The translations under genes and the position numbers were made by a program. A DNA stretch of 64,000 bases from an uncultured Pseudomonadota bacterium (lineage in GTDB: Bacteria; Pseudomonadota; Gammaproteobacteria; Steroidobacterales; Steroidobacteraceae): contig CAIYLH010000097.1 in assembly GCA_903927005.1 (NCBI GenBank), positions 1 through 64,000 on the forward strand, read 5' to 3'. Below are positions 1 to 64,000 of this stretch, in pieces (position 1 is the first letter of the stretch; every line of letters begins with the position of its first letter). The notes below the pieces were generated by a model. It did no database searches. It was not told the origin of the DNA and worked only from the letters and a program-made list of their open reading frames with translations.

Positions 1-55
1 ACTCCTCGCTGTGCCGCCGACGCGTACGCTTCACCGACACTTCTTTCTCGCTCAT
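1..55 (-). CDS. Transposase orfA N-terminus (partial), IS66/IS3-like
   Basis: Reverse complement translates as MSEKEVSVKRTRRRHSEE and runs off the window edge; KRTRRRHSEE resembles transposase OrfA starts. Confidence 0.55.
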   Translation of the reverse strand, partial: MSEKEVSVKRTRRRHSEE

Positions 56-60
56 GTACA

Positions 61-88
61 CGTGTCCACTTGTTTCTTAGTGGACACG
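61..88. repeat. Perfect 10-bp inverted repeat CGTGTCCACT-N8-AGTGGACACG upstream of the transposase start
   Basis: Read directly: cgtgtccact tgtttctt agtggacacg. Confidence 0.8.
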
Positions 89-536
89 ATCATCCTCATC
101 CCGGAAAACTTCCGGTAGATGACTTCACCGGATGCTTACAGCGCAGTGCCGAAAAGTACGGCGCCGGGTATAAAGCGCATCGTCGCGATCACGCCCGCGT
201 TGGCAATCTTGCCGAGCGTGGAACTCCTTGATCATGTCGGCGCCGCAGCCAATTTTCTCTAGGGCTATTCGAACGCGATCTATTTTCTGTTCTTTGGTAC
301 GTAGAAAAATTCTGCTGTCCGAGACGCAATGCTCCGCAGTAGCCCGCACCGACGGATTCGCCGACGTACAAAAACATTCCAAACAGACGTCGTTTCTGCC
401 GCCCGAAACATTTTCGGCAATCCCGACGCGGCGTCAGCAGACACGCCGCGTTAAGCCACTTGTGTCCGTGTCCGAAATCCAGAGGGACCCTCCACATCCA
501 CCGCGACGCATCAATTCGTTCATCGCGGCAAACGCC

Positions 537-1448
537 TTAGCGAACGGACATTTGATCGACCATGTCATTGAGAGCGGCAACGACGCCGTCCAATTCCGGG
601 AACAGGCTGACTCCCGTGGGGCGATTTTTGATACCCGCCAACGTGGCCCCGCCAGCCCAAATTGGAATGCGGCGTGGCAGCAAACGCCTTAGATGCTTCA
701 GGGTCGGTAAAATATCGCGCGCTGGGTAAGCAGCACTGAAGGACAGAGCGACCGCGTCGACATTGTGAGAAGTCGCTGCCAGTTTCAGTTCGTTCAGCGG
801 AATATCTGATCCTAGGCTGACCGTCATTGCACCCTGCTCTGCCAAAACGGCCTCGATCATCAACAACCCGAGAAAATGATGCTCTCCGGGCGGAAGGGCC
901 ATCAATATCTTTGGAGCCCCGCGCTTTGGCTTTAGCCTTAAAATTTGCGCGTGAAAATAACGCTCTATGCAAAAGGAACAGAAGTGCTCGTGATGAATTT
1001 CCACGTCCCCGCGCGCCCATGCATCACCGAGGCCTTTCAGTAACGGGGCGACGACACTACGTGAAAACTGAAGTAGCGTTTTCTTCGCTCGCTTCTTTAC
1101 CAACAGTTTTAGAAATCCAGCCGAGTCTGCTTTCTTAAGCTGCTCGATGAGCTCGCTAGTTGATTCATCGTCGCATACCCGCGGAACCGAAAGGCTCACC
1201 GCGACGTGCAACTTCTCGAGTTCTTCAAGAGTCTTGCCTACGACATAACCGGGACGAAAACCGCCATCGAGCAAGCGTCTGACCAGACGAAGCCGGTTGA
1301 CGGTGTTGACCGAATAGCCCGGTTTTCCCTCAGCCGTGAATTCCAACGGCGGAAATTGAAAGCGCTGGCGCCACTTGCGCAATTGGTCCCTACCGAAGCC
1401 GGTTTCGCGTTCGATATCTGCCGACGCAACAAATAGCCTGGACTTCAT
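537..1448 (-). CDS. MerR-family transcriptional regulator with C-terminal cobalamin-binding domain (CarH/LitR-like)
   Basis: N-terminal MerR-like HTH (ADIERETGFGRDQLRKWRQRF...GYSVNTVNRLRLVRRLLDGGFRPG). C-terminal half has W-x9-EH (WARGDVEIHHEH) and ExHxxG (GEHHFLG), as in AdoCbl-binding CarH-type regulators. Confidence 0.85.
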   Translation of the reverse strand: MKSRLFVASADIERETGFGRDQLRKWRQRFQFPPLEFTAEGKPGYSVNTVNRLRLVRRLLDGGFRPGYVVGKTLEELEKLHVAVSLSVPRVCDDESTSELIEQLKKADSAGFLKLLVKKRAKKTLLQFSRSVVAPLLKGLGDAWARGDVEIHHEHFCSFCIERYFHAQILRLKPKRGAPKILMALPPGEHHFLGLLMIEAVLAEQGAMTVSLGSDIPLNELKLAATSHNVDAVALSFSAAYPARDILPTLKHLRRLLPRRIPIWAGGATLAGIKNRPTGVSLFPELDGVVAALNDMVDQMSVR

Positions 1449-1478
1449 TCAGGACGAGCTTACTCAGAAATTATTCAG

Positions 1479-1505
1479 TTGTCCGCGCTAATTTGTCACG
1501 GACAA
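1479..1505. promoter_or_regulatory. Inverted repeat TTGTCCG-N13-CGGACAA in the divergent intergenic region; candidate operator
   Basis: Perfect 7-bp arms at 1479-1485 and 1499-1505. TTTGTCA occurs at 1492-1498 and again at 1516-1522. Confidence 0.5.
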
Positions 1506-1636
1506 TTTTTGTAATTTTGTCATTATCCGCGGCGAGTCTTTGGGGCTGTAGCCGTCGCCCCGGCATTTGAAGCAAGCCGACCCAGCATCGGGGGCCGCTT
1601 CGCTCAGTCTATAGGTCTAACGAAAGGCTGGATTTC

Positions 1637-2068
1637 ATGCACAACGGCAAATCTATCTGCTACGTGAGTGCCGCTATCAAGCCAATGGTCCAGCGGGAAC
1701 TGGAAAGTGTGCTCGAAATCACCCGGCCATTCAGCGAGAGTAATTCGGTAACGGGTGCTCTGCTTCACGACGACGGCAGCTTCTTTCACTATTTCGAAGG
1801 CCCGGCCGGTGGTGTTGATGCCTTCTATGCCGCCATCAAGACTGCCAGTTGGCATACCGGGATCATCGAGCTGCTGTGTGAGTCGATCACCAAGCGCTCG
1901 ATTCCAAAATGGTACATGGGGTCAACCGATGTACCGCGATCATCGCCGCTTTCGCTTAGATTGTCTGAGTGGAAGCAGCTGAAGCGGCACATCGATCGCG
2001 GTCACGACCAAAGCCCTAGCGTCACCCTGCTCAGAGTGAATCTGGAGAGAACAATACTTGCCTTTTAG
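1637..2068 (+). CDS. BLUF-domain protein (short, single domain), non-canonical flavin site
   Basis: BLUF-like pattern: SICYVSAAI...VTGALLHDDGSFFHYFEGPAGGVDAFYAAI...SIPKWYMGS. The usual Gln in FxQxLEG is His here. Confidence 0.8.
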   Translation: MHNGKSICYVSAAIKPMVQRELESVLEITRPFSESNSVTGALLHDDGSFFHYFEGPAGGVDAFYAAIKTASWHTGIIELLCESITKRSIPKWYMGSTDVPRSSPLSLRLSEWKQLKRHIDRGHDQSPSVTLLRVNLERTILAF

Positions 2069-2322
2069 GGGCACGGCTGCGTCGGTCAAGAGTTTATAGA
2101 GCAGTGAAAATTCCATTCTGGCGGGGTCTACTCACGCAGAATGCAGCCGTCGACGCGCGTCGCGTGGTAAAACGCTGAAATTAGCGTCACGTACGCGCGT
2201 CAGCCATGGCACCGCGGCATGCTTTATTAAGCGGCTTTGGGACCAACAAGTGCGCAAGGAACTGCAGCAACGGGTGCTATATACCGACACGAGCCGACGA
2301 CTTCTAGGCTGATGGGCCTATG

Positions 2323-3123
2323 TCAGTGCTCGTCTCGGCTCTGAGTCGGAGCCCCTGGAAGCAAACGGTATCGAGGATCGAGTTCGCATCGCGCCGAGTC
2401 ACTGCGCTCAAGACGGCAACGCGAAGCGCACTCTGCAGCACAGCGTGCAAACTGGCCGGTGTGCAGCAACCCGAGCTTGCCGCGGATGCGCTGGCGATGG
2501 GACTCCACCGTCTTAGGTCGAATACTGAGCGCGCCGGCAATCGCGGGGCCGTTCAATCCGCGGCCGCTCAGCTGAAATATCTGAAACTCACGCGTCGTGA
2601 GAATATCGAGCGCGCAGTCAGGCGTCTGACGGGAATACGGCTCTGGCTTCAAGAAGCGCGTGTGATAGAGCGCCACAAGCGAGTCGCTAAGCGATAGATC
2701 CCCAACGCTCACCCGCTGAAGCGCCTGCAGGATTTCCGCTAACGACGCGGCCTTCATGACATAGCCGCGGGCGCCGGCGCGGAGCAATCGCTCGGCGTAC
2801 ATGCTCTCGTGACGCTTAGAGAGCACGAGAATAGCGATTGTTGGTGAGATTTCCAGGGCGAGCCTGATCAACTCAAAAGCATCCCCGTCACGTAGCTCCG
2901 TATCCGTCACCACGACATCGGGGCGCTGTTCACGAATGAACTCCAGCCCCTGAGCAACAGACGATGCTTCGCCACAGACAACGAACCCGGGTTGGTTGCT
3001 CAGGGCCTGCCGTAGGCCAGCGCGAACGACGGCCTGCTCGTCAATCAACAACACCCGGCGATGACTGACTGCCTGTGAAGCGACGCCCGCGAAATTCGGC
3101 GAGGGTGATGGGTTCAATTCCAT
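2323..3123 (-). CDS. LuxR/NarL-family response regulator
   Basis: Receiver domain (RVLLIDEQAVVRAGL...DVVVTDTELRDGDAF...ILVLSKRHE...GARGYVMKAAS) and LuxR HTH (LTTREFQIFQLSGRGLNGPAIAGALSIRPKTVESHRQRIRGKLGL). Confidence 0.88.
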   Translation of the reverse strand: MELNPSPSPNFAGVASQAVSHRRVLLIDEQAVVRAGLRQALSNQPGFVVCGEASSVAQGLEFIREQRPDVVVTDTELRDGDAFELIRLALEISPTIAILVLSKRHESMYAERLLRAGARGYVMKAASLAEILQALQRVSVGDLSLSDSLVALYHTRFLKPEPYSRQTPDCALDILTTREFQIFQLSGRGLNGPAIAGALSIRPKTVESHRQRIRGKLGLLHTGQFARCAAECASRCRLERSDSARCELDPRYRLLPGAPTQSRDEH

Positions 3124-3243
3124 AGTGCTTTGGCTGAATGCCGAGGGCGAAACGAAGCGACGCGACGATGACGAGCGACCGACTACTGAAAGGCAGCGCT
3201 ACACCTTTTGCATTATTCGCTCTCAGGCGCCAAAGAACCACTA

Positions 3244-3301
3244 GCCGAGCTACGCCGAGTCGCTACGTTCATACGCATTTGTACCGGGCCGAGCTACGCC
3301 G
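3244..3301. repeat. 14-bp direct repeat GCCGAGCTACGCCG (3244-3257 and 3288-3301) in a non-coding stretch
   Basis: Read directly from the sequence; the two copies are 44 bp apart. Confidence 0.75.
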
Positions 3302-4081
3302 TTTTGCAGGCAAGCGCCCTTGGGCAGTGGCGGGCAGGCGGTGGACAGTTTCGGCGCTGTCCTTGGCCACGTTCTTGGATCCATCAGTGGCCCGGTAATC
3401 GGGCCAGTCCGCACTAAGCGTGGGCCGCTCCGCGTAGCCGGAGTGGGCACGCGACCTTGAGAATTCGTGACGACAGACCACAACCCAGAGTGCGGCGCGG
3501 CGCGGTTCTGCAGATTTTACAGTGATGACGGGAAATGAACGTGCCGCTGAGCTTTCTCCAGACGCCGCGCGAGGGATCTCGCGGTTATAGCGGGCGCCGC
3601 AGATTATCTTCCTCGCCGGAGCCGTTGCAGGCAGCGGTCTGCTGCTGTCTTCACCTAAGACTAGGCTCGCTATGCTGTCGAACAGGCCGATCCCGGCCAC
3701 ACCTACTCTGATCGTCGTTGAGCCAGGACTTTGACCAAACATCTGCCCGATAGAAACGAACAGCCTTCCGCCTCGCTCGCTCGGCCTTCAGGGCGCCGCA
3801 TTACTGATGAACGCAGCAGGGGAGTTCTTTACCTCGGAAACACTGGGCGAACACCGTAATAGCTGGCGGAAGCCCGTTCTTCAAGGAACATGCGGTCAGC
3901 ACAACCAGAACGCCGTAAGTTCGCGCGAGGCGGCTGCCTCGTCTCTGTCGGAGGTCGCACTAACACCGCTAATAGCCCCGCCGCTTATGAGCCAGCTACA
4001 ACGGCGACCGTTATCGCCGTACTGAATATCACTGGCTGCCGTCGGCCAGCCGTGAAACGGGCCTTGAACCGCAATATCCGT

Positions 4082-5140
4082 TCAATCCGCCCGATTCTTC
4101 CGCTCAAGTGACAGCATCATGAGGATGAGCCAACTGAGCACCTCTGCAATGATCGCACCACTCCAGACGATGCCGATCACCCAGCCGAGTGCCGCGACCA
4201 GCAAACCGCCGGAGACGATCACATGAGACTTCAACCAAGTCATTTTCCAAATTGACACTTCGTCGTACGCCGTTTGCGCGGACTTGACGCTCTCGCCATT
4301 CATTGTCACGAGCGCCTGTGCACTGCTCTGCGCCTGGCCGGCGCTGCGATACACCCGATCGCCCTCACTAGCCGCTCGTTCTGCGCTCACGGCCGCTCCT
4401 GTAGCGTCGCCCAACGCCAAAAAGGCCTGCTTCAGACTCAGGCATCGGTCAGCTGTAAAGCCACTCCAAGACTCACACTTGGCGTCAATCTGAGTAGCTG
4501 TGTTTGCTGCTGCGCTCTTTGCGTTTTCCTCGCTGGTGGCGTCCAGCACGGCGTTCACTGCGCCGCCGAGATCAAGACCCTCGCCCGCCGCTTCGACGGC
4601 CGACTTCGCCTTCTCCTTCGCAACTGCACGCTTCGTACTATCAGCGCTTGCCCGATCGGCGTCAGCCTTGAGTCGATCGGCGTATCCGGGCTTGCCGGCA
4701 GCGTCTAGATCCTTTTGGGCGCTGTCGAGGGCAGCCTTGGCGCTATCCAACTCGTCGCGCAGCGGTTGCCTCGCGGCAATTTCTGCCTCCGGATACAAGG
4801 CGATCAGTGACGACGAAATGCCACCGGCAAGGACCAGAATAGCAAGCACAGCAATTACAAGATAATTGAAACGATTTGCTATATGCAGGACATGCTCGTG
4901 GGAGTTGATATACGGACGCTCGAGTTCGTCCGCTTTCTCGAACATCAGCATCGTGCGCTTGAGGAACTGAAACGGCACTGTAAAAAACGAAGCCGCAACG
5001 TTGCGCATTCCGGCCAATGCTGCGCGAGTATTCTCGCCTCCGAGCCAGCGAAGCACGCCCGCGATGACGATCAGAAAAACCGCGAGAACAATTAGGGGAT
5101 GCTCGCGAAATACCACAAAAAATCCAACTAACGACCCCAT
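4082..5140 (-). CDS. Hypothetical multi-pass membrane protein with a large Ala/Lys-rich soluble segment
   Basis: 352-aa ORF with hydrophobic segments near both termini (HPLIVLAVFLIVIAGVL, YLVIAVLAILVLAGGISSSLIAL, VIVSGGLLVAALGWVIGIVWSGAIIAEVLSWLILMML) and a heptad-like Ala-rich middle. No family recognised. Confidence 0.7.
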   Translation of the reverse strand: MGSLVGFFVVFREHPLIVLAVFLIVIAGVLRWLGGENTRAALAGMRNVAASFFTVPFQFLKRTMLMFEKADELERPYINSHEHVLHIANRFNYLVIAVLAILVLAGGISSSLIALYPEAEIAARQPLRDELDSAKAALDSAQKDLDAAGKPGYADRLKADADRASADSTKRAVAKEKAKSAVEAAGEGLDLGGAVNAVLDATSEENAKSAAANTATQIDAKCESWSGFTADRCLSLKQAFLALGDATGAAVSAERAASEGDRVYRSAGQAQSSAQALVTMNGESVKSAQTAYDEVSIWKMTWLKSHVIVSGGLLVAALGWVIGIVWSGAIIAEVLSWLILMMLSLERKNRAD

Positions 5141-5456
5141 AGCAGCTCTCCTGGTAACTTGCGCCGTTCAAACCGCCGGGCCGACGGATGAAATATTTTT
5201 GATCTAATTATATTTTTATCAAGGAACGCCCTCGCGGCGGTCAAGCTCTGATCCAACAGCTTGGCTGGTGCTTTACGCAACCTCCCCACTCAAGGTTAAG
5301 CCAGCCAAGCGCGTTCCAATACATGCTGAACGCCTGCACTGGATGAAAGGCGGCAAACATCGCACAGTTACAGATCGGACGCTCACCATATGCGCAGGAA
5401 GAGCGGAATGCTTCAAGGCGCACAAACAACAGCGCCTTATAAAAGTGACGCGCCGA

Positions 5457-6740
5457 TTATAGGGTCGCTACCATCGCAACGACCGTCGCCGCCATTACGA
5501 GCGTCGCGACCCAGCCAAGCCACCGTAGTCGCGCGGGTATCACGAAGCTGCCCATGATGTCGCTGCGGGATGCCAGCATCATCATAACGACCATGATTGG
5601 GACCGCAATTACACCGTTCATGACTGCGCTCCAAAGCAGCGCGCGCATGGGATCGAGGTGCGTGAAGTTCAACACGACACCGCCAACCGTTGCGAACGCG
5701 ATGATGCCGTAGAACTTCTTTGCCTCGTGCAGCTTCATATCGAGGCCCGACTGCCAATCAAAACATTCCGTTACTGCATACGCTGCAGAACCGGCCAGTA
5801 CCGGCACTGCGAGCATGCCGGTACCGATGATACCGAGGCTGAATAACAGGAACGCCATTGATCCGCCCAGCGGACGAAGCGCCTCCGCCGCCTCAGCTGA
5901 CGTACGAATATCGGTAATCCCTGCCACATGCAGCGTCGCGGCGGTGCTCATGATGATGAAGAATGCAACGACGTTGGAGAAACCCATGCCCAGGAGCGTG
6001 TCCCAGCGAATCCGGCGTAAATGTCGCCGCGCCACCGCTGCCACATGGGGCAGTAGTTCAACGCCACCCTCTCGAACCGCGACCGTGCGCAGCGCCTCCA
6101 TTTCCTGGGCCGCCTGCCAAAAGAACAGGTACGGACTTATAGTCGTGCCAAACAGGGCAACGACGATTGTCACCGCGTCATGATCAAGCACGAAACGGGG
6201 TATCGCGACCTCGCGCAGAACCTCGGCCCAGTGCACGTGCACAGTGAAGATGACCGCGACGTAGGACAGCAATGTCAGCGTAAGCCACTTCAAGTAGCGC
6301 ACGTACGTTGCGTAACTCAGAAACACCTGCAGCATCAGGCACAACAGGCCAAAGGTTACAGAGTAGACATGCGCCGACCCGCCGAGCAGCAGCCGTAGGG
6401 CTTCTCCCATGGCCGCGATATCGGCAGCAATATTGATCGTGTTGGCAACTAGCAATAGCCCGACGATCGCGTACAGCACGCTGCGCGGGAAGGCCACCTT
6501 GATATTCGCGGCCAATCCGCGGCCCGTGATGCACCCGAGTCGGGCGCTGACCATCTGGATTCCGGCCATTAATGGGTAGGTAAAGACGACCGTCCACAAC
6601 ATGCTGTAGCCGAACTGGGCACCAGCCTGTGAATACGTCGCGATACCACTCGGATCATCGTCTGCGGCGCCCGTAATGAGCCCGGGACCGAGCTTCTTCA
6701 GTCGCGGGTCATTCGCGATGTTCTTCAGAAAGTTGACCAT
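5457..6740 (-). CDS. Nramp-family divalent metal transporter-like protein, atypical subgroup (DPSG / SPY motifs)
   Basis: GPGLITGAADDDPSGIATYSQAGAQFGY...TGRGLAANIK...ALFGTTISPYLFFWQAAQEME. Start chosen at ATG (MVNFLKNIANDPRLKKLGPG). Confidence 0.87.
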   Translation of the reverse strand: MVNFLKNIANDPRLKKLGPGLITGAADDDPSGIATYSQAGAQFGYSMLWTVVFTYPLMAGIQMVSARLGCITGRGLAANIKVAFPRSVLYAIVGLLLVANTINIAADIAAMGEALRLLLGGSAHVYSVTFGLLCLMLQVFLSYATYVRYLKWLTLTLLSYVAVIFTVHVHWAEVLREVAIPRFVLDHDAVTIVVALFGTTISPYLFFWQAAQEMEALRTVAVREGGVELLPHVAAVARRHLRRIRWDTLLGMGFSNVVAFFIIMSTAATLHVAGITDIRTSAEAAEALRPLGGSMAFLLFSLGIIGTGMLAVPVLAGSAAYAVTECFDWQSGLDMKLHEAKKFYGIIAFATVGGVVLNFTHLDPMRALLWSAVMNGVIAVPIMVVMMMLASRSDIMGSFVIPARLRWLGWVATLVMAATVVAMVATL

Positions 6741-7044
6741 CGCAACATCCCCATATGCAGGAACGGCAGGCTGACGCAGAACAGAACTCTCTATGCACAC
6801 CACGCGTTCGGTGGTCCCCCAGGGCGAACCTCGGCATGACCAAGTCGCGGAACAGCACCTGCCGTCTGGGCAACCGCTCGCACTATTTGCTCAGGCGGGC
6901 GGTTCACGCGACCCAAATCGCCTCTACATTAGATGCAAAAAGAACGCCGGGTAACGCGGCTCCTCGGACAGATGATCGCTTTCAGCGCGACGATTGTTCG
7001 TCCACGCGAGCGAGTCAAGCTACTCCCAGAACAGACGAGTTGCC

Positions 7045-7519
7045 TCAGCCAACTGAACGAGCACGACGCCGCGACGGATATTTCGCACCAGGCATCCGCT
7101 CCGATTGATCGGGATCGGGGGGGCCCTTGAGCTCCACCATGTTGCCGTCCGGGTCGGTCAGATACATCGAAGGGCCATGGCCGAGCGCGCCGTAGCGGCG
7201 TCCGACGATGCCGGGCTTGACGCCCTTTCGCTGCAGGAATGCACCGATCTTCTTCTCGTCGAAGCTCTCCAGCTGCACACAGAAGTGATCGACATTACGA
7301 CGTTTCCGGCCTGCAGCAGCGCCACCTTTGGCGCCCTCGGCGCTTTCGACGTCAACAAGATCAATCAGTGCGGATCCCGCGCGGAGCTGGGTCAGCCCCA
7401 GCACAGGCAGTACTCTTTCAACAGTGCATCCAAGATGTGCGATACCAAGCAACCGCGCGCTTGACATCAGCCACCCGGAGCACGATGTGATCGAGTGCTT
7501 TTACTGCAATGACCGTCAT
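7045..7519 (-). pseudogene. VOC-family (glyoxalase/dioxygenase-like) protein, frameshifted
   Basis: From ATG at 7519 (minus) the frame reads MTVIAVKALDHIVLRVADVKRAVAWYRTSWMHC*. The rest (LGCTVERVLPVLGLTQLRAG...NVDHFCVQLESFDEKKIGAFL...SMYLTDPDGNMVELKGPP) continues in another frame. Confidence 0.8.
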
Positions 7520-7788
7520 GTTCAAGCTCCTGAATATGCATGCTCTTGCAGCCCACTATGCCACAAGTGTGCCGTTAGTCGCCGGCAGGGAAAGATTCTG
7601 AACTAACTGAACGGGCTGCGCGCAATCACCCTGCGACCGTCTTGTCGGCGAGAAAGTCGCGGCGCGACGATCCGATCGATCACAGACAGTGATTAACGCA
7701 GGATATCGAATGCGACGACGGGCGCGCCGGCCGGAAGCGCCGACGTCGATTCAGCTCATGCATTCCAGCCGTGAGCAGGATGGAAAGC

Positions 7789-8133
7789 TCAGGCCTTGCG
7801 AACGAACTCGGATTTCAGCTTCATCGCGCCGAATCCGTCGATGCGGCAATCGATGTTGTGATCCCCCTCGACCAGCCGTATGCCCTTTACCTTCGTACCG
7901 GCCTTGAGCACCGAGGATGCACCCTTCACCTTGAGGTCCTTGATGACGGTCACCGAATCGCCATCAACCAGCACGTTGCCGTTAGCATCCTTGTAGATAA
8001 CGGCATCATCGGTCGGCGTCTCGACAGTCTGCGCGGTCCATTCGTGCGCGCATTCCGGGCAAACAAACTTGCCGTCATCCGCATACGTGTAGGTCGATGT
8101 GCACTTCGGGCAAGGAGGAAGGAGGTCGGTCAT
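7789..8133 (-). CDS. PhnA/YjdM-like zinc-ribbon protein
   Basis: [32 protein letters not shown]...[66 protein letters not shown]. Confidence 0.9.
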
Positions 8134-8506
8134 AGAGGTCGCTCTGCATATCTCGTCCGCCCATAATAGCAGTCGGCGGCGCAAGGCATTGGTGCTCGTC
8201 GGACGGCGCGGCTGGCTGGAATTTTCGTAATTCCGTGCGTCAGCAGCGGGTATCCCCGCTGCGGCCCTGTCTGGTCTTGCCGTCAGCGCCCTAGCCGGGC
8301 CACGCAGTGCGAGTGCGGCTCAGGCGCGGCCACGCGCAGCGGTCATCGGTGAGCTCATCACCGCCAAAGTCCTGTACAACCGCCATGATCTAGTCGTGCG
8401 CCCATACCGGCCAGAACGAATGCTGAGAATGGCGCCTCAACCCGCCTGAGCACGAGGCGCAGCAGTTGCGGCGCCGCACCCACGGACACCGGCATACAAT
8501 GGCTGG

Positions 8507-10051
8507 ATGACTGCCTCACCTGCCGGACCTGATTCGCCACTGTCTGACGACGACCTGCGCGCCTGCATCCACGTGCTGCGCCTGATCGATGCAGATCGCT
8601 CCCACCTGACACGTTTGTCGCAGGAGCAGAGGCGCGAGCTGTTAACGCTCGCCGGGCTCGTGTCCAAGCCCGACCGGTACGAACTGGTGACGATGACAAG
8701 AGCGTTCAGACGGGCCGCGCGCGCAAACGCGAAGGCCAGCGATCGCAACGCCATCGAGAAGGCAGGACTGCGAATACAACGCCGCGCAGCAGAGTATTCG
8801 CCGCTTTGGCTAGCGCCACCGCCATCCAATGCCGCAAGTGAGCGAGCGGAACTGCATAGCGCGCGAAACTGCTACGTCTGCAAGCAGCCGTTCAGCAAGG
8901 TACATCGCTACTACGACTCGATGTGCGACGCTTGCGGCGACTTCAACTATGCAAAGCGCGAGCAGACCGCGAACCTCAGTGGGCGCTACGCACTGGTCAC
9001 CGGCGCACGCGTAAAAATCGGCTTCCAGGCATCGCTGAAGCTGCTGCGGGCGGGCGCTCATGTTGTCGTCACGACACGCTTCCCGAATGACGCCGCGGAT
9101 CGCTATTCGCGCGAAGCTGACTATTCGACCTTTGCCGATCGCCTGCAGATCCACGGCCTCGACATGCGGCACACCCCGAGCGTCGAGCTGTTTGCCCGCT
9201 TTCTGGTCGAGCGCCTGCCCCGGCTGGACTACATCCTCAACAACGCCTGCCAGACGGTGCGGCGGCCAGCGGGCTTCTTCGAGCACCTGCTGGCAAGAGA
9301 AGCGAATGCTGTCGCGCTCCTGCCCGTCGCGTGGCAGGGGCCACTGGCGAGGCACGAGGAGTTGCGGCAGACCCTCGAATCCTCGCAGTTGCACGATGGC
9401 ACGGCTCTCGTCGAGACGAACCCGCCGGGTGGGTTGCGCGGTGAAGGGCTCCTGCATAGCGCCGCGCTGTCTCAGCGGCGCTACCTCGACGCAGACTTTC
9501 TAGGTGGCGAGGCGCTGTTCCCAACAGATGTCTACGACGAGGATCGGCAGCAGACTGATCTGCGCCATATCAACAGCTGGCGGCTGCGCATGCACGAGGT
9601 GGAGACACCGGAGCTGCTCGAAGTCCAGCTGGTCAACGCGATTGCGCCCTATATCCTCAACGCACGCCTCAAGCCCCTCATGCTGCGCGCGCCTGGCAGA
9701 CACAAGCACATCGTCAACGTCAGCGCGATGGAAGGTCAGTTCTATCGCACAATGAAGACCGACAAGCATCCCCACACGAACATGGCCAAGGCCGCGCTCA
9801 ACATGATGACGCGGACCAGTGCGGCGGACTACGCCAGAGACGGCATCCACATGAACGCCGTCGACACAGGCTGGGTGACTGACGAGGATCCGGCAGTGCA
9901 CGCCGCGCGTAAGGCGGAAGAAGGGTTTTCACCGCCGCTGGATATCATCGACGGCGCCGCTCGGATCGTCGATCCGATCTTCGCCGGTCAACTGACAGGC
10001 AGCCATCTCTGGGGCCAGTTTCTGAAGGACTACAAGCCAACGCCCTGGTAA
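8507..10051 (+). CDS. SDR-like oxidoreductase with N-terminal CxxC...CxxC zinc ribbon
   Basis: CYVCKQPFSKVHRYYDSMCDACGDFNYAKREQTANLSGRYALVTGARVKIGFQASLKLLRAGAHVVVTTRFP...LDYILNNACQTVRRP...HIVNVSAMEG...NMAKAALNMM. Confidence 0.85.
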   Translation: MTASPAGPDSPLSDDDLRACIHVLRLIDADRSHLTRLSQEQRRELLTLAGLVSKPDRYELVTMTRAFRRAARANAKASDRNAIEKAGLRIQRRAAEYSPLWLAPPPSNAASERAELHSARNCYVCKQPFSKVHRYYDSMCDACGDFNYAKREQTANLSGRYALVTGARVKIGFQASLKLLRAGAHVVVTTRFPNDAADRYSREADYSTFADRLQIHGLDMRHTPSVELFARFLVERLPRLDYILNNACQTVRRPAGFFEHLLAREANAVALLPVAWQGPLARHEELRQTLESSQLHDGTALVETNPPGGLRGEGLLHSAALSQRRYLDADFLGGEALFPTDVYDEDRQQTDLRHINSWRLRMHEVETPELLEVQLVNAIAPYILNARLKPLMLRAPGRHKHIVNVSAMEGQFYRTMKTDKHPHTNMAKAALNMMTRTSAADYARDGIHMNAVDTGWVTDEDPAVHAARKAEEGFSPPLDIIDGAARIVDPIFAGQLTGSHLWGQFLKDYKPTPW

Positions 10052-10059
10052 CGCCAGGG
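10043..10059 (+). terminator. Hairpin CCCTGG-TAACG-CCAGGG with the SDR gene stop codon in its loop
   Basis: Perfect 6-bp arms; TAA at 10049-10051 in the loop. No downstream T-run, so terminator function is uncertain. Confidence 0.35.
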
Positions 10060-10321
10060 TCTCGGCGGCAGCGATGCCTGCCCCGACCGGTAAGCCGCCG
10101 ACGTCCGCCCCGTTCACTGAGGGGCGCCGGCAAATTTGGCGCCCGGCAGCGGACTTGGCCCGGTCGGGAACTTCAAGTTGGCCGTAAGCCGCGGATCGTG
10201 ACCGGCCAGCAAGCACCGATTCTGCCGGGAAATGGTAGGATTCGGGGGCATATACAAAACGGTGGGCTCACGCGGAAGTTGCGGGGCCACCTGCAAAAAC
10301 AAAGCATCGAAGGGGCATCAA

Positions 10322-13300
10322 ATGCAGCAGCAAGGTAAGGCGCGCGTGCGATACGCGCGCTGGTCGGTTGGCTTGGGGCTTGGGCTGGCGATCGCCATGG
10401 CGGCGCCGACTTGGGCGCAGTCAGCCGCTGCGGCACTGCGGGGAACCGCGCCGATCGGCAGCACGGTCACCGTCAAGAACATCGCGACGGGACTCGTTCG
10501 GCACACAAGTACCGCCGCGGACGGCAGCTACACTCTCGTCGGCCTGCCCTCAGGCACCTACGAAGTTGATGCCGGCCCCGGCACCCAGGCGCGCGTCACG
10601 CTGTCAGTGGCCTCGACGACGACGCTCATGCTGGCCGACTCGCTCGGCGAGTTCACTGCCAAGAACTCACGTATTGCCGGTCTCGCTGCCCCCGAGGTTC
10701 GTACGCCAGAAGTTGCGTTTATCGTCTCGCTGCATGACATCGAGACGCTGCCGCAGGTGACGCGCAACTTCCTGGAGTTCGCAGACACGGTTCCCGGCAT
10801 GCAGTTTACCGTCGACTCCAACGGCAATTCGACGCTGCGCGGCGGTGGGCAGAACTCCAGCGCATTGAACGTGTTCATCGACGGCGTCGGCCAGAAGAGC
10901 TACGTCAAGGACGGCGGCATCACCGGCCAGGTGCAGACCCAGGGCAACCCGTTCCCCCAGCTCGCGATCGGCGCCTACAAAGTCATCACCTCAAACTACA
11001 AGGCCGAGTACGACCAGGTCTCAAGCGCGGCGATTACGGCCGAGACGAAATCCGGCACGAACGAGTTCCATGGCGAAGCCTTCGTCGACTACACCGATCA
11101 AACGATGCGCGCCAAGACCTCCGCCGAAGAAATCGCGGGCATCAAGGTTCCCTCCAACAACAACGAGTACGGTTTCGCGTTTGGTGGCCCGATCATTGCC
11201 GACAAGATGCATTTCTTCGTCACCTACGAGGGCAAGCGGTTCAAGACGCCAGCCTCCATTCATCCGGGAATAGAGACAACGGGCACCGGCGCGCCAATCG
11301 GTTCAGTGCTGCCGGCAAGTGTCACCTCGCTGTTTGGCCCGATCGAGCGGCCATTCAACTCAGACTTGTATTTCGGCAAGATCGACTGGGAAATCTCTGA
11401 TTCCGACCGCATCGAAGTCAGCGCCAAGATGCGCCGCGACAACCAGGCAGCGTTCGGCTCCGGCCAGTACGCCGCCGAGCACGGCACCAATCAGCTCAAT
11501 ACCGACAATCGACTGACCGCTCGCTGGCAGCACACGACGGACCGCTGGGCCAACGAGCTGTTGCTGACGTACGAGGATGCTTTCTTCAAGTCGGTGCCGC
11601 GCATTGGCGGCAACGGCGCCATCTACGACTACTACGCCTGTCCGGGGACGCCGGGCACCTGCAGCCCCGACGCTTACCAGACCGAGTTCTTCTATGCCGG
11701 ATCGGCCGGCCCGCTCGATACGCAGGATAAGGGCCAGCGCGGCCCCGGCCTGCAGGACGACTTCACCTGGTCAAACCTGACCTGGCACGGCGACCACACC
11801 GTGAAGGTCGGTTTCAAGTACAAGGACGTCAAGCTCAAGGCGATCGATGCCGGTGGCCAGGGCCCGCAGTTCTACTACATCGTCACGGACGGCGGCGTTG
11901 AGGCGCAGCCTTACTACGCGTTCTTCGCCTACCCGACGCCGGGACAGACACCGGTCGTCTCCACCAGCGATCGTCAGTTTGGCGCCTACCTGCAGGATGA
12001 CTGGCAGGTCACCAAGCGCCTGACCGTTAACGTTGGCGTTCGTTGGGACGCCGAGTGGGTGCCGTCCTACCTGAACTACGTCACGCCGGCTTCGGTCGTC
12101 AGCGGCATGAATAGTCAGGATCCGACGGCACCGGAAGGCCAGACCTATGCGCAGACGCTGGGCCTTGGCGGCGTCGACATCAACAACTACATCAGCAACG
12201 GCCACAACCGCCACGCGCCGATGGACGAGTGGCAGCCGCGCCTAGGATTCTCGTTCGACATCAATGGCGACGAGCAGCACGTGCTGTTCGGCGGCTACGG
12301 CAGATCCTATGACCGCGATCTGTTCGACTACCTGCAGCTCGAGAACAACAAGGGCGCTCTGCCGCAATACACGGTTGCGTTCCAGTCACCGCAGTTTGGC
12401 GGCGCCTGCTATCCGGGCGTGCCTTGCTTCGCGTGGGATCCGAGCTATCTCGGCGGCGCGCAATCGCTAGGTCCGCTAGCGGCAGGTGCCGCGCCGGAGA
12501 CCGATCTGCTACCGAACAACATTAAGGTGCCGTTCTCGGATCAGTTCAGCATCGGCATCCGCAACCGCTTTGGCCAGTGGAACACAAGCGCGACACTATC
12601 GTACGTACATAGCAAGAACGGTTTCGTGTTCAGCTGGGGCAACCGTGAAATGATCGGTGGGCAGGCCGCCGCCTACAACTACGGCTACACCTCTGGCAAT
12701 GGCATCCCCGGCCTCGGCCTGATGATTCTTGGCGACAATGGCGCAGAGACGAAGACCAAGCAGCTGCTGCTGTCCGTTGAGAAGCCCTATACGCCCGAGT
12801 CTGGCTGGGGGATGTCCGCGGCGTTCACCTACTCCGACGCGACGCTTAATCGCGGCATCAGCGACCACTACTCCAGCGAGTATCCGAACATTCGGGACTA
12901 CCCGTTCATCACGTCGAACGCCGTGCCGAAGGCGCGACTGGTCATGACCGGCAGCATCAACGGCCCGTGGGGCACGGTGCTTGGCGCGAAGCTGACACTG
13001 GCAACGCCAACGCCTCTCGTCTACGACGCCAATCTCGACGTGCAGGGCGACTATTCGTGGTGGCGGCCGGTGTCGAAGACGCCGACTGGTACGCTGGGCT
13101 ACCGCGACTTCGATGTGCAGATCACCAAGAACTTCGACCTGCCCCGTGGGCAGGTGTTCTATGTCCGCGCCGATGCACTGAACCTGTTCAATTCGTTCAA
13201 CCCGGATAGCTTCAACATCGACGTCGGTGACTACAGCAGCCTCAACGGCAACAATCTCGCGCGACCGACTGCAAACCGCGGCGGCAATATCCTCGGCACG

Positions 13301-13339
13301 CCGGCGACGTTCAAGCTGTCGCTGGGTTACAAGTTCTGA
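10322..13339 (+). CDS. TonB-dependent receptor with N-terminal carboxypeptidase-regulatory-like domain (Oar-like)
   Basis: Signal peptide (MQQQGKARVRYARWSVGLGLGLAIAMAAPTWAQ), CarboxypepD-like domain (LRGTAPIGSTVTVKNIATGLVRHTSTAADGSYTLVGLPSGTYEV), plug and beta-barrel, ending KLSLGYKF. Confidence 0.92.
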   Translation: MQQQGKARVRYARWSVGLGLGLAIAMAAPTWAQSAAAALRGTAPIGSTVTVKNIATGLVRHTSTAADGSYTLVGLPSGTYEVDAGPGTQARVTLSVASTTTLMLADSLGEFTAKNSRIAGLAAPEVRTPEVAFIVSLHDIETLPQVTRNFLEFADTVPGMQFTVDSNGNSTLRGGGQNSSALNVFIDGVGQKSYVKDGGITGQVQTQGNPFPQLAIGAYKVITSNYKAEYDQVSSAAITAETKSGTNEFHGEAFVDYTDQTMRAKTSAEEIAGIKVPSNNNEYGFAFGGPIIADKMHFFVTYEGKRFKTPASIHPGIETTGTGAPIGSVLPASVTSLFGPIERPFNSDLYFGKIDWEISDSDRIEVSAKMRRDNQAAFGSGQYAAEHGTNQLNTDNRLTARWQHTTDRWANELLLTYEDAFFKSVPRIGGNGAIYDYYACPGTPGTCSPDAYQTEFFYAGSAGPLDTQDKGQRGPGLQDDFTWSNLTWHGDHTVKVGFKYKDVKLKAIDAGGQGPQFYYIVTDGGVEAQPYYAFFAYPTPGQTPVVSTSDRQFGAYLQDDWQVTKRLTVNVGVRWDAEWVPSYLNYVTPASVVSGMNSQDPTAPEGQTYAQTLGLGGVDINNYISNGHNRHAPMDEWQPRLGFSFDINGDEQHVLFGGYGRSYDRDLFDYLQLENNKGALPQYTVAFQSPQFGGACYPGVPCFAWDPSYLGGAQSLGPLAAGAAPETDLLPNNIKVPFSDQFSIGIRNRFGQWNTSATLSYVHSKNGFVFSWGNREMIGGQAAAYNYGYTSGNGIPGLGLMILGDNGAETKTKQLLLSVEKPYTPESGWGMSAAFTYSDATLNRGISDHYSSEYPNIRDYPFITSNAVPKARLVMTGSINGPWGTVLGAKLTLATPTPLVYDANLDVQGDYSWWRPVSKTPTGTLGYRDFDVQITKNFDLPRGQVFYVRADALNLFNSFNPDSFNIDVGDYSSLNGNNLARPTANRGGNILGTPATFKLSLGYKF

Positions 13340-13350
13340 GTGATAGGCGA

Positions 13351-13384
13351 AGCGCGCTGCGGACCCTCCAGTCCACAGCGCGCT
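13351..13384 (+). terminator. Strong GC-rich hairpin after the TonB-dependent receptor gene
   Basis: AGCGCGCTG-c-GGAC-cctcca-GTCC-a-CAGCGCGCT: 9+4 bp arms with one C-A mismatch, 12 bp after the stop; no T-run. Confidence 0.55.
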
Positions 13385-13613
13385 CGTCACAGCGCGACTG
13401 CATTGATCTGCGCCCTGCCCGGCAAACGAGCGGCGGGCGCTGCGGTAATCACGGCAATCTCGCAGCGGGCACAGCGGCCAGTTTGTCAGCCAGGCCGAGC
13501 CTCGGCGTCATGCCGGACCCGCGCCTAGTTCCAGCACCTATTCCCAACTCGCCTGCAGAACCGAGCCACGGTCCTGGATACGCGCGCGACAAAGGGCGTC
13601 GCGGGCCGCCTTG

Positions 13614-14183
13614 TCAGGCGGCAGCCTCCGGTGCGAACGGACAGTAGCTTTCCTTTTCCACCAGTCCGAGCACGAACGATAGCTTGGCCATCCCCGAAAT
13701 GATCGCCATCGTGGTGCCGAGCTCGAGAATGTCTGCCTCACTGAAGTGACGCCGCAGGCGCGCAAATAGCGCAGGCGACAAGCGTCCTTCGATGTTGGTC
13801 AACGCCACCTCCGCTGCGTAGGCGATCACGGCTCGCTCAGCGTCAGTGAACGGGCCGCTCTCGAAGTCATCCATCGCCTCGACCTGCGCTTCGCTGATGC
13901 CAGCGGCAATCGCACCTGGCACGTTCTGCTTGTTGCACGTGCGGCAGCCATGTATCAGCGACAGCTTCAATCGCGCCAGCTGCTTGTAACGATTGTCGAC
14001 CTGTCCACCGAAAAAAACCGGGCCGTAGAACTTGTTCATGACGAAGTCGAGCATCGCTGGATGCTGCGCGAACACCTCGACAAACGTAGCGTCCCCGGTC
14101 AGGCCATTTAACGTGTCCCAGGCGAGGTGGAACTCAGCAGGCATGACATTGCGGGGGAGGCGCGTGAACGGCGTATCGGACAT
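13614..14183 (-). CDS. Carboxymuconolactone decarboxylase / AhpD-like family protein
   Basis: MSDTPFTRLPRNVMPAEFHLAWDTLNGLTGDATFVEVFAQHPAMLDFVM...QLARLKLSLIHGCRTCNKQNVPGA. Confidence 0.85.
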   Translation of the reverse strand: MSDTPFTRLPRNVMPAEFHLAWDTLNGLTGDATFVEVFAQHPAMLDFVMNKFYGPVFFGGQVDNRYKQLARLKLSLIHGCRTCNKQNVPGAIAAGISEAQVEAMDDFESGPFTDAERAVIAYAAEVALTNIEGRLSPALFARLRRHFSEADILELGTTMAIISGMAKLSFVLGLVEKESYCPFAPEAAA

Positions 14184-14342
14184 TTCCTGGCTCCTGACGA
14201 CAGAGGGACTGGGCGAGTTGAGCATGGAACCCCGCTGGAAGTCCAAGGCAGCTGTGCCCTTGTCCCGCCTTCGGGTAGCAGGTAGTTTCCTCGCCATGAT
14301 GCACGCCTCACGCTCCTTGCACGCGCCCGGGACCTGCCGCTA

Positions 14343-15299
14343 ATGCGCGCCGTCTTTCTTGACTTCGCGACCGTCAGCACCGGTGGCGATCTGGACGCAA
14401 CCGGCCTGCTGCAGGCACTGCCGGCGCTTCAGGTCTACGCCACGACGACAGACGCACTTGTCGACGAACGCATTCGTGGCGCAGAGGTGGTGCTCATCAA
14501 CAAGGCCGAGATCAGCCGCGCACGCATCGAGGCCAATCCACAGCTCCGGCTGATCGCACTGACCGCGACCGGCACAAACAACGTCGACCTGGAGGCGGCG
14601 CGCGAGCGCGGCGTCGCTGTCTGCAACATCCGCGACTACTGCACGCCGTCTGTCGTGCAGCACGTCTGGGCGGTATTGCTGGCCCTGACCCACCACGTGC
14701 GGGAATACGATCGGGCGCTCAAGGCCGGCGCCTGGGAGCGCGAAAACCAGTTCACGATGCTGCACTACCCGGTGCGCGAGCTGGCTGGCCGCACCCTCGG
14801 CGTGGTCGGTTGGGGCAATCTCGGCCGCGGGGTTGCCAGGGTCGCGGAGGCATTTGGCATGCGCGTGCTGATCGCCAACCGCGCCGGCGCGGAGCCGCAA
14901 GACGGCCGCGTGCCGCTCGCCGAGCTGCTACCGCAAGTCGACGTGCTGACGCTGCACTGCCCCATCACGCCGGCGACGCGGCATCTGATTGGGGCGGCCG
15001 AACTGGCACTGATGAAACAGGATGCCGTGCTGATCAATACCGCGCGCGGCGCCCTGGTGGACGCCACCGCACTTGCCGCGGCGTTGCGCGCCGGCACCCT
15101 CGGCGGCGCGGCGATAGACGTGCTGGACGGGGAGCCGCCGGCGCCCGGCCACCCGTTGCTCGCGCCAGACCTGCAACGGCTGATCGTCACGCCGCACACG
15201 GCCTGGGCAGCGCTGGAGTCCCGTCAGCGGGCGCTGGATGAGCTCGCGGCCAATATCCGCGACTTTCTCGCCGGCGGCCGTCGCGGTCGGGTCGTCTAA
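14343..15299 (+). CDS. D-2-hydroxyacid dehydrogenase (glycerate dehydrogenase-like)
   Basis: GRTLGVVGWGNLGRGVARVAEAFGM...LHCPITPATRHLIGAAELALMKQDAVLINTARGALVDATAL...VTPHTAWAALESRQ. Confidence 0.93.
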   Translation: MRAVFLDFATVSTGGDLDATGLLQALPALQVYATTTDALVDERIRGAEVVLINKAEISRARIEANPQLRLIALTATGTNNVDLEAARERGVAVCNIRDYCTPSVVQHVWAVLLALTHHVREYDRALKAGAWERENQFTMLHYPVRELAGRTLGVVGWGNLGRGVARVAEAFGMRVLIANRAGAEPQDGRVPLAELLPQVDVLTLHCPITPATRHLIGAAELALMKQDAVLINTARGALVDATALAAALRAGTLGGAAIDVLDGEPPAPGHPLLAPDLQRLIVTPHTAWAALESRQRALDELAANIRDFLAGGRRGRVV

Positions 15300-15325
15300 G
15301 TCCCTCGATTTGACGCTCTGTCATC

Positions 15326-15356
15326 AATTGACATAGTGTCAATTCTGAATTAGACT
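15326..15356 (+). promoter_or_regulatory. Palindromic operator AATTGACA-TAG-TGTCAATT overlapping a sigma70-like promoter (TTGACA-17-TAGACT) for the tetR gene
   Basis: Perfect 8-bp arms (15326-15333 / 15337-15344). TTGACA at 15328-15333 and TAGACT at 15351-15356 are 17 bp apart; ATG follows at 15363. Confidence 0.7.
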
Positions 15357-15362
15357 AACGGG

Positions 15363-16010
15363 ATGTCGTACATCGCCGAGCGTCGGGTCGAGGAGAAGGA
15401 GCGCCGCCGCGGCGAGATCCTAGATTCGGCTGTGCGCCTGTACGCCGAGAAAGGCTGGGATGCCGTGACCATGGATCAGGTTGCGCGCAGCGCGCGGCTG
15501 TCCCGGGCCCTGCTGTACGTTTACTTCCGCGACAAGGAAGAGCTGCTGTACGGCATCGGCGCGGTCGCACTCTCGGTGCTGCGCGAGCACTGCCTGGCTG
15601 CCGTTGCGCGCAGCGGCAGCGGGCTCGAACAGGTCGAGGCTATCGGCCGGGCCTACATGGCCTACGCGCAAGAGTATCCCCACTATTTCGACGTCTGCGC
15701 CCGCTTCCAGGCGCATTCCGTGTCACCCGATCCGGGCTCCAATGAAGGGGCGTGCGCCGCCGCCGGCGACGAGGCCCTCGGCGTGGTCGTCACCGCGATC
15801 CGTGCTGGCCTTGCCGATGGCAGCATCCGGCAGGGCCTCGGCGATCCCATGCTATTGGCGGTCTCGCTGTGGGCATTTACCCACGGGATCATCCAGTTGG
15901 CGATGACCAAGGCCCGTGACCTCGAGCACCTGCAGATCGCCGTACCGACATTTACCGAATACGCCTTTGGCCTGCTGACGTCGCTGACCGCCGCCCCGAA
16001 GACGGCCTGA
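15363..16010 (+). CDS. TetR-family transcriptional regulator
   Basis: RRGEILDSAVRLYAEKGWDAVTMDQVARSARLSRALLYVYFRDKEELLYGI. Confidence 0.93.
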   Translation: MSYIAERRVEEKERRRGEILDSAVRLYAEKGWDAVTMDQVARSARLSRALLYVYFRDKEELLYGIGAVALSVLREHCLAAVARSGSGLEQVEAIGRAYMAYAQEYPHYFDVCARFQAHSVSPDPGSNEGACAAAGDEALGVVVTAIRAGLADGSIRQGLGDPMLLAVSLWAFTHGIIQLAMTKARDLEHLQIAVPTFTEYAFGLLTSLTAAPKTA

Positions 16011-16028
16011 GCCTTTATTTTGGCCCGG

Positions 16029-16046
16029 AATTGACACATGTCCAAT
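16029..16046 (+). promoter_or_regulatory. Second TetR-operator-like site AATTGACA-CA-TGTCCAAT overlapping the tolC-like start codon
   Basis: The left half-site AATTGACA is identical to that at 15326. ATG of the downstream gene is at 16038-16040. Confidence 0.5.
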
Positions 16047-17516
16047 CCATCAACACGTGACTGTCGAGCCGGTTTCGCGCAGCTGCTCGCCCTGGGTCTG
16101 ACCTTTGCACTGCTGCTGGCGACCGCTGCCGCGCACGCCGGCGCGATCGCCGAGGCGCCGTTGGTGACGGTCGTCGAGGCCCTGGTGCAGGACGCACGCC
16201 GTGCCAACCTGGAACTTGCGATTGCAGGGGCCAGCGCCGAGGAACGACTCGCCGCGCTGGACGCTGCCCGCGCCCGCTATCTGCCGGTGCTTGCGCTCGA
16301 TGCGCGCTACTCGGCCGCCGACGGTGGCCGCACGATCGACTTTCCCGTCGGCGACCTGCTGAACCCGGTCTACGCAACACTAAACCAGCTCACCGGCGTC
16401 AGTCGCTTCCCGGCAGTGCCGAACCAGACCGTACACCTGCTGCGGCCGCGCGAGCAGGACACACACCTGACCCTAACCCAACCGCTGTACGACGCGCGCA
16501 TCGCCGCCGGCCGCGATGCCGCCAGCGCAGGCCTCGCGGGCACGCAGGCCGCGCGCGAGGCGCTAGGCGGACGCATCGACCGCGACATGCGTAGTGCCTA
16601 CTACCGTTGGCTCGAAGCCGGCGCTCGCCGCGGCATTCTCGAGGCGACGCGCGACCTTGCGCAGGCAAACCTGCGCGCCAATCAAAGCCTCTACGCAAAC
16701 GGCAAAGTGACGCCAGACCTCGTCTATCGTGCTGAAGCGGATCTGCTCGAGGTGCAGCAAACGCTGCTCGGCACCCGCAACGCAGAGCGCCTCGCGCAGA
16801 GCTACGCGAATCTGATCCGCAACGCGCCATTCGACAGCCCGCTGCCCTGCCCGCCGGTTGCGGACACGGACATCACCACCGCACGCGATGCGCTCATGCA
16901 ACGGCTGGGCACTGGCACGCTCACGCTGCCCGCGCTGACCGCCACCGCCATCTCGCGCCGCGCCGAACTCCAACAGCTGGATGCCGCCAGCGCAGTCGCC
17001 ACCGCCGGCGAGCGCCTCGCCCGCGCTGCCTTCAAGCCGCAGCTGGCGCTATCCGTCGATGCCGGCACACAGGGCGAACGCTACGCGTTCGGCAGCGAAG
17101 GCCGCTATGTGCTGGCTTCCCTGGTGCTGCGCTTCAACCTTTTTGACGGTGGCGCCGACGAGGCCGGACTCGCCGCGGCGCGGGCCGTAGGCCGTGCCGC
17201 CCACAGCCAGCGCACTCTTGCCGAGCAGCACATCCGCCTGCAGGTCGAGCAGGCACTCGATAGCGTTGAAGTGGCCGTCGCCTCTCTGGACACCGCCGCA
17301 CGCCGTGTCGATGCAGCACACGGTGCATTCCGCATCGCCGAGCGCAAGCGCGACCTCGGGCAGATCAACCAGGCCGAGTTCATCGACGCGCGCCGCGGGC
17401 TGACCGAGGCTGAACTCAATCGCAACCTGACGCGCTACAGCGCCTTCGACGCCCTCGCACAACTTGAGTACGCGCTCGGCAGCCGCCGTGGCCAGATTCC
17501 GGAGAGCCAGCCATGA
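16038..17516 (+). CDS. TolC-family outer-membrane efflux protein
   Basis: LTLTQPLYDARIAAGRDAASAGLAG...; C-terminal repeat LVLRFNLFDGGADEAGLAAARAV; sits in an efflux operon. Confidence 0.92.
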   Translation: MSNPSTRDCRAGFAQLLALGLTFALLLATAAAHAGAIAEAPLVTVVEALVQDARRANLELAIAGASAEERLAALDAARARYLPVLALDARYSAADGGRTIDFPVGDLLNPVYATLNQLTGVSRFPAVPNQTVHLLRPREQDTHLTLTQPLYDARIAAGRDAASAGLAGTQAAREALGGRIDRDMRSAYYRWLEAGARRGILEATRDLAQANLRANQSLYANGKVTPDLVYRAEADLLEVQQTLLGTRNAERLAQSYANLIRNAPFDSPLPCPPVADTDITTARDALMQRLGTGTLTLPALTATAISRRAELQQLDAASAVATAGERLARAAFKPQLALSVDAGTQGERYAFGSEGRYVLASLVLRFNLFDGGADEAGLAAARAVGRAAHSQRTLAEQHIRLQVEQALDSVEVAVASLDTAARRVDAAHGAFRIAERKRDLGQINQAEFIDARRGLTEAELNRNLTRYSAFDALAQLEYALGSRRGQIPESQP

Positions 17517-18598
17517 AGCGACGCCTGCCCCCTTCACTCGCGACCGCTTCGCTGCTGCTGGCCTTGCTACTCGCCGCCTGCGGCAAGCCCGCGCCAACGG
17601 CGCCAACGAGCGCGGCGGCCCGACCGGTGCATGTCGCACCGGTCGGCATCGACACCCTCGCCGACAGCGTCCATGCCGTAGGCGTACTGACACCAAAGAG
17701 CGAGGTGCGCCTGTCGTTCAAGGTCGGTGGCGTCATCGACGTCCTGCGTGCCGAGGAAGGCGCACACGTACACACCGGTCAACTGCTCGCCGTGCTCAAG
17801 CAAGCCGAGATCGGTGCCGCAGTCGAGCAGGCTCGGCAAGGAGCCATCAAGGCTGCGCGCGACATGGCACGCGTGAAGTCTTTGCAGGCTGACGGCGTGG
17901 CGACAATGGAACAGTTGGAGGACGCCACGACCGCCGCAGCGGTCAGCGCGGCGGCGTTGCAGGCTGCGGAATTCAACGCGCGCTACACGCGCATCCTCGC
18001 GCCTGGCGATGGCGTCGTCCTGCGAAAGCTGGCCGAAGTCGGCGAAATGGTGCAGTCGGGACAACCGATAGTCGTGGTCGGAGGTGCGCAGCGCGGCTGG
18101 ATCGTGCGCATCGCGCTCGCCGATCGCGACGTTGTTCGCGTCCATCACGGCGACCCCGCACGCGTGAGCTTCGACGCCTGGCCGGGCCGGCTGTTTGCAG
18201 GCAAAGTCGCGAACATCTCCTCCAGCGCCGATCCTGCCACCGGCACGTTCGTCGTCGAGGTTGCGGTAACGCCCAGCGAGGCGGGATTTGTGCAGGGCCT
18301 GATCGCCAAGGTGACGCTGAACCCATCGACTGGCGCGGCAACCGCGGTGGTGCCCGTACAGGCGCTGGTCGAGGCCAGCGACAACGAGGCGAGCGTGTTC
18401 GTGCTGGCCGCCGACGGCCGAACCGTGCGCAGGCTGAGCATCCGCATTGGTCGCATGAGTGACGGCGCAGTCGAGGTGCTGGGGGGACTCGCCCCAGGCG
18501 CGTTGCTCGTGATCGATGGCAGCGCTTTTCTTGAGGATGGACAGGTCGTTCGGGTCGCGACGCGGGCAACGGCCACTGGCGCGCGGACGCGCACATGA
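17513..18598 (+). CDS. RND efflux periplasmic adaptor subunit (MFP), lipoprotein
   Basis: Lipobox LLLAAC; LSFKVGGVIDVLRAEEGAHVHTGQLLAVL; ATGA overlap with the upstream gene. Confidence 0.93.
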   Translation: MKRRLPPSLATASLLLALLLAACGKPAPTAPTSAAARPVHVAPVGIDTLADSVHAVGVLTPKSEVRLSFKVGGVIDVLRAEEGAHVHTGQLLAVLKQAEIGAAVEQARQGAIKAARDMARVKSLQADGVATMEQLEDATTAAAVSAAALQAAEFNARYTRILAPGDGVVLRKLAEVGEMVQSGQPIVVVGGAQRGWIVRIALADRDVVRVHHGDPARVSFDAWPGRLFAGKVANISSSADPATGTFVVEVAVTPSEAGFVQGLIAKVTLNPSTGAATAVVPVQALVEASDNEASVFVLAADGRTVRRLSIRIGRMSDGAVEVLGGLAPGALLVIDGSAFLEDGQVVRVATRATATGARTRT

Positions 18599-21500
18599 GC
18601 ATTTGGGCGTTCGCAGTCCGGCGCTGGCAGTTCACTCTGGTGCTGTTCACGCTGTTGATCGCGCTGGGTATCGCAAGCCTGCTGAACATCCCCCGCTCGG
18701 AGGATCCGACCTTTCCATTCCCAGCCACGACCATCACGGTCGTCTGGCCAGGCGCCGACCCGAGCGACATGGAGCGCACGGTGGTCAAGCCGCTCGAGGA
18801 CGCCATCAACTCGCTCGAGAACGTCAAGAAGATCCAAAGTTCGGCGTTTGACAGCCTGGCTGTCGTGCACGTCGAGTTCTTCTACGGCTCGGACCCGGAG
18901 AAGAAGCAGGACGAGGTCATACGCGAGTTCAACCGGATCCGACCGACACTACCGGCGGGCATCGCGAAAATCGACATCGTCAAGAACAACCCGGGGCTGG
19001 TAAACATCGTGCAGATGGCGCTGGTCAGCGACACGGCCAGCTACCGCGAACTGAAGGAGCACGCCGAGGCGCTACGCGATCTGATCGAGACCGTACCAGG
19101 CGTGCGGACCTCGCAAACGTGGGCCTATCCTGACCCGGAGGTGCGCGTCGCCATCGACCTGCAACGACTCGCACATGCGGGGGTGTCGCTTGGCCAGGTA
19201 GCGCAGGCGATCCAGGGACAGAGCGCGAGCATCCCGGGCGGCTCGGTGGACGTGGGACTGCGCCGTTACAACCTGCATACGTCCGGCAGCTACGCGTCGC
19301 TGGAGGAGATCTCCAATACCGTGATCGGCGGGGCCGTCGGTCGCATCGTGAGGGTCCGCGACGTCGCGGAAGTATCCTGGCAGACCGCGGAACACGCCTA
19401 CACCGGGCGGCTCAATGGCCACCGCGCCGTGTTCGTAACCGCGAACCAGAAGGACGCAACCAACATATTCAAGGTGCGTGACGGCATCTACGGCAAGCTG
19501 CCGGCGTTCGAACGAACGCTGCCTGCGGATATCCGCCTGGACCGCGGCTTTGACCAGTCGAAGAACGTCAAGAACCGGCTCGATCGGCTGGGCACCGACT
19601 TTGCGATCGCCGTTGGCCTCGTGCTGCTGACGCTACTGCCGCTGGGACTGCGTGCCGCGGGAGTGGTCATGATCTCAGTGCCGCTGTCGCTGGCGATCGG
19701 TCTTGCGCTGCTGTACCTGACGGGCTTTGGTCTCAACCAGCTGTCAATCGCGGGCTTCGTGCTGTCACTCGGACTGCTGGTGGACGATTCGATCGTCGTC
19801 GTCGAAAACATCACCCGCCACATTCGTGAGGGATATACGCGCACGCAGGCCGCCATCAAGGCCACCGACCAGATCTATCTGGCGGTACTAGGCTGCACGG
19901 CCACGCTGCTGCTGGCATTCCTGCCACTGTTGTTCCTGCCGGAGGGCGCCGGCCAGTTCATCCGCTCGCTGCCTGCGGCAATTCTGTTCACGGTCATCGC
20001 GTCGCTATTCGTGGCGCTGACCGTGGTGCCGTTCCTTGCCAGCCGGCTGCTGCGTAACGGCCAGGCAACCCCCGCGACATCGGGCCCGCTGGGTTGGATA
20101 CACCGCTTCGACAGACTCGCCGACCGACTGCTGGAACGAATCATGGGGGCGATCCACGCGATCTACGGCCCTGCGCTGCGCTGGACGCTCGGCCACCCCT
20201 GGAAGACTCTGGCAGCATCCGGGCTGCTATTCGTGTCCGGGGTGGCAACGGTACCGTTGATCGGCTTCAGCCTGTTCCCGCCCGCGGACGTGCCGCAGTT
20301 CATCGTCAAGGTTGAGGCCCCCAACGGCGCGAGCATTGCGGAGACTGAGCGCGCCCTGAAAGTGGTCGAGGATGAACTGGGCCGTCACCGCGAGATACGC
20401 CGCTGGTTCACGCACGTCGGCCACGGCACGCCGTTCGTCTACTACAACGTCTTCCCGGTAGGGCGCAGCGCCAACGTCGGGGAGGTGTATGTAGAGCTGG
20501 ATGCCTTCGACGCCGCGCGCACCCCGCGCCTCTTCGAGGAACTTCGCGCACGGTTTAGTGAATACGCGGCGGCGGAAATCACCGTCAAGCAGTTCCAGCA
20601 GGGACCCCCCATCGACAATCCGGTCGCGATTCGGGTGGTCGGCCCGGAGGTCGACGAGCTGCGCACGCTCGCCGGCAATGTCGAACAGGTGCTACGCGCA
20701 ACACCTGGCACACGCGACATCAAGAACCCGTCGCGACTGCTACGCACGGACCTCAACCTGGGCATCGACACCGAGAAGGCGGGCCTGCTTGGCGTCTCGG
20801 CCCTGGAGGTCAACCGCACCGTACGGCTTGCGGTGGCGGGCCTTGCTGCAGGCCAGTTCCGCGCAAAAAATGGCGACGAATACGACATTACGCTGCGTCT
20901 GCCGATGAATGAGCGGCAGACGCTGGACGCGCTGGATCGCATTGAAGTGGCATCGGTGACTGGCCGGCAGGTGCCGCTGCGCGAGATCGCTCGGCCGCAC
21001 TTCGAAGCCAAGGCGAACTCAATCACGCGCCATAACCGCGAGCGCGAGGTCACGGTCTCGAGCGAAGTCCGCCCTGGATACAACACCGGCAAGGTGACCG
21101 CCGAGCTGCTAAAGCGCCTGCGCAAGGTGGACTTCCCGCCGGGCTATCGTTACGTAGTGGCAGGCGAGGTCGAAGCACAAGCGGAAAGCTTTGGTGGGTT
21201 GCTGCCGGCGGTACTGGTCGCGGTGTTCGGCATCCTGGCGGTGCTGGTGCTGGAGTTCGGCAGCTTCCGCTCGACGCTGATCGTGGCAACGGTTATCCCG
21301 CTGGGGGTCACCGGTGCGCTGCTGGCGCTGCTGGTGACCGGTTATACGCTGTCGTTCACCTCGATCATCGGCATGATCGCGCTGATCGGCATTGAGATCA
21401 AAAACTCGATTCTGCTGGTCGACTTCACCAACCAGTTGCGCGCCCAAGGCAGGCCGCTGCTGGAAGCGATCGAGCGTGCGGGCGAGGTTCGCTTCCTGCC

Positions 21501-21699
21501 CATCCTGCTCACTTCCGCGACCGCGATCGGTGGGCTGTTGCCCCTCGCCGTCCAGGGCTCTGGCCTGTACTCGCCGCTCGCGGTAACGATCATCGGTGGG
21601 CTGATTTCCTCCACGCTGCTGGCGCGTTTGGTCACGCCGGTGATGTACAAACTGCTGCCACCGGCGGTCGAGGTAGAGGCTACGGTGGCTAGCGGCTGA
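18595..21699 (+). CDS. RND family efflux transporter permease
   Basis: ~1034 aa; IPRSEDPTFPFPATTITVVWPGADPSDMERTVVKPLED, GLLVDDSIVVVENI; ATGA overlap with the adaptor gene. Confidence 0.95.
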   Translation: MSIWAFAVRRWQFTLVLFTLLIALGIASLLNIPRSEDPTFPFPATTITVVWPGADPSDMERTVVKPLEDAINSLENVKKIQSSAFDSLAVVHVEFFYGSDPEKKQDEVIREFNRIRPTLPAGIAKIDIVKNNPGLVNIVQMALVSDTASYRELKEHAEALRDLIETVPGVRTSQTWAYPDPEVRVAIDLQRLAHAGVSLGQVAQAIQGQSASIPGGSVDVGLRRYNLHTSGSYASLEEISNTVIGGAVGRIVRVRDVAEVSWQTAEHAYTGRLNGHRAVFVTANQKDATNIFKVRDGIYGKLPAFERTLPADIRLDRGFDQSKNVKNRLDRLGTDFAIAVGLVLLTLLPLGLRAAGVVMISVPLSLAIGLALLYLTGFGLNQLSIAGFVLSLGLLVDDSIVVVENITRHIREGYTRTQAAIKATDQIYLAVLGCTATLLLAFLPLLFLPEGAGQFIRSLPAAILFTVIASLFVALTVVPFLASRLLRNGQATPATSGPLGWIHRFDRLADRLLERIMGAIHAIYGPALRWTLGHPWKTLAASGLLFVSGVATVPLIGFSLFPPADVPQFIVKVEAPNGASIAETERALKVVEDELGRHREIRRWFTHVGHGTPFVYYNVFPVGRSANVGEVYVELDAFDAARTPRLFEELRARFSEYAAAEITVKQFQQGPPIDNPVAIRVVGPEVDELRTLAGNVEQVLRATPGTRDIKNPSRLLRTDLNLGIDTEKAGLLGVSALEVNRTVRLAVAGLAAGQFRAKNGDEYDITLRLPMNERQTLDALDRIEVASVTGRQVPLREIARPHFEAKANSITRHNREREVTVSSEVRPGYNTGKVTAELLKRLRKVDFPPGYRYVVAGEVEAQAESFGGLLPAVLVAVFGILAVLVLEFGSFRSTLIVATVIPLGVTGALLALLVTGYTLSFTSIIGMIALIGIEIKNSILLVDFTNQLRAQGRPLLEAIERAGEVRFLPILLTSATAIGGLLPLAVQGSGLYSPLAVTIIGGLISSTLLARLVTPVMYKLLPPAVEVEATVASG

Positions 21700-21788
21700 C
21701 GTCCGGGCGCCGGTGAGCGCGGCAAACCGCGCTTGCAGGACCCGGCAGGGCATCGCAGACTGCGCCCGCCCGCCACCTACGCTGCACC

Positions 21789-22289
21789 GTGTCACACCCG
21801 CCCCACCATCTTCCGCGTTCGCTGCTTGTCCTGCGCCTGATCGCGGGCTTCAAGATGCTCAAGGCGACGTTTGTCATCGCCATCGGGCTCGGCCTGCTGT
21901 CTTTCTACGAGCCGGACTTTCTCGCTAGCCTCTACAGACTGGCCGACGAGCTGCCTTATCGCGTCGAACAACACATGTTGCGCGAGGTGATCAGCTTTCT
22001 CAGTGGGCTTAGCCCTTCGCGGATCCAGCTACTTGCGACCGCAACGTTCCTGTACGCCACCTTGTTCGTGGTGGAAGGGATCGGCCTGTGGCGCGGCCGT
22101 TACTGGGCGGAGTGGTTGACGGTGATCGCGACAAGCTCGCTGATTCCATTCGAGATTTTTGAGCTTTCAGTGCATCCGAGCTGGAACAAGGTGCTGGTCA
22201 TCCTCGCTAACGTCGCGATTCTCGGCTATCTCGTCTGGCGGGTCAGGCGCGAGTACCTGCTGCGGCGTGAGCACGTCCTCGACGGCTGA
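21789..22289 (+). CDS. DUF2127-like membrane protein
   Basis: LLVLRLIAGFKMLKATFVIAIGLGLL...FVVEGIGLWRGRYWAEWLTVIATSSLIPFEIFEL. Confidence 0.8.
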   Translation: MSHPPHHLPRSLLVLRLIAGFKMLKATFVIAIGLGLLSFYEPDFLASLYRLADELPYRVEQHMLREVISFLSGLSPSRIQLLATATFLYATLFVVEGIGLWRGRYWAEWLTVIATSSLIPFEIFELSVHPSWNKVLVILANVAILGYLVWRVRREYLLRREHVLDG

Positions 22290-22364
22290 GCCTGCCGCTG
22301 GCGCCGCTGGCCACGCCGGACTACGCTGCCCCTCCCGTCGCGCCAAACGGAAGGAGACCCCAAC

Positions 22365-22883
22365 ATGCGCCAGACCCTGTTCGCCGTTGCCTTCGCCAGC
22401 TGCACGCTGGCCGGCTGCGTCACGCTACCCCCTGAGCCCACCGCGAGCTCGACCCTGGAATCACGTTCCGCCAGCAACGTCGTCGGTCACGTCGCGCTCA
22501 CCGAGCACAAGAGCGTCGTGCACGCCCGGGTCGACCTGCAGGGTCTGGCCCCAGGTTCAGAGCACGGCTTTCACATCCACGACAAGGGCGACTGCTCGGC
22601 TCCCGATGCAAGCAGTGCCGGCGGTCATTTCAACCCCGCCGGCGTTGCGCACGGTCGGGCCGGCAGCGCGCCGCACCACGCCGGGGACGCGGGCAGTGTG
22701 CTCGCCAATGCCAAGGGCGAGGTGCACACCGAGTTGCTGCTTGACGGCGTGACACTTGCGAGTGGACCGTTATCCATCGTCGGTCGCAGCCTCGTCGTGC
22801 ATCGCGACCGGGACGACTACAGCTCGCAGCCAGCCGGCAATGCCGGCCCACGCGTGGCCTGCGGCGTTATCGTCGCGCCGTGA
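22365..22883 (+). CDS. sodC: Cu/Zn superoxide dismutase, lipoprotein
   Basis: Lipobox LAGC; GFHIHDKGDCS, GGHFNP, HHAGDAG, LVVHRDRDDY, GPRVACG retain metal and catalytic ligands. Confidence 0.95.
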   Translation: MRQTLFAVAFASCTLAGCVTLPPEPTASSTLESRSASNVVGHVALTEHKSVVHARVDLQGLAPGSEHGFHIHDKGDCSAPDASSAGGHFNPAGVAHGRAGSAPHHAGDAGSVLANAKGEVHTELLLDGVTLASGPLSIVGRSLVVHRDRDDYSSQPAGNAGPRVACGVIVAP

Positions 22884-23775
22884 ACCACGCGTAGCCACGA
22901 TTAGCGACCAGCACGCCGATGCTGACCGCCGCGAGCCCTGTCGCGGTGGTCGCGTCGATCGTGTCGCCGAGAATCAGCCAGCCGGTGAACGCGACCAGCA
23001 CCGGCGACAGCGGCGTGAAACTGGCGGCCCCCGCGGCACCTAGACGCTCGATCGCGAAAGTGAATGCCACCAGCGCGAGGATGCCGGTCAGAACGCCCTG
23101 ATAGATGACCTGTAACGCTATGTCGTGGACGGGCACGAGCGCCAGGCGCTGCAACCCGCCGGTCGCAAAGTACAGTGGCAGGTACAGCGCCGCGTTGACG
23201 ACCGAAATCACCGCCGTGGTGACCACCGGACGCAGCCGCAACGTGCGCGCGGCGACCGAGAAGCTGGCCCATGCCAGCGCCGCACACAGGATCAGCAGAA
23301 AGCCACCTGCGCGCGCACCGCCCGCATACAGTTCGCGCAGCACCACCAGCGCGATACCCGCCACGGTGATGGATATTCCCGCCACCTGCACTCGGCTGGG
23401 TCGCTCGCCCAGCAGCAGCGCTGCAATCAGGACAGTGAAGACGCCGGCGGCGCCAGGTCCGAGCACGCCGCCCTGGCCGGAGTTGGCCATGCGCAGGCCC
23501 GTTGCAAACACGAAAAAGTAGGGCACGCCGGCGCCGAGGATCATCGCCGCGAGCACGAAGACGCGACGCCACGGCACCTCGCGCGCGCGAATCAGCAGCA
23601 GCGGCAGCAGCAGCAGGCCCGAGGTGCCATAACGCAGCGCGGCAACGTCGCCCGGCGTCAGGCGAGTCACCACTCCAAGTCGCGTCACCGGAATCCAGCC
23701 CGCCCAGATCGTTACCGCGAACAGCGCGGCAGCGACGCCCGCCAGCCGGCCGTGGGATTGCGTCGATGCAGACAT
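22867..23775 (-). CDS. EamA/DMT-superfamily transporter
   Basis: Two EamA-like repeats (FAVTIWAGWIPVTRLGV...; LLILCAALAWASFSVAARTL...GWLILGDTID). Confidence 0.9.
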   Translation of the reverse strand: MSASTQSHGRLAGVAAALFAVTIWAGWIPVTRLGVVTRLTPGDVAALRYGTSGLLLLPLLLIRAREVPWRRVFVLAAMILGAGVPYFFVFATGLRMANSGQGGVLGPGAAGVFTVLIAALLLGERPSRVQVAGISITVAGIALVVLRELYAGGARAGGFLLILCAALAWASFSVAARTLRLRPVVTTAVISVVNAALYLPLYFATGGLQRLALVPVHDIALQVIYQGVLTGILALVAFTFAIERLGAAGAASFTPLSPVLVAFTGWLILGDTIDATTATGLAAVSIGVLVANRGYAWFTARR

Positions 23776-23800
23776 GCGCAATCGGCGCGCGCGACGCGCG

Positions 23801-24244
23801 TCAGACGCCGGTCGGGAGGGTTGCCGCAGCGATGCGATCAACCGCCCACTGCAGCACGTGCTGCAACCTCGGCACTGTCAGCGCCAGCGCAGTGTCGAGC
23901 GAGACCCAGCGAAATTCATGGTGCTCGGCACGGCCCAGCGTGGGGTTGATCGGCAGCGAGACCGCCCCGCCAACCGAGCGCGCTACATAAAAGCGCACGA
24001 CCTTACCGCCGGCATACGGCTCCGTCTCGATCGACTCATCGCCCCACGCGAAATCCAGATCCAGCAGGGCAGTCTCTTCACGGACCTCGCGAATCGCCGC
24101 CTCCAGCGGCGTCTCGCCGGCCTCGAGCCGGCCCTTGGGCAGATCCCAGTTGCGATACGCGCGCAGCAGCAGGAAGCGCATCCCTTCTTGGGTGTCGCGA
24201 ACCACTACCACTCCAGCTGCACGCTTCACGCCCCGACTACGCAT
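23801..24244 (-). CDS. NUDIX hydrolase
   Basis: Nudix box GRLEAGETPLEAAIREVREETAL. Confidence 0.92.
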   Translation of the reverse strand: MRSRGVKRAAGVVVVRDTQEGMRFLLLRAYRNWDLPKGRLEAGETPLEAAIREVREETALLDLDFAWGDESIETEPYAGGKVVRFYVARSVGGAVSLPINPTLGRAEHHEFRWVSLDTALALTVPRLQHVLQWAVDRIAAATLPTGV

Positions 24245-24372
24245 CGTTGAAGTATAGAACGGCGCCGGCAGCGCTGCTGTGGTGCAGTCGATCAGGGCGT
24301 CTCTGGCGATAGGCAGAAACAATCACTTCCCGACGTCTGATAGTATTCTCCCATGCTCAAAGAGGCTCGGCC

Positions 24373-25269
24373 ATGAACCTGCGAGACCTGCGTTATCTGG
24401 TCGCCCTGGCCGATACCCGCCACTTCGGACGGGCCGCCGAGCGCTGCAACGTGACCCAGCCGACGCTGTCGGCGCAGCTGAAGAAACTCGAAGAATTCCT
24501 TGGGGTCACGCTGGTCGAACGGCAGCCACGCAACGTCGCGCTGACGGACGTGGGCGGACGCATCGTCGCGCGAGCACGCCACGTACTGCAGGACAGCGAC
24601 GATATCGTTGCGATGGCGCGCGCCGCGCGCGACCCGCTGGCAGGCACTCTGAGGATTGCGTTCATTCCGACACTGGGCCCTTACCTGCTGCCGCTCATCA
24701 CGCCCGTGCTACGCAAGCGACTGCCGAAATTGCAGTTAATGCTTTACGAATACCAGACCGGCCCGCTGCTGGAACACCTGCGCGCAGGTGACATCGACCT
24801 GGGCGTGCTCGCCCTCGGCGTGGACACCGAAGGCCTCGAGACCCGTGCGCTCGCCGACGAGGCGTTCACCGTTGCGATGCCCAGCAACCATGCGCTGGCG
24901 AAGAAGGCGGTCGTGCGCACCGAGGACCTCAGCGACGAGACGCTGCTGCTGCTCGAGGACGGCCACTGCCTGCGCGACCAGGCCCTCGATGTCTGCAGAC
25001 GCGTCCCGGTCCGCGAGGCCGAAGACTTCCGCGCGACCAGTCTGGAAACGCTGCGGCAGATGGTCGCCGCCGGCTACGGCATCACGCTGCTGCCGGAGCT
25101 GGCGACCCGCGGTCCGTTCGCGAACGCGCGCAACATGGTCGTGCGGCCTTTCGCCAAACCGGTACCGCACCGCACCATCGGCAGCGTCTGGCGCAAGAGC
25201 AGCACGCGCGGCACGGCCATTGACTCGATTTGCGAGGCGATTGCAGGCGTGCTCGCGGATCGCGATTGA
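24373..25269 (+). CDS. oxyR: LysR-family hydrogen-peroxide regulator, OxyR-like
   Basis: LysR HTH plus LLLLEDGHCLRDQALDVC, the two redox Cys at OxyR-like spacing. Confidence 0.88.
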   Translation: MNLRDLRYLVALADTRHFGRAAERCNVTQPTLSAQLKKLEEFLGVTLVERQPRNVALTDVGGRIVARARHVLQDSDDIVAMARAARDPLAGTLRIAFIPTLGPYLLPLITPVLRKRLPKLQLMLYEYQTGPLLEHLRAGDIDLGVLALGVDTEGLETRALADEAFTVAMPSNHALAKKAVVRTEDLSDETLLLLEDGHCLRDQALDVCRRVPVREAEDFRATSLETLRQMVAAGYGITLLPELATRGPFANARNMVVRPFAKPVPHRTIGSVWRKSSTRGTAIDSICEAIAGVLADRD

Positions 25270-25345
25270 GCGCCCGACGCCAGTCCCTACCGAACGCCGC
25301 GAACGCCCCCGAGGGCGTCGTCGGCCGTCCCGCCAGGAGCGATCG

Positions 25346-27505
25346 ATGCCCCGTCACTTGCTGCATATTCTGCTGCTGCTCAGTGCGAGCTTCATGAGCG
25401 ACAGCGCGCTGATCGCCGGCGAAGCGCCTGGGCTTAGCTACCCACCGGCGCCGCGCGGCGACGTGGTCGAGGACTACCACGGCACACAGGTCGCAGACCC
25501 CTATCGCTGGCTCGAGGACCTGGACAGCGTTGCGACCCGCAACTGGCTTGCAGCACAGGCCTCTCTCAGCGACAGCTACCTTGCGGCGCGTTCAAGCCGG
25601 GCCGCGCTCCGCGAACGGCTCGCGCAGCTGTATGACCACGAGGTCTTCGGCACGCCGTTCAGCGCGGGCGGACGCACGTTCTACACCCACCGTCGTGGCC
25701 TGCAGAACCAGCCCGTACTACTGATGGAGAGGAGCGCAGGGGCGCCGCCTTCTGTCGCGCTGGATGCAAACACGCTCTCCGCCGACGGCAGCCTGGCGGT
25801 AGTCGATCACGTCGTCAGCCCAAACGGACGCCTGCTCGCCTACGGAGTCTCGGTGTCCGGCTCCGACTGGACCGACTGGCGCCTGCGCGACCTGGATACC
25901 GGCCTCGACCTGCCGGACGTGCTGCGACACTCCAAGTACTACCGGCCCGTGTTCACGCGCGACTCGCGCGGGCTTTACTACGGCGCGTTTCCGGCGCCAG
26001 CGCCAGGCCAGGAACTCAGCGCCCAGGACATCGACCACGCCATCTGGTACCACGCTCTGGGTACGCCGCCGCAGGCAGACGTGCGACTGCTGCAGCTAGC
26101 CGGCCACCCCGACTGGCAGTACGAGCCTGCGCTGAGCGAGGACGGCCGCTGGCTCGTCGTCGCCGTCGGCGAGGGCCAGGTCGGCGACAAGAACCGCGAG
26201 GAACTCTACGCACTCGATTTATCCACACCAGGCAGCGCGCCGATCGCGCTGGCCAGCGGCTTCGACGCGGCCTATCTGGTCATCGGCAGCCACGCTGGGC
26301 TGCTGTACCTGCTCAGCTCGCTCGACGCCCCGCACGGCCGCGTCATCGCGGTGGATCTCGCCCGGCCCGCGCGCGAACATTGGCGCACCGTTGTGGCCGA
26401 GAGCCAGGATGCCATCGCATTCAAGGCCGGCCAGGTTGCGCTGGTGCATGGCCGACTGGTCGTGAACTCACTGCACCACGCGGCAAGCAGGCTGACAGTG
26501 CATTCGCTCGATGGACGCCACCACACGCCGATCGCCCTGCCCGGCGCCGGCACTGTCAGCGAACTGCGAGCTCATGCAACCGATAAGACGCTTTACTACA
26601 GCCACTCCAGCGTCATCGCGCCACCAACCGTCTACCGCTACGAATTTGAATCGGGTCACAGCAGCCTCTGGCGCGAACCTTCGGTAGCCTTCGATCGCAA
26701 CGCCTACGAGCAGAAGCAGGTCTTCTACAAAGGTCGCGACGGCACGCGCATCCCGATGCTCTTGGCCTACCGCAAGGGGTTGAAGCTGGACGGCAGAAAT
26801 CCGTTGCTGCTGTATGGCTACGGCGGATTCGCGATCCCCCAGCTGCCGGCGTTCGTGCCAGCCAGACTTGCGTGGCTGGAGATGGGCGGTATCTACGCGA
26901 TAGCCAACATCCGCGGCGGCGGCGAGTACGGCGAAGCCTGGCATCGCGCCGGCACGCTCGAGCACAAGCAGGTGGTTTTCGACGACTTCGCAGCAGCCGC
27001 CGAGTGGCTGATCGCAGAGCACTACACCTCGACGCCACGGCTCGCGATCTACGGCCGCTCCAACGGCGGGCTACTGATCGGTGCGAGTGTGACGCAGCGG
27101 CCGGAGCTGTTCGGCGCCGCCGTCGCCGGCGTCGGCGTGCTCGACATGCTGCGGTTCGATCGCTTTGGCCAAGGCGCCGGCTGGAGCGGTGATTACGGTT
27201 CGCCAGCGGATCCAGCGCAATTTGCGGCACTGTATGCGTACTCGCCCGTGCATCGTGTGCGACCCGGTACGCACTATCCGGCGACGCTGATCATCACCGG
27301 CGACCACGACACACGCGTGATGCCGATGCACTCCTTCAAGTTTGCGGCAGCGCTGCAGGCCGCGCAGGCGGGCCCGGCGCCGATCCTGCTGGACCTGGAG
27401 CGCTCCTCAGGGCACGGCGGCGGCACGACCACCAGTCAGGCAATCGAACAGAATGCCGACATCTACGCGTTCCTCGCCGACGCCCTGCAACTGCCAACGC
27501 GCTAG
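25346..27505 (+). CDS. Prolyl oligopeptidase family serine peptidase (S9)
   Basis: Start reassigned to ATG 25346 (MPRHLLHILLLLSASFM signal). YPPAPRGDVVEDYHGTQVADPYRWLED; GGGEYGEAWHRAG; IYGRSNGGLL; GDHDTRVMPMHSFKF. Confidence 0.93.
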   Translation: MPRHLLHILLLLSASFMSDSALIAGEAPGLSYPPAPRGDVVEDYHGTQVADPYRWLEDLDSVATRNWLAAQASLSDSYLAARSSRAALRERLAQLYDHEVFGTPFSAGGRTFYTHRRGLQNQPVLLMERSAGAPPSVALDANTLSADGSLAVVDHVVSPNGRLLAYGVSVSGSDWTDWRLRDLDTGLDLPDVLRHSKYYRPVFTRDSRGLYYGAFPAPAPGQELSAQDIDHAIWYHALGTPPQADVRLLQLAGHPDWQYEPALSEDGRWLVVAVGEGQVGDKNREELYALDLSTPGSAPIALASGFDAAYLVIGSHAGLLYLLSSLDAPHGRVIAVDLARPAREHWRTVVAESQDAIAFKAGQVALVHGRLVVNSLHHAASRLTVHSLDGRHHTPIALPGAGTVSELRAHATDKTLYYSHSSVIAPPTVYRYEFESGHSSLWREPSVAFDRNAYEQKQVFYKGRDGTRIPMLLAYRKGLKLDGRNPLLLYGYGGFAIPQLPAFVPARLAWLEMGGIYAIANIRGGGEYGEAWHRAGTLEHKQVVFDDFAAAAEWLIAEHYTSTPRLAIYGRSNGGLLIGASVTQRPELFGAAVAGVGVLDMLRFDRFGQGAGWSGDYGSPADPAQFAALYAYSPVHRVRPGTHYPATLIITGDHDTRVMPMHSFKFAAALQAAQAGPAPILLDLERSSGHGGGTTTSQAIEQNADIYAFLADALQLPTR

Positions 27506-27524
27506 GCAAGGCAGCTCAGCGCGG

Positions 27525-28238
27525 CTAATGCGGAACGCGCAGCTCCGGCGGCAAGCCGGCCGCGGCCGCGGCGTCCGCAAACACGATCGACGATTCGCGC
27601 GCGACGCGCCCCGCAGGCACCGAGGCATCGCCATCCCACAGCGCACGCAGGGCATCGACCTTGTCGGCGCCAGTCACTAGCCACAGGCGGTGACGGGCAG
27701 CGTTGAGCACTGGGAACGTCAGCGACATGCGTGGTACGCCCTGGTAGGGCCCTGAGACGCCGACATTCTGGTCGTGCACGTCCAGCAGCGCGTCACCCGG
27801 CACCAGCGAGGCGGTATGCGCATCCGCCCCCAGACCCAACTGCACCACATCGAGCACCGGCGGCGTACCTGCCATGCTCGCCAGCAACGCGGCGTAATCG
27901 GCGATAGCGGCAGCGATGGGCTCTCGCTCAACCGGCATCGGATGAAATTGGCTGGCCTGCAGCGCGTCTGGCGCGATCATCAGATCGGCAATCTGCCGCG
28001 CATTGCGGCGCTCGTCCGTCGCCGGCACCAGCCGCTCATCCACCTGAAACAACTGCACATCGTGCCAATGCACGCGTAGCCGGCGCAGATCATGCAGCAT
28101 GCGCCACGGCGTGCGCCCACCGGATAAGGCCACGAGGCAGCGCCCACGCAGCGAGCTCGCCCGGCTGATCTCGGCCCGTAGCCACTCCGCCGCGTGGGCT
28201 GCCGCCATCTCGGCGGTCTCGGATACCTGGATGCGCAA
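27525..28238 (-). CDS. pgl: 6-phosphogluconolactonase
   Basis: LVALSGGRTPWRMLHDL...VQLFQVDERLVPATDERRN...LGLGADAHTASLVPG. TTG start at 28238 proposed from the upstream AGGAG. Confidence 0.85.
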   Translation of the reverse strand: MRIQVSETAEMAAAHAAEWLRAEISRASSLRGRCLVALSGGRTPWRMLHDLRRLRVHWHDVQLFQVDERLVPATDERRNARQIADLMIAPDALQASQFHPMPVEREPIAAAIADYAALLASMAGTPPVLDVVQLGLGADAHTASLVPGDALLDVHDQNVGVSGPYQGVPRMSLTFPVLNAARHRLWLVTGADKVDALRALWDGDASVPAGRVARESSIVFADAAAAAGLPPELRVPH

Positions 28239-28349
28239 AGTCGACTCCTGCTCTAACTTCGATCTGGCCCCGACGGGGCCGGCACATTTTGACCGTTCAT
28301 GCACAGACTGCAATGCTATTGCGGGGCCACTGCCCCGAGGGGGCCACCC

Positions 28350-28574
28350 ATGAGCGACGCCATCGCCGTCCGACCGCTAGCGACCGCCACTGTCGACGAA
28401 CTCGCGCGCCTGGTCGGACTGCCCCCCCTGGATGCGGCCACGCTCGCACGGATCGCCGAGGGAGCCGGCCGCGCCGCCGCAGCGGTACGGGCCAGCACGG
28501 CGGGATCGCTGTTTGATGTCGAGCCGGCGACGTTCCTGACCGAGCTGGAGCGACTGGCGGAGCCAGCAGCGTGA
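28350..28574 (+). CDS. Small GatC/AtzG-like amidase partner subunit
   Basis: MSDAIAVRPLATATVDELARLVGLPPLDAATLARIAEGAGRAAAAVRASTAGSLFDVEPATFLTELERLAEPAA; overlaps the amidase gene (GTGA). Confidence 0.6.
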   Translation: MSDAIAVRPLATATVDELARLVGLPPLDAATLARIAEGAGRAAAAVRASTAGSLFDVEPATFLTELERLAEPAA

Positions 28575-29986
28575 ACGACGCGCCTGACACCCTGATCGGG
28601 GCCGCGGCGGCACTCGCGAGCGGCGCAGTCTCGAGCGTGGAGCTCACCCGCGACTGCCTCACTCGCGCCGCACGACTCAATCAGGCGCTCAACTGCTTCC
28701 TGCGGCTGGACACGGACGCTGCGCTGGCAGCGGCGGCCATGGCGGATGCCGCACGGGCGGCTGGGCGCGCACTCGGGCCACTGCACGGGGTGCCGCTGGC
28801 GCTGAAGGACATGTTCTATGACCCGACGCACGAGACCAGTTCAGGCTCGGCGATCCGCGCCGGCTTCCGCGCCGACACGGTCGCGACAGTGGTCACACGA
28901 CTGCAGGCTGCGGGGGCTATCAACCTCGGCGCCCTGAACATGACCGAATTTGCGCTGGGCCCCACCGGACACAACGCCGTGTACGGCGCATGTCGCAACC
29001 CCTGGAACACCGCTTATATCGCCGGCGGCTCCTCCAGTGGCGCGGCAGTGGCGGTGGCAGCCCGCCTCGCCTACGGCACACTCGGCTCCGATACCGGCGG
29101 CTCGATCCGCGGGCCCGCATCGGCAAACGGCGTCCTCGGCATGAAGCCCACCTATGGACGCGTCTCGCGTGCCGGCGCGATGCCGCTGTCATGGTCCTGT
29201 GACCACATTGGCCCACTCGCGCGCACCGCGGCCGATCTCGCGCGTCTGCTCGGCGTCATCGCCGGCCCGGATCCCGCCGACAGCAGCGCCAGCCGGCGAG
29301 CGGTGCCGGACTATGAGGCGGGGCTCGACGCGGGCGTTGCCGGCCTGCGCATTGGCGTGCCGCGCAACTTCTACTTCGAGGCGGTGGACAGCGGCCTGCA
29401 GCGGCGCCTCGACGACGCCCTTGCCGTTCTTGCGAGCGCAGGCGCGAGGCTGGTAGCAGTAGACGTAGCGGATCCGTCAGAACTCACCGAGCTTAGCCGC
29501 GCGATCGTCTACCCGGAGGCCGCCGCCGCCCACGCGCACTGGCTACGCACACGCCCACAGGACTATTCACCACAAGTACATGCCCGCATCAGCAGCGGCA
29601 TCGCTATTCCAGCGCCGCTCTACCTGGAGGCGCTGCAGCTACGACCGCGGCTGCTCGCGCGGTTCGTGGACTCGGTGTACGCCCACTGCGACGTGCTGGC
29701 GACACCGACCCTGGCGCAGCCGGTACCGACGTTAGCGGCGACCGACGTCGGCGGCGGCGAGACGATGTGGGCGCTGATCGCCGCGCTGGTGCGCTGCGTC
29801 GCACCGTTCAACTATCTGGGAGTGCCCGCCTTGAGCGTACCGGTAGGCCCGGATGCACATGGCTTGCCCGTGGGACTGCAGCTGGTCGGTCGGCCGTTTT
29901 CGGAGGCGTTGCTGCTGCGAGTCGCCGCGTCGTATCAACGACACAGCGACTGGCACGCGCACAGACCCCCGCTAGCCGCCGTCTAG
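28571..29986 (+). CDS. Amidase (amidase-signature family, AtzE/GatA-like)
   Basis: GVPLALKDMFYDP (cis-Lys), GGSSSGAAVAVAARLAYGTLGSDTGGSIRGPASANGVLGMKPTYGRVSRAG. Confidence 0.93.
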   Translation: MNDAPDTLIGAAAALASGAVSSVELTRDCLTRAARLNQALNCFLRLDTDAALAAAAMADAARAAGRALGPLHGVPLALKDMFYDPTHETSSGSAIRAGFRADTVATVVTRLQAAGAINLGALNMTEFALGPTGHNAVYGACRNPWNTAYIAGGSSSGAAVAVAARLAYGTLGSDTGGSIRGPASANGVLGMKPTYGRVSRAGAMPLSWSCDHIGPLARTAADLARLLGVIAGPDPADSSASRRAVPDYEAGLDAGVAGLRIGVPRNFYFEAVDSGLQRRLDDALAVLASAGARLVAVDVADPSELTELSRAIVYPEAAAAHAHWLRTRPQDYSPQVHARISSGIAIPAPLYLEALQLRPRLLARFVDSVYAHCDVLATPTLAQPVPTLAATDVGGGETMWALIAALVRCVAPFNYLGVPALSVPVGPDAHGLPVGLQLVGRPFSEALLLRVAASYQRHSDWHAHRPPLAAV

Positions 29987-31965
29987 TCAGGCACGCTGAG
30001 CGTGCGAGCGGCGAAACAGATGCCGTCCGCGCCCGGCGAGGCCTCCAGCGTACCGAGATGTTCGGCGGTCAGCGGCGGCGCACCGGCGCCGCGTGCTCGC
30101 GAGCGGATCACCTGGCTCGGTGGCAACGCCTCGCCACGCTGCACGCGTGCCTCGAGCAGCGAAAGACAACGGCTGGTCCACGCCTGCATCGGCACGTAGC
30201 GCTCGGCAAAGCCCGGCACGGCCAGGAAGCCATCGAAGTGCTGGCCATGCGCGAGCTCGTAGTAACGCAGCTCGTCGCGCACGCCGCGCTCATGCTGATT
30301 GACCGCGTAATAGGCTCGCGACGAGTGGTTGACCGGGATCAGTGAATCGCAGCGGCCGTGCAGCAGGATCACCGGCCGATTGCCCGGGCAGGCGGTCATC
30401 ACAACCTCCTCCTGGCCCAGTCGCACCGCAGCGAGCATCTCCTCGCGATCCGCCGGCAGGCCGGCTTGCACCGCGGACGGCACCGCGAGCTGCCGGTCGG
30501 ACGCGAATGCAAGCGCAAGCCCGACACTGCCGGCATTGATGGCCCGCGACTCGCCCAGAGCATCTCGCGCGACCAGTGAAATCCCGGCGGTCGGCGCGAT
30601 GCCGGAGCCGTCCGCCCATAACATCGCAGCTTCGGCGTCCGTCAGCGCGCGCGGCTGACCGCTAGGATCGGTGGCCGCGAAGCGAACCCCCGCATAGGGC
30701 TGCCAGGGTGGCCGGCGGGCATACGCCCAGGCATAGGACGCAGCCAGCGCCGGCCACAGGCTGGCGGCGAGATTGAAGTGCCCTAGCGGCAGTGCGTCGG
30801 CCAGGATACCGGCCGCGAGCAGCCGCTCACGCGCCTCGCTAGCGGCAGCGGCGATCGGTCCCGGCGCCAACAGGCAGGCGTCCTGCAGCGCGCGGCACCA
30901 GGCCTCGAGCTGGGGACGCGCCGCCTCCGTCATGCCGCGCAGCGGCGCGCTCGCCTCCTCCTCGGCGAGCACAGCGGCGCTCTGGTAGAGATAGTGCAGG
31001 CTGGTGTAGTCGTACAGCGCAATGCCCGCGTCTGCCAGCCGCGCCGCGCCGTAACGGATCTGCAGTCCCTGGGTGCGCCCAGACACCATCGCGCTCGGCT
31101 CAACTGCGACCGCACCACTGATCCAGCCGGCGCGGTCGCGTTCCAGCGCCCGCAGTACGGCGGCACCGCCATTGGAGATGCCCACCGCGAGCACCAGCGA
31201 GCGCTCGGCCGCCAGCGGCCGCCGCTCGCGGCTGCCGTACTCGAGGTTAAGCAACTGGAAGGCCGCGTCGATCGCCTGCAGCAGGTAGCTGCCCCAGTCT
31301 GCCTCGGGGTTCACGCCCGAGTGGGCATGCTTGAACAGCAGCGTATGAGGCTCGCGCGCCGCGTACTCGGCCAGCGACGGGTCTAATGACGGAACATAGC
31401 CAAGCGCGGGATCCGCCGGATCCCTTGTCAGCGTGCCATCGATGCGATAGCCGCGGCCCCGATCCAGATCCCAGACGCCAACGCCGGTGCCCTTGTCGGT
31501 ATGCACCACCGCGTAGCCGCGCTGCAGCGCCCACTCGGCCGCCGTCGGCAGGCCGCCATAGATGCCACGTGAGCCCGACGACGCCACCGCGACCAGGCGC
31601 GGCGCGTCAGGATCGAACCCTGCCGGGATCTGCAAAAGTACCGTCGTGCGGCCCGTGCCATCGGGGGTGCGCACGGCGACGAGATATTCAACGCCAGCGA
31701 CGCTGCGATCACCGATCGGGCCATACAGGCGGCCAAAGCCGCCCGCACCGGTCACATCGACCAGCGCCCGATAGGCGCTGTAGATCGCGCGGCGACGCAG
31801 TTCGCGGCGCGTCGGAGCGAGCGGGTCGCCAAACGCAGGGGCGGCGCCACGCAGCCCGGCCAGGCCGAGCCCTGCGGTCAGCAGATCGTCGTCGCGACCA
31901 TCGAGTTCGAGGCGCAACGGTGCGCCGAGGAGTTCAGCGGTCATCTGTCTCATGGTGGCGCTCAA
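29983..31965 (-). CDS. D-(-)-3-hydroxybutyrate oligomer hydrolase
   Basis: RRRAIYSAYRALVDVTGAGGFGRLYGP...LVAVASSGSRGIYGGLPTAAEWALQRGYAVVHTDKGTGVGVWDL...GISNGGAAVLRALE. Confidence 0.85.
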   Translation of the reverse strand: MSATMRQMTAELLGAPLRLELDGRDDDLLTAGLGLAGLRGAAPAFGDPLAPTRRELRRRAIYSAYRALVDVTGAGGFGRLYGPIGDRSVAGVEYLVAVRTPDGTGRTTVLLQIPAGFDPDAPRLVAVASSGSRGIYGGLPTAAEWALQRGYAVVHTDKGTGVGVWDLDRGRGYRIDGTLTRDPADPALGYVPSLDPSLAEYAAREPHTLLFKHAHSGVNPEADWGSYLLQAIDAAFQLLNLEYGSRERRPLAAERSLVLAVGISNGGAAVLRALERDRAGWISGAVAVEPSAMVSGRTQGLQIRYGAARLADAGIALYDYTSLHYLYQSAAVLAEEEASAPLRGMTEAARPQLEAWCRALQDACLLAPGPIAAAASEARERLLAAGILADALPLGHFNLAASLWPALAASYAWAYARRPPWQPYAGVRFAATDPSGQPRALTDAEAAMLWADGSGIAPTAGISLVARDALGESRAINAGSVGLALAFASDRQLAVPSAVQAGLPADREEMLAAVRLGQEEVVMTACPGNRPVILLHGRCDSLIPVNHSSRAYYAVNQHERGVRDELRYYELAHGQHFDGFLAVPGFAERYVPMQAWTSRCLSLLEARVQRGEALPPSQVIRSRARGAGAPPLTAEHLGTLEASPGADGICFAARTLSVPD

Positions 31966-32846
31966 CCCTGGCCAGTGCGTGGCGCACAGCTCAGCGGCTC
32001 AACGTGGATCGTGACGACCATCTTCGCCAGGGTGCGGCCGAGCGCGGCTTCAAGTTCGTCGCAGGCATCGTGCGCTGCGGCAACGGTCGCCTCATCCGGC
32101 ACGTACAGCTTGAATTCAACAAAGCGCCGCGAGCCGGATTTTCGCGTCCGCAGCTCGGCAACGTGGTCGCCCGGCCGCAGCGTGGCGCGTAGCGTCGCAT
32201 CGACAGCCGCGCGCTCCGGCACGGGCAACGAGCGATCCATCAGACCATCCACCGAGCGCCGCAGCAGCGAGACACCAGTCCAGCCGATGTGCACGGCCAC
32301 ACCGATCGCAATCAGCGAGTCGAGAATACGCGCAGACGGCACCAACATCACGACCAGCAGCCCCCCGATTACGCCTATGGAAGTCACAACGTCGGTCATC
32401 AGGTGATGCGCGTCGGCCTCAATGACGATGCTGTCGTGCTGCTTCGCGACTTGCAGCATGAGGCGCGCGGTGACGAAGTTCATGCCGCCGGCCAACGCCG
32501 CGACGACCAGCCCCGGCCCGAGGTGCACAAGCTCGGCGGGATGGAACAGCCGACCGACACCGGCGTAGACGATGGCGACCGCGGCCACCAGAATCAGCAC
32601 GCCCTCCACGCCGCTGGAGAAGTACTCCGCCTTTTCGTGACCGTAGGCGTGATCCTCGTCGGCTGGCCGTTCGGCGACCGACAGCACGCCGAACGCCACC
32701 AGCCCGGCGGCAAGATTGACCAGCGCTTCAAGGGCATCCGACAACAGGCCCATCGAGTCGGTCATCGCGTAAGCGCCGAACTTCAGGGCCAGGGTCGCGA
32801 TCGAGGTCGCGATCGACAGCATCGCCATGCGCTTGGTGGGACTCAA
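31962..32846 (-). CDS. Cation diffusion facilitator family transporter
   Basis: [52 protein letters not shown]-like CDF core; [15 protein letters not shown]. Confidence 0.93.
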   Translation of the reverse strand: [294 protein letters not shown]

Positions 32847-32993
32847 GACCGGGCTCCGGAACGAGGGGTGGGTGCCGATTCTGCGCTGCCTGACCGCCCG
32901 CTGCGTCAGGGATTTTCATATTGAACCCGGACTCGCCGTCTTGGCGGCGTTCTGGCACCTTAGACACTGGTCTTTACGTCCCGGTGCCCCGAC

Positions 32994-33881
32994 TTGCATA
33001 CCTCCAGCTGCGGCAATTGCGATTCACCGCTGTCAGGCCCGTACTGCTCGCAGTGCGGCCAGCACGCGCGCCAAAGCAGCCGGTCACTCAGCGCCCTGCT
33101 GCACGACGGCTAGCACGTGGTCACGCACCTCGACGGACGGTTCTGGGTGACCCTGCGCCTGCTGCTGCTGCGGCCCGGCGTGCTGACGCAGGAGTACTTC
33201 GCCGAGCGTCGCGCCCGCTACGTACCGCCGGTCCGGCTCTACCTGGTGCTCAGCCTGCTGTTGTTCGCGCTCGCCTCGCTGACCACCCACGTGCAATCCG
33301 ACACCGCCAGAGCCGCTGACATAAAAGCGACAACAGCGGCGAATCCTCCCGTCGACTTCGACCTGCGCCAGCTGGGCATCACACCCAAAGACTGCAGCGC
33401 CACCAACTCCGCGTGGCCGTGGCTGCAGCGAACGCTGCGCGCGAGCTGCGAGCGCAACATCGACAACGGCGGCAGGGAAGTGCTGCGCGCGGCGCGCTCG
33501 AACCTGCCGCGCATGATGTTCGTGTTCCTGCCGCTGATGGCGACAGTGATGTCACTGCTCTACTGGTTCCCGCGACGGTACTACGTCGAGCATCTGGTGT
33601 TCTTCCTGCACAACCACGCAGCGTTCTATCTGGCCATGTCCCTGCCTCTGCTGGTGTCGCTGCTCAGCGGCGCCGTACCGGCATTGGCACGGATCGAGCC
33701 GTGGATCGTCGGAGCGGTCACTTTTTATGCGCCCTGGTACGTCTACCGCTCCATGCGCGTCGTGTACGGCCAGGGGCGAGCCTGCACTTTGCTGAAGATC
33801 ACGATCGTGTCACTGGCCTACGTCACTTTCCTGATGGTCACGCTGCTCTTCACGCTGATCATCAGCGTGTTGACGACCTAG
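32994..33881 (+). pseudogene. DUF3667-family zinc-ribbon membrane protein interrupted by an in-frame TAG
   Basis: CGNCDSPLSGPYCSQCGQHARQSSRSLSALLHDG-TAG(33111-33113)-HVVTHLDGRFWVTLRLLLLRPGVLTQEYFAERRARYVPPVRLYLVLSLLLFAL, all in one frame. Start uncertain (TTG 32994 proposed). Confidence 0.8.
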
Positions 33882-33891
33882 CGGAGCGCCT

Positions 33892-35127
33892 GTGCGTTCG
33901 ATCCTGCACGTCGACATGGATGCGTTTTACGCCTCAGTCGAGCAGCACGATCGCCCGGAACTGCGCGGCCTGCCCGTCATCGTCGGCGGCGGCTCCGGAC
34001 GCGGCGTGGTAGCCGCGGCCAGCTATGAGGTGCGCCGCTACGGCGTGCACTCGGCGATGCCGACGCGGATGGCGCTGGAGCGGTGCCCACAGGCGATCGT
34101 CGTGACGCCACGAATGGGCCGCTACCGCGAGGTGTCGGAGCAGGTGTTTTCGGTCTTCAACGAGGTGACGCCACTGGTAGAGGGCCTGTCGCTCGATGAG
34201 GCCTTCCTCGACGTCACGGGCAGCATCGGCCTGTTCGGCGCCCCCACGGCCATTGCTGCCGCCATCAAGCGTCGGATCCGCGAACAGACGGGACTGGCCG
34301 CGTCGGTCGGCGTATCGCACAACAAGCTGCTGGCGAAGATAGCGTCAGACCTCGAAAAGCCCGATGGCCTGTGCGTTATCGCGCCGGGTGACGTGCAGCG
34401 GATCCTCGACCCACTGCCAATTCGGCGCCTGTCCGGTATCGGCGCAAAGACGGCGGCGAAGCTGGAGGACTGCGACCTGCACACGTTTGGGCAGTTGCGG
34501 GAGGCGCCGGACGCGGTGCTGTGGCCGCTGTTCGGCCGCTACACCCAGCGGATTCGCGAACGCGCCAGCGGCATCGACGAACGTCCGGTCGTCGCGGACT
34601 GGCAGGAAAAGCAGATCAGTGCCGAGGAAACCTTCGAGACCGACCTGCGCCAGCGCGATGAGCTGCGCACGGAACTCGCGCGGCTCGCGGACAAAGTGGG
34701 CATCCGGCTGCGAGCGAAGGCGCTGCTGACGGCGACGGTCACCATCAAGGTGCGGCGTAAGGACTTCACGACCTACACCCGCAGTCGCAGCTTTCGGCCG
34801 CCGACCCAGGACACCGGCACGGTGCTGGAGATCGCGCGCGAGCTGCTCGACGCCTGGCTGGCCGAGCAGCCGCGGGCCGCCGTACGCCTGCTCGGCGTCG
34901 GCCTCAGCAGCCTGTCGCCGGCCGCCCAGCTCGACCTGTTTGCGGCCCCGCCGATGGGCCCGGGCAAGACATCGGTCGCCCACCCGCCAGCGCGGGCCAC
35001 GGCGCGGATCGACCCGACGCTGGACCAGATCCGCGAGCGGTTCGGGGCAGCGGCGGTTACCCGCGGCAGCGCGCTGGAGCGGCCGACCAAGGAAGACGGC
35101 TTCACCGACGTGCCGCGGCGCCGCTAG
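33892..35127 (+). CDS. dinB: DNA polymerase IV (Y-family)
   Basis: ILHVDMDAFYASVEQHDRPELRGLPVIVGG...GLSLDEAFLDVTGS...SVGVSHNKLLAKIASDLEKPDGL. Confidence 0.97.
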   Translation: MRSILHVDMDAFYASVEQHDRPELRGLPVIVGGGSGRGVVAAASYEVRRYGVHSAMPTRMALERCPQAIVVTPRMGRYREVSEQVFSVFNEVTPLVEGLSLDEAFLDVTGSIGLFGAPTAIAAAIKRRIREQTGLAASVGVSHNKLLAKIASDLEKPDGLCVIAPGDVQRILDPLPIRRLSGIGAKTAAKLEDCDLHTFGQLREAPDAVLWPLFGRYTQRIRERASGIDERPVVADWQEKQISAEETFETDLRQRDELRTELARLADKVGIRLRAKALLTATVTIKVRRKDFTTYTRSRSFRPPTQDTGTVLEIARELLDAWLAEQPRAAVRLLGVGLSSLSPAAQLDLFAAPPMGPGKTSVAHPPARATARIDPTLDQIRERFGAAAVTRGSALERPTKEDGFTDVPRRR

Positions 35128-35241
35128 CGCCGCCAAAAGACAGCACAAAAGTTTTTTTAATCAAATAGTTACGAAGTTCTGGCCAGACGAGACAGCGGCC
35201 GCACGCCACACCGCGGGCCGACTCGCTATGATGCAACCACG

Positions 35242-36831
35242 ATGTACATGAGCTTCTTTGGGCTCGCCGAGAAGCCCTTCGCGATTACCCCGGACCCACG
35301 CTATCTCTACCTGAGCGAGCGGCATGCGGAAGCGCTCGCGCACCTGTTGTACGGCATCGACAATGCGGGCGGCTTCGTCCAGCTCACAGGCGAAGTCGGC
35401 ACCGGCAAGACCACCACCGTACGCAGCCTGCTGGCTGAGCTGCCCGCCCACGCCGACGTCGCACTGATTCTCAATCCGCGTGTAACGCCGGAGGAGTTCC
35501 TGCTGGCGATCTGCGACGAACTGCATGTCGGACTCGACGAGGCGGCACGCGGCAGCATCAAGGCAATCGTCGACCACCTGAACACGTTCCTGCTGGACGC
35601 ACATTCTCGTGGCCGGCGCGTCGTGCTGATCGTCGACGAAGCGCAGCAACTGTCGGCAGACGTCCTCGAGCAGGTGCGACTGCTGACGAACCTCGAGACT
35701 GCCACGCAGAAGCTGTTACAGATCATCCTCGTCGGCCAGCCCGAGCTGCGCGAGGTACTGGCCCGCAACGACCTGCGCCAGCTTGCGCAACGCATCACCG
35801 GACGCTACCACCTCGACCCGTTGTCGCGGCAGGAGTCCGCCGCCTACGTACGCCATCGACTAAAAGTGGCCGGCGCCACCAGCGAGATCTTCAGCAGCCG
35901 CGCGCTCGCCGAACTGCACCGCCTCGCGCGCGGCGTGCCGCGCCTGATCAACGTCATCGCGGACCGTGCGCTGCTGGGCGCCTACACACGCGAGCAACAT
36001 CGCGTCACACCCCTGCTGGTGCGGCGCGCAGCAAGCGAGGTGGAAGGTCGTGGCCGGAGGTTGCGCGGCCTGCCCTGGCTCACGGCGGCGGCCGTGCTAC
36101 TGGCAACGGCCGTGGTCACCCTAGGGCTGCAGGCGCTGTATCGCACGACCCACGCAGCACCCACGCCCACCACCGTCATTGCTCCTGCCGTGGCGCTAAC
36201 GCCTGCGCCACCGGTCGCCGCATTCCTGGCCGCACACGCCGGCGACACCGGCACAGACGCTGCGTTTGGGCGCCTGTTCAACCTGTGGAGCGGCACGTTC
36301 GAGGTCGGCGGCGCTCGACCCTGCGAACAGGCGAGCGCACAGGGGCTCGAGTGCCTAGCCGACAAGGGCAGCCTCGCGCAGCTGAAGCTGTTCAACCGGC
36401 CGGCGATCGTGTCGCTGACCACGCCCGATGGCGTCGAGCATCAGGTGGTCATTGCGGCCATCGACGAGCGGCACGCGCGTCTGGAGGCGGGCGGTGCGGT
36501 ACTCGAGGCGGACCTGCTTGACCTCGAACGCTACTGGCTTGGCGACTTCCTGCTGCTGTGGCGCCCGCCCCTGCCACTACCCAAGCTGCTGCGCCCCGGC
36601 ACGCGCGGGCCAGAAGTGAATTGGTTGCGACAGGCACTGGCCAGCGCCTATGGCGAGTCCGCCCCGATCGCCTCGGATCTTTACGACCAGGACCTCACAC
36701 GTCGCGTCGAGGAGTTCCAGCGCCGCCATCGACTCACCGTCGATGGCATCGCCGGTGAACAGACGCAGGTCGTGCTGGATGCGCTGGTCGGCGCACCGGG
36801 TACGCCGACGCTCGCACGGGGTAACCGCTGA
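35242..36831 (+). CDS. gspA: General secretion pathway protein A-like AAA ATPase with peptidoglycan-binding domain
   Basis: MYMSFFGLAEKPFAITPDPRYLYLSERHAEALAHLLYGI; Walker A GEVGTGKTTT; Walker B VVLIVDEAQ; C-terminal peptidoglycan-binding repeat. Confidence 0.9.
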   Translation: MYMSFFGLAEKPFAITPDPRYLYLSERHAEALAHLLYGIDNAGGFVQLTGEVGTGKTTTVRSLLAELPAHADVALILNPRVTPEEFLLAICDELHVGLDEAARGSIKAIVDHLNTFLLDAHSRGRRVVLIVDEAQQLSADVLEQVRLLTNLETATQKLLQIILVGQPELREVLARNDLRQLAQRITGRYHLDPLSRQESAAYVRHRLKVAGATSEIFSSRALAELHRLARGVPRLINVIADRALLGAYTREQHRVTPLLVRRAASEVEGRGRRLRGLPWLTAAAVLLATAVVTLGLQALYRTTHAAPTPTTVIAPAVALTPAPPVAAFLAAHAGDTGTDAAFGRLFNLWSGTFEVGGARPCEQASAQGLECLADKGSLAQLKLFNRPAIVSLTTPDGVEHQVVIAAIDERHARLEAGGAVLEADLLDLERYWLGDFLLLWRPPLPLPKLLRPGTRGPEVNWLRQALASAYGESAPIASDLYDQDLTRRVEEFQRRHRLTVDGIAGEQTQVVLDALVGAPGTPTLARGNR

Positions 36832-37496
36832 TGTCATTCATTCTCGATGCCCTGCGCAAGTCCGAACACGAACGCGAGCGGCGTGCGCTGCCCGGCCTGA
36901 TCGAGTCACCCGTCGCGCGGCGGACACCCTCGACGCTCACTTGGGTGCTGAGCGCATTTGGCGTCCTGCTCGTTCTCAACGCCGCGATCCTGCTCTACGT
37001 GGTCGTCCGACCGGCGGCCCCACCGACAGCGGCGGCGCAAGAGCGATCGCCGCCTGCCGCCGAGATCCGCGCCACCATCGCTGCACCACTGCGAGCGGCA
37101 GCGCCGAACCTTGCCAGCAATCCGGGCCGCACCCGGCCGCTCGCAGCCGAAGTTGCAGCCGCCGATCCTGCCCTCGACGTACCGGAGCCGCCGCCGGTCA
37201 CGCACCCCAGCGTGCCGGCTGCCGTGACGGCGCCAGCGCCTGCGCGCGCGCCGGTCAACGGCACGGTCTGGCCGACCCTGCGCCAGCTGCCGGCGGCCGA
37301 CGCATCAGCGCTGCCGCCTCTGAACCTCGACCTGCATGTCTACAGCAGTGTCGCGGCGCAGCGTTTTGTGATCATTAACGGCCAGCGCGTGCGCGAAGGC
37401 GGACAGCTGCGCGAGGGACTGCTGGTGGAGCAGATCACGCCAGAAGGCGCGCTGCTAAACCGGCAGGGCAAGAGGTTCGTGCTGACACGCGAGTGA
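36831..37496 (+). CDS. gspB: General secretion pathway protein B
   Basis: MSFILDALRKSEHERERRALPG..., single TM, C-terminal GspB-like domain (LNLDLHVYSSVAAQRFVIINGQRVREGGQLREGLLVEQITPEGALLNRQGKRFVL); TGATG overlap with gspA. Confidence 0.9.
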   Translation: MSFILDALRKSEHERERRALPGLIESPVARRTPSTLTWVLSAFGVLLVLNAAILLYVVVRPAAPPTAAAQERSPPAAEIRATIAAPLRAAAPNLASNPGRTRPLAAEVAAADPALDVPEPPPVTHPSVPAAVTAPAPARAPVNGTVWPTLRQLPAADASALPPLNLDLHVYSSVAAQRFVIINGQRVREGGQLREGLLVEQITPEGALLNRQGKRFVLTRE

Positions 37497-37530
37497 CTGC
37501 ACAACCGGTCGACAGGGGGGTTAGAAAACC

Positions 37531-39360
37531 ATGTCTACTGCCGTGATCGCACGGCTGGACGCCGTGGAGCTAGGTCGCGCGCTGCGTGCTGGCATTCATC
37601 GGCTGCTGCAGTGCCAGGAACACCTGGACCGCATCAACGTGTTCCCGGTGCCAGATGGCGACACCGGCACCAACCTCGCGCTGACCATGGGCGCGGTGCT
37701 CGTCGTGCTCAAGCGCTCTACCTTCGACCACGCCGGCCGACTCCTGACCGCAGTCGCGGACGCAGCTTTAGATGGCGCACGCGGCAACTCCGGCGCGATC
37801 TTCGCGCAATTCCTGCTCGGGCTCGGCGACCGCGCAGGCCATCTCGAAGTGCTTACGCCAACGGAGTTCGCCGACGCGATGCAGGGCGGCGCCAGTTATG
37901 CGCGCGATGCTCTTTCCGATCCGCGCGAGGGCACGATCCTGACGGTGCTGCACGACGTCGCCGTAGACTTAAAGGACTTTGCCGCCACCGAAGTGGCCGA
38001 CTTCCGCGGCCTATTAAGCCACGCACTGGCGCAGGCGCAGGTATCGCTGGAGGCTACCCGCGACCAGCTGGACGTGCTGCACCGAGCCAATGTCGTCGAT
38101 GCCGGCGCGGCGGGCTTCGTGACGCTGCTCGCTGGCATCTCGGAGTACCTCGCGACGGGACGCCTGGACGAGACCGAAGTCGTATTCGAGGCCGGCTCGA
38201 TGGAGCCGGAGTCTTCCGGTGGCGAGGCCTGCCTTGAGCATCGTTGGTGCACCGAGTGCATGATCAGCGGCACCGACATAGACCGCCGCGCGCTGCGCGA
38301 GCAACTCTCCACGCTCGGCTCCAGCCTCGTGGTCGCAGGGACCCAGCGCAAGACTCGCATCCACCTGCACGTCTCCGAGCCGGGCGAGGTGTTTCGCATC
38401 GCGGCGAACTTCGGCACTGTCAGCGCCCAGAAGGCCGACGACATGCAGCGGCAGCAGGAGTCCACCCTGCACGCCCGGCGTCGCCGGGTCGCGATCGTCA
38501 CCGACTCGGCTGCCGACATGCCCGAGGAGGAGATGGAGCGTCTCGACATTCACCTCGTGCCGGTGCGCCTGCATTTCGGTGAGCAAGGCTATCTCGACAA
38601 AGTCAGCCTGAGCCCTGAGCAGTTCTACCGGATGCTCGCGACCCATCCGCTACACCCCAAGACATCGCAGCCACCGGCCGGCGACTTCCGGCGGATCTTC
38701 GAATTCCTCGCCTCGCACCACGATGCTGTCGTGTCAGTGAACCTGACCGGCCGCGCCAGCGGTACCTGCCAGTCAGCGGAATCCGCCGCAAGTCGCGTCT
38801 CGACGCGCGAGCGGGTGACGGTGATCGACTCGGCCAATGCCTCGGCCGGGCAGGGACTGGTGGTGATTTACGCCGCCGAGTGCGCGGACGCGGGCATGGA
38901 TGCAGCGGCGATCGTCGCCGCAGTGCGCGCCATACTGCCGCGCACCCGCACCTGGGCGTACCTGCCGACACTCGACTACGGCGTCCGCGGCGGCCGCGTG
39001 CCGGCGATCGCGCGCACGCTCGCCAACCTGCTGCGGCTGTCGCCGCTGCTGGCGACATTCCCCGACGGCCGCGTCGGCATCGGCGGGGTCCTGTTGGGAC
39101 GAGCGCATCGCCTGCAGAAGTTCGGCCGCTTCGTCGGCCGGCGCGTGCGCACGGACCGCCGCTACCGCCTGATCGTCGGCCACGGTGACGCGCCCGCGGC
39201 TGGGCAGGAGCTGCTGGACACGCTGCTGCGCGCACATCCCTCGATCGAGCGCGGCTGGCTCGTGCCCTGCGGCGTCGCCCTCGGCGTCCACGGCGGGCCC
39301 GGTTTCCTCGTGGTGGGACTACAAGAATACGAACCTCCCGCAGCACCGGCCGCGGGTTGA
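37531..39360 (+). CDS. DAK2 (FakA-like) / DegV (FakB-like) fusion protein
   Basis: DhaL/DAK2 domain (HLDRINVFPVPDGDTGTNLALTM...DGARGNSGAIFAQFLLG), FakA-middle-like segment (CTECMISGTDI...VHLHVSEPGEV-like), DegV domain (VAIVTDSAADMPEEEMERLDIHLVPVRLHFGEQGYLDK...KTSQPPAGDF). Confidence 0.92.
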   Translation: MSTAVIARLDAVELGRALRAGIHRLLQCQEHLDRINVFPVPDGDTGTNLALTMGAVLVVLKRSTFDHAGRLLTAVADAALDGARGNSGAIFAQFLLGLGDRAGHLEVLTPTEFADAMQGGASYARDALSDPREGTILTVLHDVAVDLKDFAATEVADFRGLLSHALAQAQVSLEATRDQLDVLHRANVVDAGAAGFVTLLAGISEYLATGRLDETEVVFEAGSMEPESSGGEACLEHRWCTECMISGTDIDRRALREQLSTLGSSLVVAGTQRKTRIHLHVSEPGEVFRIAANFGTVSAQKADDMQRQQESTLHARRRRVAIVTDSAADMPEEEMERLDIHLVPVRLHFGEQGYLDKVSLSPEQFYRMLATHPLHPKTSQPPAGDFRRIFEFLASHHDAVVSVNLTGRASGTCQSAESAASRVSTRERVTVIDSANASAGQGLVVIYAAECADAGMDAAAIVAAVRAILPRTRTWAYLPTLDYGVRGGRVPAIARTLANLLRLSPLLATFPDGRVGIGGVLLGRAHRLQKFGRFVGRRVRTDRRYRLIVGHGDAPAAGQELLDTLLRAHPSIERGWLVPCGVALGVHGGPGFLVVGLQEYEPPAAPAAG

Positions 39361-39403
39361 ACAGACACTGCCACGGTCCCGGCCCGCGGCGTTCCTGGAG
39401 GGT

Positions 39404-41062
39404 ATGAGGATGCAACAGCTGACACGACGTGGCTTTCTGGTCGCAGGTCTGGGTGCGAGCGCGGCCGCCTTCGGACGCTGGCGTCCACAGCCGGACATGG
39501 TGCTACACAACGGCCTGCTCTGGACGGGCGTGCACGGCGAGCGTCCAGTCACCGCGCTTGCGATTGCCGGCGGGCGCATCCTTGCGACCGGATCCGACGC
39601 CGATATGCTAGCGCTCGCGGCACCGGGCACCCGCCGCGTCGACCTGGGGCGGCGGCGCGTCACGCCGGGATTCAACGACGCGCATGCGCACCCCGGCGCC
39701 AGCGGCATCGAGCTACTGCTACAAGTGCAGTGCGACATGCCATCGATCGAAGCGATCCAACAGGCCCTGCGCGCACGCGCGGCGAGCACGCCGCCTGGCC
39801 AATGGATCGTCGGCTCGCTGTACGACGACACCAAGACGCCGCGGCCGCTGACGCGCGCCGACCTCGATGCGGCCGCACCACATCATCCGGTGCTGGTGCA
39901 GCACCGTGGCGGCCACACCCTGTTCGCGAACTCCGCGGCGTTCGCGCTGGCGCGCGTGGAGGACTCGACTCCGAACCCCGCCGGTGGCGAGTACTTTCAT
40001 GACGCCAGCGGTCGGCTCGACGGGCGGGTCGCCGACGCAGCGGCCGGGGCCATGCAGGCATTGGCGACCACCACACCGACCCGTGACCAATACCGGCGCG
40101 GCACCGCGTTGATCTCCGCGCGGCTAGCACGCGCAGGCGTCACCTCCGCATGCGAGGCACAGGGCTCGGCGGCACTGCTACAGGGCTGCCAGGACGCGCG
40201 CGACGCAGGCGAGTTGCACACCCGCTTCTACGAGCACATCGAGATTGCCGAACTTGATCATTTCCTGGCCGCCGGCCTCCATACGGGCTTCGGCGACGAT
40301 TGGGTACGCCTGGGTGCCGTGAAGTTATTCGCCGACGGTTCGATTTCGGAGCGCACCGCCTTGCTGGCGGAGCCTTACATCGGCCTCGGCGACTATCGCG
40401 GCATCCGCGTTACGACGCCGGAGGATCTTTACGCACAGGCGCGCAAGGCGCATCTCGCCGGCTGGCAAGTCGGCATACACGCCAACGGCGAAGTCGCTAT
40501 CGACAGCGCGCTGTCAGTCTACGAGCGCCTGCAACAAGAATCACCGCGGCGCGACCCGCGCTTCAGGCTCGAACACTGCACCGTGATCACGCCGGAGCTC
40601 GTCCGCCGCATGCGCGCGGTCGGCGCGATCCCAGTGCCCTTTGCCGGCTACGTGTACTTCCATGCCGAGAAGCTGCATTTTTATGGCGAGGCGCGCATCG
40701 CGCGCATGTTCGCGATGCGCGACTTCATCGACGCCGGTCTACGGCCACCCTCCTCGTCGGACTACACGGCTAGTCCCCACGAGCCAATGCTGTGGATGCG
40801 CTCGCAGGTTGGCCGTGCCGGCGCCGACGGCCATGTCTGGGGTCCGAACCAGAGGATCAGCGCCGAAGAGGCGCTGACCTGCGGCACGACAAACGGCGCC
40901 TACGCGTCGTTCGAAGAGAGCAGCAAAGGAAAGCTCGAGGTCGGCCAGCTGGCCGACCTCGTCGCCTGGAGCGCCGATCCCCTCAACACGGCGGCAGAGC
41001 GCCTGACTGAAATTCACGCAGAGCGCACGATGGTGGGTGGACACTGGGTCTATGAGAGCTGA
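39404..41062 (+). CDS. Amidohydrolase (YtcJ-like), Tat signal peptide
   Basis: Tat motif TRRGFLVAG; HNGLLWTG...; VTPGFNDAHAHPGASGIELL. Start reassigned to ATG 39404. Confidence 0.88.
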   Translation: MRMQQLTRRGFLVAGLGASAAAFGRWRPQPDMVLHNGLLWTGVHGERPVTALAIAGGRILATGSDADMLALAAPGTRRVDLGRRRVTPGFNDAHAHPGASGIELLLQVQCDMPSIEAIQQALRARAASTPPGQWIVGSLYDDTKTPRPLTRADLDAAAPHHPVLVQHRGGHTLFANSAAFALARVEDSTPNPAGGEYFHDASGRLDGRVADAAAGAMQALATTTPTRDQYRRGTALISARLARAGVTSACEAQGSAALLQGCQDARDAGELHTRFYEHIEIAELDHFLAAGLHTGFGDDWVRLGAVKLFADGSISERTALLAEPYIGLGDYRGIRVTTPEDLYAQARKAHLAGWQVGIHANGEVAIDSALSVYERLQQESPRRDPRFRLEHCTVITPELVRRMRAVGAIPVPFAGYVYFHAEKLHFYGEARIARMFAMRDFIDAGLRPPSSSDYTASPHEPMLWMRSQVGRAGADGHVWGPNQRISAEEALTCGTTNGAYASFEESSKGKLEVGQLADLVAWSADPLNTAAERLTEIHAERTMVGGHWVYES

Positions 41063-41516
41063 GCGCACGATGAGCTATGCGATCGAACTGCTTATCGGCT
41101 GGCAGGACATGGACATGAACGGCCACATGCGCAATACCGCCTACCTGGAGAAAGCGGTGGACGTGCGCCTGTCCTACTTCGCTACGCAGGGATTTCCTGC
41201 CGCCGAGTTCAACCGGCGTCGATTCGGGCCAGTGATCATGATCGACGAGGTTCGCTACCATCGCGAGGTCGGCCTGCTGGAGCGGCTGCGCGGTACGCTC
41301 GCGCTATCGGGACTTGCGCTCGACGGCAGCCGCTTTCGGCTGCGCAATGAGTTCTGGCGCGACGACGAGCAACTAGCGGCGCGCATCGACAGCACCGGCG
41401 GCTGGCTCGATCTAGACACGCGCCGACTCGTGCCTCCGGTTGCAGAACTCGCGCTTGCGCTAAACATGCTCGGCCGCACCGACGACTTTGCCGAACTGCC
41501 GTCCAGCCTGCGCTAG
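41037..41516 (+). CDS. Acyl-CoA thioesterase-like HotDog protein
   Basis: LLIGWQDMDMNGHMRNTAYLEKAVDVRLSYFATQGF. The real start may be the internal ATG at 41070. Confidence 0.85.
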   Translation: MDTGSMRAERTMSYAIELLIGWQDMDMNGHMRNTAYLEKAVDVRLSYFATQGFPAAEFNRRRFGPVIMIDEVRYHREVGLLERLRGTLALSGLALDGSRFRLRNEFWRDDEQLAARIDSTGGWLDLDTRRLVPPVAELALALNMLGRTDDFAELPSSLR

Positions 41517-41528
41517 TGTGACGGCGAG

Positions 41529-42068
41529 ATGATCCACCGCGGTTTCCAGCCAGTCGCTGCGAGCGGCGCACGCGTACTGATTCTCGGCTCACTGCCCGGC
41601 GCTCAATCGCTGCGCTACCACCAGTACTACGCGCAACCGAGAAACGCGTTCTGGACAATCCTCGGTGTGCTGGTCGGCGCCGGCCCCGAGTTGCCGTATG
41701 AGCAACGCATCGCGCGCCTTGAGCATGCCGGCATCGCGCTGTGGGACGTCTGTGCCGCCGCCCGACGGCTAGGCAGCCTGGACGCTGCGATCGAGCGCGA
41801 CAGCGTCGAGGTTAACGACTTCGCTGGCTTCTACGCCGGCCAGCCGCAACTGCAGCGAGTGTGCTTCAACGGCCGCACCGCCGCGGCGCTTTATCGCCGC
41901 CACGTGCTCCCGTCACTGACCAGCCGGCAGCGAGCACTGCAGCAGGTGGAACTGCCCTCCACGAGCCCCGCGCATGCCAGCGTACCGGCCGCGATGAAAT
42001 TGCTGCACTGGCGCGAGGCGATAGCGCCATTCACCGCCGCGCGCGCCACCCCGATCGATCCGGCGTAG
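41529..42068 (+). CDS. DNA-deoxyinosine glycosylase (UDG-superfamily, family 6-like)
   Basis: VLILGSLPGAQSLRYHQYYAQPRNAFWTILG...GIALWDVCAAARRLGSLDAAI...VCFNGRTAAALY. Confidence 0.88.
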   Translation: MIHRGFQPVAASGARVLILGSLPGAQSLRYHQYYAQPRNAFWTILGVLVGAGPELPYEQRIARLEHAGIALWDVCAAARRLGSLDAAIERDSVEVNDFAGFYAGQPQLQRVCFNGRTAAALYRRHVLPSLTSRQRALQQVELPSTSPAHASVPAAMKLLHWREAIAPFTAARATPIDPA

Positions 42069-42107
42069 CATCGCGACTTTCCCCACCCGCCGACCCAGGA
42101 GACGCCC

Positions 42108-43124
42108 GTGTCACCTCCCGCTGCCATTCCTACCCTGATGCGCCACATTGAAGCTGTGTCCCCCGGCGGCCCTGAGGTACTGCGCATCACGACCGGTGCG
42201 GTGCCGGTGCCGCGCGCCCATGAGGTGCTGATCGAGGTTGCCGCCGCCGGCGTCAACCGCCCGGACGTGCTGCAGCGCGAAGGTCGCTACCCCCCACCGC
42301 CGGATGCCAGCCGACTGATCGGGCTGGAGGTCGCAGGCACCGTCGTCGCAGTGGGCGCGGCAGTCACGCAGCTGCAACTCGGCGAGCGGGTGGCTGCGCT
42401 GACCAACGGTGGCGGCTATGCCGAATACTGCGTCGCGCCCGCCGTGCAGTGCCTGCCGTGGCCAATGGGTTTTGACGCGCTGCGGGCTGCGGCGCTTCCT
42501 GAGACTTACTTTACCGTGTGGGCAAACCTCTTTATCCACGGCCGGCTGGCGCGCGGCGAGTCGGTGCTGGTGCACGGCGGTACAAGCGGCATAGGCGTGA
42601 CGGCGATCCAGCTTGCACGCGAATTTGGCGCGCGTGTCTATGCAACCGCAGGTAGCGACGAGAAGTGCGCCGCATGCGTCGCGCTCGGCGCGGTCGAAGC
42701 CATCAACTACCGCAAGGAAAACTTCGCCGATCGTATAGCTGAACTCACCGGTGGCGCGGGTCTGGACGTCATTCTCGACATCGTCGGCGCGCCGTATTTC
42801 GCGCAGAACCTAAGCAGCCTGGCAATGGACGGTCGGCTGGTGCAGGTCGCCGTGATGCACGGCGCGAGAGTCGAGCAGTTCGACCTGTCCCGGGTCATGC
42901 AGCGCCGGCTGGTGATCACCGGCTCGACGATGCGGCCGCGCTCGGCGGCCGAAAAAGGCGCCATCGCGGAGGCGCTGCGCGAGCGAGTGTGGCCGGTGCT
43001 CAATGCCGGCCGCTGCGCACCGGTCGTACACGCGACCTTTCCGCTGGCGGAAGCAGCGGCAGCTCACCGCCTGATGGAGTCGAGCGCCCACATCGGAAAG
43101 ATCATGCTGTGCATCCGCGATTGA
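42108..43124 (+). CDS. Zinc-independent NAD(P)H quinone oxidoreductase (PIG3-like)
   Basis: VLIEVAAAGVNRPDVLQREGRYPPPPDAS...LVHGGTSGIGVTAIQLAREFGARVYATAGSDEK. Confidence 0.93.
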   Translation: MSPPAAIPTLMRHIEAVSPGGPEVLRITTGAVPVPRAHEVLIEVAAAGVNRPDVLQREGRYPPPPDASRLIGLEVAGTVVAVGAAVTQLQLGERVAALTNGGGYAEYCVAPAVQCLPWPMGFDALRAAALPETYFTVWANLFIHGRLARGESVLVHGGTSGIGVTAIQLAREFGARVYATAGSDEKCAACVALGAVEAINYRKENFADRIAELTGGAGLDVILDIVGAPYFAQNLSSLAMDGRLVQVAVMHGARVEQFDLSRVMQRRLVITGSTMRPRSAAEKGAIAEALRERVWPVLNAGRCAPVVHATFPLAEAAAAHRLMESSAHIGKIMLCIRD

Positions 43125-43348
43125 CGCCGGAAATTTTTCAGAAAGATAAACACCCTAAAACAGGTAGTTGTTGCGGCATTTTCTAGGTATTTAAGACCCG
43201 CTCCGGCCGCAGCCACGAATTGGGATCACGGATTGATCTGATTCTGTAGGCAAGCGATGGCGGGTTGCTACTATATTTATCAACTCTGTCGGACACACTG
43301 TCTATTCGGCCCGCGCGGCGCTTTATAGAAGAACACAAGGACTGTGGA

Positions 43349-44401
<1,053 letters not shown>

Positions 44402-44407
<6 letters not shown>

Positions 44408-44424
44408 GCCTTTTTGGCTCAGTG
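44402..44424. terminator. Bidirectional hairpin CACTGAGCC-TTTTT-GGCTCAGTG between convergent genes
   Basis: Perfect 9-bp arms. Contains TGA of the WYL gene (44405-44407) and TGA of the opposing rhodanese gene (44419-44421 minus). Confidence 0.75.
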
Positions 44425-44874
44425 TGGCGCGACCGTCGCCTCCACGGGCGGCGACTGCTCGATGGGGCGCGCAGACGCGCGCCATCCATCCATGTCACCG
44501 CTGAGGTGCTGCAGGCGCGTGTAGCCATGACTCGAGAGCAGCTCGAGCGCAAGAGCCGCGAGCTTGCCGGTGGTGCAGTAAACGACGAGGTCGTGGTCCT
44601 TCAACTGCGGCAGCGCAGCCAGCTGCCCCTCGAGGGTCGCATAAGGAACGTTAATCGCACCAGGCACGTGCCCGGCGGCGAAATTTGCCGCGCTGCGCAC
44701 ATCGAGCACGAGCAGGGATGCGTCACCGGTAGCCTGACGCGCGATCAGCGCATCTGCGTTGAGCTCTGCCGTAGATGAATCGGCAAGCGCCAGGGGCGCG
44801 CTGCACAACAAGGCACAGAGCAGCAGAAACATGAATGTTCGTGACATCAGCATCCTCCACCAGGGCCGCGTCAC
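44419..44874 (-). CDS. Secreted rhodanese-domain protein
   Basis: LLVLDVRSAANFAAGHVPGAINVPYATLEGQLAAL...DLVVYCTTGKLA...LSGDMDGW. Start probably at an internal ATG preceding the SRTFMFLLLCALLCSAPLALA signal. Confidence 0.9.
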   Translation of the reverse strand: MTRPWWRMLMSRTFMFLLLCALLCSAPLALADSSTAELNADALIARQATGDASLLVLDVRSAANFAAGHVPGAINVPYATLEGQLAALPQLKDHDLVVYCTTGKLAALALELLSSHGYTRLQHLSGDMDGWRASARPIEQSPPVEATVAPH

Positions 44875-44895
44875 TGCGGCACGGAGCAGTCAGCG

Positions 44896-45417
44896 TCAGG
44901 CGTCTGAGCGCGGCGCCTGTAGCAAATCAATCGCCGCACGATCGAGTCGGTAGACGGTCCAGTCGTTGACCGGCCGCGCGCCGAGCGATTCGTAAAACCC
45001 GATCGCACGGCGGTTCCAGTTGAGTACCGACCATTCCATACGGCCACAGCCGCGGGCGGCCGCGAGTCGCGCGATGTGCGCCAGCAGGCTGCGGCCGATG
45101 CCCTGGCCACGCAGCGCAGGACGCACGTACAGATCCTCGATGTACAGCCCGGACCGACCGAGGAAAGTCGAGAAGTTGTGGAAGAACAGCGCAAAGCCTG
45201 CGACCTCGCCGTCGACGCGCGCGATGACGGTCTCTACAGCTGGCTTTGCGCAGAAAAGCGCCTCCTGCAAGCTCGCTTCAGTGACAACCACCTCCTGCGC
45301 CAGGCGCTCGAACTCCGCCAGCTCGCCGATCAGCGTCAGTAGCGCCGGGATATCGGCCGGAGTGGCAGTGTCGAGGGTCAGGGGCAAGGGAGTCTCCACC
45401 AGAGTCACGCGCAACAA
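44896..45417 (-). CDS. GNAT-family N-acetyltransferase
   Basis: FFHNFSTFLGRSGLYIEDLYVRPALRGQGIGRSLLAHIARLAAARGCGRMEWSVLNWNRRAIGFYESLGA. Confidence 0.93.
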   Translation of the reverse strand: MLRVTLVETPLPLTLDTATPADIPALLTLIGELAEFERLAQEVVVTEASLQEALFCAKPAVETVIARVDGEVAGFALFFHNFSTFLGRSGLYIEDLYVRPALRGQGIGRSLLAHIARLAAARGCGRMEWSVLNWNRRAIGFYESLGARPVNDWTVYRLDRAAIDLLQAPRSDA

Positions 45418-45501
45418 TGTTACGCGATTTCCGCGCCGCGCAACTTGACCTGACCGGCGGCGCTGCCATAGTCGAGCTGCCCACGCCGCCGGACACCGCC
45501 G

Positions 45502-46404
45502 ATGCTCGCCTCCTTCCCGCGCCTTGCCGCCGCCCTGCTGTTATCGCTACCGCTGACGGCGACGGCCGCGCCGCTCAGCGGCCGACTGGCGGCGCCGGCA
45601 GGCGCTGCGCCGGCACTTACGGTCTATGCCTGGTCACTGACTCGCGCGCACCTGTACTCGGTCGCGACCAGCGCGGGGCAGGCCACCTATACGATCGACG
45701 TTCCGCCGGGCCGCTATTGGCTTTTTGCGGCGCCCGCCGAACCCGGCGCGCCGCAGGTGTATGGCGCGCATACCGAATTCGTGCCGTGCAGCCGTTCGAC
45801 GCGCGAACCACACGACTGTTCCTCGCATGGATTGCGCGCGATCGCGTCCGGCGCGGGCCCGCTCGGCGGTATCGACCTGACCGACTGGCACCTGGACGAC
45901 GCCACCACACGGGAGCTGGACCATCTCCTGGGTCGGGCCGATGGTGAGGTGATCGACGAGGCGGAGCTGGCGGCGCCGAAGTTCTCCGAGTATCCCGCCG
46001 CCGCGTTCAGCGGCCCGCATGCCGCAACGCTGCTGGCCGGCGAGCCGCGCAGCGAGCACGAATCACAGCTGGCGGCCGCGCTGACGCTGCCACCGAACTT
46101 CGCCGGGCGAGTGGTGCTGCAACGCATCGGCTGTGGCCCGGGCTGCGAAGGTATTGCGCTGGTAGACGCCGTGACCGGTCGGGTGTCCTTTCCGCCTGCA
46201 CTGGCAGAGTTGCCGGGCGGGACCGCGTGCAGCATCCGCGGCCCACTGGTTTTTCGGCGCGACAGTCGGCTGCTGACGGTGACGGGCCGCGATCGCAACG
46301 AACTAGTGACGCGCTACTACGTCTGGGATGCCGACAGCGGCATGCTGCGGCCGGTCGCAGCGCTCGCCAGCGCCCTCGGCGAACGCTGCGGCCAGACCCA
46401 CTGA
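45502..46404 (+). CDS. Hypothetical secreted protein
   Basis: Signal peptide MLASFPRLAAALLLSLPLTATAAP; no family recognised. Confidence 0.75.
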   Translation: MLASFPRLAAALLLSLPLTATAAPLSGRLAAPAGAAPALTVYAWSLTRAHLYSVATSAGQATYTIDVPPGRYWLFAAPAEPGAPQVYGAHTEFVPCSRSTREPHDCSSHGLRAIASGAGPLGGIDLTDWHLDDATTRELDHLLGRADGEVIDEAELAAPKFSEYPAAAFSGPHAATLLAGEPRSEHESQLAAALTLPPNFAGRVVLQRIGCGPGCEGIALVDAVTGRVSFPPALAELPGGTACSIRGPLVFRRDSRLLTVTGRDRNELVTRYYVWDADSGMLRPVAALASALGERCGQTH

Positions 46405-46493
46405 CGGCAGGGCAAGCGCCCAGTCACGCTGTTGCCACCCGGCGCGTGTCACACTAAGCCGGGTCTGACCCCTAGCCGCTGCGCGAGCACCCC

Positions 46494-47114
46494 ATGAAAG
46501 CGCTGACCAACATTCTGATGAAAGGCCTCGCGGCCGTACTGCCGATCGGGCTGACGCTGTATACGGTCTGGTGGCTGGCAAACGCCGCCGAGTCGCTGAT
46601 GCGCGGGTTGATCCACGCCTTCGTGCCGGCAGACCAGTACCGCCCGGGCATGGGCATCCTGATGGGCCTGCTGGTGCTGTTCATCGTCGGCTCGCTGGTC
46701 AACGCCTACATCGTGCGGCGCGCGATCTCGGTGTGGGAGGAATTCCTCGGCCGCATCCCGCTGGTGAAGACCGTCTACGGGGCGGTGCGTGACGTGACGC
46801 GACTGCTGCCCTCGGGTGAGAACAAGCGCGACCTGCAGAGCGTCGTGGTGTACCGCGTCGGCGAGGCGCGGATGCTCGGCTTCATCACCCGCGACGACCT
46901 GCCGGAGCTGGAGAAGCAGGCCGGTGGCGTGGATCTGGTCGCGGTGTACTTCCCGCTCAGCTACATGCTCGGGGGCGTGACGCTTTACCTACCGAAGAAT
47001 GCCGTCGAGCCGGTGGACATGCCGGTCGAGGCGGCGATGCGCCTGGCGCTGACCGGCGGCATGGCCAGCGCCTCGGCCCAGCACTCTAACGGCAGCGGCA
47101 ACCCGAAGAGCTGA
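46494..47114 (+). CDS. DUF502-family membrane protein
   Basis: MKALTNILMKGLAAVLPIGLTLYTVWWLANAAESLM...RIPLVKTVYGAVRDVTRLLPSGENKRDLQSVVVYR. Confidence 0.92.
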   Translation: MKALTNILMKGLAAVLPIGLTLYTVWWLANAAESLMRGLIHAFVPADQYRPGMGILMGLLVLFIVGSLVNAYIVRRAISVWEEFLGRIPLVKTVYGAVRDVTRLLPSGENKRDLQSVVVYRVGEARMLGFITRDDLPELEKQAGGVDLVAVYFPLSYMLGGVTLYLPKNAVEPVDMPVEAAMRLALTGGMASASAQHSNGSGNPKS

Positions 47115-47132
47115 CCGCTACCGCACCGCGCG

Positions 47133-47678
47133 TCACTTCTTGATACGCGTGATCTTCGAGCCTTCCAGGGTCAGGTTGTACATCAGACCCTTGTTCGAAT
47201 AGACGAAGCCGACTATCGGCTTCTGCACGGTCTCGGTGTCCAGCTGGCCAGCGGCGCCCAGGCTTGCGACGGCGACCGAGCCATCTACACCGGCCTTCCA
47301 GCCGTTGACGTCGTGAAAGCGCCGCAGTGAGTCAGCGGTCATGAAGATGATGACCACGCTCTTGCGCTGAACGCCGGCCTGCAGGCCGATCGAACCGGAG
47401 GCGATGTTGTAGTAACCGGCGGTGTGGCCGCCCTCGACCAGTGCGCCCTCACCGAACTCGCCGCCGATCAGCAGACCCGCCTTGTAGACCTCCGGAAAAA
47501 CCAGCATCGCCTGCCCGCGGCCGGCAAGTTCCTTGGCGGCGGACGAGGTCTTGTAGAGCTCCTGAACCGCCTCGCGCACCTTCGCGTCGAGGACTTCCTT
47601 CGAAGCGGCACGACTGATTGCGGGCGACAGGCCCAGAGTGCACAGCACCAGCAGCAGCGGCAGGCGGGATAGCGTCAT
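47133..47678 (-). CDS. SYLF/Ysc84-like lipid-binding protein, secreted
   Basis: AKELAGRGQAMLVFPEVYKAGLLIGGEFGEGALVEGGHTAGYYNIASGSIGLQAGVQRKSVVIIFMTADSL. Confidence 0.92.
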   Translation of the reverse strand: MTLSRLPLLLVLCTLGLSPAISRAASKEVLDAKVREAVQELYKTSSAAKELAGRGQAMLVFPEVYKAGLLIGGEFGEGALVEGGHTAGYYNIASGSIGLQAGVQRKSVVIIFMTADSLRRFHDVNGWKAGVDGSVAVASLGAAGQLDTETVQKPIVGFVYSNKGLMYNLTLEGSKITRIKK

Positions 47679-47743
47679 GAATGACTCCAGCGGCGAGAAA
47701 AAATAGAACTCCATTCTACACGCTCGGCCATCGCGGCCCAGAT

Positions 47744-48199
47744 TCAGGCAGTCGCTGTTCGCAGCCTGCTCGCCCTATAGGCGACTGCAACGTGGCTGAT
47801 CCCGGCGGTGCGCCGCGCGACCTGACGGATGTGCTGCATCAGTTGCTGTAGCACGCGCTCCGACGCATAGCGGCCGCCCGCGCCGTAATCATCGGCGACA
47901 CCAACATGCAGCACGGTGATCAAGTCCTGGCCGTCGCGTAGATAGACGATGACGCCAACCGGGCGGGCGCGGCCGTCTTCCTCGTGCACCGCGTAGAGCG
48001 TCTGCACGTCCGGGTTGCCCGCCACCTGCACCCGCAACCAGCCGCGGTCGTCGACCAACTCAGGCAAGCCATAGCGCGCGATAGTCGCGGCGATCTCCTC
48101 GCGCTTGCGGTGCTGCCGCGCGTTGAAGAAAAGCAGCGTCTCGAGTTGCCCGCGCATCAGCGCTGGCAGACGTGACTTCACCTTGATCTGGTACGCCAT
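47744..48199 (-). CDS. Hypothetical protein, possible acetyltransferase-like fold
   Basis: MAYQIKVKSRLPALMRGQLETLLFFNARQHRKREEIAATIARYGLPELVDDRGWLRVQVAGN...; start trimmed from the ORF track. Confidence 0.6.
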   Translation of the reverse strand: MAYQIKVKSRLPALMRGQLETLLFFNARQHRKREEIAATIARYGLPELVDDRGWLRVQVAGNPDVQTLYAVHEEDGRARPVGVIVYLRDGQDLITVLHVGVADDYGAGGRYASERVLQQLMQHIRQVARRTAGISHVAVAYRASRLRTATA

Positions 48200-48505
48200 G
48201 CTCTCAACCCCCGTCCGTCTCTTGTTATGTGACCGAGCACGTCTGTGCGGCTCGATTCCCGTCGACGACGATCCTGCACCGGCTCGGCGCGCCTGTCGAG
48301 CGTCTTGATGCTCCGCGGCGGCGATAAAATTATTCAATATCAATGAGTTACGTGATGCGTCAGCGCCACAGCCGGCGGCAGCGAGCGCTCCCGGTCGGGG
48401 CCTAAGCTGGCGTGGGGCCTCAAATTTTTGACGTGCGTCACGGGGTAGGAACGCACAACCGTTAACTGTCTCCCGTTCGCAACGCGGCCGTTGCAGAACG
48501 ATGCT

Positions 48506-48582
48506 TGCCGGGGGTGGCCGCGCCCGGCACAGCCGGGGGGTCCCACGAGGCAGCCGGGCGGCTCTGGGCCGCCCTGGAAAGG
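48506..48582 (+). promoter_or_regulatory. Two GC-rich hairpins in the 5' leader of the receiver-like gene
   Basis: TGCCGGG-N10-CCCGGCA (48506-48529) and GGGCGGC-TCTGG-GCCGCCC (48556-48574), followed by GGAAAGG and ATG 48593. Confidence 0.45.
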
Positions 48583-48592
48583 ACATCCAGTC

Positions 48593-49261
48593 ATGCACAC
48601 GCGTCGCTCTTGGGCGCCCGTCAAACAGCAGGCGCCCGAGCCGGCGCCGTCCGCGGCGCCCTCTGGCGCTGCGCGCCGCTCTATCGCGGTCGTCACCGAG
48701 GACCCAGCGCTGGGGGAAGCCTTGCGCCTGGCCACGCCCGAACGCAGCGTGATGATCATCGCCACGCCGCTGGCGCTCGCCGACCTGCTGCTGCAGGAGC
48801 ACACCGCCGTGCTGGTGCTGGACAGCGAGGTTCTGGGCCAGAGCGCGCCATTGGTCGTAGATCGATTGTCCGAGCAGTTCCCGGAACTCAGCCTGATCGC
48901 GGTCGGCTCGCGCGCTGACGAACGGGCACTGTCAACGCAGTTGTCTAGCGGTCGTATCTATCGCTTCCTCCATCGTCCTGCCTCGATCGAACGGGCACGG
49001 ACCTTCGTCGAGGCCGCCCTACGCCGTCAGGCCTGCCTGGACGCGCCTGCCCCAGCGACACCGGAATTTTGGCCCGCGTTGCTGAAGTGGGGGGCCGCGC
49101 TTGCGGCGCTCGCCGTGGTAACGCGGGTGCTCATCCACCTGCTCGCCGCGAGCCCGCCGCCAGCCGCGCCAACCACCCCGGCCCCGCTCGAACCGGTTCG
49201 CCCACCGCCGATAGCGTCGGCGACCGTGACGCCGCAGCAGACTCGGCCCCAGCACCGCTAG
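48593..49261 (+). CDS. Receiver-like (pseudo-receiver) domain protein with C-terminal TM segment
   Basis: RRSIAVVTEDPALGEALRLATPERSVMIIATPLALADLLLQEHTAVLVLDSEVLGQ...YRFLHRPAS; TM LLKWGAALAALAVVTRVLIHLLAA; Pro-rich tail. Confidence 0.65.
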   Translation: MHTRRSWAPVKQQAPEPAPSAAPSGAARRSIAVVTEDPALGEALRLATPERSVMIIATPLALADLLLQEHTAVLVLDSEVLGQSAPLVVDRLSEQFPELSLIAVGSRADERALSTQLSSGRIYRFLHRPASIERARTFVEAALRRQACLDAPAPATPEFWPALLKWGAALAALAVVTRVLIHLLAASPPPAAPTTPAPLEPVRPPPIASATVTPQQTRPQHR

Positions 49262-49524
49262 CGACGGAGGCAGCGGCCGACTGGTAGCGCCACTGCGCGC
49301 GACGATCGTCAACCGCAGGACGGCTCGTGGCAGCCGCGAAGGCGGCGCGGCCACCCCGACCGTAACCGACGGCGAGTTGCACTGGACACAAGCCTCCGTG
49401 TGGTCGGGACGCCATGGGCGCGACGCAGATAGGGCTGGCGTTCCCGCAGGGTATAGAACACAACTGCGCATGACGTTGCTCGCCAGTCGCGCTACCCTCG
49501 GTGCCCCGAACCCGGAGTCAGCGC

Positions 49525-49974
49525 ATGAAACTCGACATCAACGGCCGCACGCATGAGGTGGATGCCTCCCCCGAGATGCCGCTGCTATGGGCACTGCGCG
49601 ACCTGGTGGGCCTGACTGGCACGAAGTTCGGCTGCGGCGCGGCGCTGTGCGGCGCCTGCACCGTGCATCTGGACGGCGAAGCGACGCGCGCGTGCGTGAC
49701 GCCGCTGTCGGCAGTCGCCGGTCGCAAGATCACGACGATCGAGGGAATCGCCGAAAGTGCACTGGGCAAGAAGGTCCAGGCCGCGTGGATCGCCGAGGAC
49801 GTACCCCAGTGCGGTTACTGCCAATCAGGCCAGATCATGTCGGCCGTCGCGCTGCTACGCAGCCATCCGAAACCGAGCGATGCGGACATCGACAGCGGCA
49901 TGAACGGCAACCTGTGCCGCTGCGGCACCTACAACCGCATCCGCCTGGCGATCCACCGCGCCGCTGAGTCCTGA
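49525..49974 (+). CDS. (2Fe-2S)-binding subunit of a xanthine-dehydrogenase-family oxidoreductase (IorA-like)
   Basis: [36 protein letters not shown]...[17 protein letters not shown]...[12 protein letters not shown]. Confidence 0.95.
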
Positions 49975-49986
49975 GGGAAGAGCGCC

Positions 49987-52140
49987 ATGTACGCCTCACG
50001 CCGAACGTTCCTGAAGACCGCCGGCACCGCCGCCGGCGGCCTGCTGATTGGGCTTGCGCTGCCAGTGCGCACGCGGGCCGCGACCGCCAGCGTCGCCGCT
50101 GACACTGCCGTCAACGCCTACGTGCGTATCGCGACGGACGGCAAAGTCACACTGCTGGTGCCGAAATCCGAGATGGGCCAGGGCGTCTACACCGGCTTTG
50201 CGCAGATCCTTGCCGACGAACTCGAAGTCGGCCTGGAGCACGTCACGGTCGAGGCGGCACCCGTCGCCGCGGTCTACAACGCGACCTTCGCGCCGATGCA
50301 ATTCACCGGCGGCAGCTCCAGCATCGCAGGCAGCTTTGAGGTGCTGCGCAAGGCAGGCGCCAGTGCGCGCAGCATGCTGATCGCCGCCGCCGCCACCGAG
50401 CTCGGCGTGCCCGCAGGCGAACTGCACGCAGCGAACGGCGCCGTCGTGCACGCCGCCAGTGGCCGGCAGCTGAGCTATGGCGCCCTCGCCGCCCGCGCCG
50501 CCACGCTGCCCGCGCCGACCGACGCAAAGCCCAAACCCGCCAGCGAATGGCGACTGATCGGCAAGGCCGTGCCGCGCATCGACACCCGCGCCAAGGTCAA
50601 CGGCAGCGCTGGCTTTGGCCTCGACGTACGCCTGCCAGGCATGGTCTATGCGGTGGTCGCGCGACCGTCCACCTTCGGCGCAACGCCGCTGCGTTACGAC
50701 GCCAAGGCCGCCCGTGCGGTGCGCGGCGTGCTGGAGGTGCGCGAGGTACCGAGCGGCATCGCCGTGATTGCGACCAACACCTGGGCTGCAACCCAGGGAC
50801 GCGCCGCGCTACGCGTCGAGTGGCAGGCCGGCGCAGGCGCCGAGCTTTCCAGCGACCGGATCGCCGCGGACTATGCCGCGCGCGCACGCACGCCCGGCGT
50901 CGTCGTCTACGAGCGCGGCGCCGCCTCCGCGACGGCCACTGGTCACGCGCTGGAGGCCGACTACGCAACGCCATACCTCGCGCACGCGCCCATGGAGCCC
51001 CTCAACTGCGTCGTGGCGTTCTCTGCCGCCGGCTGCGATGTCTATACCGGCACCCAGTTCCAGACCGTCGACCGTGCCGCGGCCGCCGCGGTCGCGGGCC
51101 TGGCACCTGAGCAGGTGCGCCTGCATACGACTTTATTGGGCGGCGGCTTTGGTCGGCGCGGCAACCCGGCTAGTGACTGGGTACGCGAAGCCGTCGCCGT
51201 CGCCAAGGGCTATCCGCAGCCCGTCATGACCGTCTGGACCCGCGAGGATGACCTGCACGGCGGGTACTACCGCCCGCAGGCCCACAATCGCCTCACCGCG
51301 GTGCTGGCGGCCGATGGCCTGCCGGCCAGCTGGAGCCACACACAGGTCGTGCAGTCGCTGACCCGCGGCACGGCCTTCCACGCCATGATGGTCAACCCGA
51401 AGACCGGCATCGAGGCGACCCAGCACGAGGGCGCCTCGGACCTGAGCTATGCCATCCCGAACGTGCGCGTCGCGGTACACGACGCGATCCAGCCGGTGCC
51501 GGTCCTGTGGTGGCGCTCGGTCGGCCACACGCACACAAGCTTCGCCGTCGAGAGCTTCGTCGACGAATGTGCCGCTGCCGCAGGCCAGGACCCACTCGCC
51601 TACCGGCTTGCGCTACTGGCCGACCAGCCGCGCCATCTGGCAGTGCTCAAGCTCGCCGCCGAGAAGGCCGGCTGGGGCACGCCGCTGCCGAGCGGTCACG
51701 CCCGTGGCATCGCGGTGCATGCCTCGTTCGGCAGCGTCGTCGCCGAAGTGGCCGAAGTATCGCTGGTCGACGGCAAGCCACGCGTACACCGCGTCGTCGC
51801 CGCCATCCACTGCGGGCTCGTGGTCAACCCGGGCCAAGTGGCCTACCAGGTCGAAGGTGCGGTCTGCTTCGCGCTATCAGCTGCCCTGCATGGTGAGATC
51901 ACGTTCGTGGACGGGCAGGTACAGCAGTCGAACTTTGGCGACTACACCCCGGTCCGGCTCACCGAGATGCCGCGCGTCGAGGTGCACATCGTCCCTTCGA
52001 CCGACGCGCCCACCGGCGTCGGCGAACCGGGCACGCCGCCGCTGGCGGCGGCGGTGACCAATGCACTGTATGCGCTGACCGGCGTGCGTGCGCGGCGGCT
52101 GCCGCTCTCGCACGTGGAGTTTACCAAGGCAAGCGCCTAA
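49987..52140 (+). CDS. Molybdopterin-binding xanthine-dehydrogenase-family large subunit (IorB-like), Tat signal
   Basis: Tat motif [58 protein letters not shown]; immediately downstream of the 2Fe-2S subunit. Confidence 0.94.
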
Positions 52141-52216
52141 CGCCGCAGCGTGTGCATCTGGTGAGGCTCGCGGCGTCCAGCGCGAGCCGCGCATCCACCG
52201 GCAACGCAGTCGCGCT

Positions 52217-54301
52217 TTAGCGCGACTCTTCGTGGCTGGGTTCGCTCGCGGCAAGTCCGGTCTGGTCCAACACGAAAGCGTATTCCTGCGCGGTCTCCCT
52301 ATAGCGCTGGAAGCGCCCGGGCTTACCGCCGTGGCCTGTATCGAAGTCCGTGCGCAGCACGAGCAGCGCATCGTTGGTGCGCCGCGCGCGCAACAGCGCA
52401 ACCCACTTGGCGGGCTCCCAGTACTGCACCTGGCTGTCGTGCAGGGCCGTCGTCACCAGCATCGCCGGATAGGCCTGCTCGCTGACATTGTCATAGGGGC
52501 TGTAGGACAGCATGTATTCGTACACCTGACGATCGGCGGCGGGGTTGCCCCATTCGTCGTACTCGTTGGTGGTCAGCGGGATGTCGTCATCGAGCATCGT
52601 CGTGACGATATCGACGAAGGGAACGTCCGCGACCATAGCGCGGTACTCGCCAGGGGCGAGGTTCGCGACGGCTCCCACCAGCAGACCGCCGGCACTGCCG
52701 CCGGCGGCGCAGACGCGAGCCGGGTCCACGTAACGCTCGCTGACCAGATGTCGAGTGACGTCGATGAAGTCCTCGAAAGTATGGCGCTTGGCGAGCATGC
52801 GGCCATCGTCATACCAGAACCGCCCGAGCTCCTGCCCGCCGCGCACGTGTGCGAGCGCAAACACGAAGCCACGATCGACCAGCGACAGGACGCTGGAACG
52901 AAACGACGGGTCCATCGAGTGGCCATAAGAGCCGTACGCGTACTGATAGAGCGGCGCGGTGCCGTTGCGCTCACAGCCGCGCCGATAGAGCAGCGACACC
53001 GGCACCCGCTTCCCGTCACGCGTCGGCGCCTGCACGAACTCGGTCGCATAATGCGCCGAGTCGAAATGTCCCTCGACCGGATCTCGCTTTAACAGCACTC
53101 GCTCGCCGCTGCGCATGTCGTAGTCGTAAGTGGTGCGCGGCGTGGTCAGCGACGAGTAGACGTAGCGCAGCACGTGGCTGGCGATTTCTTCGTTGTCGCC
53201 CAGCGACATCGTGTAGGCGGGCTCCGCGGCATCGAGCAGAAAATCGCGCGAACCGTCCCACGCGCGCACGCGGATCTTGCGCAGGCCCTCGGCGCGCTCT
53301 GCAATGACCAGGAAGTCGCGAAACACCTCGAAGCCACCGACGAATACCTCCGCCCGATGCGCGACCTCGTCGCGCCACAGCGTCCGATCGGCGACCGCGT
53401 CGATCGGTGTCGAGGCGATACGAAAGTTCGGCGCGCAGTGATTGCTGCGGATCACGAACCGGTCGCCGACGTCGTCGAGCTGGTACTCGTGGTCGCGCTC
53501 ACGCGGCAGAGCGATGCGAAAGAGCAACGCCGGATCATCAGTACGGGCGTAGTGATATTCGCTGGATACCGTGCTCTGCAGCACGATGTACACGTAGTGG
53601 CCGCTCTTGCTGCGCTCGACGCCCATGTAGTACGCGCGATCGGCCTCCTCGTATACCAGCGTGTCGGCGTCTGGCGGCGTGCCGAGCACATGCCGAAAGA
53701 CGCGATAGCCGAGCAGCGTCTCCGGATCCTTCGCGACGTAAAGCAACGACTGACCATCATCCGCCCAGGCAAGATCGGGCTCGACGTTCTCGATCCGTTC
53801 CGGGTAATCACAGCCGCTGCTCAGGTCACGAAAGCGCAGCGTGTACTGGCGCCGGCCGCGGGTGTCCTCGGCCAGTGCCAGGGTGCGATTGTCGGGACTG
53901 ACCTCGAGGTTTCCCAGTTCGTAAAAATCATGGCCGGCAGCTTCCAGGTTGCCGTCGACCAGCAGCTCCTCCACGGCGTCTGGCGTCAGGCGGCGCACGT
54001 GCAGGGCGTACTCGCGACCAGGCTCGTAGCGACTGGAGTACCAGTAACCGTTCGACAGCACCGGCACGGTTGCATCATCCTGCCTCAGGCGGCCGACCAT
54101 CTCCTGATATAGGCGCTCCTCCAGCGGCTGCACGTGTGCCAGCTGGCGCGCCCGGTAGTCGTTTTCGGCCTGCAGGTAGGCCAGCACGGCGGGCTCATCG
54201 CGCTCGTCGTCGCGCAGCCAGTAATAGGGATCGGCGCGCGGCCCCCACGGCGAAAGCACCTGGAAGTCGCGAATCTCAGCGCGGGGTGCGTCGTCAGACA
54301 T
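52217..54301 (-). CDS. Oligopeptidase B-like S9 serine peptidase
   Basis: DPYYWLRDDERDEPAVLAYLQAEN; FALAHVRGGQELGRFWYDDGRMLAKRHTFEDFID; CAAGGSAGGLLVGAVAN; VQYWEPAKWVA. Confidence 0.94.
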   Translation of the reverse strand: MSDDAPRAEIRDFQVLSPWGPRADPYYWLRDDERDEPAVLAYLQAENDYRARQLAHVQPLEERLYQEMVGRLRQDDATVPVLSNGYWYSSRYEPGREYALHVRRLTPDAVEELLVDGNLEAAGHDFYELGNLEVSPDNRTLALAEDTRGRRQYTLRFRDLSSGCDYPERIENVEPDLAWADDGQSLLYVAKDPETLLGYRVFRHVLGTPPDADTLVYEEADRAYYMGVERSKSGHYVYIVLQSTVSSEYHYARTDDPALLFRIALPRERDHEYQLDDVGDRFVIRSNHCAPNFRIASTPIDAVADRTLWRDEVAHRAEVFVGGFEVFRDFLVIAERAEGLRKIRVRAWDGSRDFLLDAAEPAYTMSLGDNEEIASHVLRYVYSSLTTPRTTYDYDMRSGERVLLKRDPVEGHFDSAHYATEFVQAPTRDGKRVPVSLLYRRGCERNGTAPLYQYAYGSYGHSMDPSFRSSVLSLVDRGFVFALAHVRGGQELGRFWYDDGRMLAKRHTFEDFIDVTRHLVSERYVDPARVCAAGGSAGGLLVGAVANLAPGEYRAMVADVPFVDIVTTMLDDDIPLTTNEYDEWGNPAADRQVYEYMLSYSPYDNVSEQAYPAMLVTTALHDSQVQYWEPAKWVALLRARRTNDALLVLRTDFDTGHGGKPGRFQRYRETAQEYAFVLDQTGLAASEPSHEESR

Positions 54302-54386
54302 GGGTGGAGGAGATCTCGCCGGCTCGGCAGGGGCCTCATGGTACGCGACGGCGGGTCGGGCGCCGCCTCCGTGCTAGCCTTGGCGG

Positions 54387-55016
54387 ATGTCATTCAGGCT
54401 CCGCCCTCTCCATTTCTGCGGCCTCGCGGCACTCGCGTGTGCGCTGCCGTTGGTCGCAGCCGCCGCCCGGCCACCGACCGACCCCGCAGAGTTCCACTAC
54501 GAGTCGCTGCCCGCGGCCGGCAGCGTGGAAACAGCGATCGACGCGGGCGGCCCGCGCTTCGACTTCAAGTCCGGGCGTAGCGCCTACCGGGCCTTTCGGC
54601 TGCCGGACGCGGAGCGGCCGTATCTGATTGAAATCCGCAGCCTGCTGCAGGGCGGGCTCGAGCCACTGCACGCGCGCGTGCTGTATCCGGTGGCAGCGCT
54701 GCTGACCGACGATTTTCTGGTGTCGCGCCAGACCGAGCTTGAGTCGCTGCGCTTCGACCTGCCGGTGTTCGAACAGGCGTACGCCCCGGCCTATCGCCTG
54801 ACGCTCGGTGTTGATCCGGCGCAGGGACACGAGCGTTACCTGGTCGTCTACACGCCAGCCTCACTGCTCGCGCCGCGGCTGCTGCCGGCCGCCACGACGG
54901 CCGAGGACGCCTCACAAGCCGCGCGCGGAGTCTGGCTCGGGGCGGCACCAGGCGGGCGGCTGCGAATCACGATCGTGCCGAACGTGGGCGCACCACGCGA
55001 GGACAGCGCGCCCTAA
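54387..55016 (+). CDS. MalM-like periplasmic protein (tentative)
   Basis: Signal peptide; FHYESLPAAGSVETAIDAGGPRFDFKSGRSAYRAFRLPD...ERYLVVYTPASLL. Confidence 0.55.
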   Translation: MSFRLRPLHFCGLAALACALPLVAAAARPPTDPAEFHYESLPAAGSVETAIDAGGPRFDFKSGRSAYRAFRLPDAERPYLIEIRSLLQGGLEPLHARVLYPVAALLTDDFLVSRQTELESLRFDLPVFEQAYAPAYRLTLGVDPAQGHERYLVVYTPASLLAPRLLPAATTAEDASQAARGVWLGAAPGGRLRITIVPNVGAPREDSAP

Positions 55017-55021
55017 AGGCG

Positions 55022-56008
55022 TCAGTCGTCGCGCTGGCGTTGCGCCAGCCGGATCTCTGCCACCCGCGCACGCTGTGAGGGTAGCCGCCACCAGATCTCG
55101 TAGGCGGCGAACACCAGCGAGGCGGTCACCAGCGGCAGCAGCTCGAGCAGCACCCGGTAGACGATGACGGCCGCCCAGAGCTCGGCCTGCGGCGCGTGCG
55201 GCAACAACCCGATCAGCGTCGCGTCGAACACGCCAAAGCCGGCCGGCACGCTGCTGGCAAGGCCGGCGAGGATGCTGAGCACGTAGACGCCGATAAACAC
55301 GCTGAAGGGCAAGCCGGCCTGCGCCGGCAACAGCACGTAGAGGATGCTCGCGGCCGCGCAAACCTCGATGATGCCTACGCAGTACTGCACGCCAGTCAGG
55401 TTCGGCGGCGGCAGCGTGACGAGGTAGCGACCGAAGGACAGTGGCTCACGGCGCTTCAACACCAGCGTCACGTAGGCGACGTGCAGCACGAGCAGCGCAA
55501 GACCGATGCCACGGGCAAGCTCAGTGGTCGTGTGCAGGATCGGGGCGGCGGCCTCACTCTGTACCAGTAGCGACACCGACAGCAGCAGGCCCAGCGCGGC
55601 TGGATACGGGATCGCGGCAAGCAGCACCATCTTGCCAACGCCTAGAGGCCTGAGGCCGGCCGCCGCGTAGACGCGATAACGGATCGCTCCGCCCGACACG
55701 GTCCCCAGACCCAGCGCATGGCCGATCGAGGCGGCGAGCACGCCGCCCATCGCTGCACGGCGGCTACTGACGGGGCCGCCAACGTAACGCGCGATGATCG
55801 TTTCGTAGGTGGCCAGCGCGCTATACAGGACGATGACCAGCAGCGCGCCGATCGCGACCGAGGTCAGCGGAATCGCCTGCAGCGCGCGTACCACGTCGGC
55901 GACATGCAGACCGTGGGTTGCGCTGGTCAGAAAGCGTAGCGCAAGCACGACGATCACCGCGGAGATGGCGATCGGCACCAGGCGCCGTGGTGAAAGCATG
56001 CGTCGCAT
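55022..56008 (-). CDS. Lysylphosphatidylglycerol synthase TM-region / YbhN-like membrane protein
   Basis: YETIIARYVGGPVSSRRAAMGGVLAASIGHALGLGTVSGGAIRYRVYAAAGL...GLASSVPAGFGVFDATLIGLLP. Confidence 0.87.
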   Translation of the reverse strand: MRRMLSPRRLVPIAISAVIVVLALRFLTSATHGLHVADVVRALQAIPLTSVAIGALLVIVLYSALATYETIIARYVGGPVSSRRAAMGGVLAASIGHALGLGTVSGGAIRYRVYAAAGLRPLGVGKMVLLAAIPYPAALGLLLSVSLLVQSEAAAPILHTTTELARGIGLALLVLHVAYVTLVLKRREPLSFGRYLVTLPPPNLTGVQYCVGIIEVCAAASILYVLLPAQAGLPFSVFIGVYVLSILAGLASSVPAGFGVFDATLIGLLPHAPQAELWAAVIVYRVLLELLPLVTASLVFAAYEIWWRLPSQRARVAEIRLAQRQRDD

Positions 56009-56016
56009 GAAGCGCC

Positions 56017-56229
56017 TCAGCGAACCTGGCGCTCGGAGTAGTTTTCTTCGATGTTGTCGCGGAAGAAGCTCCACATCGAACCTGCGGACGAAAGCCGCCG
56101 CCACGTCTCGGCCGAGACGCCTGAGTATTCCACCAGCCTGCCGTTACCGAGTTCCACGCGCAGCAGGCGGTTGGACTCGTCGTAGCCGATTGCCCGCAGG
56201 TCGCCGGCACTGACCCTCTTCATCTCCAT
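56017..56229 (-). CDS. KTSC-domain protein
   Basis: MEMKRVSAGDLRAIGYDESNRLLRVELGNGRLVEYSGVSAETWRRLSSAGSMWSFFRDNIEENYSERQVR. Confidence 0.9.
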   Translation of the reverse strand: MEMKRVSAGDLRAIGYDESNRLLRVELGNGRLVEYSGVSAETWRRLSSAGSMWSFFRDNIEENYSERQVR

Positions 56230-56873
56230 AGCATGACTCCGCTGCCGGGCGTTCCCGGCACAAGGTGGGCGACGAGGCGCGACGATGACGCGGCGCCGTT
56301 CTCAACGAGGATCGCCTTTTCTTTCACGGGCGCGGGAACCTTGAATACGAAGTGAGCGATCGGACGTCCCTCAACGGCGAGGTCCAGCTCGTAGTCTCCC
56401 GAGGGGTCGCCCGCGGCCAGCGACCAATAGAATCGCGACAGCTCGCCATCCTCGACCAGATCCTCACCCTGCGCCATTGCGCTGGCGCCATCACGCGACA
56501 GCAGCACATCGGGATCGGACGCGGCATCACCCCAGTCGGCCGGCTCGTGCGGCAGACGCAAGTGCTCCTGCCAGCGGATGGAGGGTCGGGTCGTTTCGAC
56601 CTCGAGTACCCAACCAAAAGCCTGACCGTCGTCGGGCGGCAAATCCTGAGTGGCCGTGAAATGCTCCTCGCCGTCGGCGCCGATATCGATCAGCCCGAAG
56701 CGGACTCGCTTGATGACCAGATCCGGCGCGATACGCAGCGGCAGATGCGACGCAATCGCCGGTCGCTGCCAGCCCAGGATCGGGGCGTGCGGAATCGACC
56801 AATGGCGTTCGCCGCAGCCGGCCAGGAGCGTCAGGAGCGCGATCAGCGGCAACAACCTAGCGAACAAATGCAC
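56220..56873 (-). CDS. Hypothetical lipoprotein
   Basis: Lipobox MHLFARLLPLIALLTLLAGC; overlaps the KTSC gene start. Confidence 0.7.
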   Translation of the reverse strand: MHLFARLLPLIALLTLLAGCGERHWSIPHAPILGWQRPAIASHLPLRIAPDLVIKRVRFGLIDIGADGEEHFTATQDLPPDDGQAFGWVLEVETTRPSIRWQEHLRLPHEPADWGDAASDPDVLLSRDGASAMAQGEDLVEDGELSRFYWSLAAGDPSGDYELDLAVEGRPIAHFVFKVPAPVKEKAILVENGAASSSRLVAHLVPGTPGSGVMLWR

Positions 56874-56982
56874 GTCGATTCAGCCCCCTGACAGGTAAAC
56901 ATTATCGCTCAATCGCAGGACACCCGCTCGCACGGCGGACTGCTAGACTCGAATGGCCGCCATGCCGACCTTGGAGAGACCG

Positions 56983-57537
56983 ATGATGCGTCTTGCCAGC
57001 CTCGCCCTGACCCTGCTCGGCGTTCTGCCCACAGCCGGCGTGGCCGCCGACTTCTCGCTATCCAGCACAGAGCTCACGCCTGGGGGTCGCTTCGAAAGCC
57101 GCCACGTGTTCAACGGTTTCGGCTGTAGCGGCAACAATATTTCGCCCGCGCTGGCGTGGACCGGCGCACCTGCCGGCACCAAGAGCTTTGCACTGACCGT
57201 CTACGATCCGGATGCACCGACCGGCGGCGGCTGGTGGCACTGGGTGATGTTCGACATCCCCGCCACGACAACCTCGCTGGCGGCCAACGCGGGTGACCCG
57301 GCCGGCGGCAAGGCCCCCAAGGGCGCCGTACAGACCAACACCGACTTCGGCAAGGCCGGCTTCGGCGGCCCGTGCCCACCGCTCGGCGACAAGCCACATC
57401 GCTACGTGTTCACGCTGTATGCGCTCAAAGTCGACAAGCTTGGCGCAGATCCCGCCTCCACCGCCGCGATGGTCGGCTTCATGCTGAACGCGAACAAGCT
57501 CGATCGGGCGAGCTTTACGGTCTATTACGGCCGCTGA
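56983..57537 (+). CDS. YbhB/YbcL-family Raf kinase inhibitor-like (PEBP) protein, secreted
   Basis: [50 protein letters not shown]. Confidence 0.95.
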
Positions 57538-58130
57538 TCCACGCTCGCAGTGAGTCGCGCGAACCCCGTCCGCGCACGCTGCAGAGCCGCCGGCTCACGC
57601 ATGAAGCCCGCCGCCCAATGGTGGGCGTAGCGCAGCGCCAGCAACTCGTGGGCAAACTGCGCGACGTCGGTGCTCCCAGGCAAGTGGCCGTGACGCATCG
57701 CGGAGGCGGCGAGCTGCTCGATCACACCGCGAAAATCGCGAAACAAGCGGGTAAGTCGCTCGCGTAGCGGGCCTTCACCGTCGTCGAACTCGACCACGGC
57801 GGCGAAGAACGGGCATTGCCCGGACAACCCTGCGTTGGCCGGCCACCCCAGCCAGCGCTCGTAGATACCCGCCAGGCGCGGCAACCCGGCGGCCTCGGTT
57901 TTGGCGGGCATCACGACGGTCGATTGGAACAGTTCGGTGGCGTACTCAAGGGTCGCCAGCTGCAGCGCCTCTTTCGAACCAAAATGGGCGTACAGGCCGC
58001 TCTTGGTCATACCAACGCGATCAGCCAGCGGCTGCAGGTTCAAGCCAACGAAGCCCCCCAGACTCGCAGTTTCCACCGCGGCCCGCAGGATCGTTGCTCG
58101 AGTGCGTGCTCCCTTGGCCATATCCACCAA
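57525..58130 (-). CDS. TetR-family transcriptional regulator
   Basis: [55 protein letters not shown]. Confidence 0.93.
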
Positions 58131-58188
58131 TTTAGCACGATCGTTCGTTCTTTTGTTGCCCTTTCACGGGCGCCGCTGATGCTTTGCA

Positions 58189-58218
58189 AGGAGGCCGACC
58201 CCACTGGGTCGGCCTCCT
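58189..58218 (-). terminator. Perfect 13-bp hairpin AGGAGGCCGACCC-CACT-GGGTCGGCCTCCT
   Basis: Read directly; lies just downstream of the minus-strand lipoprotein gene ending at 58229. Confidence 0.75.
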
Positions 58219-58228
58219 CCAAACAGGA

Positions 58229-58651
58229 TCAGGAGCAGGTCGTCTCGGCATCCTTGAACGCCACCGATGAGCCGGTCAGAGCGACATCACGCTCACAGCT
58301 GGCGATCTCGGACGGCAGGTTCGCGGTGAACTTCCACTTGCCAGGCGCCATCGGGATGGTCGCCGCTTCGCCGGTGCAGGAAACACCGTCGGCTCCCTTG
58401 GTCAGCTTGACCGGGGTCACGAACTCCTTCGAGTTCGACATCTTCGGCGCGTCCGGCAGGATCGAAACCGGGACGACCTTGACGTTCACGTCCTCGCAGT
58501 TGCCCTGCTGGGTGATCGACTGGACCTTGATCGACGTCCTGATCAGCGGCGCCGACTCATCGCCTCCGCTGCAGCCGGCGAGAGTGACGACGACGGCCGT
58601 CACGAGGACGAGGCTGGCCTTACGGCCCGCGGAGTTCGAGGAGAAGAGCAT
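58229..58651 (-). CDS. Hypothetical lipoprotein
   Basis: Lipobox LVTAVVVTLAGC; 140 aa with spaced Cys residues. Confidence 0.75.
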   Translation of the reverse strand: MLFSSNSAGRKASLVLVTAVVVTLAGCSGGDESAPLIRTSIKVQSITQQGNCEDVNVKVVPVSILPDAPKMSNSKEFVTPVKLTKGADGVSCTGEAATIPMAPGKWKFTANLPSEIASCERDVALTGSSVAFKDAETTCS

Positions 58652-58749
58652 GCGGATCCCCCTGGGTAGCGTTGTGGACGGGTGCGCCGGGTGCGCCGCC
58701 GGATTGTAGCGTCTCGCGCGTCAGGCCGGGAGTCCGGCGTGCGCCCGGG

Positions 58750-59349
58750 TTACTTCCAGGGCTCCTCGAGCTCCCAGAGGATCGGCTGCAGCTGCCGGGA
58801 CAGGTGGACGCCGGCAGCGACGTGGCGAAAGCCGCGCCGCAGGCGACGCCGATACCAGTCGACCTGCCGCAGCTGCACGGTCCGGTCCGTGCGGGACTGA
58901 TCAGCCGCATGCCGCCAGTCGCGCTTGGTCAGCACGCTGAAATACATCGCCCCGTGGCTGAGTTTGGCGAGGTTGCGGATCGCCCGGGCGGCGGCCGCAT
59001 CATCGAGGTACTGCATGACGTCATGACACACGACCAGGTCGTACGGCCGGGTGGCCTCGTAATCGGCCAGAGACCCTTGCCGCCAGCCGTGCCGGCGGCA
59101 CAGGAATGGGCTGATCTCCAGACCCTCGTAGCGCGCCTTCGGGAACAGACGCTCGAGCGGCTCGCGCAACAGACCCGTGCCGCAGCCGGCGTCGAGGATG
59201 CGACGAACCGGCAATTCTAGGTACTGCACGATCCCGGCAATGAGGCCAACGACACGCTCGGCGTCGCCACTGTCGGCCACCCGCGTGGCGGGATCGCCGT
59301 AATAGCGCTCGAAGAACTCTTCGTCAAAGTCAGTGGGCGTGCGGGCCAT
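58750..59349 (-). CDS. Class I SAM-dependent methyltransferase
   Basis: RRILDAGCGTGLLREPLERLFPKARYEGLEIS...YDLVVCHDVMQYLDDAAAARAIRNLA. Confidence 0.92.
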   Translation of the reverse strand: MARTPTDFDEEFFERYYGDPATRVADSGDAERVVGLIAGIVQYLELPVRRILDAGCGTGLLREPLERLFPKARYEGLEISPFLCRRHGWRQGSLADYEATRPYDLVVCHDVMQYLDDAAAARAIRNLAKLSHGAMYFSVLTKRDWRHAADQSRTDRTVQLRQVDWYRRRLRRGFRHVAAGVHLSRQLQPILWELEEPWK

Positions 59350-59513
59350 GCAGTATCCGTTCATATCGCCCGGGCCGGCCGGGCCGCGACAGCATGCCAC
59401 AGCGGCCGGGGCATCTCCGCGCTGGCCGGGTACACTCAGCGCAGCGGTCGCTGACCAGCGCGATGCACGGGGAGAAGATTCCCTCGATCAGACCGACTCT
59501 GGAGGAACGAGTC

Positions 59514-61472
59514 ATGAGGCGATTACGCCAGCTTGCTGCCCTGCTCGGGCTGCTGCTACTGATGAGCGTCACGGCCACGGCCGAGCCCGCCGCCAAGGCG
59601 CTCTGGACGCTGATGGTCTACCTCGACGCCGACAACGATCTCGAACGCCCGATGATGCAGAACCTAGCCGACATGGCGCGCGTCGGCAGCTCCGCGACCG
59701 TCAACCTGATCGTGCTGGCGGCACGCAATGCCCAGGGCGATGGGCTCTATACGAACGCACCTGTGCTGAACATTCCCAACTGGACCAACGCCAAGCTGCT
59801 GCAGGTTCAGCAGGGCAAGCTCATCGAACTTGATGACTGGGGCGCTCTCGACATGGGCGATCCGTCGACGCTGGGCCGCTTTCTCACGAGGGTAACGAGC
59901 GACTTCCCTGCCGAGCGCTACGGCGTGATCTTCGGCGACCATGGCATGGCCTGGGCGGGACTCGCTGTCGCCGAATCCAACGACAGCGACAGTCTCGGCA
60001 TCGGCGAGGTCGGTAGCATGCTCAAGGGCGTGACCAAGACGGCCGGTCGATTCGAGCTGATTGGCTTCGACGCGTGCGTAATGGCGAACCTGGAGGTGGC
60101 GCGAACGCTGGCTCCGTTCGCGCGCTACATGGTGGCATCCGAAGAAATCGAACCCTCCGCCGGCTGGGACTACGCCGCGGTGCTGAGCGCGGTTGAACGC
60201 TCGCCACAAATGGACGGCGCCGCGCTCGGCCGGGTCATCGTCGACACGTACCGGGATTCCTTCGCGAAGTCCGCGCATCACGAACGACAGCAAAAAGCTA
60301 AAGCACTCACGCTGTCCGTCATCGACCTGGACAAGGTTGCATCGATCGACAAGGCCACCGCGGCACTAGGCAGCGGGGCCCATGCCCTACTCACGCGCGG
60401 CGGCCACGATGCCTGGATTCATCTCGCGCATGCACGCAACGACGCCGAGGAATACGGCCGCACGGCCGCCCCGGGCAGCTAGCCGCGGCTCGGATCTGAA
60501 GTCTACGACCTGGTGCACGTCGCCGAAAATCTCAAACAGCGCGCACAGGACAAGGCCGCGACAGCGGCCGCTGACAGCGTCATCGCCGCGGTGAGGCAGG
60601 CGATCGTCTACAGCATCCATGGCGAGGCGCGACCGCACGCGAACGGCATGTCCATTTTCTTTCCGCCAGACCAGGCCACCCTCGCGGTCCGCGGCAAGAC
60701 CTCGTACAACGAGACAGATTTCGCCCAGATCAATGCCTGGTATCCCTTCTTGCTCGACTACACGGCCCTGCCCGCCAGCGACGCCGAGCGCAACCGGCCG
60801 AAGCCCGCGATCGATCCACTACAGGCGAGCGGGCGGATGGTGTCGCATGGCAGCGAGATCAAGATCACTTCACAGGCACACGGCGACGACATTGAGGACG
60901 CAAGCTTCGTGCTGTCCATGGTCGACAATGGCAGTCGGGTCGTCATTGGCTCAATCCCGGTCGATCTTGATTCGAAGGGCGACCTCAAGGAGGACTGGGA
61001 TGGTGAGTGGTTCACGATCTCCGATGGCAACGAGGAGTTCATCGCCCCGATCACCAGCTTTGAAGAGCTCAGCGACGGCGATGAAGAGGACGTCTACTGG
61101 GCAGAAGTTCCAGCGCAGCTACGCGTTAGCGGCACGACGCAGTGGCTCGACGTGACGCTGGGCTTCGTTCTTGATTTCAAGGAAGAGGAAGTGACCGGCG
61201 ACTTCATCTATGCGGTCGAGTACACCCGTCACGGCCCACGCGAGATAGACGTCGACGTAGGTGACGACCTGCGACCCATGTACGAGGTCATTGATGCGGC
61301 GGGTAAGGCGGCGCTGGCAGCAGCTGACGGACACGTGATGCACATTGACGATCTCGATGATCTGAAGGTCAAGCGCGATCCGGTCCCGTCAGGACGCTAT
61401 CAGGTCGGCTTTCTGGTGCGTTCGCTGGGCGGCCGCCATAGCGAGAGCTTCGTCGACGTCGACGTGGAATGA
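59514..61472 (+). pseudogene. Clostripain-like (C11) cysteine peptidase, split by an in-frame TAG at 60480-60482
   Basis: ALWTLMVYLDADNDLERPMMQNLADMARVGSS; GDHGMAWAG and FDACVMANLEVA (His/Cys dyad). The same frame continues after the TAG (PRLGSEVYDLVHVAENLKQRAQDKAATAAADSVIAAVRQAIVYSIHGEARPHANGMSIFFP...). Confidence 0.88.
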
Positions 61473-61517
61473 AGCGGCCGCCGACAAGACAGCCCATAGC
61501 CTGCCAGAGGAGCCTGC

Positions 61518-62672
61518 ATGCCCGTCACGATAACTTCGCGTACCGCGCGCTGCGCCTTTCTGTGCGTCGCCACACTGGGCGGCACGGGCGTCTGCTACGC
61601 ACAGGCGGCCGCCGCCGCAAATCCGCCGCCAGCAGGCCGAGCCGTCAGCGCCGACACGGTGACGCCGGACGATGAGCCGTGGCTGCGCTCGCCCTCGCCG
61701 ATTCCAACGATCGAGCCGCTTGCGCCAGCCGTTGACGCCAGCGCTCCTCCACCGGCGGCGGACGCGGATGGACGTTCGTTTGGCGGTGTGCCCACCCGCC
61801 ACGGCGATGCCACGTGGCAGGCTGAGCTGTACCGCACCATCAGCGAGGAGCGCTGGGCGCAGCATCTGCAAAAGATGCCGGGGGAGCGGCGCGAGAAATG
61901 GCAGCTTCAGCACCTGTGTGGAGGGTCGCTGATCGCACCCAACTGGGTGCTGACCGCAGCCCACTGCATCCTCGTCGACGAACAGCAGTATGAAGCCGTT
62001 CTAAGGCCCGCCTTCGGGGACTATCGCAGCGCGGTGACTGTCTCGCACGACAACAAAGTGTCGCTGGCAGACTGCGTACGGGCGAACCTCGTCTTTCCAA
62101 GCTTTCGGATCCGACTGGGCGCGCAGGACCTGTCCCGCGACGACGGCAGGACATTCCGGATCGACTGCGCCGTCGTGCACCCGAAGTGGCGCGTGCAGGA
62201 TATGTATCACGATGACATCGCACTGCTGCACATTGCGCCAGACGACTCGCCAAAGGCGCTCGAGCCGATGAGCATCAAGCCGGTCAAGATCCATCGCAGT
62301 CCGATACCGATCCTGGAGGGCACCTCGGTGACCGTGACCGGCTGGGGGAAGACGTATCCACTGCCAGGCGTCGCTCCCTCAGCGGTGCTGCTGCAGGTAG
62401 ATCTTGCGATCGAACGCGAAGAACGCTGCCGCAGTGAGCTGCAGGTCGATCCTGCAAAATTGAACGCGAACGTTATCTGCGCCGGCGCGCCGGCTCGCAA
62501 GACCTGTCTGGGCGACAGCGGGGGACCGGCCGTGTTTGGCCACCCCGCCCAGGTGGCCGGTATCGTCAGCTGGGGCGCGGCGTCTTGTAACGGGGACGCA
62601 AAGCCGGGCGTCTATACGCGTGTCGCCGCCTATGTCGACTGGATAGACGACGTGCTGCAGGCCGATCGGTAG
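61518..62672 (+). CDS. Trypsin-like serine protease (S1), secreted
   Basis: LTAAHCILV (His), DDIALLHIA (Asp), KTCLGDSGGPAVFG (Ser). Confidence 0.95.
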   Translation: MPVTITSRTARCAFLCVATLGGTGVCYAQAAAAANPPPAGRAVSADTVTPDDEPWLRSPSPIPTIEPLAPAVDASAPPPAADADGRSFGGVPTRHGDATWQAELYRTISEERWAQHLQKMPGERREKWQLQHLCGGSLIAPNWVLTAAHCILVDEQQYEAVLRPAFGDYRSAVTVSHDNKVSLADCVRANLVFPSFRIRLGAQDLSRDDGRTFRIDCAVVHPKWRVQDMYHDDIALLHIAPDDSPKALEPMSIKPVKIHRSPIPILEGTSVTVTGWGKTYPLPGVAPSAVLLQVDLAIEREERCRSELQVDPAKLNANVICAGAPARKTCLGDSGGPAVFGHPAQVAGIVSWGAASCNGDAKPGVYTRVAAYVDWIDDVLQADR

Positions 62673-62688
62673 GCGAGACTCGACAAAC

Positions 62689-62720
62689 TCCGCCGTGCCG
62701 GCGTCAGCCGACACGGCGGA
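62689..62720. terminator. Strong hairpin between convergent genes
   Basis: TCCGCCGTG-c-CGGC-gtca-GCCG-a-CACGGCGGA: 9+4 bp arms with a C-A mismatch. Confidence 0.65.
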
Positions 62721-62735
62721 CTCGCTCCGACGCTG

Positions 62736-62939
62736 TCAGAGCTTCTCGCCACCACCCTGCGAAGCGGGCTTCGCCGCGTCGACGGCAGCCGGTGCGGTCG
62801 CATCGGCAGCTGGTGCTGCCGGGGCCGCGACTGCTGCCGGGGCCTCGGCAGCAGGCGCCGGCGCCGCCGCCTTCTCACCACAACCGGCGAGCGCCAGAGC
62901 ACTCGCAAGAATCAGCATCACCGTGATCGGATTCTTCAT
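62736..62939 (-). CDS. Small Ala/Pro-rich lipoprotein
   Basis: MKNPITVMLILASALALAGCGEKAAAPAPAAEAPAAVAAPAAPAADATAPAAVDAAKPASQGGGEKL. Confidence 0.75.
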   Translation of the reverse strand: MKNPITVMLILASALALAGCGEKAAAPAPAAEAPAAVAAPAAPAADATAPAAVDAAKPASQGGGEKL

Positions 62940-62975
62940 TACGTTGTCTCCCCTGCCCGGTGTGGGCAATTCAGC

Positions 62976-64000
62976 CTAGTCGAAACCCAGTTGTCGAAGC
63001 AATTTACCAAACTCCGGCAGCAACTGAAGTGGCGCCAGAAATGGGTCGGTGCGCGTGTAGATGAGCCCGGAATCGCCCAGCGCACGGGCGCGCCAGAGCA
63101 GTGCCACCGCGGCATCGCGCTCGCCCCACTGAGCGCGAACCTCGGCCTGCTGGTACAGGGCGCTGTCGCCCAACTCGGCAACGAGCCTCTGCAGTGCCTC
63201 CTGCGCCGCCACCTCGTGACCGAGCTTCTTCTCGACGATCGCCAAGCCCGGCAGCCGCAGCATCCGATGCGGCTCCGCCAGATACGCGTCGCGCGCCTGC
63301 GGCAAGCGCCCAAGCATGAACAAGGCGTTGCCCCGCGCTGCCTGCGCGCCGGAGAGCTTTGGCCGCAGTGCCAGCGCGCGCTCAAGGTGCGCGATCATGT
63401 CGGCATAGCGATGCGCGGCATACAGCACGCTTGCCATCGCGCGATGCACTAGCGGGTTCAGTGGATCAAGCTCCACGGCCCGCGCCATCGCAGGCGCAGC
63501 CTCGCTCGCGCGTCCAGTCAGGGCACTGTACAGCGCGAATCGGCCAAGCACGGTGGCGTCACCGCCACCGAGCTGACGCGAATTTTCATACGGTGCGCGT
63601 GCGCCAGCGACATCAAGGCGGCCCTGGAAAAGAACGAACGCCAGCGTCGATTGCGCATCCGCGAGATCCGGCGCGAGCGCTGTCGCCGTGTGGGCCGAGG
63701 TCAGGGCCGCTTCGTACAGAGCAGCGCTGTGACTGGCGTCCGCGTACTGATTGGCAATCACCAGCAGCGACCGCGCGCGCGCCGCATGCGCTGCGGCAAA
63801 GCGCGAGTCGGCGGCGATCGCCGCATCGAACTCGGCCAGAGCCTGGCGATCGGAACTTTCGCCTTCGGACAGGTCATAGGCTGCACGGCCGCGCAGGTAT
63901 GCATCAAACGCCTCGACATTGGTGGTGCGCCCCGACAGAACCGGCGCGCCATCCTGGCCGGGATTGGCCATCTCGGCGTTCAACGCGATGGTCACCGAAC
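62976..64000 (-). CDS. TPR-repeat protein, C-terminal part (runs off the window)
   Basis: Multiple TPR-like repeats (ALAEFDAAIAADSRFAAAHAARARSLL..., HRAMASVLYAAHRYADMIAHLERALALRPK). The frame is still open at the window end. Confidence 0.82.
   Translation of the reverse strand, partial: SVTIALNAEMANPGQDGAPVLSGRTTNVEAFDAYLRGRAAYDLSEGESSDRQALAEFDAAIAADSRFAAAHAARARSLLVIANQYADASHSAALYEAALTSAHTATALAPDLADAQSTLAFVLFQGRLDVAGARAPYENSRQLGGGDATVLGRFALYSALTGRASEAAPAMARAVELDPLNPLVHRAMASVLYAAHRYADMIAHLERALALRPKLSGAQAARGNALFMLGRLPQARDAYLAEPHRMLRLPGLAIVEKKLGHEVAAQEALQRLVAELGDSALYQQAEVRAQWGERDAAVALLWRARALGDSGLIYTRTDPFLAPLQLLPEFGKLLRQLGFD

Follow-up and report, generated by a model that had tools for sequence, protein, structure and literature searches.

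The divergent gene pair and its surroundings

Near the start of the window, a stretch of 64,000 nucleotides from an uncultured bacterium of the Steroidobacteraceae, two genes diverge from a gap of 188 bp (Table 1). One encodes a MerR-family regulator of 303 amino acids and the other a stand-alone BLUF-fold protein of 143 amino acids. A divergent MerR/BLUF pair had already been read here in the first-pass annotation; we confirmed both open reading frames, and Pfam supports both assignments. The BLUF gene stands alone at the locus, with no other obvious photoprotective gene adjoining it. Just downstream of it, and convergent with it, lies a gene for a NarL/FixJ-type response regulator (2323-3123, minus strand).

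The region of the pair has a G+C content of 54%, compared with 65% for the window, and its GC3 falls below the 5th percentile of the other ORFs in the window. From these two values, a recent transfer of the pair region is likely. Over positions 1-8000 of the window the G+C content is 54-60%, lowest over the regulator-BLUF pair, and it is possible that the segment at the contig start was acquired.

Table 1. Features of the regulator-BLUF locus (positions in the window)
Feature	Position	Strand	Basis
MerR-family regulator, CarH/LitR type	537..1448	-	Pfam matches; phmmer; AlphaFold/Foldseek
ExHxxG lower axial ligand motif: Glu189, His191, Gly194 (His191 = CarH His177)	867..884	-	Alignment, invariant columns
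GxxW/Wx9EH segment: Gly141, Trp144, Glu154, His155 (= CarH 128, 131, 141, 142)	984..1028	-	Alignment, invariant columns
Operator-like palindrome TTGTC-N3-GACAA (TTGTCACGGACAA)	1493..1505	.	Upstream enrichment in family members
Stand-alone BLUF-fold protein, 143 aa, without the canonical flavin-contacting Asn and Gln	1637..2068	+	Pfam BLUF; Foldseek
Ser33, encoded by AGC, in place of the canonical Asn (AppA Asn45)	1733..1735	+	Alignments
His51, encoded by CAC, in place of the canonical Gln (AppA Gln63)	1787..1789	+	Alignments

The regulator, its predicted cobalamin site and its candidate operator

The regulator matches the Pfam family MerR_1 (E = 4.3e-8), with matches to B12-binding (8.6e-7) and B12-binding_2 (1.9e-4) both lying just under the cut-off, and phmmer relates it to Thermus CarH at E = 4e-20. 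It comprises a winged-helix DNA-binding domain (residues ~9-65), a four-helix bundle (~95-171) and a Rossmann B12-binding domain (~180-302). An AlphaFold model built with 24 aligned sequences has a pLDDT of 93, and its top-ranked PDB matches in Foldseek are all CarH, with TM-scores for the cobalamin domain of about 0.8-0.86 by target length; among known folds it comes nearest to that of Thermus CarH. Both motifs quoted in the first-pass annotation could be located: when the regulator is aligned with Thermus CarH, WARGDVEIHHEH and GEHHFLG fall at Trp131, Glu141-His142 and His177 of the latter. Counting on the translation, the ExHxxG motif is followed by GxxxP (Gly213, Pro217), x41, SxS, x27 and GG. 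The classic B12-binding motif is D/ExHx2G, x41, SxT/V, x22-27, GG (PMC9304148); the regulator reads EHHFLG, x41, SFS, x27, GG, the sole change being a conservative one, Ser for Thr/Val. It also carries, as GDAW, EH, GEHH and GSDIP, the full light-response signature GxxW/EH/GxxH/GxxxP, which was defined and validated on other proteins (PMC11796333).

These data make a convincing case that the regulator is a CarH/LitR-type MerR protein. It is a relative of CarH and not a narrow CarH equivalog, scoring 101.7 bits against the NCBIfam equivalog model, for which the cut-off is 400. The earlier description of the protein as CarH-like is backed by motif and fold, by the neighbourhoods of its orthologues, by an operator-like site common to them and by an adenosyltransferase gene in the genome. 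Because that gene encodes a PduO-type cobalamin adenosyltransferase, adenosylcobalamin (AdoCbl) could probably be made by this organism if cobalamin is available; a CobA/BtuR-type adenosyltransferase is absent from the genome. A second CarH-like MerR gene of the same genome (L065:6194-7090, contig C5) adjoins genes of an Mla-type ABC transporter, and its product has His132 and carries Arg at the conserved His142 (ER for EH).

Every CarH signature residue is kept in the regulator except His132. The place of this upper axial ligand, within the GxxW/Wx9EH segment, is taken by Ala145, and the bis-His arrangement of CarH is accordingly missing. The first-pass annotation was right about W-x9-EH and ExHxxG and overlooked this alanine. 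The 12 nearest orthologues of the same family have Ser, Ala or Met at position 132, never His. In Thermus CarH, the H132A variant binds AdoCbl normally but is largely tetrameric after light (PMC10442372); an earlier report of H132A disassembly is mentioned in the same paper. The residue at position 132 varies: CtMerR has Arg there, yet responds to light, and an alternative release route was proposed for it (PMC11796333). With Ala in place of His132, light release of the present regulator would therefore have to proceed differently, as has been suggested for CtMerR, and light sensing with a differing release step is plausible. Thermus CarH depends on His132 to disassemble fully in the light; the nearest members of the subfamily, which lack this residue, are therefore good subjects for asking how a CarH-type protein functions when bis-His ligation is not available.

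About 20 orthologues of the regulator, with 32-37% identity, were found in a minority of the genomes of the same family and the same class. Their neighbours are mostly photoprotection genes, namely those for folE2, lycopene cyclase, glutathione peroxidase (GSHPx), cyclopropane synthase (CMAS) and amine oxidase; SnoaL and short-chain dehydrogenase (SDR) genes also occur. These neighbourhoods resemble the light-induced gene sets known for LitR.

The palindrome TTGTC-N3-GACAA is a conserved feature of this subfamily. The 4,620 bp that precede 20 family members hold 18 exact sites, and the 234,743 bp elsewhere at the same loci hold none; five of the 20 members have not even a one-mismatch site upstream. 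In relatives the palindrome is often paired at a distance of 62-64 bp, as it is upstream of many of the MerR orthologues in L106-L115 and L169-L177. A spacing of about 63 bp corresponds to six helical turns and suggests two dimers on one face of the DNA. In the window the palindrome occurs as a single copy, inside the intergenic gap, where chance would give 0.02 per 64 kb. It overlaps the -35 element of a putative regulator promoter (minus strand, 1499-1470), itself a weak promoter match. No other observation argues as strongly as this palindrome for the gap being a divergent promoter region under regulation. A genome-wide palindrome regulon was considered and rejected: the genome holds five exact sites, and a reversed-pattern control gives six. 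Since the site count is at the level of the control, at least three of the four palindromes outside the window overlap ORFs, and the genome's single photolyase has no good palindrome site, we claim no further targets. The DNA-binding domain of the regulator itself departs from near-invariant residues at six positions (E27R, R28Q, Y30F, P35L, R37F and R43P), and these substitutions could change how it binds the palindrome or prevent it from binding at all.

The BLUF-fold protein and the conservation of the pair

The BLUF-fold protein, the sole BLUF protein of the genome, matches Pfam BLUF with E = 3.6e-18 (65.9 bits, cut-off 25), and its model matches AppA, PixD and OaPAC at a Foldseek probability of 1.00. 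The fold is intact in the modelled core; the C-terminal third is modelled poorly, and none of our conclusions depends on it. A single-domain BLUF protein, as first annotated, is thus borne out; what had escaped notice is the loss of the canonical Asn and Gln. Each of these residues is present in 72 of 73 distinct homologues, and the window protein is the only exception at both positions. Its departures from near-invariant residues are N33S, Q51H, R66A and F89I, while Tyr9 (AppA Tyr21), Trp92 and Met94 are kept. The nearest BLUF relatives, from Burkholderiales and Gammaproteobacteria, reach 46% identity and retain the canonical Asn and Gln.

We know of no characterised BLUF protein with His at the Gln position, and some photochemistry with His51 is in principle conceivable. 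When the Gln is removed, the BLUF signalling state is reported not to form (PMC3915823), and Q50A and Q63E variants mimic the lit state, being pseudo-lit, according to work cited in PMC6695109. With Ser33 for Asn and His51 for Gln, the protein probably has no working flavin switch and is probably not a working blue-light receptor. As it has lost two light-sensing residues, light would probably enter at this locus through B12 alone.

A conserved adjacency of CarH-like and BLUF genes was not found, either in the genus or around the BLUF loci nearest to this one. At a threshold of E <= 1e-20 the regulator is missing from every other genome of the genus, and the BLUF proteins most similar to this one within the genus and the order are encoded next to other genes. 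Around the 30 nearest BLUF loci of GTDB r220 there is no CarH-like MerR gene within flanks of up to 6 kb, which are shorter at some contig ends. Of 46 BLUF loci spanning 7 kb or more, 2 hold any CarH-like MerR gene, and these belong to another subfamily. In two genomes of the same family (L063:5685-8938 and L064:4614-8221), a CarH-like MerR gene of a different subfamily is divergent from a cluster ending in folE-BLUF, which shows that a CarH-type regulon can include a short BLUF gene. In these two loci the regulator has Glu at position 132, the BLUF protein is canonical and short, folE encodes GTP cyclohydrolase I, and a lipocalin gene adjoins the regulator gene; the L064 gap contains CarH-like repeats such as TATACA-N5-ATACA. 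Long BLUF ORFs of about 450 amino acids were also seen (L105:6131-7480 in G157, and one in G130:C9). The C-terminal part of the L105 ORF holds GESHAMG, which is ExHxxG-like and suggests an AppA-like fusion of a BLUF domain to a B12-binding-type domain.

The first-pass annotation had envisaged a two-chromophore switch, in which the BLUF protein senses blue light via FAD and modulates the B12 sensor. The BLUF fold with its kept Tyr, Trp and Met would suit such a switch, and the precedents of BluF-BluR and short LOV-PmlR2 establish that a MerR protein can be the target of a flavin photoreceptor. We nevertheless regard it as very unlikely: the Gln of the flavin hydrogen-bond switch has become His and the flavin-contacting Asn has become Ser, both changes being unique among the 73 homologues, and the pair is not conserved.

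The departures from near-invariant residues in the two proteins fit either co-specialisation or relaxed selection. If the latter, the pair could have been acquired horizontally and be drifting without a current function, its BLUF photochemistry lost and the DNA-binding domain of its regulator being lost. The low G+C content and GC3 and the absence of the regulator from other genus members agree with such decay, as do the departures themselves and the lack of any close relative (the best are about 37% for the regulator and 46% for the BLUF protein). Against it, neither ORF is truncated or interrupted, in both genes the coding frame has the best score, though weakly, the B12-site residues are all kept apart from His132, and the palindrome is still an exact one where it would be expected. 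We therefore think decay rather improbable.

Proposed regulation and comparison with known systems

Based on these observations, we propose that a CarH-type repressor controls a divergent, photodead BLUF-fold target, a model to which we give an even chance of being correct. In the dark and with AdoCbl, the regulator would bind the palindrome and keep its own promoter silent, together with the BLUF-fold gene on the other side of the gap. On illumination, the effect of light on the B12 cofactor would release the regulator, and both genes would be expressed. The BLUF-fold protein would be a light-induced yet light-insensitive product and no photoreceptor. The sequence itself shows the family assignment, the conservation of the palindrome, the residue losses and the lack of conservation of the pair; AdoCbl binding, light release and repression of the BLUF gene by the regulator we infer. 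The single palindrome in the window counts against the model, in that many relatives carry two, and so do the Ala at position 132 and the altered residues of the regulator's DNA-binding domain.

The BLUF-fold protein may in addition be an antirepressor of the neighbouring MerR protein, perhaps locked in a lit-like form. Such a role is reasonable because BluF antagonises BluR, CarS antagonises CarA and Cystobacter CarH, and short LOV acts on PmlR2; direct antirepression is speculative all the same, and we hold it to be unlikely. Decidedly improbable, in our view, is a further version in which a BLUF domain has lost its flavin photosensing and come to serve, permanently in a lit-like state, as the antirepressor of a B12 photoreceptor of the CarH type. 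In that case B12 would detect the light and the BLUF fold would provide an output contact only, giving a feed-forward light switch. Alternatively, the locus could be a simple regulator-target pair, the BLUF-fold gene being a member of a photoprotective regulon whose product has a function unrelated to the repressor, for example with another partner. The CarH-like regulators of relatives are typically divergent to targets such as folE2 and lycopene cyclase, the clusters of L063 and L064 end with BLUF genes, and no evidence demands contact between the two proteins. This alternative overlaps the model of a CarH-type repressor with a photodead target and differs only by denying antirepression. Nothing specific opposes it, apart from the BLUF gene lacking an obvious photoprotective neighbour, and we consider it a possible but minority explanation.

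If the BLUF-fold protein does act on the repressor without flavin photochemistry, the output surface of BLUF would be separable from its light switch, and the protein would be a natural test of what Asn and Gln contribute. A lit-like antirepressor, if true, would make one photoreceptor family a non-photosensory effector of another. On more solid ground, the palindromic operator-like site of the subfamily could allow its regulon to be predicted throughout the class.

The kinds of part at this locus are already known. The first-pass annotation saw in the pair the best candidate in the window for an undescribed signalling module; a LitR/CarH regulator with a short flavin photoreceptor has already been described, as class II LitR with short LOV. 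What we did not find in the literature searched is a B12-type, CarH-type regulator combined with a BLUF protein that seems to be photodead, or the palindromic site of the subfamily. That search, of partial coverage, returned no description of CarH or LitR with BLUF, nor of a degenerate BLUF.

In domain order, Wx9EH, ExHxxG, GxxxP and predicted fold, the regulator is like CarH of Thermus thermophilus and class I LitR, and its orthologues share with them the divergent arrangement with photoprotection genes. It differs from Thermus CarH in having Ala at the bis-His position 132 and shares about 25% identity with it. The operators differ as well: CarH and class I LitR use tandem 11-bp direct repeats, whereas the conserved site here is a palindrome, often present twice. 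The proposed antirepressor would have an analogue in CarS of the Myxococcales (CarA-CarS and Cystobacter CarH-CarS), a small antagonist of a CarH-type repressor that has, to our knowledge, no known relation to BLUF. CarS antagonises both CarA and Cystobacter CarH (PMC9304148).

The locus also recalls BluR-BluF (YcgE-YcgF) of E. coli, in which a MerR-like repressor adjoins the gene of a BLUF-domain protein that antagonises it. Membership of that system was rejected. BluR belongs to the MlrA/BluR paralogue pair, whereas the present regulator is of the CarH type with a B12 motif, and the partner here is a 143-residue single-domain protein without EAL and with its switch residues lost. PmlR2 and PmSB-LOV of Pseudomonas mendocina, a class II LitR system, likewise combine a LitR/CarH-family repressor with an adjacently encoded effectorless protein of the flavin-photoreceptor type. 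The PmlR2 regulon includes folE, and its operator is TGTACA-N12-TGTACA. Of the B12 domain, PmlR2 retains the four-helix-bundle part alone, whereas our regulator has the Rossmann B12-binding domain, and PmSB-LOV is a photoactive LOV protein, whereas the partner here is a BLUF protein; the pair thus falls outside the class II LitR/short LOV module. Finally, the BLUF-fold protein shares its fold, the conserved Tyr and the Trp/Met with PixD/Slr1694, BlsA and the BLUF domain of AppA. Those proteins all keep the Gln, in contrast to the Ser and His that replace Asn and Gln in the protein described here.
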